From a virus: a stretch of 39,843 nucleotides of DNA. The translations under genes were made by a program, and so were the position numbers. Below, one piece after another: positions 1 to 39,843 of the stretch. The first letter of the stretch is position 1. Each line of letters starts with the position of its first letter. The stretch spans positions 1 to 39,843 of IMG/VR virus record IMGVR_UViG_3300020421_000060; one strand, given 5' to 3'. Under the pieces are notes generated by a model. It was not told where the DNA came from. It was given only the letters and a program-made list of their open reading frames with translations, and searched no databases.

Positions 1-3000
1 AGTAACAAATATAGTTTTTACTGTTGATAATACATTACTTCTTAATGTACTTTTTATTAAAACATTCTCTCTAATAGTACCATCTATCTCTCCTATTTTA
101 AGAAGGTTAGAACCCTTTCTATATTCTACTACCTTTGCTCTAAGAACTTCTACACCATCAATAGTTTGAACTACTGTCTCACCTCTTTGATACTCTGGTA
201 TTTCTCCACTTGATTGAATACCTAAAACATAGCTTGAAGAGAAATTAGATGCTACTGTTTTATCTAAATGATATCCACCACCATTTTGTATGATGTTAAC
301 ACTTTGAGGAATTCCAATTGTAGAACTAGAAACATAAGCTTGAGTATCACTTTCTATAATTCTAATTGTAGGAGTATACGTATATCCTTTACCAGGACTA
401 GAAACTACAATAGAGAATATCTCACCATTTCTTTCTACAATATCAAATTCAGCATCAGAACCATCACCATCAGTAATGATAACTTTTGGTTTAGAATAAT
501 TAGATCCTTTCTCAACTATTTCAACACCAGTTATAATATTAGAAGTTGTATCAAATGATACAGTAGCAGAAGCTCTATAATCTATAGTTGGATCTACACC
601 TTTAATAACAGGAACCTTTTTATAATTAAGTCCTAAGTTTATAATATCTACTTTATTAATCGCACCGATAGCGAACTGACCAGTAGTAGTATAAGAAATG
701 GATCCAGAACCATCCCAAAGAGGCTGACTAGGAACATCATAAACAAAACGATTTGAGGTAACATAATTAAGAATCTTTGTACCTTGAAGTGGGTCTTGTA
801 TAATACTAAAATATGCATTATCAGAACCAACTACATTCTTTTTATCAAAGTAATAGAAATTTGTAAAATCAGTACCTACTTTAGTGTTTAATAAATTTGT
901 TCCTAATCTAGAACCAAATCCAAATATTACATCTGTATATGCTCCACTGTTACCTGGTAATGTTGTAGATGCTGTTTTCTCTACAGTAACTAGGTTATAA
1001 TTATTACTTGGACTAATATCAAAGTAAGTATCAATGAGACTAGAATGAGACGTATCAAATGTATACTTATAGTATTCTTGTAATCCTATATTAGGATTAG
1101 ACACAAATGATGTATTATCGTCTGAAAACTCAAACTTATAATTTACATCTCCAACAGACTTAATAGAAACCAATCTCTTTGGTTCACTAGCATCAAAGAA
1201 ACTAGAACTTAATACAACCTTATCTGCATTTGAGCTAATAGTACCATAATCATATACAATAACAATCTTCTGTGCAACAGGATCATATGATTGAACATAA
1301 CCAGTTGTTGCTGTATTGAATATTTCAAAATTGGTAGTAAAATTATATCTTGACTCATAAAGGACTACTTCCTGACCATCAAAATGATCTACATCATCTG
1401 TTCCTTGTTGACCTCTAGTTACACTAATATCATTATTGTTAATAGAAACAATTTTTAAAATCTCATCACCAATCTTGATATAATCGTTATCAGCAAATCC
1501 AAGAGCACTGTCTACTACTAGCTTTGTAGCACCAGCAGAGATTCCAGCATGATCAACATATAAAGTAAATCTTGCTGTAGATTGAGAAGCACCAGATCTT
1601 ACTAGATCTTCATCTGCAACAGATACATAGTCTCCTCTCTTATATCCAGTACCAGCATTTTGTATTGTAACATTTGATACAATACCTGCATCAGATACAA
1701 TGAAAGTAGCAGTTGCACCACTACCAGATCCACCTGTTAATGAAACTGTAGTATATGTGCCAGCAGTGTAATCTGCACCACCATTAAGTATTGAAAACTT
1801 ACCAATACCTGTAAAATTAATATTGGTCTTATTCTCAGGTGGAATTAATATAGCTTCTTGGTATAATCTCTTTCTTAAATAATATGTTTTTACTTTAGTA
1901 GTATGATTTGGACTGATATCAATATCAACGTTATCACCAATACCTAAACCATGTGGTGATGTAGTCTCTATAAGTGCAACACTTTGATTAACTTCAAATG
2001 GGACTAGTCCATCACTCATTGATGTTAATCTAACAATCCTTGTTCCAGATGTATTAAACAAATCATCAGATTGTAAGAAATATGTATCATCAACAATCCA
2101 TGTACCCGTGAGAACCTTGATCTGGACTACGTTTTGAGAGGATGTACCTTCCAATACCTCAGCAGTTGCAATAGGTGTATTAACACCATCAGTAAGACTT
2201 AATGTTGCACCTTTAGTATATGAACTTCTTTGATCTAATAAAACTGTAAATGTTTTAATTGCAGCAGAGAAAGTACCAGTATTATCAAACGTACCAACTA
2301 CATTCTTTAGTACAACTGTACTATCGTTCTTTACTGTACCAACAATCTCTCCATAAGCACCAGAAGATGGTTGAGTTAAAGTATCATCAGCAAATAGATA
2401 TGCACTCTGTATTACTGTTAACTTAACAACCTTATTCTCTCTTGAATGTAGATAACTAACACCCCTACCTTTAACAGAAGAAATTATAGCTTCTGCTTCA
2501 GATCCCTCTGTTCCATCATTATTAAAATATATTTGTGAGTTAATAGAGAAATTATCAGATGTATTAATAACATCTATTTGATCAACTGTTCCAGATTTTA
2601 CTTCAGCAATAGAAGCTATAAGACCTTCTCCATTACCTTGCATTCCAGGAACATAATACTTCTTAGAGTTCTTTGGAATATCATCCTGATTAATATTAGA
2701 ATTGTAATTGCTGTCTACAGGTAAAGAGTAAAAATTTTCACCTATAATGTATGGATATTGCGGTACTTGATTACTATCAATAGTAGTGAAATAAGCATAA
2801 GTTCCCTCTGGAAATTCTGGGGTAACACAAAATCGTCCATTATTTTCATCTAGAGTACCAGATTTATGAGTGTAGGTATAATCATTATTGAATGTACCTA
2901 ATGGATATTCATTAACAGTTGGTCCTTCAGCACGTGCTGCATTTAAAGCATAACTAGAAGTCATTCTAGTAATATCAGTTGATGCATCTAGTGGGTTCTC

Positions 3001-5328
3001 ATAACCAAAGGCACCATATATGGGGTTACCATCGTATGCAAATCCTATAATAGGTGAATGCGTTTTAGTTGATGGTTCAGATCCAGTACCACTTATATTG
3101 TCATTAAGACTTACTCTTAAAGCTTTAGGGTTGGCAATATAACCATAACCATATTCCAAAGCATTGTTATAATTCTGAAAAATATAACCATTCTCAGTAT
3201 CAAGTTCGTTTTCTAATTTTGTGTATCTATTATAATTCCATTCTTTAAGTAAAGGAATACCACTAGCTTCTTCACCAACAGGAATAATATCTACAATAAC
3301 AGTATTTTGATTATAGAAATTACCTTCATCAATTTTTTCAAATCCTGTAATATTACCATCAGTGTTTACTACTGAATTATAAGTTGCAAATCTTCCTCTA
3401 CCAGCATTATCTCTAATTCTTACAATTGGAGGTGAAGAATAATATTCACCTGGATTATCAATAGTTAAACTTGTTACTTTACCACCAGTAACAATTGCTC
3501 TAACAACTGCACCTCTTCCAGAAGTAATTATAACTTCAGGAGTTCTTGGGAAAATATCTTCAGTATCTACAATAATACTTTCAACAACTTCTCCAGAAAG
3601 AACTGCTCTAGCTCTATTAGGAACTTGATCTAGTAAAACAAATGGTGGTTTAACATATCCTCTTCCTTGAGTGTTTACCTTAATCTGCTCTAATTTACCA
3701 TAACGAATACTATCGTAATCTTTATAACTGTAAACAGGAATACCATTTAGAAGGATACCATTATCCCTTCTAGATGTTTCATACTTTTCAGTTGTTCTTG
3801 TAGCTTGCTTCCTAATAATACGAAGTAACTTCTGATCTATTAACTCTTCATTTACTGTAGATCCATCTAAAATCTTATGTGATGGGAAACCAGAACTTGT
3901 AATGTAATAATACTGATCATCTGCAAATATAGAAGATACATCTGTAGTTAATTCACTTATTGATGACTGTAATGTTGGAAGGGTTGGTATTAAAGGTGAA
4001 TTACCTTGATCAAATATCCATCTAGAATCTTTTGTACCAACTTTAACTATCTTACTATCATCAGTTTCAAAACCTGGATTAGAAACTTCAATCTTATCTC
4101 CAGGACTTGAATATGGTTGTTTAGTTGTAGGTGCTAAATTGTATACAACACCAAATGTTAATAGTGTTACACCAGAACCACTTATAGTTACTGGTTTGTA
4201 AACTGAAGTACCAGTAGGATAAGTAAGTGCTCCTGAAGGTTGTCTATCATCAATAATAAACTGAGTTACAGTTTTAGAACTAAAAGTAATTGTTTCTGTT
4301 CCAATCAAGAATGATCCTGTATCACCCCATCCAAGAGTAGAAGAAACATTAATTCTATTTCCAGTAGCAGATGTTCCTGTAAATGTTCTTTCTGTTTTAG
4401 TTTTAGTTGATATTGCAAAATCTCCATTAACAGTTTCTGGAGCTAATACAATGTTATATACTACTTCATTGTCAGAAGTACCATCAGCATATACGTTATC
4501 AACAGCAGCATCTGCATACCCATATTCATCAGTAGCAGTCTGTATAATCTTTTGTCCTATTAGACTCTTTACATCACCAGATACAACCTTACATTTAAGA
4601 GCATATACACTAGTCCAATCAGATTCAGATACCTTATAAGTAAAATCTCTTGGCTTGTATACTTCGGGTTTATCGTTGTTATCTTTAGAAACGATAGTAT
4701 TAAAAACAAATTTAATAGAACTATCGGTTCCTTTTGCTTTATAGAACTTTTGAATATTTTTAATTAAAGTTCTCTTATCTACTTCTCCCTTAAGATATTT
4801 CTCAGGAAATGATCCAAGGTATTGATTCTCAAAATTCTTTACAAATGCATATAGGAAAAGGTTACTAATATTGTAAGCCTTCTGTCCTGAATTATGTGCA
4901 TCTGCTGTAGTACCAGTAAAGGTGCTTGCGTTATAAAGATCACCTAAAGTGGTATTACCACTAACACCCCTAGAGCATCCACTTAAAGTTGTGTCAGTTC
5001 TAGTTGAATAGAATATAATCTCATCATCTATTCTGATGTATCCGTTCTTCTTCGGAAAACTCGTTGCATCTTGTAGTACAATTGTATCATCAGAACTAGA
5101 AATACTAGTGCCCAGGATATCAAACTGTCTAAGAATATTTTGTTCATAATAATCAATATCAGCATACTTCTGAATGTTACTAATAACATCCAAGGTACCA
5201 CCCTGTACCTCCTGTGATTCATAATACTTCTGGACAAACTTAGAAAATAGTTCGTATTCAGTTGTAATAAACTCAGGAAGCTGCGTCTCAATAAGAGTTG
5301 AAATTCGCTTAGTCTTTACGGATGGCAT
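1..5328 (-). CDS. Giant virion structural protein with YHYH domain (3' end outside window)
   Basis: An open frame runs without a stop from ATG at 5328 to the window edge (1776 codons, C-terminus missing). The protein starts MPSVKTKRIS and is rich in short Gly/Ser/Thr beta-type segments. Around residues 757-776 it has HSPIIGFAYDGNPIYGAFGY, followed by a segment containing NNGRFCVTPEFPEGTYAYF. This is the signature of the YHYH domain found in large cyanophage virion proteins. It starts 6 nt after the gp6 stop, the place of gene 7 in T4, so a baseplate or baseplate-attached role is likely by context. I see no clear sequence similarity to T4 gp7. Short repeats of the type 'GxGYxxxPxV' (for example GRGYVKPPFV) recur, as in other large phage surface proteins. 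Structural role fairly sure; exact part uncertain. Confidence 0.8.
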   Translation of the reverse strand, partial: MPSVKTKRISTLIETQLPEFITTEYELFSKFVQKYYESQEVQGGTLDVISNIQKYADIDYYEQNILRQFDILGTSISSSDDTIVLQDATSFPKKNGYIRIDDEIIFYSTRTDTTLSGCSRGVSGNTTLGDLYNASTFTGTTADAHNSGQKAYNISNLFLYAFVKNFENQYLGSFPEKYLKGEVDKRTLIKNIQKFYKAKGTDSSIKFVFNTIVSKDNNDKPEVYKPRDFTYKVSESDWTSVYALKCKVVSGDVKSLIGQKIIQTATDEYGYADAAVDNVYADGTSDNEVVYNIVLAPETVNGDFAISTKTKTERTFTGTSATGNRINVSSTLGWGDTGSFLIGTETITFSSKTVTQFIIDDRQPSGALTYPTGTSVYKPVTISGSGVTLLTFGVVYNLAPTTKQPYSSPGDKIEVSNPGFETDDSKIVKVGTKDSRWIFDQGNSPLIPTLPTLQSSISELTTDVSSIFADDQYYYITSSGFPSHKILDGSTVNEELIDQKLLRIIRKQATRTTEKYETSRRDNGILLNGIPVYSYKDYDSIRYGKLEQIKVNTQGRGYVKPPFVLLDQVPNRARAVLSGEVVESIIVDTEDIFPRTPEVIITSGRGAVVRAIVTGGKVTSLTIDNPGEYYSSPPIVRIRDNAGRGRFATYNSVVNTDGNITGFEKIDEGNFYNQNTVIVDIIPVGEEASGIPLLKEWNYNRYTKLENELDTENGYIFQNYNNALEYGYGYIANPKALRVSLNDNISGTGSEPSTKTHSPIIGFAYDGNPIYGAFGYENPLDASTDITRMTSSYALNAARAEGPTVNEYPLGTFNNDYTYTHKSGTLDENNGRFCVTPEFPEGTYAYFTTIDSNQVPQYPYIIGENFYSLPVDSNYNSNINQDDIPKNSKKYYVPGMQGNGEGLIASIAEVKSGTVDQIDVINTSDNFSINSQIYFNNDGTEGSEAEAIISSVKGRGVSYLHSRENKVVKLTVIQSAYLFADDTLTQPSSGAYGEIVGTVKNDSTVVLKNVVGTFDNTGTFSAAIKTFTVLLDQRSSYTKGATLSLTDGVNTPIATAEVLEGTSSQNVVQIKVLTGTWIVDDTYFLQSDDLFNTSGTRIVRLTSMSDGLVPFEVNQSVALIETTSPHGLGIGDNVDIDISPNHTTKVKTYYLRKRLYQEAILIPPENKTNINFTGIGKFSILNGGADYTAGTYTTVSLTGGSGSGATATFIVSDAGIVSNVTIQNAGTGYKRGDYVSVADEDLVRSGASQSTARFTLYVDHAGISAGATKLVVDSALGFADNDYIKIGDEILKIVSINNNDISVTRGQQGTDDVDHFDGQEVVLYESRYNFTTNFEIFNTATTGYVQSYDPVAQKIVIVYDYGTISSNADKVVLSSSFFDASEPKRLVSIKSVGDVNYKFEFSDDNTSFVSNPNIGLQEYYKYTFDTSHSSLIDTYFDISPSNNYNLVTVEKTASTTLPGNSGAYTDVIFGFGSRLGTNLLNTKVGTDFTNFYYFDKKNVVGSDNAYFSIIQDPLQGTKILNYVTSNRFVYDVPSQPLWDGSGSISYTTTGQFAIGAINKVDIINLGLNYKKVPVIKGVDPTIDYRASATVSFDTTSNIITGVEIVEKGSNYSKPKVIITDGDGSDAEFDIVERNGEIFSIVVSSPGKGYTYTPTIRIIESDTQAYVSSSTIGIPQSVNIIQNGGGYHLDKTVASNFSSSYVLGIQSSGEIPEYQRGETVVQTIDGVEVLRAKVVEYRKGSNLLKIGEIDGTIRENVLIKSTLRSNVLSTVKTIFVT

Positions 5329-5334
5329 TCGTCT

Positions 5335-7131
5335 TTACTCTTTATATGCAGTGAATGAAGAATTGGCAACATCAACATCTAGATAAACTTCACGTAGTGC
5401 CTTAACATCATTGGATTTTGGTTTAACTCTAATGGAAATGCGATTGTCAAAGAAACTACCTTTAATAATAGTCAAATTATACAACTTAGTTTCGCCTTTC
5501 ACATAATCAATGTCACCAATATCCTTGTCAAGGACAACTTTTTCACCAGTTGCAGTATCCAGTCTATATAGGACGATTTTGCCATCGCTGTCCTCTAGAT
5601 ATACATCAAAATTAGGATACTCTGTTACTCTAAACCCAGTGCTAGACAGGGTAGGTTCATCACAGTCCTTATCAAACTCATTTTGGAAACATACTTCATA
5701 AAAGAAAGTTGAATTGAGTGAAGGATAAAAATCCTTTCTCATTGTTACTGCTGTTATATTAGAATTGATAGATCTATCTGCATCATCTATAACGGCAGCT
5801 GCCTTACTATGCCTAAACTTACCATTAAACTTTTCAGTCTTACTAGTCTCAAGATAAGACTGTACACCACCAATAACCTTGTCTCTAATCTGTGAAGTAG
5901 TTTGATCTGTAACACTACCATCATAATAGATCTTACTTGCTAGCTCAACATATAGAACTGATGGATCTACTAATTTTGGTTCTACTGAAGCAACGACATA
6001 CTTCTTCAACTCTTTTACAATCTCTTGTTTTGTTAAAGATGTTAGATAGGTTGCATCTTTTGGTTTTAATGATATAAAAACTTTACCATATTCTGGAGGA
6101 TCTTGATCTTCTCCACCAAAAATAATGATATCACTTGTTGCTGGATATACTCTTCTAACAATTGCTTCGTAATCTTGTGCTGTTACTGCTCTTTCCTGTG
6201 TTCCATATGACTTAGGAGCAGTATATTTGATCTTATCAATAGTTTCAATCTCTTCACCACCAGATGCAGCAACTGTAGAGTCAATAGTGGTAGTAAACGC
6301 ATTTGGAGTTACTCCATCAGGATTTTCCAATACACCAGAGAATATAAAGGTTTTAACACCATTACTCTCTGAACCTGAGGTTGTTAGGTATGATACTTCA
6401 ATACGTGTACTGTCTTCTAACTTCTTGCCGAGAACCCCGTCACCCACTAGGATCTCATACCTCTCATCTTCAATCTCATCTAAGAAAAAGACTTTAGATG
6501 CTCCATCAACACCAAGTATATTATCTGCTATTAGATATGGTTCACTAAAGCTTCCACCGCTAGGGAAGACTTTTACTCTAATAGTATTGGTGTCTATGTT
6601 TTGATTATCAAGAATAAACCTTTGTGATTTCTGCGATGCATCAATAGTAAATGTATTAGTAAGTGATGTTCCCTCTTTTACTGGTACATTTGTGAATATT
6701 GCTGTATCATTTGCTACTTGTGCTTTATAATCATCTAAAACAACATATTGATAAATGTTGTTATCATAATTTGTTATAAAACCTGTACCCTTCTTAAGTA
6801 ATAACTCTGTATCACTTGTTGGGTTTGAATAATTTACTGTAAACGAAACATACGCTGTAGGAGACGTAGCAGATTTTGGTCTGTACCCTAACTGCTTTGC
6901 TATTGCTACTACGTTGTCTCTGAGAGTGGCAGAATCAATGAATAGTTCATTGACTACCATATTAGTATTAAACGCCGTATAGTACGTATTGTAGGCAAGT
7001 GTGTCTACAAGAGTTGCTAGTGCCGATCCCTCAAAATCATAATCAGTAAAATCTGACTGTGACTTTAGATATTCCTTAAGGGCAACTTTGATATCCTCAA
7101 AGTCTAAATTGGCAACCTGAGTATAAGGCAT
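5335..7131 (-). CDS. 6: Baseplate wedge subunit gp6
   Basis: 598 aa, close to T4 gp6 (660 aa). The N-terminus holds the typical gp6/baseplate-J segment with DFEGSALATLVDTLAYNTYY and then NELFIDSATLRDNVVAIAKQ (about residues 39-85). The middle shows the J-like fold region with KSYGTQERAVTAQDYEAIV (about residues 309-327). In the virion gp6 dimers link neighbouring wedges around the baseplate hub. The ATG at 7131 overlaps the gp25 stop by one base (TAATG), so translation is probably coupled. gp25 followed by gp6 is also the T4-like order. Confidence 0.93.
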   Translation of the reverse strand: MPYTQVANLDFEDIKVALKEYLKSQSDFTDYDFEGSALATLVDTLAYNTYYTAFNTNMVVNELFIDSATLRDNVVAIAKQLGYRPKSATSPTAYVSFTVNYSNPTSDTELLLKKGTGFITNYDNNIYQYVVLDDYKAQVANDTAIFTNVPVKEGTSLTNTFTIDASQKSQRFILDNQNIDTNTIRVKVFPSGGSFSEPYLIADNILGVDGASKVFFLDEIEDERYEILVGDGVLGKKLEDSTRIEVSYLTTSGSESNGVKTFIFSGVLENPDGVTPNAFTTTIDSTVAASGGEEIETIDKIKYTAPKSYGTQERAVTAQDYEAIVRRVYPATSDIIIFGGEDQDPPEYGKVFISLKPKDATYLTSLTKQEIVKELKKYVVASVEPKLVDPSVLYVELASKIYYDGSVTDQTTSQIRDKVIGGVQSYLETSKTEKFNGKFRHSKAAAVIDDADRSINSNITAVTMRKDFYPSLNSTFFYEVCFQNEFDKDCDEPTLSSTGFRVTEYPNFDVYLEDSDGKIVLYRLDTATGEKVVLDKDIGDIDYVKGETKLYNLTIIKGSFFDNRISIRVKPKSNDVKALREVYLDVDVANSSFTAYKE

Positions 7132-7523
7132 TATCGTGTACGCTCTAAGAAGAATTCTACAGCTATGGGTGCGTCATCTCTACCGATAATAGTGTAAGAT
7201 ACTTCTACTTCATATCCATTGTTATCAAAATCAGGTTCGCAACGAATAGAATCAACTTCAATACGTGGTTCATATTGATTTAAGACATTCGCAACCTCAG
7301 ATTTAAGAATACCAGCAGAACCATAATCAAGTGGTTCAAACAAAAGATTCTGTATACCAGATCCTAAGTTTGGTTGAAATGGTCTTTCACCCTTCCTAGT
7401 AAGAAGTAGACCTGTGATTGCTTGTACAATCGCAGCTTTATCTTTCACTGTGACAAGATCATCAGTGATAGGGTGCTTCTTAAATGTGACGCTTAAATCT
7501 TTAAACGTCTGAAAGGTTGGCAT
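7131..7523 (-). CDS. 25: Baseplate wedge subunit gp25
   Basis: 130 aa, the usual length for gp25 (T4: 132). It has the core LLTRKGERPFQPNLGSGIQN (about residues 40-59) and YEPRIEV (about 89-95, the EPR motif of gp25-like proteins). gp25 binds gp6 and the sheath-initiating part of the wedge. A late-type box GATAAATAG lies 22 nt upstream of the ATG, overlapping the end of the preceding SET-domain gene. This makes gp25 the likely first gene of the gp25-gp6-giant protein late transcript. Confidence 0.92.
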   Translation of the reverse strand: MPTFQTFKDLSVTFKKHPITDDLVTVKDKAAIVQAITGLLLTRKGERPFQPNLGSGIQNLLFEPLDYGSAGILKSEVANVLNQYEPRIEVDSIRCEPDFDNNGYEVEVSYTIIGRDDAPIAVEFFLERTR

Positions 7524-7545
7524 TAAGACACAGCATAGGCTGTTT

Positions 7546-7554
7546 CTATTTATC
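7546..7554 (-). promoter_or_regulatory. Candidate T4-type late promoter box before gp25
   Basis: The minus strand reads GATAAATAG, matching the NATAAATA late box described for T4-like cyanophages. It ends about 22 nt upstream of the gp25 ATG and covers the stop codon region of the SET-domain gene. Function inferred from motif and position only. Confidence 0.5.
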
Positions 7555-7854
7555 TACACTATAGAAAGTATACTTCAAAAATAACTCTTCACCAGCCTTT
7601 ATATCTTTGATAGTCTTCATATGCCATATTTGACCCCAATCTTTTTGCTGACACTCTTTTATGCAATTGGCATCATCACTATGATTTACAAACCCACCTA
7701 AAGGGGTTCTCATAATGTTAGGGATCAAATCTCCAACTACTACATGAGATACTCCAAGATATACATCTGCTGGAACATCATTCTTAGCGAATAATCCTTG
7801 ACCTGCTATTGGACTGTCTTTAACATGCAGGAATTTAGGTAGTGCTTGATACAT
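7546..7854 (-). CDS. Small SET-domain protein (putative lysine methyltransferase-like)
   Basis: 102 aa. It shows the ordered SET signatures: GQGLFA (residues 18-23), GGFVNHS (53-59, the NHS motif that binds S-adenosylmethionine), and DIKAGEEL (84-91) followed by Y95 in the place of the catalytic tyrosine. The family transfers methyl groups to lysines in proteins. At 102 aa it is a minimal SET core with no pre- or post-SET region. C64 and C68 are the only cysteines. The ATG overlaps the purC stop by 1 nt (TAATG). It sits between nucleotide metabolism and baseplate genes, so neither an auxiliary metabolic nor a virion-protein-modifying role can be excluded. Substrate unknown. Confidence 0.72.
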   Translation of the reverse strand: MYQALPKFLHVKDSPIAGQGLFAKNDVPADVYLGVSHVVVGDLIPNIMRTPLGGFVNHSDDANCIKECQQKDWGQIWHMKTIKDIKAGEELFLKYTFYSVDK

Positions 7855-8624
7855 TAAATTGGTCCTCTAGGTGGTATTTCATGATCTGGTTTGGAAGTTC
7901 TCTCATTCTCTGCATCATCATCACGAGAATGAATGATCATAAGACTACCAAGAATTTCTCTATACTTCTCTAACATCAGAGGACCACTCCCACCTTTTCT
8001 AAAAATATCCTTATCATAGTTCTCTTTGGTACTCTGGTTCCAGAGTCGCATACCGTCAGGTGATAGTTCATCAGCCAAGAGTAAATTGCCATTAGCATCG
8101 TATCCAAACTCCAATTTAAAATCAATAAGATCTAGAGCTATCTCATGGAATATCTTTTTCAATTCCTTATTAATCCATTGAGCACGGTATTCAAACTCTT
8201 TAAGTTCTTTACCATAACCCATTAGGTTAATCCTACGATAGGTTAACAAAGGATCATCCTTCTCATCATCCTTAAGATAGTATTCTACCACAGGATGTTC
8301 AAATTTGGTACCCTCTTCAATTGTAGTATCTCTAACAATAGAACCAGTAGCAACATTTCTAACTACGACCTCAATAGGAATGATATCAACCTTCTTACAG
8401 GTCATTGCCTTGTGAGTAGGCACGTTAACGTAGTGTGTCTTTACTGCTCTCTTCTCTAACATCTTAAACAAGACAGCAGAGATCTGACAACAGACCTCAC
8501 CTTTACCTTCTACCCATAATTCTTTCTTACCATTACCTGCGGTAACTCTATCTTCATACTGGATGATAACCTCATCTTCCTTATCAGTAGCAAATACTGT
8601 TTTAACTTTTCCTTTTATAATCAT
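7854..8624 (-). CDS. purC: Phosphoribosylaminoimidazole-succinocarboxamide synthase (SAICAR synthetase)
   Basis: 256 aa. PurC joins aspartate to CAIR with ATP in de novo purine synthesis. Recognisable blocks: GKVKTVFATDKEDEVIIQYED at the start (nucleotide-binding strand region, residues 5-25), IEVVVRNVATGSIVR (about 84-98) and IDFKLEFGYDANGNLLLADE (about 167-186), then LSPDGMRLW. E. coli PurC has 237 aa. This one carries a polar C-terminal extension of roughly 25 residues ending EIPPRGPI. The start overlaps the purM stop by 4 nt (ATGA). Cyanophages carry such genes as auxiliary metabolism to raise purine supply for genome replication. Confidence 0.93.
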   Translation of the reverse strand: MIIKGKVKTVFATDKEDEVIIQYEDRVTAGNGKKELWVEGKGEVCCQISAVLFKMLEKRAVKTHYVNVPTHKAMTCKKVDIIPIEVVVRNVATGSIVRDTTIEEGTKFEHPVVEYYLKDDEKDDPLLTYRRINLMGYGKELKEFEYRAQWINKELKKIFHEIALDLIDFKLEFGYDANGNLLLADELSPDGMRLWNQSTKENYDKDIFRKGGSGPLMLEKYREILGSLMIIHSRDDDAENERTSKPDHEIPPRGPI

Positions 8625-9619
8625 TGTATTTCTCCTATAACAAATGAATCATATGACTCTACTAAAGAATCGTAAGCTCTAAGAACGAATAGTGTATCGT
8701 CAACTGCAGTAGGTGGAACAACCAAGCAATAACCTATGCCCAAATTAAAAACTCTCTTCATCTCTTCTTCTTCTACTTCTCCAGCGTTCTGAATGACGTT
8801 AAAGATTTCTGGACGTTTCCACGATGTGTAATCTACTTCTGCTCTGAGACCCTCTGGAAGGCATCTGGGAAGGTTTTCCACAAGTCCACCTCCTGTAATG
8901 TTTGCCATGGCAAGAACAGGTACATTATCTATTAACTTTTCTACTAGTTTAGCGTAGATTTTAGTAGGAGCAAGTATTTCAGGGTGTTCACTTATAAACA
9001 ATTTATGACGGAATGTAAGATACCTAACCAGACTAAACCCATTACAGTGTAAACCACTGCTTGAAATACCAATTATCTTATCTCCTTTCTTTATATGCCT
9101 ACCATCTATTATTTCATTCTCTTCTACAACACCAGTACAGAAACCAGCAAGCTCTAAATGACCTGGATCTCCAGGACGTTCACCATGTTCTGCTGTTTCT
9201 CCTCCAAGTAGTGTACAACCTGATTCTTTACATGCATCACCTATGCCCTCTACAAGGGGTTTGAGGAGTTCTGGTCTAAGTGTATTACATTTGATATAGT
9301 CCAAGAAGTACAGAGGTTCTGCACCGCATGTGATAACGTCATTGACACACATAGCAACTAGATCTTGTCCTACATCTTTCATAACATCTAGATTACCAGT
9401 TGATTGTAATGTTGTAAGATAACCTTTGTTACCTACTCCATCAGTACCAGATACCAAAACAGGATTATTATATCCCTCTGGTATTCTCATCATTCCATTA
9501 AAACCACCAAATCCACCCAAGACCTCTGGTCTATGAGTAGATTTTACGATATCTTTAATGTCATTAACAAAATTATTACCAGCATCTATGTCAACACCAG
9601 CAGTTTTATAATCAAGCAT
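8621..9619 (-). CDS. purM: Phosphoribosylformylglycinamidine cyclo-ligase (AIR synthetase)
   Basis: 332 aa, near the bacterial length of about 345. PurM closes the imidazole ring (FGAM to AIR, ATP-dependent). Visible motifs: GVDIDAGN (residues 8-15), the ATP-binding VSGTDGVGNK (about 56-65), DLVAMCVNDVITCGAEPLYFLDY (glycine-rich domain), LLGGETAEH (about 137-145), and GISSSGLHCNGFSLVR and NITGGGLVENLPR in the C-terminal half. It lies directly upstream of purC with a 4-nt overlap and starts 8 nt inside the upstream oxygenase gene, so the three are likely co-translated. Confidence 0.95.
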   Translation of the reverse strand: MLDYKTAGVDIDAGNNFVNDIKDIVKSTHRPEVLGGFGGFNGMMRIPEGYNNPVLVSGTDGVGNKGYLTTLQSTGNLDVMKDVGQDLVAMCVNDVITCGAEPLYFLDYIKCNTLRPELLKPLVEGIGDACKESGCTLLGGETAEHGERPGDPGHLELAGFCTGVVEENEIIDGRHIKKGDKIIGISSSGLHCNGFSLVRYLTFRHKLFISEHPEILAPTKIYAKLVEKLIDNVPVLAMANITGGGLVENLPRCLPEGLRAEVDYTSWKRPEIFNVIQNAGEVEEEEMKRVFNLGIGYCLVVPPTAVDDTLFVLRAYDSLVESYDSFVIGEIQ

Positions 9620-10190
9620 GTCTTAATAAGTCAAAATTTGCAGAAACAACGAGTCGTCTTCCTTTTACAGGAGGAACTTCATGCATTAATGTAGATGGCC
9701 AAATCATAAGTTGCCCAACTTGTGGTTTTAAACACAATCCTTGATCAAATGCACCTTGAAATTCATTCGTTTGATCTTTACGTTCAAATACTATAGAAGA
9801 AGGATTCTCATCTAGCTCAATATAATAAGCAATTGCGAATGCTGATGGCCAATGATCATGTGGAACGGTGTAATCACCCTCTTTATAATCAGCAAACCAT
9901 AAGTTTTTACATACCCATTCAGCATTTGCCTTAGGGAAATACCCTTGAGCAACAAAATTAACAGCATCTGTAACAGATTTTACAAAATTATCAAGATGAG
10001 GAGACATAATCTCATGGGTTTTCCACTGACTATGCCATGCCTTAACGTTACTTTCGTTACTTTCTGGGTATTTCTCCTTATACTCTTCTAAAACTGTCTT
10101 CAGATAGACGTTAATTTCTTCATGACCGTCTATAATAGTATCAAAAATAGGAATATACTTCCTAACATGGTGTGTATTAATTTGTCCCAT
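9612..10190 (-). CDS. 2OG-Fe(II) oxygenase-like protein
   Basis: 192 aa. It shows the double-stranded beta-helix dioxygenase pattern: HDH at 111-113 (proximal iron ligand region) within VPHDHWPSAFAIAYYIEL, distal H170 in WPSTLMHEVPP, then R178/R179 for 2-oxoglutarate. This phage family resembles the prolyl-hydroxylase/Tpa1 group. The substrate is unknown. It overlaps purM by 8 nt and follows two membrane-protein genes. A second, different member is at 19384-19986. Confidence 0.75.
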   Translation of the reverse strand: MGQINTHHVRKYIPIFDTIIDGHEEINVYLKTVLEEYKEKYPESNESNVKAWHSQWKTHEIMSPHLDNFVKSVTDAVNFVAQGYFPKANAEWVCKNLWFADYKEGDYTVPHDHWPSAFAIAYYIELDENPSSIVFERKDQTNEFQGAFDQGLCLKPQVGQLMIWPSTLMHEVPPVKGRRLVVSANFDLLRHA

Positions 10191-10193
10191 AGG

Positions 10194-10475
10194 TTATCCT
10201 TGCCAAATCATTTCGGGCATTTGGTTTTGTCCTGGTCTCATCACAACTAATAGAATGAAATATCCAACAAACCAAATGATATTGAATAACCAAGCTTGTC
10301 TCCATAGGTATTTTCTTATACCCATGCTAACAAATACATTTTTTACTGCTTTAGGGTCGTCTTCATTGCCTGTCGCCCTAAAAATTTGTTCTATAATCAC
10401 TGCAATGATGGTTGCTATCACTAAAGGATAGAAAACAAAATTTGCAAATGACATTATACCGATTAAAAAGGTCAT
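10194..10475 (-). CDS. Small membrane protein, two predicted helices
   Basis: 93 aa. Hydrophobic segments at about residues 3-27 and 62-78 are separated by a charged loop with GNEDDPKAVKN. I do not recognise the family. The start overlaps the stop of the upstream membrane gene by 4 nt, and its own stop is 3 nt before the oxygenase ATG, so it belongs to the same operon. Confidence 0.7.
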   Translation of the reverse strand: MTFLIGIMSFANFVFYPLVIATIIAVIIEQIFRATGNEDDPKAVKNVFVSMGIRKYLWRQAWLFNIIWFVGYFILLVVMRPGQNQMPEMIWQG

Positions 10476-10798
10476 ATTCGTGGAATATAAGATTTGTACT
10501 TTTCTAATTGAGGCACTACCTCATGTTCAACCTTCTCTACTATCTGATCTATGATATTAACATCAAGACCTGCAAATGGTGGAATGATACCAAGTATACG
10601 AAGAAGTCCATCAACGAACAATGCAAGGCAAGTAAACCCAAGAATCATACTAATGATAGTTGCATCTCTATTATGCTTACGCATTGACTCTTCGTCAATA
10701 GCACGTGCTTCTTCTACAGCAGCACGAATTAAAAGATCCACTTCTTCTTTGGTGTAACAAAGATGAGGGAGAATTTTTTTAATTGCTTCTTCTGTCAT
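10472..10798 (-). CDS. Membrane-anchored protein, one predicted helix
   Basis: 108 aa when started at ATG 10798, 2 nt after the upstream stop (TAATATG). A start 21 nt earlier would overlap the upstream gene. The N-terminal ~50 residues are charged (MTEEAIKKIL..., with EEVDLLIRAAVEEARAIDEE, probably helical). One hydrophobic helix spans about residues 48-70 (ISMILGFTCLALFVDGLLRI), then an amphipathic C-terminus. Function not recognised. Confidence 0.65.
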   Translation of the reverse strand: MTEEAIKKILPHLCYTKEEVDLLIRAAVEEARAIDEESMRKHNRDATIISMILGFTCLALFVDGLLRILGIIPPFAGLDVNIIDQIVEKVEHEVVPQLEKYKSYIPRI

Positions 10799-10799
10799 A

Positions 10800-10997
10800 T
10801 TAATAGTTGTATTCGTCAAGCACCTCTAAAGCACTATTAAGAGCTCGTTGTGCTGCCCACCTCTCTTTAGCATCAAAGTTAGGATACCATGATCTATTGT
10901 CAATCCCCTCTTTAATCCTGAGGAGACGAGATTCCATATCTACTTTCTTAAGTCGTCCGTTCATATAATTAGGGTATTGTGGAAAAGGTGGTTCCAT
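10800..10997 (-). CDS. Small hypothetical protein
   Basis: 65 aa, starting MEPPFPQYPNYMNGRLKKVD. The N-terminus is proline/aromatic-rich and the C-terminal half looks helical (RWAAQRALNSALEVLDEYNY). No family recognised. It stops 2 nt before the next gene. The 40 nt upstream (10998-11037) are AT-rich and contain TATACTAT and TATAATGG on the minus strand, possible -10 elements. Confidence 0.65.
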   Translation of the reverse strand: MEPPFPQYPNYMNGRLKKVDMESRLLRIKEGIDNRSWYPNFDAKERWAAQRALNSALEVLDEYNY

Positions 10998-11037
10998 TAT
11001 ATAAAACCACGTATAGTATAAGCTTATTTAAACTATT

Positions 11038-11199
11038 TTACTTTTTCGGACTATGCCCATGTGCGATCCCTAACTCATGCATCTTGGCATGTTCATCAAT
11101 TTGATCTCTCAGTTCTTCCTTACCAGGTCCGAAGGTTAAATACAACCCCCAACCAAGTAGAAACAATAATAGACCTATGATGATGTATACTAAAATCAT
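11038..11199 (-). CDS. PsbN-like small membrane protein
   Basis: 53 aa. One transmembrane helix fills residues 2-22 (VYIIIGLLLFLLGWGLYLTF). It is followed by FGPGKEELRDQIDEH (23-37), then a short polar His/Lys tail. Cyanobacterial PsbN has the same build: about 43 aa, a single helix ending in G-x-x-LY-x-x-FG, then PS-x-ELRDPF-x-x-HED. PsbN helps assemble the photosystem II reaction centre in the thylakoid. The resemblance covers G, LY, FGP, ELRD and EH. The phage tail is longer and lacks the DPF. The stop of the upstream gene overlaps this ATG by 4 nt (ATGA). Confidence 0.6.
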   Translation of the reverse strand: MILVYIIIGLLLFLLGWGLYLTFGPGKEELRDQIDEHAKMHELGIAHGHSPKK

Positions 11200-11369
11200 T
11201 CGTACCCCTTTAGTGTTTTCCAGTCTCTATACATCTGACCAAATATCATTCCTTCATTGGATTTGATATCTCTGCCTTCTAGAAGTTCTTTCTGTTGCTT
11301 GGATAGATTCTTACTCATCGTAAGGTATTCTTTCTCCCAATTCTGAATCTCTTCAGTTGTCATCTTCAT
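11196..11369 (-). CDS. Small hypothetical protein
   Basis: 57 aa (MKMTTEEIQNWEKEYLTMSK...). I chose ATG 11369 because a GGAG lies 7 nt upstream. A further upstream start would run deeper into the preceding gene. The protein is charged and largely helical, with no recognised domain. It overlaps the preceding gene by 17 nt and the PsbN-like gene by 4 nt. Confidence 0.65.
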   Translation of the reverse strand: MKMTTEEIQNWEKEYLTMSKNLSKQQKELLEGRDIKSNEGMIFGQMYRDWKTLKGYE

Positions 11370-11562
11370 TATCAAACTCCATATAGGATTCAACGTCAGA
11401 CATAAGTTGTTCTACGTCTACTATACTATCAATCTTAGCTAGCATATCAGCAATATGCTTATTGATCCAAGGTTTCTCAGTACGTGCAGCAAACGCAAGT
11501 GCCTCACGTAAGTCCTCTTGTGCGTTCTTAAGAGAACTTTCAACTTGTTTAGTTAGAGTCAT
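11353..11562 (-). CDS. Small acidic helical protein
   Basis: 69 aa with a long amphipathic helix (VESSLKNAQEDLREALAFAA) and a very acidic end (EFDNEDDN). Family unknown. Overlaps the upstream gene by 14 nt and the downstream one by 17 nt. Confidence 0.65.
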   Translation of the reverse strand: MTLTKQVESSLKNAQEDLREALAFAARTEKPWINKHIADMLAKIDSIVDVEQLMSDVESYMEFDNEDDN

Positions 11563-11767
11563 TATTTTCTTGTTTATAATAATTACCTAACGATCCACTC
11601 ATTAGGGTTTCACTGATCTTACCAGCAGGAGTATCTATAGTAGGTTCTACATGGTCATTCTTCTCACCAAACTTCTTTTTTGGTAGGGTTTCTTCCCATG
11701 CATCAATTAGAAGTTGTAATTCCTGTTGACGTATCTTTGCAGTTTTAATCTTTTCTTTTATATCCAT
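11549..11767 (-). CDS. Small hypothetical protein
   Basis: 72 aa. A basic helical start (MDIKEKIKTAKIRQQELQLL) is followed by a polar, flexible C-terminal half. GGGGAG lies 8 nt upstream of the ATG on the minus strand, a good ribosome binding site. No family recognised. Confidence 0.65.
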   Translation of the reverse strand: MDIKEKIKTAKIRQQELQLLIDAWEETLPKKKFGEKNDHVEPTIDTPAGKISETLMSGSLGNYYKQENNDSN

Positions 11768-11804
11768 TCGGTGCTCCCCGTTCGGCGTTCAGGTAATTTT
11801 TGCA

Positions 11805-11996
11805 TTAACAGTCACATAGGTTAGGATGTTCACCCGTTGCACAATAGTGATCATGAAATGAAGTGTTTTCACAAGTGTATTCACCTGCATCACCTGTATC
11901 CATGTAGCTGAAGGATCCACCTCCTCCACCTCCGTTATTCATTCCTAAACCACATCCCATTAAAAGGAAAGGTATAAGAAGTAATAGTTTTCTCAT
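11805..11996 (-). CDS. Small putative lipoprotein, cysteine-rich
   Basis: 63 aa. The N-terminus MRKLLLLIPFLLMGC is a type II signal peptide with lipobox LMGC, so the mature protein would start at C15. It is followed by a Gly-rich linker (GGGGGGS) and a C-terminal part with five more cysteines (ending NLCDC). Probably exported and lipid-anchored. Phage lipoproteins of this size often act in superinfection exclusion or lysis, but nothing here decides that. The ATG overlaps the upstream stop by 4 nt. Confidence 0.7.
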   Translation of the reverse strand: MRKLLLLIPFLLMGCGLGMNNGGGGGGSFSYMDTGDAGEYTCENTSFHDHYCATGEHPNLCDC

Positions 11997-12139
11997 CTAC
12001 CCTGACCTCTGTATCTCTTCCTCTTTCCATTTGCTGAAGTCGCAGAATACTTTGAGTGCTTCCCAGTACCCTGACGAGTTTTCTTGGGAATTGCTTCAAC
12101 GAAGTTCTGCCCTGTCAGTGATGCTTTTGCTTTTGCCAT
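11993..12139 (-). CDS. Small strongly basic protein
   Basis: 48 aa: MAKAKASLTGQNFVEAIPKK, then TRQGTGKHSKYSATSANGKR and KRYRGQGR. 16 of 48 residues are Lys/Arg/His. Such a protein could bind nucleic acid. Read directly from the minus strand. The stop overlaps the lipoprotein ATG (ATGA) and the start is 3 nt after the upstream stop, supporting a real operon gene. Confidence 0.7.
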   Translation of the reverse strand: MAKAKASLTGQNFVEAIPKKTRQGTGKHSKYSATSANGKRKRYRGQGR

Positions 12140-12142
12140 AGA

Positions 12143-12541
12143 TTATGTGTTTGCTCCAACTATTATTGTAGGACATTGAAACGGTCCTGTCAAGGTCCTT
12201 GGGGTGCCAGTACCCACAGTTGTAGTATCTCCTCCCAGTGGTGGTGCAGAAGCTATACAAGGTAATTGACCATTAATATACACTGTCGTGTTAGTCCCTG
12301 GTTTCATTGCTCGTATAGGATTGCAAGGTACAGGGTTTAATACATTGAGTTTAGTAGCACTTACAGGAGAAGGTAAGTGTTGGGGAGGTATTATCTTAAT
12401 TACTGCTCCACCTGAGAAAACAGTAGTAGGTATGGGAACCCCTCCAATGGGTGCTGCAGCGTATACGCAATTGCCTTCTGTAGATGGACTGTCTACGGTA
12501 TTCTCAGAAACTAAGAATGGTCCTGTTGGTGTTCCTGTCAT
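12143..12541 (-). CDS. PAAR/gp5.4-like or other small virion protein (uncertain)
   Basis: 132 aa, low in charge, rich in Gly, Pro, Thr and Val, with alternating beta pattern such as GGAVIKIIPPQHLPSPVSATK, VYINGQLPCIASAPP and a C-terminal GPFQCPTIIVG. The 'G..V.ING' repeats and small beta-rich build recall PAAR-type spike-tip proteins (T4 gp5.4), but I cannot see the metal-binding His/Cys set clearly. Three Cys lie in the C-terminal half. It may also be an ordinary small decoration protein. Overlaps the upstream stop by 4 nt. Confidence 0.4.
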   Translation of the reverse strand: MTGTPTGPFLVSENTVDSPSTEGNCVYAAAPIGGVPIPTTVFSGGAVIKIIPPQHLPSPVSATKLNVLNPVPCNPIRAMKPGTNTTVYINGQLPCIASAPPLGGDTTTVGTGTPRTLTGPFQCPTIIVGANT

Positions 12542-12666
12542 TTCTTTTTACTCTTTTCGTTTTCCACAGAGTTAACTGCAAGGTGTTCTGTTAACAAATA
12601 CAACCACACAATACCCAACACCAGTATGGCGAATATCCGAATACTGTCGGGTGAAGTGTCTATCAT
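12538..12666 (-). CDS. Single-helix membrane peptide
   Basis: 42 aa, MIDTSPDSIRIFAILVLGIV..., with one hydrophobic helix (about 10-26) and a basic tail ENEKSKKK. Both ends are ATGA overlaps (with 12663-12908 and with 12143-12541), strong support for a real coupled gene. Its 3' part contains one isolated TTTTCCACA site. Function unknown. Confidence 0.65.
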   Translation of the reverse strand: MIDTSPDSIRIFAILVLGIVWLYLLTEHLAVNSVENEKSKKK

Positions 12667-12908
12667 ACTGCTTTCGCTACTTTCAGTAGGTCTCCCTTTA
12701 ACCCCTCAATATTATTGTGAAGATAGTCAAGTGTTTGAGCGATAGTCTCATAGTCTTGAATGGTATCACCCGTCACATTGGGTCGCTTGTACATCAACGA
12801 TGGATTCTCTAACTGGGATATCCTGTTCTCTAGGGTGGTGCACCTCTCGGACAGCCACAGGAGTGTCCTCTCCTGCTCGTTCAGTTGCTTCAATAACTCG
12901 TCCTTCAT
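12663..12908 (-). CDS. Small coiled-coil protein
   Basis: 81 aa. Residues 1-36 form a heptad-like coiled coil (LLKQLNEQERTLLWLSERCT, TLENRISQLEN) and the C-terminal part is helical. A good ribosome binding site (AGGAG, 6 nt before ATG 12908) supports this start, even though the whole 5' part lies out of frame inside another reading frame (12766-13017). Confidence 0.7.
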   Translation of the reverse strand: MKDELLKQLNEQERTLLWLSERCTTLENRISQLENPSLMYKRPNVTGDTIQDYETIAQTLDYLHNNIEGLKGDLLKVAKAV

Positions 12909-13017
12909 TTTGATCTCCTATATTATAAGCTTTGGTTGCACGATTTTCAAAGTTGTCACAGAACTCGTCAAAGTTATTTACGATTTCGTCCCAATCTTTC
13001 CAGTCAACTTTTTCCAT
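12766..13017 (-). CDS. Small hypothetical protein overlapping the next gene by 143 nt
   Basis: 83 aa. The first ~39 residues (MEKVDWKDWDEIVNNFDEFC...) look like a normal acidic helical protein. The last ~45, encoded within the downstream gene in another frame, are rich in Arg/Val/Glu/His and look less protein-like. Either a true long overlap or a C-terminus that drifted after a frame change. A late-type box AATAAATAG lies about 60 nt upstream of the ATG. Confidence 0.5.
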   Translation of the reverse strand: MEKVDWKDWDEIVNNFDEFCDNFENRATKAYNIGDQNEGRVIEATERAGEDTPVAVREVHHPREQDIPVRESIVDVQATQCDG

Positions 13018-13077
13018 GATTTTTTCCTGGGGAAATTTTTTTGAAATTCAAGGTAAGGTAATTTCAATTTTGTAATT

Positions 13078-13086
13078 CTATTTATT
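13078..13086 (-). promoter_or_regulatory. Candidate late promoter box
   Basis: The minus strand reads AATAAATAG, close to the NATAAATA late box. It lies in the gap 13018-13162 after a terminator and is the only promoter-like element I see before the gene run 13017 to about 9612. Weak by sequence alone. Confidence 0.35.
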
Positions 13087-13162
13087 TCTTGCTCGTTTGG
13101 ATACTTTTGTAGGTTAGGGGAGTCTTCGTTTTTCGGAATCGCTTAACGCCCCCTTCGGGCAT

Positions 13163-13187
13163 AAAAAAGGGGCATTTAACTGCCCCT
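13163..13187 (-). terminator. Rho-independent terminator
   Basis: On the minus strand AGGGGCA-GTTAAA-TGCCCCT is followed by a T run (complement of 13163-13168). It starts 8 nt after the stop of the 13195-13386 gene and closes the 14179-13195 operon. A second small GC stem (GCCC...GGGC) follows at 13148-13160. Confidence 0.85.
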
Positions 13188-13194
13188 GTGTGAT

Positions 13195-13386
13195 TTAATG
13201 TCTGTCGCTGATGTTCCAAACGCCACCGCTTAGACTTGGTTGATCTTCCCAGTTTCGTGCTTGGATGTTTGCCAATGCTGCGAGAACTGCGGGGTCTCTC
13301 ATTGCTGATTCGTTGGCAAGAACTCTGCCGTCGTAATAAGGTCTGAGTTGAGAATCAAACATAGGTTTGTTGTTGTTCATACTCAT
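13195..13386 (-). CDS. Small hypothetical protein
   Basis: 63 aa, starting MSMNNNKPMFDSQLRPYYDG, with a helical middle (DPAVLAALANIQARNW). Family unknown. Last gene of its operon: it overlaps the upstream gene by 4 nt and is followed by a terminator. Confidence 0.65.
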   Translation of the reverse strand: MSMNNNKPMFDSQLRPYYDGRVLANESAMRDPAVLAALANIQARNWEDQPSLSGGVWNISDRH

Positions 13387-13613
13387 ATTATAGGGTTAGA
13401 CCCTGAGTATCTCAACCACTTGTATGCCACTCCGCTAAGTGGCACGCACCAAATCATCGCTGCCTGTTGTTCATCCTTCACCCATAGCTTGGCGAGTGAA
13501 TAAGCGTTTGCCATATTCTCTGCCCATGTGCAACCGTGTTGATCAAAGTTTTTCCATGATGCAGGTTGAACGGCGAAGACTGATTGGTTTGCCTGTGTGA
13601 TAGGTGTGCCCAT
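13383..13613 (-). CDS. Small hypothetical protein, Trp/Ala-rich
   Basis: 76 aa with VFAVQPASWKNFDQHGCTWA and a helical run ENMANAYSLAKLWVKDEQQAA. Two cysteines, five tryptophans. Not recognised. It starts 1 nt after the stop of the small 31-codon frame upstream. Confidence 0.65.
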   Translation of the reverse strand: MGTPITQANQSVFAVQPASWKNFDQHGCTWAENMANAYSLAKLWVKDEQQAAMIWCVPLSGVAYKWLRYSGSNPII

Positions 13614-13614
13614 G

Positions 13615-13710
13615 TTAAAAGAAAGAGGTTAGTAGAGCTAGTGCCACTTCAACGAGTGTCACTGTGCGTGTGTCTGCCTTGGGCAGATATGGCATAGAAT
13701 AGTGGGACAT
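13615..13710 (-). CDS. Possible 31-aa peptide
   Basis: A 31-codon frame (MSHYSMPYLPKADTRTVTLV...) with a hydrophobic C-terminus (EVALALLTSFF). The start overlaps the stop of the HicA-like gene by one base (TGATG) and its stop is 1 nt before the next ATG. That exact fit argues for a real coupled gene although no ribosome binding site is visible. Confidence 0.4.
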   Translation of the reverse strand: MSHYSMPYLPKADTRTVTLVEVALALLTSFF

Positions 13711-13877
13711 CAAATTTTAACTAATGATTTGGAAATGTTTTGACCAACGAACCCTCTCACCTGGAAAGGAATTGTTATGGTCTGTTGGTTGCGTCTGAAA
13801 ATGAAATGCCTTGATCCTGTTCTATGTAGAACCCACCCGTTGGCACGGGCGAGTTTCAAAAGTTTCTTAGTTGTCAT
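13710..13877 (-). CDS. HicA-like mRNA interferase-type peptide (orphan)
   Basis: 55 aa: MTTKKLLKLARANGWVLHRT, then GSRHFIFRRN and QTITIP. This matches the HicA/YcfA fold order: helix, 'nGWvl.r..GSHh.f', then a beta strand ending in VP, and a C-terminal helix (ISKSLVKI). HicA toxins are small dsRBD-like RNases that cleave mRNA and are normally paired with HicB. Here the catalytic GSH is GSRH (R23-H24), so activity is uncertain. No HicB-like gene is next to it. Both ends overlap neighbours (ATGA, TGATG), so it is expressed as part of the 14179-13195 operon. Confidence 0.6.
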   Translation of the reverse strand: MTTKKLLKLARANGWVLHRTGSRHFIFRRNQQTITIPFQVRGFVGQNISKSLVKI

Positions 13878-14179
13878 CTCATCACTGTGTTTGATTGTAC
13901 TTGAGAGACCATCACGGCATCTTGCCTGAATTGCTTCTTATATGCGTAAGCAATGCAATTGAAGATTACCTCATAATGGTCAACCTCATTGTCAGCAACC
14001 TCAAGATAAAAAATCTTTGTTGCTTCCTGTTCACCCTTCCAGAATCCGATGCCATCAATGAACGTGCCATACTCAAAATGTGGCATGATCTCACGCTTGA
14101 TAAAATCGTTCATCATTGCGTCGGAAACTTTGCCATTGTCTGGGATGTTTCTTCCCATAGTGAGTTCAAAACGGATCAT
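13874..14179 (-). CDS. DUF3574-like small protein
   Basis: 101 aa. The pattern LTMGRNIPDNGKVSDAMMND followed by FIKREIMPHFEYGTFIDGIG and FWKGEQEATKIF matches the short family with conserved GR...VSD..w..F....i.P.F..G.T...G.G.W.g..E. Function of the family is unknown. First gene of an operon, 25 nt downstream of the -10 box of a dyad promoter (14205-14259). No Shine-Dalgarno sequence is visible before the ATG. Confidence 0.6.
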   Translation of the reverse strand: MIRFELTMGRNIPDNGKVSDAMMNDFIKREIMPHFEYGTFIDGIGFWKGEQEATKIFYLEVADNEVDHYEVIFNCIAYAYKKQFRQDAVMVSQVQSNTVMR

Positions 14180-14204
14180 GAGTGAATTGGTTGACTACTC
14201 TTTA

Positions 14205-14259
14205 ATAATACACCCTTACGGGGTTAGTGCATTATAAGTTGTACCAGTTTGAGCTCTGG
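14205..14259 (-). promoter_or_regulatory. Dyad promoter module, copy 1
   Basis: Minus strand: dyad CCAGAGCTCAAACTGG (14244-14259) then 34 nt then -10 TATTAT (14205-14210), followed by TAAAGAGTAG. The dyad lies inside the end of the upstream coding region (14216-14386). A short ACCC...GGGT stem sits between dyad and -10. Drives the 14179-13195 operon. Confidence 0.65.
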
Positions 14260-14386
14260 CACATAGCTCTGCCTGTTGCCCGTGGGATATGTAATACTGG
14301 ACCATCTCATCAGCATGGGTTGATGAGTAGCAAGTTAAATACCTGCACTGTTGATCCCACTTTGTCCAATAGCGAATTAAAGTCAT
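14216..14386 (-). CDS. Small hypothetical protein
   Basis: 56 aa from the ATG at 14386 (MTLIRYWTKWDQQCRYLTCY...). It has a GGAGG 4 nt upstream, and its ATG overlaps the upstream stop (ATGA). The polar sequence contains three Cys, two of them in the QQCRYLTCY stretch. No family recognised. Its 3' end carries the dyad of promoter copy 1. Confidence 0.6.
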   Translation of the reverse strand: MTLIRYWTKWDQQCRYLTCYSSTHADEMVQYYISHGQQAELCARAQTGTTYNALTP

Positions 14387-14535
14387 AAGTCCTCCGTGAG
14401 TGTGTGTACGTTGCAATCAATGTCCCAACTAACTGCCGAGACATCATAACCATTTTTTGACAGTGCCTCTGCAATGTCCTCTGCCATACGGTCAACGATC
14501 CAACCGTCTAGCATTGAATACACATCAACTTTCAT
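14383..14535 (-). CDS. Small hypothetical protein
   Basis: 50 aa (MKVDVYSMLDGWIVDRMAED...), with helix IAEALSKNGYDVSAVSWDID, too short for ordinary gene callers. The start overlaps the upstream stop (ATGA) and the stop overlaps the next start (ATGA). Family not recognised. Confidence 0.6.
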   Translation of the reverse strand: MKVDVYSMLDGWIVDRMAEDIAEALSKNGYDVSAVSWDIDCNVHTLTEDL

Positions 14536-14687
14536 GAGTAATCAAAGGGTGACGGTTCACATATTTTGTCCGTGAGAGAATCAAATGCGTCTTGACTCTC
14601 ATCATCAAACCAACCGTTTTCAAAAAAGAACGTTGTCATTTTGACTAGCACGTCCTCCTCTGATTCGGTCATATCAAGTCGTCTCAT
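14532..14687 (-). CDS. Small acidic protein
   Basis: 51 aa (MRRLDMTESEEDVLVKMTTF...), rich in Asp/Glu/Phe. It is joined to both neighbours by stop-start overlaps (TGATG upstream, ATGA downstream). Function unknown. Confidence 0.6.
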   Translation of the reverse strand: MRRLDMTESEEDVLVKMTTFFFENGWFDDESQDAFDSLTDKICEPSPFDYS

Positions 14688-14893
14688 CAAAAATCCTCCA
14701 ATAGTGTACGGTGAACATAGAGCAACCTTTCAAGATTTAAGTCGCTGGTGTCTTCCCAGTCTAGCACGTAATCGTGATTGTCTAGGTCTGGTGTGCCATC
14801 TTTGAAAGTGGGGCAACTCATTAGGTCGCCCTCATCATCTAACCAAAAATGTCTGCCAAAATGTAATGACATGATCATGCGGTCAAATTCCAT
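14687..14893 (-). CDS. Small hypothetical protein
   Basis: 68 aa from ATG 14893 (MEFDRMIMSLHFGRHFWLDD...). A longer upstream frame exists but would lie within the preceding gene. Acidic, with DLDNHDYVLDWEDTSDLNLE. Overlaps the upstream gene by 11 nt. Confidence 0.6.
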   Translation of the reverse strand: MEFDRMIMSLHFGRHFWLDDEGDLMSCPTFKDGTPDLDNHDYVLDWEDTSDLNLERLLYVHRTLLEDF

Positions 14894-15113
14894 CACAAAG
14901 ACCATCAAAATATTCTTGAGGTTGCTCTTTAGCAAGTACACCGCCTAACCACTTATTGATGTGGCGTGATGTTGTGACTGACCATGACTTGGAAGTTCTG
15001 TAGTATCCGTTATCAGATAGACATGCAACGGGTGTTCTATATGAGAATAAAACTGAAGTGCCGTTGGAAAGGTCTAACTGTGTCATGTTAGATGCGATTT
15101 GTCTAAGTTGCAT
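14883..15113 (-). CDS. Small conserved-type phage protein (TTSRHINKWL motif)
   Basis: 76 aa from ATG 15113. It contains NGTSVLFSYRTPVACLSDNG, YYRTSKSWSVTTSRHINKWL, a pattern I associate with a widespread small protein of marine phages of unknown function. I chose 15113 because the longer start at 15149 would overlap the -10 box (15141-15146), while 15113 lies 27 nt after it with AGGGG upstream. Confidence 0.7.
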   Translation of the reverse strand: MQLRQIASNMTQLDLSNGTSVLFSYRTPVACLSDNGYYRTSKSWSVTTSRHINKWLGGVLAKEQPQEYFDGLCDGI

Positions 15114-15140
15114 TAATGCCCCTGTGTTGTTGACTCTTTT

Positions 15141-15195
15141 ATTATACAAAGAAAAAGCACCCCGTGGGGTGCTAGTGTGTCAGTTCTTAAACTGG
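15141..15195 (-). promoter_or_regulatory. Dyad promoter module, copy 2
   Basis: Minus strand: CCAGTTTAAGAACTGA (15180-15195), 34 nt, TATAAT (15141-15146), AAAAGAGTC. The dyad also encodes the last residues (QFKN-stop) of the upstream gene. A terminator hairpin fills the space between dyad and -10. Confidence 0.7.
15152..15173 (-). terminator. Rho-independent terminator nested in a promoter
   Basis: Minus strand AGCACCCC-AC-GGGGTGCT followed by TTTTC. It lies 6 nt after the stop of the H1-like gene (15180) and within promoter copy 2, between dyad and -10. Confidence 0.85.
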
Positions 15196-15485
15196 TTGAC
15201 CAACTGTTGTGCATATGGTCTGGCAATGTTAAAACCTTTAGTAAGGTCAGAGACCAACATAGTGATCTCGTAATTGTGGATCTGCCACCTAGTCTTGATG
15301 TCTGCAAGATATCTGGTAGGGGTGATCAATTTAGCAGTGGATGGTCTCTTGACTGATTTCAATGTCCTTATGTTAGACTTTGATACAACCTTTGGAGTTG
15401 CCTTTCTCACTGCTGTCTTAACTGCGGTTGCCTTTGGTTTGCGTGTTCTGGTCTTGCGTACCTTAGGTGCTGCAGATGCTGTCAT
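15180..15485 (-). CDS. Histone H1-like basic protein
   Basis: 101 aa. Residues 1-55 are a Lys/Arg/Ala/Thr/Pro-rich tail (KVRKTRTRKPKATAVKTAVR...), similar in composition to histone H1 C-terminal and bacterial H1-like proteins. Residues 56-101 (TPTRYLADIKTRWQIHNYEI...) look like a small folded domain. Likely binds DNA, as a nucleoid or packaging-associated factor, but a transcription role is also possible. It has its own promoter (copy 3) and its own terminator, so it is expressed alone. Confidence 0.6.
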   Translation of the reverse strand: MTASAAPKVRKTRTRKPKATAVKTAVRKATPKVVSKSNIRTLKSVKRPSTAKLITPTRYLADIKTRWQIHNYEITMLVSDLTKGFNIARPYAQQLVNQFKN

Positions 15486-15512
15486 AAAGAATCAAATTTG
15501 TTTGACTCTTAT

Positions 15513-15567
15513 AATATACATGAAAAAACCCCCTAGTGGGGGTTTGATGTGCCAGTTTGTTGATTGG
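15513..15567 (-). promoter_or_regulatory. Dyad promoter module, copy 3
   Basis: Minus strand: CCAATCAACAAACTGG (15552-15567), 34 nt, TATATT (15513-15518), then ATAAGAGTC. ATG 15485 follows 27 nt after the -10. A terminator hairpin again fills the spacer. Confidence 0.65.
15523..15545 (-). terminator. Rho-independent terminator nested in a promoter
   Basis: Minus strand AAACCCCC-ACTA-GGGGGTTT followed by TTTTC. Ends the 15569-15760 transcript and lies between the dyad and -10 of copy 3. Confidence 0.85.
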
Positions 15568-15568
15568 T

Positions 15569-15760
15569 CTAGCTACTGACTCCAGAGAATACAAATGTGG
15601 TATCATCCTGGGAGTCAATGCCCATGTATACATTATCAGACTTTAACAGTTGATCAATGTATGCTAGGAGTTGATTTCCATTTGCTGCACCTTTGTCCAA
15701 TGCGTTGACCAATAGATCACGTGCTGACCAGTCAGATACAGATGAGTGGAATTGAGTCAT
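15569..15760 (-). CDS. Small hypothetical protein
   Basis: 63 aa (MTQFHSSVSDWSARDLLVNA...), helical, ending DDTTFVFSGVSS. Not recognised. It follows a 165-nt non-coding stretch with a long inverted repeat (15776-15846) and precedes a terminator, so it is probably a single-gene unit. Confidence 0.6.
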   Translation of the reverse strand: MTQFHSSVSDWSARDLLVNALDKGAANGNQLLAYIDQLLKSDNVYMGIDSQDDTTFVFSGVSS

Positions 15761-15775
15761 TTTGATGAAAAATAA

Positions 15776-15846
15776 AATGGGTGTGGGTGTGGTCAGTTAC
15801 TGCAGAGGCATTATCCATGACTGCAGATGACCACAATGGGTGTGGG
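15776..15846. repeat. Inverted repeat framed by a 12-bp direct repeat
   Basis: TGTGGTCA (15788-15795) and TGACCACA (15828-15835) are perfect 8-bp inverted arms. Inside them CTGCAG occurs twice, in positions that extend the stem. The direct repeat AATGGGTGTGGG is at 15776-15787 and 15835-15846. It lies in the untranslated region before the 15760 gene; the whole gap 15761-15925 holds no gene. Could be an operator or a structured leader. Confidence 0.6.
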
Positions 15847-15925
15847 ACTTATGTTTGCTGAGGTTCAAATTAAATGCGAATAGTGAACGCAACCCATGCC
15901 AGTCTTACGGATGCCCAGAGCGTGC

Positions 15926-16105
15926 CTATTGGCAACGCTCCAAAAATAGTTGTGATGCTGTTCTCTCTATGGCATCAACTGTGCCTTTAGAGATTGAGCA
16001 TAGTTCATTCATCATCTCAACAGTCAATTTGTTGTGGATTCTGAATTCCTCCCATGCTGTCTCAAAACAGTCTTCAATTAATGCTTCGTGATGTAGGGTG
16101 CTCAT
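15926..16105 (-). CDS. Small hypothetical protein
   Basis: 59 aa (MSTLHHEALIEDCFETAWEE...), helical and acidic with three Cys. ATG 16105 is 24 nt after the -10 box of promoter copy 4. No family recognised. Read directly from the minus strand. Confidence 0.6.
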   Translation of the reverse strand: MSTLHHEALIEDCFETAWEEFRIHNKLTVEMMNELCSISKGTVDAIERTASQLFLERCQ

Positions 16106-16129
16106 GCTTGGTTCCTTTACTACTCTTTA

Positions 16130-16184
16130 ATAATACCAAGGCAAGGCACCCAATGGGGGTTTAGTGTGCCACTTTGTCAACTGG
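16130..16184 (-). promoter_or_regulatory. Dyad promoter module, copy 4
   Basis: Minus strand: CCAGTTGACAAAGTGG (16169-16184), 34 nt, TATTAT (16130-16135), then TAAAGAGTAG. The spacer holds a degenerate ACCC...GGGT stem. Drives the 15926-16105 gene. Confidence 0.7.
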
Positions 16185-16220
16185 TTGCATCTGGTTAAAA
16201 AATCCAGCTGCCTCGTTTAC

Positions 16221-16248
16221 AATAAAAAACGGGAGTTAAATCCCGTTT
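16221..16248 (-). terminator. Rho-independent terminator overlapping a stop codon
   Basis: Minus strand AAACGGGA-TTTAAC-TCCCGTTT followed by TTTATTG. The loop contains the TAA stop of the 16236-16403 gene. Confidence 0.85.
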
Positions 16249-16403
16249 AGAAAATCGTGCATTTCGTCCAAGTATTCTTGGTACGTCCCGTTGAACCACT
16301 CTGGTGGTTTGCGTTGCTGATGACGTTGGCAACTCTCACGGATTTCTCTTTCACTGTAACCCTTATCTAGCAGGTTGGGAAAGAATTCTGAAATTGTACT
16401 CAT
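16236..16403 (-). CDS. Small hypothetical protein
   Basis: 55 aa (MSTISEFFPNLLDKGYSERE...), with IRESCQRHQQRKPPEWFNGT and an acidic end. It shares the MST start and general size with its neighbours. Start overlaps the upstream stop (ATGA). Its last codons form the ascending arm of the terminator. Confidence 0.6.
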   Translation of the reverse strand: MSTISEFFPNLLDKGYSEREIRESCQRHQQRKPPEWFNGTYQEYLDEMHDFLNGI

Positions 16404-16594
16404 TGGAATTCTGCTCCGATGATTGATTGAACGATTTCAGATGCCATTGAGATGGTCATGTAATCCAATTCCACTTCCTGCATTTCTAGATAATCACATG
16501 CTAACTCTAGGTCAGGCATCGCACCTGATTCACCCATTAGAAATCTCAAATACTGTTCAAGATCTGCAAGGACGAAATCAACATTTGAAGTCAT
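16400..16594 (-). CDS. Small acidic helical protein
   Basis: 64 aa (MTSNVDFVLADLEQYLRFLM...), with DLELACDYLEMQEVELDYMT. No domain recognised. ATG 16594 is 27 nt after the -10 of promoter copy 5. Confidence 0.6.
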   Translation of the reverse strand: MTSNVDFVLADLEQYLRFLMGESGAMPDLELACDYLEMQEVELDYMTISMASEIVQSIIGAEFQ

Positions 16595-16621
16595 TTAGAA
16601 ATCCATTTGGTTTACTCTTAT

Positions 16622-16680
16622 ATAATACACCGAAATGGGACACGCACACGAAAATGTGGACAGTTTCTCAACCGTCCACA
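16622..16680 (-). promoter_or_regulatory. Dyad promoter module, copy 5 (longest dyad)
   Basis: Minus strand core ACGGTTGAGAAACTGT (16660-16675) is embedded in a 26-bp dyad: TGTGGAC and GTCCACA arms frame GGTTGAGAAACT (16655-16680). Then 33 nt and -10 TATTAT (16622-16627), then ATAAGAGTA. Drives 16594-16236. Confidence 0.65.
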
Positions 16681-16693
16681 CTCAGCTGCTTTT

Positions 16694-16816
16694 TTAGTAT
16701 GATGTACAGTATTCTATTTCTATACACACAGCAGAGGCATCATCAAATAACTCAGCATACTTTCCATAAAGCAGCTGCTCCTCTTCCTGGTCCTTGATTT
16801 CCTGATCCCAGTCCAT
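16694..16816 (-). CDS. Small acidic peptide
   Basis: 40 aa from ATG 16816 (MDWDQEIKDQEEEQLLYGKY...). GGAGG stands 4 nt upstream. A longer frame reaching 16966 would lie mostly inside the preceding gene and its terminator, so I reject it. Strongly acidic. A possible -10 (TATACT) is at 16836-16841. Confidence 0.55.
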   Translation of the reverse strand: MDWDQEIKDQEEEQLLYGKYAELFDDASAVCIEIEYCTSY

Positions 16817-16842
16817 AGGTCCTCCGTGTGAGTAAAGTATAT

Positions 16843-16867
16843 AGAAAAAAAGCGGGGTGACCCGCTT
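16843..16867 (-). terminator. Rho-independent terminator
   Basis: Minus strand AAGCGGG-TCAC-CCCGCTT followed by a run of T (complement of 16845-16851), starting within the TAA stop of the 16866 gene. Confidence 0.88.
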
Positions 16868-17186
16868 AGTGTAATCCGATTTCAAAACCACTGTCAAACG
16901 GTTGTGATCCGAGTGGGGTGGATACGTACCACTCCCAGTTTCTCTGAAATACTCCTCCAACCCCATATGCTATCCCGTCAAGGATTGCATTCAATCTGGA
17001 TTTGGTTGTATTACTACGCCAACCCCCATCATATAGGGTCACCTTATCAGGTTGAACAGTTGCGATGTGATTATTATGTAAATACACTGTCGCAGTGTCA
17101 CCTGTGATGCAAACCTCAGTATTGTCCTTATGCCAATCCATTCTGTTACGAATAGCGTTGTTCATTTCGGATTCAATCTTTCTCAT
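16866..17186 (-). CDS. Small conserved-type phage protein (GGWRSNTTKSRLNAIL motif)
   Basis: 106 aa from ATG 17186. It holds DTATVYLHNNHIATV, then VTLYDGGWRSNTTKSRLNAI, then VFQRNWEWYV and a final DSGFEIG. Together with the gene at 14883 it belongs to the style of small phage proteins with a conserved 'T(S/T)..R(H/L)N..L' core; function unknown. An in-frame ATG at 17210 lies only 4 nt after the -10 box, so the start at 17186 (28 nt, as in the other copies) is preferred, unless the mRNA is leaderless. Confidence 0.65.
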   Translation of the reverse strand: MRKIESEMNNAIRNRMDWHKDNTEVCITGDTATVYLHNNHIATVQPDKVTLYDGGWRSNTTKSRLNAILDGIAYGVGGVFQRNWEWYVSTPLGSQPFDSGFEIGLH

Positions 17187-17214
17187 AAATGCTTGGGGTG
17201 CCGTGTACATTATT

Positions 17215-17269
17215 AATATACATGATTTTGCACCCCATGTGTTGATTACTGTGCCACTTTGTTAACTGT
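17215..17269 (-). promoter_or_regulatory. Dyad promoter module, copy 6
   Basis: Minus strand: ACAGTTAACAAAGTGG (17254-17269), 34 nt, TATATT (17215-17220). The dyad overlaps the stop codon of the upstream gene (TAA at 17262-17264). Confidence 0.65.
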
Positions 17270-17417
17270 CACCGTAGTCCTCCCTATAGTCCTTGAATTT
17301 TGCTATCTTACGTTTATGTGATCGTTTCACATTCTTAATATCATATCCTCTAGTATCTGATTCATCATCGTAGGTTGGTCTTCCCGTCTTAGTAGGACGA
17401 AAGTTCTTTTTAGACAT
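17262..17417 (-). CDS. Small basic protein
   Basis: 51 aa (MSKKNFRPTKTGRPTYDDES...), Lys/Arg-rich (IKNVKRSHKRKIAKFKDYRE), possibly nucleic-acid binding. Read from the minus strand. No family recognised. Confidence 0.6.
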   Translation of the reverse strand: MSKKNFRPTKTGRPTYDDESDTRGYDIKNVKRSHKRKIAKFKDYREDYGDS

Positions 17418-17448
17418 TGCCTTGATAGTTTTACAACAAAATGGATAG

Positions 17449-17685
17449 TTATTTAGTGACTGGGACTAGTTTATTCTCTTTGATTAGAGAATGAAGTAGT
17501 TTTCCACAGCTTCCCTTAGTTTCTAAGGTCTCTGACAGTCTTTTAGTGAAATTAGATGTGTTTTCACAGCTAAATTCATATTCTTTGTCTATATTACTCT
17601 TATATGTAACAAATATAGAGTTTTTATCTACTTTTACTCTGAATAATGCTGAACTATTAAGGTTTTCAAAGTTTTCCACAGGCAT
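17449..17685 (-). CDS. Small hypothetical protein overlapping DnaA-box repeats
   Basis: 78 aa (MPVENFENLNSSALFRVKVD...). It alternates beta strands (FRVKVDKNSIFVTYKSN) and ends with a helix-like part containing KGSCGKLLHSLIKENK. That layout weakly recalls KTSC-type small domains. Two TTTTCCACA sites (17500-17508 and 17672-17680) lie inside it, the second over the start codon. Its messenger would begin about 200 nt upstream at promoter copy 7. Confidence 0.5.
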   Translation of the reverse strand: MPVENFENLNSSALFRVKVDKNSIFVTYKSNIDKEYEFSCENTSNFTKRLSETLETKGSCGKLLHSLIKENKLVPVTK

Positions 17686-17779
17686 GTTAAATGTTATTTC
17701 TTTAAAATTGTTAAAAAGTGAAAAAAAGAGTTTTTTAACTTTCTAAGATTTCTCAAAAAGACAAAAAAGTCAATTTCTG
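17686..17779. other. AT-rich tract between DnaA boxes (possible unwinding element)
   Basis: About 95 bp almost entirely A/T, containing an inverted repeat GTTAAAAA...TTTTTTAAC and runs of A and T. It lies between the box at 17672 and the tight group of boxes at 17782-17858, as expected of a DNA unwinding element. Confidence 0.55.
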
Positions 17780-17898
17780 AGTTTTCCACAGGTTGTGGAA
17801 ATGTGGAAAAGTAGTTTTCCACAGGTTCTGAAGTTTACCGAATGTTTAGTTTTCCACAGGTTGGGGAAAAACTCAGGATCCTCCTTAACTCTCCCCTT

Positions 17899-17953
17899 AT
17901 TATAATGGATCTCTGAGTGATTCCGAGGGTTTGTGTGCCACTTTGAGGACTGG
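17899..17953 (-). promoter_or_regulatory. Dyad promoter module, copy 7, firing into the origin
   Basis: Minus strand: CCAGTCCTCAAAGTGG (17938-17953) with wider arms TGTGCCA...TGGCACA, 34 nt, TATAAT (17899-17904), then AAGGGGAGAGTTAAGGAGG. No ATG follows the AAGGAGG. The transcript would cross the DnaA boxes and AT tract for about 200 nt before the 17685 ATG. Confidence 0.65.
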
Positions 17954-18040
17954 CACAACCGTACTTGACTTTCGGTAGACTGCAGGCTAAGACTACATCA
18001 AGAGAGCACCTTACCTATATTTAATTAAACATTTCAAAAG

Positions 18041-18072
18041 TTTTCCACAACCTCAACAATATCTGTGGAAAA
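18041..18072. repeat. Inverted pair of DnaA boxes
   Basis: TTTTCCACA (18041-18049), a 14-nt spacer, TGTGGAAAA (18064-18072). Further downstream at 18098-18110 is a small palindrome AGGATACTATCCT. Confidence 0.6.
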
Positions 18073-18117
18073 CCCAGTCACTTCAGTGCACGGATAAGGA
18101 TACTATCCTATACTATC

Positions 18118-18249
18118 TTATGACTTATTGTCTTTCTTATCTCTCTTACGTAATGGTGTCTTCTTACCCCTTAGTAGATCATATTTTAACTTCTTTAGAT
18201 ACTTAATATGATCACTGACATTATGAAATCCCCTTAGTCTTAATGTCAT
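18118..18249 (-). CDS. Small basic protein
   Basis: 43 aa (MTLRLRGFHNVSDHIKYLKK...), ending GKKTPLRKRDKKDNKS, strongly basic. Overlaps the upstream gene by 29 nt. Last gene of the 20709-18118 run. Confidence 0.5.
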   Translation of the reverse strand: MTLRLRGFHNVSDHIKYLKKLKYDLLRGKKTPLRKRDKKDNKS

Positions 18250-18607
18250 ATTCTATTACTATTTTATTCCATGATCTACCTGTTGAATCATGACATGTAC
18301 GTCTTTCCATTGTACCATCTAATAGAGTAGTCAGTGTTAACAACTCTGCAATGATATCTCCTTTGTCTACACTTACATTATCTTCTATTTTATCATCACT
18401 GTTAGGCATGGTTGCAACTAAATGATCAACACAATCCTTATAGTCTGTACCAGTTGTTATGCATTGTTCAACATCATTAGCTGTAAACTCTTTGGATATG
18501 TCACACTCATGGTATTCTACGACACATTCTTCATTAGATTTGTCTGTCATACATTCCATTAGTTTATCTGTACAATCCTCCTCGTATTCACCTATTGATA
18601 GTTTCAT
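18221..18607 (-). CDS. Cys-rich acidic protein
   Basis: 128 aa from ATG 18607 (MKLSIGEYEEDCTDKLMECM...). The first ~65 residues carry seven cysteines with spacing such as DCTDKLMEC, ECVVEYHEC and later QCITTGTDYKDC, in helical Asp/Glu-rich sequence. This looks like twin Cx(6-9)C helices joined by disulfides or a metal site. The C-terminal part has VIEYDIKTK. Not recognised. Confidence 0.6.
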   Translation of the reverse strand: MKLSIGEYEEDCTDKLMECMTDKSNEECVVEYHECDISKEFTANDVEQCITTGTDYKDCVDHLVATMPNSDDKIEDNVSVDKGDIIAELLTLTTLLDGTMERRTCHDSTGRSWNKIVIEYDIKTKGIS

Positions 18608-18740
18608 AATCATCCTCCATGTGACATGCTAGATCATACTGTTTCTTTTGATATTCATATTGAAAGTCATCTGGTGTGATGATTACCTTTGCATCTAACT
18701 CACTGTTAGTAGCATTAGGGTTTGCTTTACGTGTGTACAT
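18588..18740 (-). CDS. Small hypothetical protein
   Basis: 50 aa (MYTRKANPNATNSELDAKVI...), with ITPDDFQYEYQKKQYDLACH. It overlaps its neighbours: 1 nt with the upstream gene (TAATG), 20 nt with the next. Function unknown. Confidence 0.55.
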   Translation of the reverse strand: MYTRKANPNATNSELDAKVIITPDDFQYEYQKKQYDLACHMEDDYETINR

Positions 18741-18940
18741 TAATAGAACTCTCTAGTAGTTTGTATTTCAATGGAGTCAAATATCCTATGTAATGCTCTA
18801 GCGTATGATCTGTATCCACTACCTACGTACAGTTGACCAGCTAGCACAGAGACAGTTGCAAGACCCCAGAAGATATAATAGAATTTAGACTTGACTTGAT
18901 TTCTTTGTTTTTCCAGTGTAGTGGAATGCAGTGTATTCAT
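18740..18940 (-). CDS. Single-helix membrane protein
   Basis: 66 aa with a basic N-terminus (about 20 residues) and a helix FYYIFWGLATVSVLAGQLYV (about 20-39). Overlaps the upstream gene by 56 nt. No alternative Met before the helix makes the overlap avoidable. Confidence 0.55.
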   Translation of the reverse strand: MNTLHSTTLEKQRNQVKSKFYYIFWGLATVSVLAGQLYVGSGYRSYARALHRIFDSIEIQTTREFY

Positions 18941-19187
18941 TTGTCTTTAATTTGTATCGTTTAATGTGATCTATCATCCTATCCTCTGCATTGAACCATG
19001 CTTTGTTTAGTTTGGTTAGATCTTTCGGTATAAAAGCATAGTCCCATTCAGGTAAGTGTGGGAACAATTCTTTCTTCCTACTATTGCTTACCTTTGGACT
19101 GTTGACGTTTCTTTTCTTGGGCGTTGAACCACTTGAAGTAGTCAATGTCGTTAGATTTTTCTTTAGAGACCTTTGTGTCCGTGGCAT
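18885..19187 (-). CDS. Small basic protein
   Basis: 100 aa. A basic, Ser/Thr-rich start (MPRTQRSLKKNLTTLTTSSG) is followed by LFPHLPEWDYAFIPKDLTKL and a helical end. No family recognised. Confidence 0.6.
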   Translation of the reverse strand: MPRTQRSLKKNLTTLTTSSGSTPKKRNVNSPKVSNSRKKELFPHLPEWDYAFIPKDLTKLNKAWFNAEDRMIDHIKRYKLKTNEYTAFHYTGKTKKSSQV

Positions 19188-19189
19188 AC

Positions 19190-19387
19190 TTAGGTTTCCT
19201 TCTTGGTTGTTTTTTCAATGTACCAGTGTTCCTTTTCTATCATTTCAGTGCAATGTGTGCAACTTAGTGCAGACCATGAGAGGTGATATACCTTCGTAAT
19301 GGTATTGCATTGTGGGCATCTTATGTGAGACCCAGACCGCCGAGTGCGTGAACGACTGTGAATTGGTGAGAAGGTAATAGAATTCAT
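19190..19387 (-). CDS. Small zinc-ribbon-like protein
   Basis: 65 aa. CPQC (24-27) and CTHC (43-46) are separated by 15 residues (IRCPQCNTITKVYHLSWSAL), a zinc-ribbon-like pair of CxxC knuckles. Starts 4 nt before the stop of the upstream gene. May bind DNA or protein. Confidence 0.6.
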   Translation of the reverse strand: MNSITFSPIHSRSRTRRSGSHIRCPQCNTITKVYHLSWSALSCTHCTEMIEKEHWYIEKTTKKET

Positions 19388-19986
19388 TTCTTTGATTTGT
19401 GTTTAATAATACTATCAAGTGCAATAGAATATCTTACATTACTTTCCTTCCCATTAGGCGTGGCGAAATGCTCTACCCAACTGGGAATAACTACAATCAT
19501 ACCACTCTGTGGGACTACTCTCCATAGATTAGCATTGTATATGTTGAACTTATCTACTACCGAGTTCTCGTTAGCTTCAGACGATATAACATAGGGCAAA
19601 CTAGTATTAGGATTAACTAATTCTAAGTGTCCTACCTCGTCTCCTTCAACATATGGGTAATAGATTGAATTAAATGTTGCCTCAATGTGCCTATGTGCAA
19701 CACCAAAGCGTACATTCCAATCTGTATTCACCCATCCCTTCTTAAGATCTTGAAAATACTGTCTCTTAAGACCTAGTTGCATGTGCAGATCATTAAAGAT
19801 CGCACGTACCTCCGCATAATACTCTGTTAGTTCAGGTTCTGCTAACCCTAACCTTATCCTACCATTTGCATCACTCTGTTGGTTACGTATCCAACTCAAC
19901 ACCTTATCATGGTCTATGTTCAGTTGTCCTTCACATAGGAACGAACTGAAGATAGGTGTTACATTCAATTGTGACGTAGCATTCAT
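19384..19986 (-). CDS. 2OG-Fe(II) oxygenase-like protein, second copy type
   Basis: 200 aa. Proximal H98-R-H100-I-E102 is followed by TFNSIYYPYVEG, distal H173 in IPSWVEHFA, and R185 for 2-oxoglutarate (ESNVRYSIALD). The order fits the dioxygenase barrel, but the iron ligands are HxH/HxE-like instead of the usual HxD. Different in detail from the protein at 9612-10190, so probably another substrate. Last 4 nt overlap the zinc-ribbon gene start. Confidence 0.7.
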   Translation of the reverse strand: MNATSQLNVTPIFSSFLCEGQLNIDHDKVLSWIRNQQSDANGRIRLGLAEPELTEYYAEVRAIFNDLHMQLGLKRQYFQDLKKGWVNTDWNVRFGVAHRHIEATFNSIYYPYVEGDEVGHLELVNPNTSLPYVISSEANENSVVDKFNIYNANLWRVVPQSGMIVVIPSWVEHFATPNGKESNVRYSIALDSIIKHKSKK

Positions 19987-20129
19987 TTGTTTTGATTGAT
20001 CTCATGTAGAATTGCTTCTGCAGATGCATGGTCACCCTTATTATATGCTTCAGCATACTTAAGGATGAGTAGACGCATCTCATCAATTGCCGATGAGTTC
20101 TTGGTAGAATCCGTGAATTTCTTCTTCAT
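19983..20129 (-). CDS. Small helical protein
   Basis: 48 aa (MKKKFTDSTKNSSAIDEMRL...), helical, with ILKYAEAYNKGDHASAEAIL. It could instead start at ATG 20078 just after the upstream stop (31 aa), since the longer form overlaps the preceding gene by 47 nt. Stop overlaps the oxygenase start (ATGA). Confidence 0.45.
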   Translation of the reverse strand: MKKKFTDSTKNSSAIDEMRLLILKYAEAYNKGDHASAEAILHEINQNK

Positions 20130-20307
20130 TGTGATACAGAGTTTCTTCTTCTTCTTTATGGTCTGGGTCTAACCACTCAAAATATTCATCAGCAAATGCC
20201 ATAGCGTCATCAATACGCTCTTCTGTCATAAGTTGATTGAATCTAGTACATACCCACGCATGAATGTCATCACGTTGAGCAGATACTATAGTTTGATCAT
20301 CATTCAT
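20083..20307 (-). CDS. Small acidic protein
   Basis: 74 aa (MNDDQTIVSAQRDDIHAWVC...), with ERIDDAMAFADEYFEWLDPD and many Glu (HKEEEETLYHNEEEIHGFY). Overlaps the upstream gene by 8 nt. Confidence 0.6.
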   Translation of the reverse strand: MNDDQTIVSAQRDDIHAWVCTRFNQLMTEERIDDAMAFADEYFEWLDPDHKEEEETLYHNEEEIHGFYQELIGN

Positions 20308-20458
20308 TGGTAGGGAACTCCACGTTTAGTTTAGCTTGAGCAAGAGATGCAACCATATTCCACACTGTTTCTCCAGAAACGATATGTTGATCACAAAAGT
20401 ATTCAACTGTATCCTCCATGATCTCCATGAGTTCTACTAGTTGTTCATCAGTGTTCAT
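20300..20458 (-). CDS. Small acidic protein
   Basis: 52 aa (MNTDEQLVELMEIMEDTVEY...), with a C-terminal helix MVASLAQAKLN. ATG overlaps the upstream stop (ATGA). No recognised family. Confidence 0.6.
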   Translation of the reverse strand: MNTDEQLVELMEIMEDTVEYFCDQHIVSGETVWNMVASLAQAKLNVEFPTNE

Positions 20459-20709
20459 AACTTTAATAAAGTCAGTGTGTTGGATAAATGATCGTACGAG
20501 ACGAATTGTACATCACGTGGTAGCATACGATTGAGAGCAGCAGCGAAATCATTAGGAAACTTCCTGAATGCACGCCAGTAGCGTAACTCTCCATCCTCAT
20601 CTATATCTGTACGAGGAGTGACACTAAATGAATACTCCCCAACAGTATATCTGGTAGGAAATGGTTCTACTAATGTCTTAATGTAGTCTGCAAGTGGATT
20701 TGGTTTCAT
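20455..20709 (-). CDS. Small hypothetical protein, first gene of an early operon
   Basis: 84 aa (MKPNPLADYIKTLVEPFPTR...), beta-rich start and end (YSFSVTPRTD, VSYDHLSNTLTLLKL). ATG 20709 lies 20 nt downstream of the -10 of a sigma70 promoter (20730-20758). The operon continues to 18118. Confidence 0.6.
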   Translation of the reverse strand: MKPNPLADYIKTLVEPFPTRYTVGEYSFSVTPRTDIDEDGELRYWRAFRKFPNDFAAALNRMLPRDVQFVSYDHLSNTLTLLKL

Positions 20710-20729
20710 TGGAGGTGATGAATGTATGT

Positions 20730-20758
20730 AGTATAGTATGAAATGGATGAAAGGTCAA
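20730..20758 (-). promoter_or_regulatory. Sigma70-type promoter
   Basis: Minus strand TTGACC (20753-20758), 17 nt, TATACT (20730-20735). Placed between the stop of the 20761 gene and ATG 20709. No dyad precedes it. Confidence 0.65.
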
Positions 20759-20760
20759 CC

Positions 20761-21186
20761 CTATCTAAGATAGAGGTAACCACCTGCCCAATCTGCTCTC
20801 TCAAAGCATTCAGCACGAGACTGCTCATCTAATAGATTGAAGCGTACGTATTTAGTATGAGGAGACTTCCATGATGCAGGTTTGTAAACTGCACCAGTCT
20901 TCTTGTCAACGAATGCATGTACGCTAGACTCTCTACCGTCACGCTCTACTTGTACAAGCTTATGGTACTTGCGACCACTAACAACTTTAAATGTAATTAC
21001 ATCATCCTCAGTACCATTCTGAAGTGCTTTCAGTTTATTAACTGAATAGTCTGATCCCTCACCTCTGGCAAGGTCTCTCTCATAATGTCCGATGGTGTAT
21101 CTAATATATTGCTTGCCCAACACGTCACATAGATCCTCTGTGTACTGTTCAACGAGATCAGTAACAGGAATGAGAGTTTTGGTCAT
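20761..21186 (-). CDS. Conserved-type phage protein, unknown function
   Basis: 141 aa. It contains YHKLVQVERDGRESSVHAFV, DKKTGAVYKPASWKSP and a final ADWAGGYLYLR. That block is typical of a small protein that recurs in phages of marine cyanobacteria. No enzyme motif seen. It is downstream of a ~300-nt leader. Confidence 0.65.
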   Translation of the reverse strand: MTKTLIPVTDLVEQYTEDLCDVLGKQYIRYTIGHYERDLARGEGSDYSVNKLKALQNGTEDDVITFKVVSGRKYHKLVQVERDGRESSVHAFVDKKTGAVYKPASWKSPHTKYVRFNLLDEQSRAECFERADWAGGYLYLR

Positions 21187-21207
21187 TTTAATCTGAAGGA
21201 ATTAGAT

Positions 21208-21312
21208 TTAAAGGGTGTTAAGAGGGAGTGGGTCTGCACAATGGGTTTCACCCAAGAGACCAAATTTACCTACTGGGAATCGCTTACACCTGAACCCCCA
21301 CCACTTGCACAT
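21208..21312 (-). CDS. Possible 34-aa Cys/Trp microprotein
   Basis: MCKWWGFRCKRFPVGKFGLL, then GETHCADPLPLNTL. Three Cys, two Trp and a GETHC motif make it unlike random translation, but no Shine-Dalgarno sequence is visible. It is the only protein-like frame in the long leader 21187-21487. Confidence 0.35.
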   Translation of the reverse strand: MCKWWGFRCKRFPVGKFGLLGETHCADPLPLNTL

Positions 21313-21487
21313 TGGACTTACAGGACGTAATTTCTCTGCTGAACAGAGACAACCATAGATCCTTGCGTGTGCTCAACCATCTGTCATGTGCAGTAATAGG
21401 TTTCTACCAACGTCATGTGTCTGCTTCTAAGTCAGACTAGTCAGTAGGTTTGGGGCAGTAGAACCACATATCCCTCTCAACATTTAT

Positions 21488-21542
21488 ATAATAGTATATT
21501 TGGAGGTCTGTGTCAGTAGCTAGTGTGCACTTTGTGAACTGT
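21488..21542 (-). promoter_or_regulatory. Dyad promoter module, copy 8
   Basis: Minus strand: ACAGTTCACAAAGTGC (21527-21542), 34 nt, TATTAT (21488-21493). The dyad directly follows the TAG stop (21543-21545) of the nuclease-like gene. Confidence 0.6.
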
Positions 21543-22079
21543 CTACCATAGTGACACATCCATCACCCAATCCTGCTTTAATAGTTCTTTCACCTTAGTA
21601 CAGATGAAATCATCATTCTTGATGCCCTTGCCACCCTGTTGGTGAGCAAACAAACTATCAGTAGAGTCTACATTATTAAGGAAATCTTCTTTAGTAAACC
21701 ATACTAGTCTACACTCATCCTCATCTGGGTTGATGCCAAAGAATACCAGTCTCTCCCAATCCTTATCTTTACTGACATGATTGATGATGAACTGGTCTAC
21801 ATTTACTCCTCCCTTCTTATTGCGTGTAGCAAGTGAGAACTTAATCTCTGTTCTTATCTGATCAATTACTCTATCATGTCCAGCAGTTGATGTTGGTGCT
21901 CTATTGATAGCATAACCCAACTCTTGCATATAATATGATACAAAACGCTCTCCAAATTCACCCTTCTGTTTGGGTGACATGTACACATAACCCTTGAATG
22001 GTGTTTCTTGCCAAGGATCTTGTACGTTTGAATCTATGTAAGTGCGGAGTTTACCGTCTTGGAATTGATCGTGGAACAT
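21543..22079 (-). CDS. PD-(D/E)XK endonuclease-like protein
   Basis: 178 aa. KGEFGERFVSYYMQELGY (39-56, helix with E44) is followed by D69 and then TEIKFSLA with E78-x-K80. E...D...ExK is the active-site order of restriction-enzyme-like nucleases. The second half (VNVDQFIINHVSKDKDWERL, VFFGINPDEDECRLVWF) has the beta strands typical after the ExK. May act in host DNA breakdown, recombination or defence. ATG 22079 lies 5 nt after the upstream stop. Confidence 0.6.
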   Translation of the reverse strand: MFHDQFQDGKLRTYIDSNVQDPWQETPFKGYVYMSPKQKGEFGERFVSYYMQELGYAINRAPTSTAGHDRVIDQIRTEIKFSLATRNKKGGVNVDQFIINHVSKDKDWERLVFFGINPDEDECRLVWFTKEDFLNNVDSTDSLFAHQQGGKGIKNDDFICTKVKELLKQDWVMDVSLW

Positions 22080-22084
22080 AATAA

Positions 22085-22276
22085 TTAAGGAATTAGGTTA
22101 CCGTCTGCGTCATACCAGTCAGCAGTCACGTTTTCTAGCTCTACACCACTCTCAAGATGATTGTAAGTGTGTAATCTAGTTTGTAATGCGTAGAATAGTG
22201 ATGGTTCAGACTTCTCGTAAACCATTAGTGCATCTAGGATTGAAGTGAGTTGATCCTTAGAGAGTTCAACTTGCAT
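22085..22276 (-). CDS. Small hypothetical protein
   Basis: 63 aa (MQVELSKDQLTSILDALMVY...), with a C-terminal VTADWYDADGNLIP. GGAGG is 7 nt before the ATG and the leader ends GGAGGCATTAATGCAA, nearly the same as before the 15113 gene (GGGGCATTAATGCAA). It shares promoter copy 9 with the nuclease gene. Confidence 0.6.
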   Translation of the reverse strand: MQVELSKDQLTSILDALMVYEKSEPSLFYALQTRLHTYNHLESGVELENVTADWYDADGNLIP

Positions 22277-22302
22277 TAATGCCTCCGTGTCTTTACCTTA
22301 TT

Positions 22303-22356
22303 ATTATAGTGCATACAGAGTGGATGCGGAACAAATCTATACAGTTTGTAAACTGG
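22303..22356 (-). promoter_or_regulatory. Dyad promoter module, copy 9
   Basis: Minus strand: CCAGTTTACAAACTGT (22341-22356), 33 nt, TATAAT (22303-22308). Dyad in the gap before the 22365 stop. Drives 22276-21543. Confidence 0.7.
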
Positions 22357-22364
22357 CACACCAT

Positions 22365-22631
22365 CTATTGCACTGTATCCCATTTTCTAGGATCATGAGG
22401 ACACGCAGCAGTTGAGAATCTTGCCTTAATGGTCATTAGACAACCACATAGCTTACAGTTATCAAGGACACCAAGAGAACTAGCATCTTTAATAGTCCTC
22501 CTACCTTCTCTATCTGGTATCCATCCTTTCCAGTAATCTAACTGTACTTTATTAAGATGCTCACATCCATGGCATATTGCCAATCGTTCGTTATATATTT
22601 TATCATCAACTATGAATTTCTTTAGTTTCAT
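22365..22631 (-). CDS. Small putative zinc-binding protein
   Basis: 88 aa from ATG 22631 (MKLKKFIVDDKIYNERLAIC). It has CHGC (20-23), CKLCGC (about 60-65) and a final TAACPHDPRKW. Four to six Cys suggest a zinc site, as in several cyanophage small proteins. A longer frame to 22772 would lie inside the preceding gene. Confidence 0.6.
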   Translation of the reverse strand: MKLKKFIVDDKIYNERLAICHGCEHLNKVQLDYWKGWIPDREGRRTIKDASSLGVLDNCKLCGCLMTIKARFSTAACPHDPRKWDTVQ

Positions 22632-22938
22632 CTGTCTCTCTACGATTCTTGATGTATTTAAGTTGATCCCACTCAGATTCATTGCATAATAATAATGTAT
22701 GAATCTTTTTATGTCGCATTGGTTGACCACTAGAATACATGCAGCTAGGTTTATCCCTAACGTTAGTTTCAATGGTTATATATCTTGAAGGTGTTAGAAA
22801 CCCTCTCTTTGGTTCTACTGGATCACCTTTAAAGTATACCCAACCTTCATCTATAAGAGTTCCACCCCAGTATGTACGTTCCCATACTACATAGTCACCA
22901 ACTTGGGGGTTGTAGTGTGAATTAGTCAACGACATCAA
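22606..22938 (-). CDS. Small hypothetical protein
   Basis: 110 aa with a beta-rich N-terminus (YNPQVGDYVVWERTYWGGTL, DEGWVYFKGDPV) that resembles small SH3-like barrels. The C-terminus is charged. No family recognised. Overlaps the downstream gene by 26 nt. Confidence 0.6.
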   Translation of the reverse strand: MMSLTNSHYNPQVGDYVVWERTYWGGTLIDEGWVYFKGDPVEPKRGFLTPSRYITIETNVRDKPSCMYSSGQPMRHKKIHTLLLCNESEWDQLKYIKNRRETDETKEIHS

Positions 22939-23119
22939 ACTCTTTCCTATCCTTGTTTGCTGGATTAGGTAACCTGAACATTTCTTTCAGATCATTGAGT
23001 TCTTTCAGTTGAGCACTAAGCTTATCTATTTGTGCTTGCAGAATTTGAAAGTTGTGATCATTATTATTCTGGAGCATTAATATGTTGTTGATTGCGTCCT
23101 TGAATTCGTTCTCTTTCAT
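22922..23119 (-). CDS. Small coiled-coil protein
   Basis: 65 aa. ILMLQNNNDHNFQILQAQID followed by KLSAQLKELNDLKEMF forms an apparent coiled coil. Overlaps the upstream gene by 56 nt. Confidence 0.55.
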   Translation of the reverse strand: MKENEFKDAINNILMLQNNNDHNFQILQAQIDKLSAQLKELNDLKEMFRLPNPANKDRKEFDVVD

Positions 23120-23273
23120 GACATATGAGTTGGTAAAGTTGACGGTGTAATTCAGTTTCTACTGAGTTTAAGTGTTCAAGTATAAAATCTTTATCTTGAT
23201 TATCACTAGTCAGTTCAATGACATTATTTATTTGCGTCAGTGCTGACAACAAGCGTTCTTTCTCTGTACGCAT
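23064..23273 (-). CDS. Small helical protein
   Basis: 69 aa (MRTEKERLLSALTQINNVIE...), helical and charged, ending NQQHINAPE. No family recognised. It starts 1 nt after the upstream stop and overlaps the downstream gene by 56 nt. Confidence 0.55.
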   Translation of the reverse strand: MRTEKERLLSALTQINNVIELTSDNQDKDFILEHLNSVETELHRQLYQLICHERERIQGRNQQHINAPE

Positions 23274-23274
23274 A

Positions 23275-23493
23275 TCAGTATCTAGATGGCAATACAGGTG
23301 GTTTGTAATTATCTAATCCAAACTCCTCTTGATGACGATGTTTAAGATATTGAATGACTTCATCTTTCCATTCCATCATTTCATGGTAACATTCTTGGTT
23401 ATGAGCACAACCTCTTAATTTAGAATCAGGTTTATGCAAAGACTCTAAAAAAAGAGTAAGACCATCTCTACGCTTTTCGTGTTTAGTTGTCAT
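23275..23493 (-). CDS. Small hypothetical protein
   Basis: 72 aa from ATG 23493 (MTTKHEKRRDGLTLFLESLH...), with CAHNQECYHEMMEW. I chose 23493 because it sits just after the upstream stop (23495). The 21-nt longer form would overlap it. Confidence 0.6.
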   Translation of the reverse strand: MTTKHEKRRDGLTLFLESLHKPDSKLRGCAHNQECYHEMMEWKDEVIQYLKHRHQEEFGLDNYKPPVLPSRY

Positions 23494-23494
23494 G

Positions 23495-23731
23495 TTAATC
23501 ATCAACAGCATCAAAGTTACTTATATCACATACAGGAACCTCATGTTCATCATCAATAACATACCAATGCTGCATTGTACCATGTAATTCTGGATGTGAA
23601 ACGAATTCAGATGGATATTCACGTTCACCAATATATCTTATCTGATCTTCAGGAATATCATTATCCCTGATGATTGCTTGTATCTTATAATGCATCAGCT
23701 CATGTGGAGCTGGCACAGTCATCTGTGTCAT
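23495..23731 (-). CDS. Small acidic protein, first gene of an early operon
   Basis: 78 aa (MTQMTVPAPHELMHYKIQAI...), with VCDISNFDAVDD. Its ATG lies 21 nt after the -10 of a strong sigma70 promoter (23753-23781). The run of overlapping genes behind it reaches 22365. Confidence 0.6.
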   Translation of the reverse strand: MTQMTVPAPHELMHYKIQAIIRDNDIPEDQIRYIGEREYPSEFVSHPELHGTMQHWYVIDDEHEVPVCDISNFDAVDD

Positions 23732-23752
23732 TCAAATAATGCTAATGTAATA

Positions 23753-23781
23753 ATTCTATCACACGTCAAGGTGTGTGTCAA
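23753..23781 (-). promoter_or_regulatory. Consensus sigma70 promoter overlapping a stop codon
   Basis: Minus strand TTGACA (23776-23781), 17 nt, TAGAAT (23753-23758). The TGA of TTGACA is the stop of the upstream structural gene. An inverted repeat CACAC-CTTGAC-GTGTG lies in the spacer (about 23760-23775) and may be an operator. Confidence 0.7.
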
Positions 23782-24137
23782 CCTGGATTTGCTGGTACTT
23801 TGTTACCATATGGTTGTGACCCACTTGGATTCATAACATAGCACTCAACAAAGTATTCCATATCTGTTAAGTCAGTTGATAGTGGGAACCAATCACCTGC
23901 TGTCTCTATTGCAAGTGTTTGAGAATCAAACTCATAGAATGTATATCTATTTGCAAATACTTCACCAATCTCATCTGTTGGTATGAAATCCTCGTAATAT
24001 GTTTTAACTGTTGCTTTCTTAGCATCACCTAGTGCCAACCAATCAGATATATCAATAACCAATATGTATTTGTCCTTATTCTTTGCAAAGTAATGGACTA
24101 CCTCAAATAGTCTCTGTGCATTCATTGATACTAGCAT
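23778..24137 (-). CDS. Unknown protein, last gene of the structural block
   Basis: 119 aa (MLVSMNAQRLFEVVHYFAKN...), with a Trp/Tyr-rich middle and NPSGSQPYGNKVPANPG at the end. ATG directly follows the upstream stop (TAAATG). Probably virion or assembly related by context only. Confidence 0.55.
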   Translation of the reverse strand: MLVSMNAQRLFEVVHYFAKNKDKYILVIDISDWLALGDAKKATVKTYYEDFIPTDEIGEVFANRYTFYEFDSQTLAIETAGDWFPLSTDLTDMEYFVECYVMNPSGSQPYGNKVPANPG

Positions 24138-25142
24138 TTATAGTTCTCCATTTTCAAGACGTGTAATCAAACCATCTAACCATTCTTCACCCTTAGCTTC
24201 TATCTGTGCATCAGTCATGTTCACTGCTTCTAATGTCTCTGCTGACATCTGACTTTCATGTGAACTATCATAGTTTGTATATCTCTGTATACCTGCCTGT
24301 TGAGCATTTGCTTGAGTTCTATACTTAGCAACCTCTATTCTACCCAATGTACCAAACTCTGCTTGTGCTTGAGTAATAGTTGATAGAACTAGATACGTGG
24401 TCATCTTCTGTGAGAAGTATTTCAACGAGTTAGTTGATAGTTTCCAGAAATGATATGTACTTGATAGATAATCCTCGTCATTACCTTGCTGACCATATGC
24501 TGCTATTGCTTTATCACTAAGACCAAGTGTTTTCCTTGTATTAAATTCTGATGGTGTGATGGGGAAGATAACATCATTTGCATTCTGTGCATCTCCACCT
24601 GTTGAATCTTTCTTAGGATTGTCTCTAATCCATTTTCTATATGCTAACCAATCAGCTGCTTCATCTGCACTTAATCCATTATCAGATAACTGTGTCCAGT
24701 CACTATCTTTAAGAAGAAATACTCTAACAAGATTAACTTTCTCCCAAGTTAATATATTAGTCTCTTCAATCTTTCTTTCAACTGCCTTCTGATACTCTGC
24801 CTCAGTTATGTCCTTGTAATCAAAGAACTTTTCTTTCAACGCATCAAATAATGCTGTTACATCATACTCAGCTACACCAGCTGGGTCAAATTCATAACTG
24901 GACCACTTACTCGTCTGAGTCTTATGATCTCGTTTATACTTACTACGTTGTATTAAATATGTACCATCAACATGATAGACGAACAACTCCAATTGATCCT
25001 TATCAGAATTCCATAGAGGTGTGATGATTGGATCTATCTCAGTATTCCAGTAATCATCATTAAATTGTTTTTTAACACCCTGATAAGAAACTATCCTATC
25101 AAAGGCATTAAAAATCATTTGTGCAGTTGAAGACGTTGCCAT
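24138..25142 (-). CDS. Unknown protein with a tail-fibre-assembly-like segment
   Basis: 334 aa. Residues ~143-173 (LLKDSDWTQLSDNGLSADEA, ADWLAYRKWIRD) match the pattern 'R..lL..sDWtqL.Da.ls...k..Wa.YRqaLRd' of the C-terminal segment of phage tail-fibre assembly proteins. The rest is not recognised. Position after the large fibre gene fits an assembly chaperone or fibre accessory. A late-type box GATAAATAA is ~22 nt upstream of the ATG. Confidence 0.5.
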   Translation of the reverse strand: MATSSTAQMIFNAFDRIVSYQGVKKQFNDDYWNTEIDPIITPLWNSDKDQLELFVYHVDGTYLIQRSKYKRDHKTQTSKWSSYEFDPAGVAEYDVTALFDALKEKFFDYKDITEAEYQKAVERKIEETNILTWEKVNLVRVFLLKDSDWTQLSDNGLSADEAADWLAYRKWIRDNPKKDSTGGDAQNANDVIFPITPSEFNTRKTLGLSDKAIAAYGQQGNDEDYLSSTYHFWKLSTNSLKYFSQKMTTYLVLSTITQAQAEFGTLGRIEVAKYRTQANAQQAGIQRYTNYDSSHESQMSAETLEAVNMTDAQIEAKGEEWLDGLITRLENGEL

Positions 25143-25164
25143 CAGTAATTTCTTTCTTTATGTA

Positions 25165-25173
25165 TTATTTATC
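25165..25173 (-). promoter_or_regulatory. Candidate late promoter box
   Basis: Minus strand GATAAATAA immediately after the stop of the 2169-aa gene, about 22 nt before ATG 25142. Same NATAAATA type as before gp25. Confidence 0.45.
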
Positions 25174-28100
25174 CTACATCGCTTTGATGATGTATTTAGA
25201 ACGGTGGTATTTAGTGACTAGAGATAAACTATCTTGAACACTTGCACTACCCGCTACAGATATTGGTGTAGATGTAGATAGAGTTAATGTACCATCAGTG
25301 AATCTAATATTAGAATCCCTCGCAGTAACTACTCTCCTAATCTCATCAATACCATCCTCAGGTCCACAAGTACCATCATTACCAGGAATTGATGCATTTA
25401 ATGTTGGAACAAATATTCTTTCAGAGTATGTTGCATACCTAACACCAAACATTGCAAGACCCCAGTTGTCATTAACAGATCCACCTTGTTCATTTGGGTT
25501 ATCTCCTGAACCATCTGGTCTTGTTTGTCTTATTATTAAATAGATACCATTTATTCTTGCATCACTTTCTTCATCAATATCAATACTATAATTCGCCCAC
25601 CCTGAAGTTGATACAGACTGTGGGTCTGCTACAGCTTGAAGAACACTTTCAGATGTGGCATCCAATGATACCTTATAATAACAATCTATTGCTTCTTCTG
25701 GTGTTTCACCACCATTAGATCCATTACCTTTAATAATACCAAATGTAATCTTATTAGCATTGAGTAAGTTTAATGGACCAATTTGCAAGAATCTACTACC
25801 AAGACCAGTGTATCTAATATGTCTATTAGACATACCATTACTGATATTAGTTGCAACTGCAAAGTTATCACCAACAGATCCAACAACAGTCATATCATCA
25901 GTTGATGAATGCCATATGTTAGCTGCAGCACCTTCAAATGCAGCACCTGCTGCTGATATATCATAAGCACCATCTGGGAAGTTTGGAACTTCATAATATC
26001 TACCTGAAGGATCAGATATACCAACTACATCATCATCGCCAGGTAATCTACCATAACATCCTATTTCTACTCTACCTGAATTACCATTTTGTATAGGATC
26101 ACCTTGGTTACCTGCACCACCTGATCCACCATTTCCAACTTCAACAAAGAATGATGTTGATATATCATCTGAAGTAGTTAATGGTTGAATTCCTATATTT
26201 AATGCAGCACCACCGCCTCCACCACCACCAGAGGGGTTTGCTCCATCTTCTTCAAAGTATGCAGTAAGTGTAACATACCCACCACCTGTGGATCCAGAGG
26301 ATTCACTAGGAGATGTGACATAAGTTGTACTAATTGCTGATCTACCAGCATTACCACCAGATCCTGAACCTGTATTAACATGACCAGCACCAGCGACACC
26401 ACCAGCACCACCATTACCTCCACCAGTAGGTCCAGCACCACCGCCGCCACCTCCACCTCCTCCAGAGGTACATCCTTTTGATCCACCATTTCCACCAGGA
26501 TTGAATGTGAATAGATTATTCTCATATAAACTTGCTGTTGGTCCTAGACCTGCACCACCAGTCCAGCATGGGTCAGTAGTACCAGCACCGTTATAACCAC
26601 CACCTGATCCACCGCCGCCACCGCCGCCGCCAGCACCAGCAATTGCTTGACCAAATCCAACATTTAAAGAAGTGGTACCACCACCACCTCCACCAGATCC
26701 ACCATTACCCCATGCACCTGATCCTGAAGTTCCACCATTTCCACCAGCAGCACCAGCACCACCATTAGCTGCTGGTTCACCTGTTGCTCCTACTTGTTGG
26801 TTTACACCTTGTTCTCCTTGCTGTCCTATAACCCAATCAAGTACACCATTGAAGTTATTTAATCTTCCTGTAACCCTTCTACCTGGAGATGCAGTACCAC
26901 CACCATAACCACCAGCACATCCTCCTATACCATTAGCAGGTCCATTACCACCAGCACCACCAGAAATATCAAAATCTACATATGATATTGAAGCAATTTC
27001 TTCATCTGGTACTCCAATAATATCATTAACATCAATACTACCACTAGTAACATTTGTACCAGTAACAGTTAATTCTTCTACCCTAATATTCCATAGATCA
27101 GTACCTGCACTAGTTCCCTTACTATATCTAAATGAACCAGCAGTAGCTCCAGTTACTATCTGTGCACCATCTGAGTTACTACCAACACTTGCACCATTAT
27201 AATAATATGTGTATGTTCCACCTCCACCACCACCTTGTAATTGTTCTTCTTTTACTCCAGTTACAAAATTCATTTGTGATGTATTATTATATGCAGCAGA
27301 ACCAGGTATGTTAGCTACTTCACAAACACTAAACCTTTGAGTTGGAGAGTGTTCATAGTATGGGAAGGTCATCTGTTGTATTTCTACTTCATACCTAGTT
27401 TGTGGTCCTTGGTTGATAGCAACAACTTCTACCTTAGCATTACAATCAGTTCCATCAGCATCCTTGAAACATATACCAGGAAATGCTGGTGGTGATGGGA
27501 TAGGAGTAAATCCAGCAGCATTATTACCTGTTATCGTAACAGGATAAGTTGTATTAGCTGATACTGCTATGTTAGTAAAACTAGTAGTATCTAAACCTGA
27601 ACCTGCTCCTTGGTTTTGAGTAAATGATACGGTTTGTCCTCCAATCTGCCATGATACAGTTCCTAATGCATATCCAGCATCTGAAGAATCAGTCCATTCA
27701 AAACGAAAATCTATCTGAGCATAACCATGACCAGTAGTAACTAAGTTTCCATTTGTATCAAAAGCGATTGCAATGTTAGAAGTACCTGCTAACTGATTTC
27801 CTCCTTTAAATCTATAAGGACCCCAATAGTTCCATGTACCATTCTCATATGATGCACCATTTCTTCCATATGGGTTTATTGCTCTTAACTCACCATCCAT
27901 ATAAAAATGGAATCCCATCATGTTAGATTTGTTAGCACCATCAGGAGTAATAGCATCTAGAACCAAACCATCACTATTTGATGTGGTTTCCATAAAGTTA
28001 TTTGGTACACTAGCATTAGGTCCATATATTGTAGACCAACTATCTGGTTGTCCAAATAATGTTGAACCTTGAATCTGAGTACCAGCACCAAGATCCCAAT

Positions 28101-31100
28101 TTAAACCACACTGTACAGATGGCATATCTTTCCAATAGTTTGCTTGTCCTAAACCATTAGGAGTATTAGTTGCAGTTGTTTTAATATCAACTGTACGAAC
28201 TGGTGATATTTGTATGCCACATGGCCATGTTGCTACCCATGATCCAGTAGATGCTCCTGTTAATTCAACATAATTCTGACCAGCACTATAAGCAGGACCA
28301 TATACTTGTGTCCAACTAGTAGATGATGTTGCCCAAGTTTGTGATGCAGATCCTTGAGTTAAGAAATTATCAAAAGAACCAGCACCACCATTACCTTTAT
28401 TATTCCATCCAGATATTGGTGGTAATCCACCAGCAGGAACTGCACCATTACCTACACCACCAGTGCTTCCATTGTCACCATTACTAGTAACATTAAAAGT
28501 AAATCTAGGATCATTGAATATAGCTGCAGGTACTGTCCATGAACCACCTTGTCCACCTTGTCCTCCATTAGTTCCAGCTTGTCCACCTAGTCCACCACCA
28601 GCAGTAACAGTATATGGATTACCATCAACGGTTAGAGTTACAGAGGAATCAAATCCATTTCCACCTGAACCTGAGGAACCTCCTCCTCCACCTCCACCAC
28701 CAGCGATTCTAAGAGTGTAAGATGTAATATTTTCTCCACCTGCAGTTGATGCTATGTTTGCAGTACCACTATCATAAACGTTTAAAAATCTTTCTTCACC
28801 AGTTCCTGGTGTAGTAACTATTATCTCTTTACCACCAATAGTTGTATTATCATCAACTACCCAAACTCTTGGTGTTGGTGTAACAGGAACTTCAGTAAAA
28901 TATCCTGACGCTAATCTAACAGAACCAAAACCAGCAGACTGAGTTTCATCACACAATGCTTGGAATGATGATGTTGTAAAATTAGCTGCTAGAATAGTAT
29001 ATGCACCATCTAAACTAGTTTGTGTGTTTGATAGTATTACATTATCACCAATGTCAAATTCATGAGTACCTACAAATATTACTGTTATAACACCAGCAGT
29101 AGCAGCAGCACTAACAATTGGAAGTGATCCTGGTTCTGTAATTTTATAGTTATAACATCCATCCCAGTTGCCAGATTGACCTGCTCTTAATCCAATCTTT
29201 GCAAGACCATAGGCATCATATCCATTAGGATGGAAAGCAGCACCAGCAGGGTTATTCAGTGTACCAGTAATATTATTGGAACTCCTATACTCACCAATTG
29301 GATCAGAACCTGATACATTACTATCAGATGTCTGTTGTATTTCTATAGTTAAAGGTTGTTCTGCAGCATCTTGATATATTGTGGGTATATCAACTATTCT
29401 ATTCTTCCATACTTGATAACTTGCATCATATGCACCAAATCCAACACTATTATTGTTTATATTATATGAACCAGCAGATTCCATCAGTTCATACCATGTT
29501 GATGTTGGAGCAGTACCAGCACCTGTAAATCTTATTCTAAGATTATCAGTGGTATCATCACATCTTTCACCACCATTAATATCATTACCAGCAATTCCTA
29601 ATGCAAAGAACTGACTATATCCTTCAACATCTAAAGTAAATGATGCACCTCTAGTTGCTTGATGAGATGCGAATATAGTATTTCCTGGACTACCAAATCC
29701 TAGGTACTGTGTTCCACTACCAGGACTGACAAATCCACCAACTTCTCCTACCCCATTACCCCAAGTAATTAATGAACTACCACTTAATGTCCATGTAAGC
29801 TCAGCACTATCAATATCCCATGTCTTATCTGTTAATGCGTTTGTTTGTTCTTTAGATCCAATACCTTCTACATTACCAAAAGTAGCAGTCTTTGGACTCA
29901 ATGGTCTGTATCCTAACAATCCATGAGAGTGACCTAAAGTTTCTCCACTAGGTAGGTTAGGTATAAAGTTCTCAATATATCCTTTTACTTTACCATATCC
30001 TGTGGTAAAACTATCAACACCTTCTGCGTTAGCTTCAGTAATTTCATCTGGTTCACTATGCAATAAGTTATGTAAGTGCTCTGGTGGTCTTGCAAAGATA
30101 TAATCTTCAATCGGTCCTACAGTATAGTTCTTTTCACCAGTTAAGTATGGTTGAACTAATGTAGTAACGTTTGCATATCCTGTAGTAAGAACATCACTTA
30201 TCTCATAGAATTCAACAGGATCTTCAATAGTATCTGTACCAATAAACCATTGTCCACCAACGTCACCAACATTCATAGTGATTCTATCTCCTACCAAAGG
30301 AGTACCAGAACCATTAACACCTTGACCAAATCCAATTAACTTTCTATCTCTATAATCAGGTACTCTAAACTGACCAAGCACCTGTGGTAAATCTGAAATA
30401 CTAAATGCTTTTCTTATTTTAATACGTGGTTGGTTAGTTAAACTACCAATAATTACATCCAAACTTGTGTCTACAATACCAGAATTACCACCAGTAACAT
30501 TAAAATTCTGTGTTAACTGTGGTTGTCTGTTATATAATGGTATTAATGATCCACCACCTGATGTAAAATCTTGATATGTACAAATCTGCTGTGAATTACT
30601 TAATGTTGCTTGTACATGGAATCTATAGATATGCTTCTCACCTGTTGGTGGTTGTGGTCCTGAATAACCATTGTTAACCCACACAGGAGAAGAACCAATA
30701 GATGATTGTTCTACAGTATTTTGTTGTAGTACAACACCACCAGGCATTTGCTGGTTAACACTAAATCCTGTAAATGTATTTGGTATATTCTGAACATGCC
30801 AATTAGTTCTTACATCTGTAGATAAATCTTCAATTAGTATTTCGTATGTATCTACAGTAACACCAACAGGTAAACCACTTAAGTTTGCCCATGAAAATGC
30901 TGGTGTATCATTGTTAGCATTAGCATATTGAGAATAACCTGTAGGATATCCTTGTCCAGTTAAAGGATCATAAGTTCCTGGATCCAAAGCAGGTACAGTA
31001 CCATAATTAGTCTCTGGTAATATAAGAGGATAGTTCTGATCTGCTGTCTGTATTAATGTTATTGATGTTATAACCCAAGTAACAGTACCACCTGGACTAC

Positions 31101-31683
31101 CACCTACATTATTATCAGGATCATAATTTAACAATAACCTGAATACATGAGTATCAGCTTGTGATGCAAGTGATTGAAATGTATCTGAATATTCTAGAAT
31201 ATATTGTGCTCCTTGTACTACCTGTCCATTAGCAGTAGGATAATCATTTAATAATTCAAATGTTAATTGAGCATTATTTGGAACTACTCTTGTGTACTCA
31301 ACAGAATTTGGTATTGGTTCCGAATGTATCTCAGCATATACATTACCATTATCTACAAATGTTCTGTAAACTGTACCTGGTGCACCAGTTGCCTCTGATC
31401 TTATAGCATTATTTGATGTTGCTTCTGTAGTTAAATTATAATCATTACCTATTTTTTCGTATAATAATGGATACCTCCTAATATCATACTGTTCTCCATC
31501 ACAATATAAAAAATTTCTGTAGTTAAATGATGGATCTTCACCACCAGTACCTTCACCAGTTATTGATTGACCTACATCAGTAGAATAACTATCTACCAAC
31601 GAAGGAACGATAGCACCTATACTCATATAGGAGCCTGTTTTATCGCTATAAAAATTTTTGTAAGGAGACCTATATTGTACCAT
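25174..31683 (-). CDS. Giant tail-collar / poly-glycine fibre protein
   Basis: 2169 aa. The N-terminus holds a tail-collar-type segment (IGAIVPSLVDS ... FLYCDGEQYDIRRYPLLYEK). A pair of HxH motifs follows (H536-x-H538, H585-x-H587), as in T4 gp12/gp37-type metal-binding fibre tips. From about residue 990, and densely from about 1480 to 1860, come long glycine-rich tracts with up to nine Gly in a row. The C-terminus (SLVTKYHRSKYIIKAM) resembles those of the two preceding collar proteins. Probably a receptor-binding or surface-exposed fibre. A late-type box (31725-31733) lies 40 nt upstream. Confidence 0.72.
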   Translation of the reverse strand: MVQYRSPYKNFYSDKTGSYMSIGAIVPSLVDSYSTDVGQSITGEGTGGEDPSFNYRNFLYCDGEQYDIRRYPLLYEKIGNDYNLTTEATSNNAIRSEATGAPGTVYRTFVDNGNVYAEIHSEPIPNSVEYTRVVPNNAQLTFELLNDYPTANGQVVQGAQYILEYSDTFQSLASQADTHVFRLLLNYDPDNNVGGSPGGTVTWVITSITLIQTADQNYPLILPETNYGTVPALDPGTYDPLTGQGYPTGYSQYANANNDTPAFSWANLSGLPVGVTVDTYEILIEDLSTDVRTNWHVQNIPNTFTGFSVNQQMPGGVVLQQNTVEQSSIGSSPVWVNNGYSGPQPPTGEKHIYRFHVQATLSNSQQICTYQDFTSGGGSLIPLYNRQPQLTQNFNVTGGNSGIVDTSLDVIIGSLTNQPRIKIRKAFSISDLPQVLGQFRVPDYRDRKLIGFGQGVNGSGTPLVGDRITMNVGDVGGQWFIGTDTIEDPVEFYEISDVLTTGYANVTTLVQPYLTGEKNYTVGPIEDYIFARPPEHLHNLLHSEPDEITEANAEGVDSFTTGYGKVKGYIENFIPNLPSGETLGHSHGLLGYRPLSPKTATFGNVEGIGSKEQTNALTDKTWDIDSAELTWTLSGSSLITWGNGVGEVGGFVSPGSGTQYLGFGSPGNTIFASHQATRGASFTLDVEGYSQFFALGIAGNDINGGERCDDTTDNLRIRFTGAGTAPTSTWYELMESAGSYNINNNSVGFGAYDASYQVWKNRIVDIPTIYQDAAEQPLTIEIQQTSDSNVSGSDPIGEYRSSNNITGTLNNPAGAAFHPNGYDAYGLAKIGLRAGQSGNWDGCYNYKITEPGSLPIVSAAATAGVITVIFVGTHEFDIGDNVILSNTQTSLDGAYTILAANFTTSSFQALCDETQSAGFGSVRLASGYFTEVPVTPTPRVWVVDDNTTIGGKEIIVTTPGTGEERFLNVYDSGTANIASTAGGENITSYTLRIAGGGGGGGGSSGSGGNGFDSSVTLTVDGNPYTVTAGGGLGGQAGTNGGQGGQGGSWTVPAAIFNDPRFTFNVTSNGDNGSTGGVGNGAVPAGGLPPISGWNNKGNGGAGSFDNFLTQGSASQTWATSSTSWTQVYGPAYSAGQNYVELTGASTGSWVATWPCGIQISPVRTVDIKTTATNTPNGLGQANYWKDMPSVQCGLNWDLGAGTQIQGSTLFGQPDSWSTIYGPNASVPNNFMETTSNSDGLVLDAITPDGANKSNMMGFHFYMDGELRAINPYGRNGASYENGTWNYWGPYRFKGGNQLAGTSNIAIAFDTNGNLVTTGHGYAQIDFRFEWTDSSDAGYALGTVSWQIGGQTVSFTQNQGAGSGLDTTSFTNIAVSANTTYPVTITGNNAAGFTPIPSPPAFPGICFKDADGTDCNAKVEVVAINQGPQTRYEVEIQQMTFPYYEHSPTQRFSVCEVANIPGSAAYNNTSQMNFVTGVKEEQLQGGGGGGTYTYYYNGASVGSNSDGAQIVTGATAGSFRYSKGTSAGTDLWNIRVEELTVTGTNVTSGSIDVNDIIGVPDEEIASISYVDFDISGGAGGNGPANGIGGCAGGYGGGTASPGRRVTGRLNNFNGVLDWVIGQQGEQGVNQQVGATGEPAANGGAGAAGGNGGTSGSGAWGNGGSGGGGGGTTSLNVGFGQAIAGAGGGGGGGGSGGGYNGAGTTDPCWTGGAGLGPTASLYENNLFTFNPGGNGGSKGCTSGGGGGGGGGAGPTGGGNGGAGGVAGAGHVNTGSGSGGNAGRSAISTTYVTSPSESSGSTGGGYVTLTAYFEEDGANPSGGGGGGGAALNIGIQPLTTSDDISTSFFVEVGNGGSGGAGNQGDPIQNGNSGRVEIGCYGRLPGDDDVVGISDPSGRYYEVPNFPDGAYDISAAGAAFEGAAANIWHSSTDDMTVVGSVGDNFAVATNISNGMSNRHIRYTGLGSRFLQIGPLNLLNANKITFGIIKGNGSNGGETPEEAIDCYYKVSLDATSESVLQAVADPQSVSTSGWANYSIDIDEESDARINGIYLIIRQTRPDGSGDNPNEQGGSVNDNWGLAMFGVRYATYSERIFVPTLNASIPGNDGTCGPEDGIDEIRRVVTARDSNIRFTDGTLTLSTSTPISVAGSASVQDSLSLVTKYHRSKYIIKAM
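26205..26965. repeat. Poly-glycine tract region of the giant fibre gene
   Basis: At least seven (GGN/GGA)n blocks, seen as dense plus-strand ccaccaccg/ccacctcc triplet runs. The plus-strand frames of Pro codons here are shadows of these Gly codons. Separate smaller tracts are at about 27225-27240 and 28540-28710. Confidence 0.8.
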
Positions 31684-33110
31684 CAGACTTTAATTAAATA
31701 TTCGGTTACGATGTATGGCTGTATGTATTTATCTGCCTTCTTAGAAGTATTCTTATCAATAGTAATCTTAGAAACTAGTCCACTATCAGCTCTAGCAAAC
31801 GTAGCTCTTGTAATCATTTTAAATGAATGCTCTTCATCAGAATTAAAGTTTATTCTGTGTCTATGAGTACCATCATTACCAGTCTCACCAATAATTGTAG
31901 TTATGTTTGCAACTCCACTTGGTATTTGCTGATAACTATCTGTATCATTACTAGAAAATGGCATGTTCTTTGAACTACCACCATATCCCCAACTACTTGG
32001 ATAGTTCATATTAGGACCGTAGTTTTCCAATTCAGATGAGTTAACAGCTGAGTTTCCTTGACCATCCATGTCACAGAAGTCAACACCAAATAAAACTAGA
32101 CCACAGTTACATTCCTGATACAATAATGGTTCATAAGTAACATTACCAAACTGTACTGTTCCTGAGTTACCACCTTCATCACCTTGACTACAATCTTTAT
32201 CATCACCAGCGTTTTCTAATCTATTATCCCAGTTAACGTTCTGCCATTGGTTAGAAGATGATGGTTCATCAGAACACAATCCTTGCTCTGGCCATAAACA
32301 ATATCCACCACTACCAAAGTTAAGACAACCATTAAAACATGCACCATAATATGAATACCTTAGGTTACCAATCACAGTATTGGTTGCAAAATATGTTGTT
32401 GATCCCTGCATCCTATTCTCCCACTCATGCCTACACAATGGTTGAGTAGTATTAGTAAACCACTGACATACATTCAATGTACTCAATGTCTTTTCATAGT
32501 TCTTCTGTCTAGATCTAAAATAATTTTGTGAATTATCTTTCTGTCTGTGTCTAGTAGTTGTTGATCTATGTAAATGTGGTTGAAATGCTGTATGAGGAGT
32601 TTCAGTAGATGCAGTATATACACCAGTATCAACAGTGAATCTTGGTTCACCTCTTAATTCTATTGTTTGTGGTGGTATATAAAAATCTCCTGTATAACTT
32701 AATTGATATGGACTATCAATATTTTGAACAACATCTAACTGAATACCAGATTTAAACTGCGTTGAACCATTTTCATCAGTAATTTGTAAGTCATTATACA
32801 AACCAATGTTAGATGATGTCGTAGCTCTAATATGTTTATTCCTTAAGTCTGGAAGTTGAAACTGTAAATTAGTAATAACTTGACCATCTTTTAAAAATTT
32901 TGTTTCTTGTCCTACTCCCAAAACTGTTGCTAATTCTGGAAATTCACTAGCAAATAAAAGACTACCGTCACATCTTAAATAACCAGCAGGTAATAATCTT
33001 CTATTAATAGGATCTTTAGGATCAACCTCCGTAAGTTCTACTGGGAAAGATATAATAGAACCACACATAGTTCCATGTTTTGCTTTCTCTTTATTATAAA
33101 AACTTGCCAT
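31683..33110 (-). CDS. Tail-collar fibre protein with a Cys-rich insert
   Basis: 475 aa. The N-terminus has the collar pattern (IISFPVELTEV ... LPAGYLRCDGSLLFASEFPEL, then ATVLGVG and LPDLRNKHI). HxH motifs at H179-x-H181 and H416-x-H418 frame a middle region (~215-370) with ten cysteines such as ACFNGC, ECNC and DFCDMD. Ends VTEYLIKV. The Cys-rich insert is not seen in its neighbours. Probably a trimeric fibre tip held by disulfides or metal. Starts 1 nt after the upstream gene (stop 33112). Confidence 0.72.
   Translation of the reverse strand: MASFYNKEKAKHGTMCGSIISFPVELTEVDPKDPINRRLLPAGYLRCDGSLLFASEFPELATVLGVGQETKFLKDGQVITNLQFQLPDLRNKHIRATTSSNIGLYNDLQITDENGSTQFKSGIQLDVVQNIDSPYQLSYTGDFYIPPQTIELRGEPRFTVDTGVYTASTETPHTAFQPHLHRSTTTRHRQKDNSQNYFRSRQKNYEKTLSTLNVCQWFTNTTQPLCRHEWENRMQGSTTYFATNTVIGNLRYSYYGACFNGCLNFGSGGYCLWPEQGLCSDEPSSSNQWQNVNWDNRLENAGDDKDCSQGDEGGNSGTVQFGNVTYEPLLYQECNCGLVLFGVDFCDMDGQGNSAVNSSELENYGPNMNYPSSWGYGGSSKNMPFSSNDTDSYQQIPSGVANITTIIGETGNDGTHRHRINFNSDEEHSFKMITRATFARADSGLVSKITIDKNTSKKADKYIQPYIVTEYLIKV
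31725..31733 (-). promoter_or_regulatory. Candidate late promoter box
   Basis: Minus strand GATAAATAC inside the 3' end of the 475-aa gene, about 40 nt upstream of ATG 31683. Same box type as 7546 and 25165. Confidence 0.4.
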
Positions 33111-33111
33111 C

Positions 33112-34512
33112 TTAGAATGCCCTGATGATGTACATCATTGTTAACGAAGGTGTGTTTGCATTTATTTGTATACTTAATGCAGTTGCTACAGATAATGGTG
33201 CTGTAGTTCCTGTAGAAATATCATTAATAAGAATAGTTGATGGTATGGATAAACTACCTCTAGCCATACTAACTTCCATTGCATCATGAGTATGTGATTT
33301 TAAATCTGTACTCCCCCAACCTTCTCCTACATGATTTAAAGTTGTTGTGAACGTATTCGTTACAGCTGTATTTATTGGTTGTAACTCGCCTAATGCAGGA
33401 TCATAGATAGTATCCTGAATATCTGTTAATGGCATCGTTTCACCTCTTTGTTTCTCAGGGATGTCTACTGATGCATAATAATTTCTTCTACCATTATAAT
33501 ATCCAGCAGGTGGGAATGCTCCTGTATGTGCCGATTTTTGAACGTTTTCTAATGCTCTATTGTCATCATTATAAGCAAAGTTGTCATCATAATGATAGAA
33601 TCTCTGTGGTATTGCTCTCGCAGATACTGGCATAGCAGGTATCATTTCCAATTCAGGGTTAATGTAAACATTACCGCTACCATCTGGCAAACTTATTCCA
33701 CCATCAAATTCATCCCACCATGAAATATTCTTTTCACCTGGTTTCCACCTAAGTGCCTCTGATCCTGTTTTTTGACCAGCAGGAGCAACAGCACCATAAT
33801 CTGGAGATTTATCCTTTTCTGATGCACCTGGAACAAATTCTTGTACTCCATTACCAAAAGCATATGCACCCCAGAACTGATCAAATTCTGCAGTAGTAGC
33901 AGGTTTATGTGAGTGCTCTGGTATGTGATCTACACCCAATTTTCTAGGTACAACATAAGAAGTATCAAAATAGATAGGATCATCCATTGTAATACCAGTT
34001 ATCCTACCAGCAAGTTGACTAGATGGTTCTATTGTAAATGTAATATCTACATCAGAACTAAGAAGTGTTGGAGGTTGTGTTGCATCAGGTCCATTTTCAC
34101 CAATATACTGACCCATCTCAATCTTATCTGCACCAGTAAGACTACTGCTGTTAGGTTGTTGTCTTTGTCCTTCAATATCAACTAATGCAAGCTGATTTAG
34201 ATTAGGTAAACCAAATCTATCAATATGACCAAGAGCTCCATCTTTATTGTATGGAAAATCATTAACAACACCAAAATTAACACCATTAACGAATCCACTA
34301 CCATCTTCTGGGAATGGACCGTATTCATTACCTAATGTAGCAGCAAGCAAAGGATAATCTGCAGCATTGAGAGTAGCATTAGTCATACTACACACAATCC
34401 AACCTGCAGGTATATTATCTAATCTTTGTCCTGATTGAGAAGAACCGCCCCAAGGCATTATTGTGCCTATTGGAGCAAGTTTCCCTGATTTGATTCTATT
34501 ATAGAATGTCAT
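33112..34512 (-). CDS. Tail-collar fibre protein
   Basis: 466 aa. Collar-type start (APIGTIMPWGG ... IPAGWIVCSMTNATLNAADY, PLLAATLGNEYG, then FGLPNLNQL). HxH motifs at H200-x-H202 and H407-x-H409, separated by ~200 residues. Ends SLTMMYIIRAF. Homologous in plan to the next two genes. GGGAGG stands 8 nt before ATG 34512. Confidence 0.75.
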   Translation of the reverse strand: MTFYNRIKSGKLAPIGTIMPWGGSSQSGQRLDNIPAGWIVCSMTNATLNAADYPLLAATLGNEYGPFPEDGSGFVNGVNFGVVNDFPYNKDGALGHIDRFGLPNLNQLALVDIEGQRQQPNSSSLTGADKIEMGQYIGENGPDATQPPTLLSSDVDITFTIEPSSQLAGRITGITMDDPIYFDTSYVVPRKLGVDHIPEHSHKPATTAEFDQFWGAYAFGNGVQEFVPGASEKDKSPDYGAVAPAGQKTGSEALRWKPGEKNISWWDEFDGGISLPDGSGNVYINPELEMIPAMPVSARAIPQRFYHYDDNFAYNDDNRALENVQKSAHTGAFPPAGYYNGRRNYYASVDIPEKQRGETMPLTDIQDTIYDPALGELQPINTAVTNTFTTTLNHVGEGWGSTDLKSHTHDAMEVSMARGSLSIPSTILINDISTGTTAPLSVATALSIQINANTPSLTMMYIIRAF

Positions 34513-34515
34513 TTA

Positions 34516-37500
34516 TTAAACCTCCCTTAGCCACCATCCTTGTACAGAGGAAGAAACGATGGTGCCTTGTGAATCCGTTCCTCCTAGGTATACCAATGTA
34601 AATCCAGCGTTTGCTGTCTGTACTACAAGTTCACCTGAATTATATGGTGTAGTACCACTCAATCCGATTGTAGTTCCAGTTGAATCTCCTTGTACTCTAG
34701 TATTTGGAGTCAATGCTCTAACAATCAACATGGTATCATAACCAAGGTTTCCACCAACTTCAACAACTCTAACTTCATCACCTGTAGTTGGTGTCTCAGG
34801 TAAGTAAACAATCAAGTTACTTTGATCTGTTACATTAACGAAGTATGTTACATTCGCTTTTAGATTTAGATCAGTGACATCAGATCCAGTAGAAATGTAA
34901 CGTGAGTGTCTACCACCAGTCTTAGTATAGAAGTTAGTTAATCCAAATGCATCAATAGATTGATCTCTATTAATTGTAAATGTATTTGCACCGTTAACAC
35001 CAAGATTAGTTAGATTAAACTGTGCACTCTTAGATGGTGACTCAGCAGCAGTTCCTCTAATTGTAAGAGAGTTACTTATCTCTGCATCACCATAAACATC
35101 AACAGCAAATGTAACTTTGTTGCCAATTGTTAGAACTTCTTCAGGACCGAATGATGAGTAGAGTTTAATATCACCTCTACCAATCACACCAGCGTCAAAG
35201 TAGATAGAACCAGAGTGATCAGCATGACCATCATCATTAACTACCCTAACTATGCTTGTCTGTCCTACAGAATCTAAGATGTTAACTCCACCACCATATG
35301 ATGTAAGTTCACCATTTACAGTTAAGTCACCTCTTCTAAATGGTATAATTCCATCCTGACCCAACTCATTCATGGTAGCTGTATGAACAGTACCAAAGAG
35401 TGCGAAGTTAACTAAGAAGAATTCACTGTTTCCTGTAGTCTTATCATACAAACGTACCCAGTTAGTATAATCAAGTTTCTGTTGTACAATAGTACCATTG
35501 TCAATGATAGCAGAAAGATAATCTACACCAGCACGTTGACGTAAATCAATATCTACAAGATTTGAAGACTTACTATGCTTAAGAACCCTTACTACATCAG
35601 TAGTTGATTGAACATAGTTAGCAATAGCATTAGCAGTAGTTCCTTCTTCTCCAGGGAGACATCTTAAAGTCTTACCTGCTACATCAACTGAAGCAATCTT
35701 CATTATCTCCCAAACACCAGTACCACCTGATGCTGTATTAACTCTAACTAAATCATCAACAGCAAATGCACCAGTACCTTCACCAAGTGAGTCAACCTGT
35801 AAGTAAACTGACCCTGGTACAGCACCTGTTGATGCATTAGCTGATAAACTAGTAGTAGGTCCGTTACCCTGTATTGATAGGGGATCTTCCCAGTAAGAGT
35901 AGAATCTAATGTTATTCTCATTACCTTCGTATCTTGCGTATGATGTAGCAGTAGCTTCTGTATTTGGAAGTACCCTACTAATATCAAGTCTTCTATACTG
36001 ATTACCAATTTCCATGGTAGCAGCACATGTATCAAAGTAAAGAGTATTCTGATCATTACCATTCTTAATGGTAAACTCTTCGTTAACTACTGCTCTAAAG
36101 ACAACGTTAGTTAAGTTCTGAGTGCTAATAATATTTTTAGAAACTTTAACCTTATCTGCATCAATCTCAGTGATTCTAGTATTAGGAAGTGTTAGTGCAG
36201 TACCAAAGTTAGATTCAAATGAAACAAGATCATTAACACTTAACTTAGCAATGTCAACAGCACTAATATTAGTGATGTAGAATGTCCACTCAGCACCAGC
36301 TGGAATTGAAAGATCACCTGTAAATGTTCCTCTATCAGTGCTTCCACAACCACCAGATATATCAAGGTTATTATTGATGACTAGATCACCACCAATATAT
36401 GTGTCACCAGTTACAGAATTAATTGTGAATACATCATTAGAAGCACCACCATCACATCCACTGGAAACAACGAAACTCTTAGTTGTCTGTGTAAGTGTAG
36501 TCTTGACTTGGAATATCTCACCAATATCATATACAATTGGTTCTACATCTGTAATAGAAGCACTTCTACTTACGATAACATAATCGTTAGTAGCAATAGT
36601 ACCTCCAAATTCTGCAAGGTATACATCCTCTGTGTTACCAGAATTATCAATTACATCAGTAGTCCATGTAGCATCAAACTGTACGTTACACTTATAGATT
36701 GCTGTTCCGTCAGGATGATCATTTCTTACACCTGTGAAAGTACCAAATGGTTCTCTCTCAGCAATAATATAATATGGAGCAGTTGATATTCTTGGAGTAG
36801 ATATAATTTTCAAGAATTCAACGTGAGTTAAACCACCAGCGTTAGATGCACTAAAGTATCTTACATTTGTAACACCATAGTTATCTACACCAGTGTTACT
36901 TGGTTGATATAACTGGAAGGTTACATTCGCCTGTTGTGCATCAACTGGAATATCTAATGTAAACTTAGTTACACCAGCAGCCATAGTATTAAGATCTTGG
37001 ATTGGAATTATTTGTCCAACCAATACCCATGTAGCAGATGCAATACCAACGTTATAAGCATCTAAACTATAACGTAGTTCTAAATGTTCTGCACTTGCAG
37101 GATCAGTAACGTCTGGATATTCACCACCGTTAGTATTGTTACCTACGATAGCATCTATTTCAAATCTAGAAATAGGACCAGCACCACCAAGATTAGATCC
37201 ATCTACAGGAGCAAATGCAACTGATCTTTCAGATCCAGATGAACTACTACCAGCTCCTTGTTCAGAGAACCAAATATAATTCTGTCCTGTATTAAATCCA
37301 TCAGTAGAACCACTAGGAGAAGGATTATCTGCTTTGATTGATACATTACCAACAACACCAAGGAATGTGACACCTGAAGTAATGGCACCTAGTGTTTCAC
37401 TAGCCATTGTAAGTGATGTATAATTTTCACCAACACCCTCAGGTGAGTCTACAATAATATAATCATTTTCTTTAAACCATGGATCACCATTTTCATCAAC

Positions 37501-39843
37501 TGGAGATTGACCTAATGGTAGATAAACCTGATTACCTGTTAGTTGAGCAAGTTCCTGAGGTTCAATCTGTGGGTTACCACCAATACTGGTGATAGCATCC
37601 TGATATTGAATACCACCCCAATTTCCAGTACCAGCAGTGTCAACAGTACAATACTTAGATGAATTTGTTGCTACTCTATCAACAGTAACAATATCAACGT
37701 TGTTATTGAATAGGTTGTTACCTAAGATACCAGTAGCATGACTAATCTTCTCAGAACCAGATCTTGCTCTGTCTGCAGTAAAGGAGAATGATGCAAATCC
37801 ACCACACAATTTAACACTAGAGTTAAATCTTGCAGATGCATCAACAACTAGACTATTTCTAACTCTAGTTGTTCCACCCTGACCAGCAATGGTAATGTCA
37901 GAAGCATTAGTAGCAAAATCAAGTATATTAGTATTACTACTACCACCAAAGAAGTTAACAGTTCCAGCAGTTGTTGTTAAGTTTACTGTATCTTCAAGTT
38001 GTCTAGTAGTACCAAGTTGTACATCACCAGCAATCTTAAATGACTTAGTTCTTATCTGAGTATAAGATAATGTTTCATTGTTACCATATGCACCACCAAT
38101 TTCTACTTTAGAAATATTTGTGATTGGTGTATTTGGTGTAGTACCTAGATTAATATTACTGTGAAGACTGTTGCGACCAATATTAATATATTGATCACCA
38201 GTAACAGCATCAACTAGATTTAATGTAGCAACTTCAGTTCTTTGATTACCAATTGAAATGGTTGAAGCAAAGTCACCAACATTAAGTGTTCCTATGAATG
38301 TGTTATCACTTATAGCATTGAATGTTCCAGATGTCTCAGAAGTTCTGATTTCAGCTGTGGTTCCATCACCATTGACTTCAATGTCACGCTCAAATCTAAC
38401 ATCTTCAGTGAATCTTGAATCACCCTTAACAACTAATGCTCTGTCTAATTCAGCATCAGTTACATTAACACCAACCTTACCTTCATTATTACCACGAGAA
38501 GCTTCTGTAATTACTGATGTTTCAGTAGAAACACGTAATGCAGCGTAATCTGTGATAGTCTCACTATCTCCACCAACAACTAATGCATCATTAATTCTTG
38601 CCTTAGTACGTGAAGCATACTGTGTATATGTTAAGTAATCTGTTGTTCTACGTCCACTGATGTATACGTTACCAACAACATCTAAGTTAGCACGAGGATC
38701 AGTATTTGCATCTTCTACAAATGCATTCTTATATGCATCATGTGAAGATCTAACAATAGTGTTAATACCTAACTTGTATTCACCAATTGTTTCAGTTTCA
38801 GTTCTTAATGCCTCAGCACCTAGAACACCAACTTCCTTGAAGTTTGCATTAGAGAACTCAATAGTAGGAGAGTCACCACCAACAGGAGTTCCACTAATAA
38901 TATCTTCCCATGGTTGAGTATCCTGAGGAATCTGATCAATAACTTGGAAATGAACGTAATTATTTGATGGTGAGAATGGATCGCCAGGCTTAGCAGCGTA
39001 TACTGTCCAAGTTAAATTAATTCTAGTATCATAGTAGAAGTTCTTAACTCTGACCTGTGATGCAGATGTGATACCAATATCAGTGTTAGTAAGTGCAACG
39101 CCACTATTAAAGTCTCTGAATGAAAGTTTAACAACGTTGGTTCCATCAAACTCAATGTTATCAATGCTAAGGTTGTTAATAGATGAGAAGTAGTTTGCAA
39201 GTACCCAAGAAATGGATCCATTCTTACCAACTTCTTCACCTTTAAAGAGAACGTCACCTGGTGTCGTAAGAACTCCACCATAGTTGATAAACTGTTCTGT
39301 ACCAATTCTAGTTCCACCTTGAGCAATAAGAGGAGACTGATTAGGTGTAACGTTAGAAGCTATACCAGCAACTGTATGTGTCTGGAACTTATAAGATTGA
39401 CCTTTACCTCTAGCATTAAACTGGAATACAGCAGATCTGATAGTATTCTTACTGATTCTAATATCACCTTCAGTTGGTGGAGAGAATGCAGTTCTATCTA
39501 AACCTTCATCTTGCTCAATTTGGCCGAGATTATTTTCTGTACTATCTACGTTTGAACGTATGATTAGGGAATCCTTCTGCTGTGTAAAGTCACCATCTTG
39601 TACAGATACAACAATAGGAGATTCAAATGTATTAGGTAGTTGTCCATCTCCACCAATAACTGTAATATTCTGGTTGAATGTTACAGGGGTGTCAAATGTG
39701 GTAACTAGACCTCCAATTGTATCATCCTCATCACCATCATCTGTAAGTTCTGCTTTATCAATGAATGTTTCTTCACCAGTGATAGCATTGATTCTCTTAT
39801 TACCAATGTATAGATCACCTTGTGAGTTAATACCAGTGTAGAA
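34516..39843 (-). CDS. Giant virion structural protein (5' end outside window)
   Basis: The frame stays open from the right window edge to the stop at 34516 (1776 codons, N-terminus missing). Long beta-type repeats of the style 'GNVYISGRRTTDY', 'LVVGGDSETITDY', 'ALVVKGDSRFTEDV', and 'STISIGNQRTEVATLNL' suggest a long fibre-like or gp10-like baseplate component. The end is SSVQGWWLREV. I see no ATG in frame in the upper ~2 kb, so the true start must be outside; a TTG start near 37809 would be a mis-call. It directly precedes the collar protein genes. Structural role likely, exact part unknown. Confidence 0.7.
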   Translation of the reverse strand, partial: FYTGINSQGDLYIGNKRINAITGEETFIDKAELTDDGDEDDTIGGLVTTFDTPVTFNQNITVIGGDGQLPNTFESPIVVSVQDGDFTQQKDSLIIRSNVDSTENNLGQIEQDEGLDRTAFSPPTEGDIRISKNTIRSAVFQFNARGKGQSYKFQTHTVAGIASNVTPNQSPLIAQGGTRIGTEQFINYGGVLTTPGDVLFKGEEVGKNGSISWVLANYFSSINNLSIDNIEFDGTNVVKLSFRDFNSGVALTNTDIGITSASQVRVKNFYYDTRINLTWTVYAAKPGDPFSPSNNYVHFQVIDQIPQDTQPWEDIISGTPVGGDSPTIEFSNANFKEVGVLGAEALRTETETIGEYKLGINTIVRSSHDAYKNAFVEDANTDPRANLDVVGNVYISGRRTTDYLTYTQYASRTKARINDALVVGGDSETITDYAALRVSTETSVITEASRGNNEGKVGVNVTDAELDRALVVKGDSRFTEDVRFERDIEVNGDGTTAEIRTSETSGTFNAISDNTFIGTLNVGDFASTISIGNQRTEVATLNLVDAVTGDQYINIGRNSLHSNINLGTTPNTPITNISKVEIGGAYGNNETLSYTQIRTKSFKIAGDVQLGTTRQLEDTVNLTTTAGTVNFFGGSSNTNILDFATNASDITIAGQGGTTRVRNSLVVDASARFNSSVKLCGGFASFSFTADRARSGSEKISHATGILGNNLFNNNVDIVTVDRVATNSSKYCTVDTAGTGNWGGIQYQDAITSIGGNPQIEPQELAQLTGNQVYLPLGQSPVDENGDPWFKENDYIIVDSPEGVGENYTSLTMASETLGAITSGVTFLGVVGNVSIKADNPSPSGSTDGFNTGQNYIWFSEQGAGSSSSGSERSVAFAPVDGSNLGGAGPISRFEIDAIVGNNTNGGEYPDVTDPASAEHLELRYSLDAYNVGIASATWVLVGQIIPIQDLNTMAAGVTKFTLDIPVDAQQANVTFQLYQPSNTGVDNYGVTNVRYFSASNAGGLTHVEFLKIISTPRISTAPYYIIAEREPFGTFTGVRNDHPDGTAIYKCNVQFDATWTTDVIDNSGNTEDVYLAEFGGTIATNDYVIVSRSASITDVEPIVYDIGEIFQVKTTLTQTTKSFVVSSGCDGGASNDVFTINSVTGDTYIGGDLVINNNLDISGGCGSTDRGTFTGDLSIPAGAEWTFYITNISAVDIAKLSVNDLVSFESNFGTALTLPNTRITEIDADKVKVSKNIISTQNLTNVVFRAVVNEEFTIKNGNDQNTLYFDTCAATMEIGNQYRRLDISRVLPNTEATATSYARYEGNENNIRFYSYWEDPLSIQGNGPTTSLSANASTGAVPGSVYLQVDSLGEGTGAFAVDDLVRVNTASGGTGVWEIMKIASVDVAGKTLRCLPGEEGTTANAIANYVQSTTDVVRVLKHSKSSNLVDIDLRQRAGVDYLSAIIDNGTIVQQKLDYTNWVRLYDKTTGNSEFFLVNFALFGTVHTATMNELGQDGIIPFRRGDLTVNGELTSYGGGVNILDSVGQTSIVRVVNDDGHADHSGSIYFDAGVIGRGDIKLYSSFGPEEVLTIGNKVTFAVDVYGDAEISNSLTIRGTAAESPSKSAQFNLTNLGVNGANTFTINRDQSIDAFGLTNFYTKTGGRHSRYISTGSDVTDLNLKANVTYFVNVTDQSNLIVYLPETPTTGDEVRVVEVGGNLGYDTMLIVRALTPNTRVQGDSTGTTIGLSGTTPYNSGELVVQTANAGFTLVYLGGTDSQGTIVSSSVQGWWLREV

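Follow-up and report, generated by a model that had tools for sequence, protein, structure and literature searches.

The window, the whole 39,843-base virus record analysed here, is identified by its sequence as a fragment of a T4-like cyanophage of the family Kyanoviridae. It encodes the T4-like baseplate wedge protein gp6 as a 598-aa open reading frame (5335–7131), whose closest relatives belong to the Synechococcus phages S-B43, S-WAM2 and S-RSM4 (80–81%). Searches of the window for tRNA genes and Rfam families found none. The G+C content rises locally to 46%, with a strong C skew (-0.37), at 26001–27000, inside a 2169-aa open reading frame (25174–31683), and the minus strand at 16866–17210 encodes a protein of the Kyano_Gp96 family with a weak, below-cut-off similarity to Colicin_D (E 8e-4).

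The element described here spans positions 17449–18072. One side of it is marked by a conserved small gene, phrog_4357 (T4-GC_805; 78 aa, minus strand, 17449–17685, E 1.8e-20), which has relatives in 26 records by tblastn and annotated orthologues in loci L001–L009. Beside the gene lies an A/T-rich tract with AAAAAGT/ACTTTTT-type repeats (17686–17779), a candidate DNA unwinding element. The first-pass annotation had described this tract as about 95 bp of nearly pure A/T; it is in fact 80% A+T, yet no other part of the window is richer in A+T. Further along, a -10-like TATAAT hexamer on the minus strand (17899–17904), recognised by comparing loci, is aimed back into the tract, and is followed by the dyad GTGCCA-N10-TGGCAC (17935–17956), a probable operator or activator site. 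Next come the most conserved block, TTGACTTTCGGTAGACTGCAGGCTAAGACTACA (TTGAC..GCTAAG, plus strand, 17965–17997), which served as the anchor for the homologue search, and a second T/A stretch, TATATTTAATTAAACATTT (18016–18034), which is conserved in the alignment of relatives. A dyad of the form TGTGCCACTTTG..TGTCAC is repeated between small early-type genes at 13641, 16165, 17250 and 17934, and may act more generally in this phage as a regulatory site.

Distributed over these parts are eight exact copies of TTTTCCACA, the sequence of the cyanobacterial DnaA box, and all eight were confirmed where the first-pass annotation had placed them, between 17500 and 18072. Box 1 (17500–17508, plus) and box 2 (17672–17680, plus) fall within the phrog_4357 gene, the latter at its 5′ end, and hence outside intergenic DNA. 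Boxes 3 (17782–17790, plus), 4 (17802–17810, minus, inverted with respect to boxes 3 and 5), 5 (17815–17823, plus) and 6 (17850–17858, plus) lie between the A/T tract and the TATAAT hexamer, which points through them. Box 7 (18041–18049, plus) occupies a right-hand slot together with its inverted partner, box 8 (18064–18072, minus), at the recurrent spacing of 23 bp from start to start. Two near-matches, ATTTCCACA at 17794 and TTTTCCCCA at 17862, are also present within the array.

The window holds 11 exact TTTTCCACA sites in total, compared with a shuffle mean of 0.68 and a shuffle maximum of 3, while the reversed pattern, used as a control, has no site in the window. The earlier chance estimate of 0.004 sites per 573 bp was too low, the computed expectation being 0.010–0.013; even so, 300 simulated windows never contained more than two sites within any 573 bp. 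The degenerate E. coli-style pattern TTWTNCACA showed no enrichment in the window beyond the exact sites. Three exact copies lie away from the cluster, at 8874, 10978 and 12560, and these too exceed the expectation for a window of this length.

That the motif is a cyanobacterial DnaA box, as the first-pass annotation had proposed, is supported by the dnaN loci of Cyanobiaceae, reached via a Cyanobium genome, and by published work. In 27 such loci, 18 of 18 TTWTCCACA sites lie 145–330 bp upstream of the dnaN domain, and none occurs in ~77 kb of other sequence. Two host genomes carry five to six boxes upstream of dnaN, with the same 12-bp tandem spacing as in the phages. TTTTCCACA has been named as the cyanobacterial DnaA box, and domain IV of DnaA binds paired boxes cooperatively in vitro (PMC4674748). 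Among the phage variants is TTATCCACA, the classical DnaA box. From these matches, host DnaA is very likely the ligand of the phage boxes.

The cluster is not a private trait of the window, an explanation ruled out by the presence of the block in 73 IMG/VR contigs (pattern search) and by the clusters in cultured isolates. BLASTN with 17300–18300 matched the orthologous intergenic region in 25 Synechococcus and cyanophage records. The aligned relatives share one order: the phrog_4357 gene, the A/T tract, the minus-strand TATAAT, the dyad (GTGNCA-N10-TGNCAC), the TTGAC–GCTAAG block, the T/A stretch and the right-hand repeat slot. TATAAT (ATTATA on the plus strand) is found at -110 to -35 of the block in 34 of 57 non-redundant loci, 26 of these at -67 to -65, where 0.055 hexamers per locus would be expected in the same interval; the dyad is likewise kept in 34 of the 57. 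A generic promoter scan gave nothing exceeding shuffles, and did not call the TATAAT because no -35 matches; the conserved -10 is visible through the comparison of loci only.

At least one TTWTCCACA box flanks the block in 36 of the 57 loci, and the remaining 21 have none. Across 62 non-redundant loci, a count that leaves the window out, 94 TTWTCCACA sites lie within -400 to +250 of the block versus 26 in the other 585 kb, a 54-fold difference in density; the reversed motif gave 3 near the block versus 14 elsewhere. A formal p-value would be meaningless because the loci are related, although the effect is large. The boxes keep to two slots, one next to the A/T tract (-325 to -110), the other after the T/A stretch (+25 to +190), with some lineages using the left side only or the right side only. 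Two start-to-start spacings recur: a tandem one of 12 bp (13 cases ++, 3 cases --) and an inverted one of 23 bp (10 cases).

In the box-less loci the right-hand slot holds palindromes of the TTATTGATTNTCAATAA/TTGAGAACC type or TAGTATCC repeats, or has no recognisable content. The comparison thus shows the DnaA-box module to be a replaceable plug-in, with other repeats filling the same slots in other lineages. The palindromes (TTATTGATTNTCAATAA...TTATTGAGAACC) are Fur-box-like in appearance and occupy the slot in L002, L003, L011, L030, L432 and many other loci; DnaA boxes and palindromes occur together in several contigs and in the freshwater isolate DSL-LC03 (palindromes at L436:2650-2685).

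Seven boxes form a conserved array (0+, 22+, 33+, 54+, 132-, 278+, 301-) in a second cyanophage group (L085, L089, L101, L111, L119, L149, L162, L172 and similar contigs), in which a neighbouring gene is closest to those of S-SRM01, S-CAM7 and S-SSM7. This array surrounds a near-consensus promoter (TTGAC..N17..TACAAT) and ends in a T/A stretch, an anatomy like that of the window's element with a better promoter. Two further viral contigs, L173 and L160, carry five TTTTCCACA boxes at perfect 12-bp spacing.

When 28 complete isolate genomes were scanned from end to end, tight box clusters appeared in 13, every one in this neighbourhood. Triplets are present in Syn1 (58713/58725/58737), S-RIM44 (58893/58905/58917), S-CAM3 (61247/61261/61273), S-PM2 (19231/19244/19256) and S-RIM32 (60807/60821/60833, plus a second pair 1 kb off), and Sf-CH3, Sf-CH11 and Sf-FR1 have 12-bp triplets. 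Pairs are found in Syn9 (52565/52589), Syn33 (46718/46741), S-CAM1 (36320/36332) and S-SM2 (58064/58085), and DSL-LC03 closely resembles the window, its eight boxes spanning 457 bp and occupying both slots. On inspection, the surrounding element is seen in most of the clustered isolates, with that of S-SM2 divergent and apparently intermediate. The other 15 isolates, including S-WAM2, S-B43, S-RSM4, P-SSM2, P-SSM4, P-HM1, S-SSM7, S-CAM7 and S-SRM01, have no cluster. Conservation in related phages, which the first-pass annotation had suggested checking, holds in that the cluster is kept at one orthologous place beside the A+T maximum, and fails in the close relatives S-WAM2, S-B43 and S-RSM4. 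That annotation had counted absence from close relatives, if without functional consequence, against its proposal, an objection that applies in part, since many of them lack the boxes. No cluster is present in 21 of the 57 loci or in 15 of the 28 isolates, the window's nearest gp6 relatives among them, so DnaA cannot be a universal requirement of the element.

By A+T content over 120 bp, the A/T tract ranks first genome-wide in ACG-2014h, S-RIM32, S-WAM2 and ACG-2014j (a tie in the last), and second in S-PM2 and S-RSM4; this rank, first or second in all six complete genomes, holds with or without boxes. Two features of the oriC type are thus present: a cluster of host-type boxes and an A/T-rich region adjacent to it. 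The fixed orthologous position of the cluster, next to the genome's A+T maximum, is what an origin would be expected to show. Taking the A+T maximum, the promoter-plus-unwinding layout and the oriC-type box arrays together, we read 17449–18072, with moderate confidence, as a control element conserved among T4-like cyanophages that most likely serves as one of their replication origins. Several observations run against this reading. The GC-skew peak suggested earlier did not appear, as the skew runs monotonically through six complete genomes and does not switch at the element, a weak test given that the genes lie nearly all on one strand; some 40% of lineages have other repeats instead of boxes; and the -10 has no recognisable -35.

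On the best reading, the element would join the promoter-plus-unwinding anatomy of T4 with host DnaA boxes. Host DnaA would bind the TTTTCCACA boxes, which match the host oriC box, on either side of the element or on both, and DnaA assembly and transcription from the conserved TATAAT promoter would open the duplex at the adjacent A/T maximum. By analogy with the biology of the family, the phage helicase, primase and polymerase would then be loaded, and later replication would be recombination-driven, as in T4. Replacement of the R-loop start by DnaA is not established, since the T4-type layout remains, and the two may act together. We tentatively suggest, as a possibility rather than an expectation, a conserved origin of hybrid type, where host DnaA would act jointly with promoter-driven R-loop opening and where a swappable initiator-binding module (DnaA boxes, TTATTGATTCTCAATAA palindromes or TAGTATCC repeats) could tie firing to regulators of the host's cell cycle or physiology.

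The boxes might instead titrate DnaA in the manner of datA, sequestering the host protein as phage copies rise and so halting host initiation, with the element serving something else. They are exact and of the high-affinity type, and three to eight per phage genome, multiplied by many copies, would outnumber the few exact sites at host oriC loci. Titration would work from any position, yet the boxes are confined to the two slots on either side of a single element next to the A+T maximum, and many phages have just two or three, so we consider this unlikely. DnaA could also act here as a transcription factor, the locus being an early promoter/operator region where bound DnaA times or represses phrog_4357 and its neighbours. 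The conservation of the TATAAT at a fixed offset, the dyad and the TTGAC block fits such a role, as do the position of the window's boxes between the -10 and the gene and the presence of other palindromes in the same slots in other lineages. It would leave the genome A+T maximum at the tract unexplained, however, and the direct 12-bp triplets beyond the block resemble an oriC array more than an operator; we give this account, too, a low probability.

It is quite improbable that the repeats are iterons for a phage initiator, or for another protein whose site happens to share the DnaA-box sequence. T4 oriE does carry 12-nt iterons of undefined role (PMC3016281), and the boxes are replaced by other motifs in some lineages, but the phage sequence equals the host oriC box, the TTATCCACA variant included, which makes coincidence unlikely. 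Least credible of all is that the inverted boxes form hairpins in RNA or single-stranded DNA (a structured RNA or a primosome assembly hairpin): although 17776–17880 folds as single-stranded DNA better than every shuffle (z -5.6), several isolates have direct boxes only, unable to pair, RNAalifold gave no consensus structure over 57 loci, there is no Rfam match and the suspected outer stem shows no covariation, so that the hairpin is largely refuted as a common principle. The three purely direct boxes in five isolates favour recognition by a protein. The suspected outer stem, an inverted repeat around the right-hand slot (CCGCACC..GGTGCGG), was rejected, as pairing with its own partner was no better than with swapped partners.

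The favoured origin reading matters because the replication start of these abundant phages is apparently unmapped, and the element offers one testable locus in the cultured model phages S-PM2, Syn1, Syn9 and Syn33. It suggests that a phage group thought self-sufficient for initiation may also read the host's DnaA, an initiator linked in cyanobacteria to light and the cell cycle. We found no report in the open-access literature of a conserved DnaA-box locus in T4-like cyanophages, just a single theta origin predicted for Syn9, according to a review (PMC2984593).

Host DnaA boxes in foreign replicons, the R-loop origins of T4 and the 12-nt iterons of oriE are already known. The plasmid origins P1 oriR and pSC101 contain DnaA boxes together with a replicon-encoded Rep protein and iterons. 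The phage element would resemble these, and datA-type titration sites, as a foreign replicon or chromosomal site that recruits or binds host DnaA, binding being predicted here; it would differ from the two plasmids, which rely on their own Rep protein and iterons. T4 itself has no known DnaA requirement, which counts against a DnaA-driven origin. Compared with the chromosomal oriC upstream of dnaN in cyanobacteria (for example Cyanothece 51142 and S. elongatus PCC 7942), the phage locus shares exact, clustered TTTTCCACA boxes with A/T-rich DNA alongside, and the 12-bp tandem spacing of the two host genomes, but it has neither dnaN nor dnaA, is centred on a phage-specific promoter, dyad and block, and shows no GC-skew switch. 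A switch of transcribed strand, a trait of T4 oriE, oriF and oriG, was not found near the element, the neighbours in isolates with annotated regions being nearly all on one strand; S-B43 is the exception, with a switch ~1.7 kb away. As in oriF and oriG, a promoter -10 is aimed into an A/T-rich unwinding element, seen here in the sequence and in T4 from the published layout (PMC3016281). Unlike the cyanophage element, the T4 origins have no reported DnaA boxes, and the review does not mention DnaA; the oriF/oriG middle promoter has a MotA box, and in the cyanophages a different conserved dyad occupies the upstream region. The element also recalls oriE, the origin region of T4 in which direct repeats with a 12-nt unit or spacing are likewise clustered and kept in relatives; the likeness is one of unit or spacing, and the sequence and ligand of the T4 iterons may differ. 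Finally, where T4 uses several unrelated origin sites, the cyanophage element is a single conserved locus.
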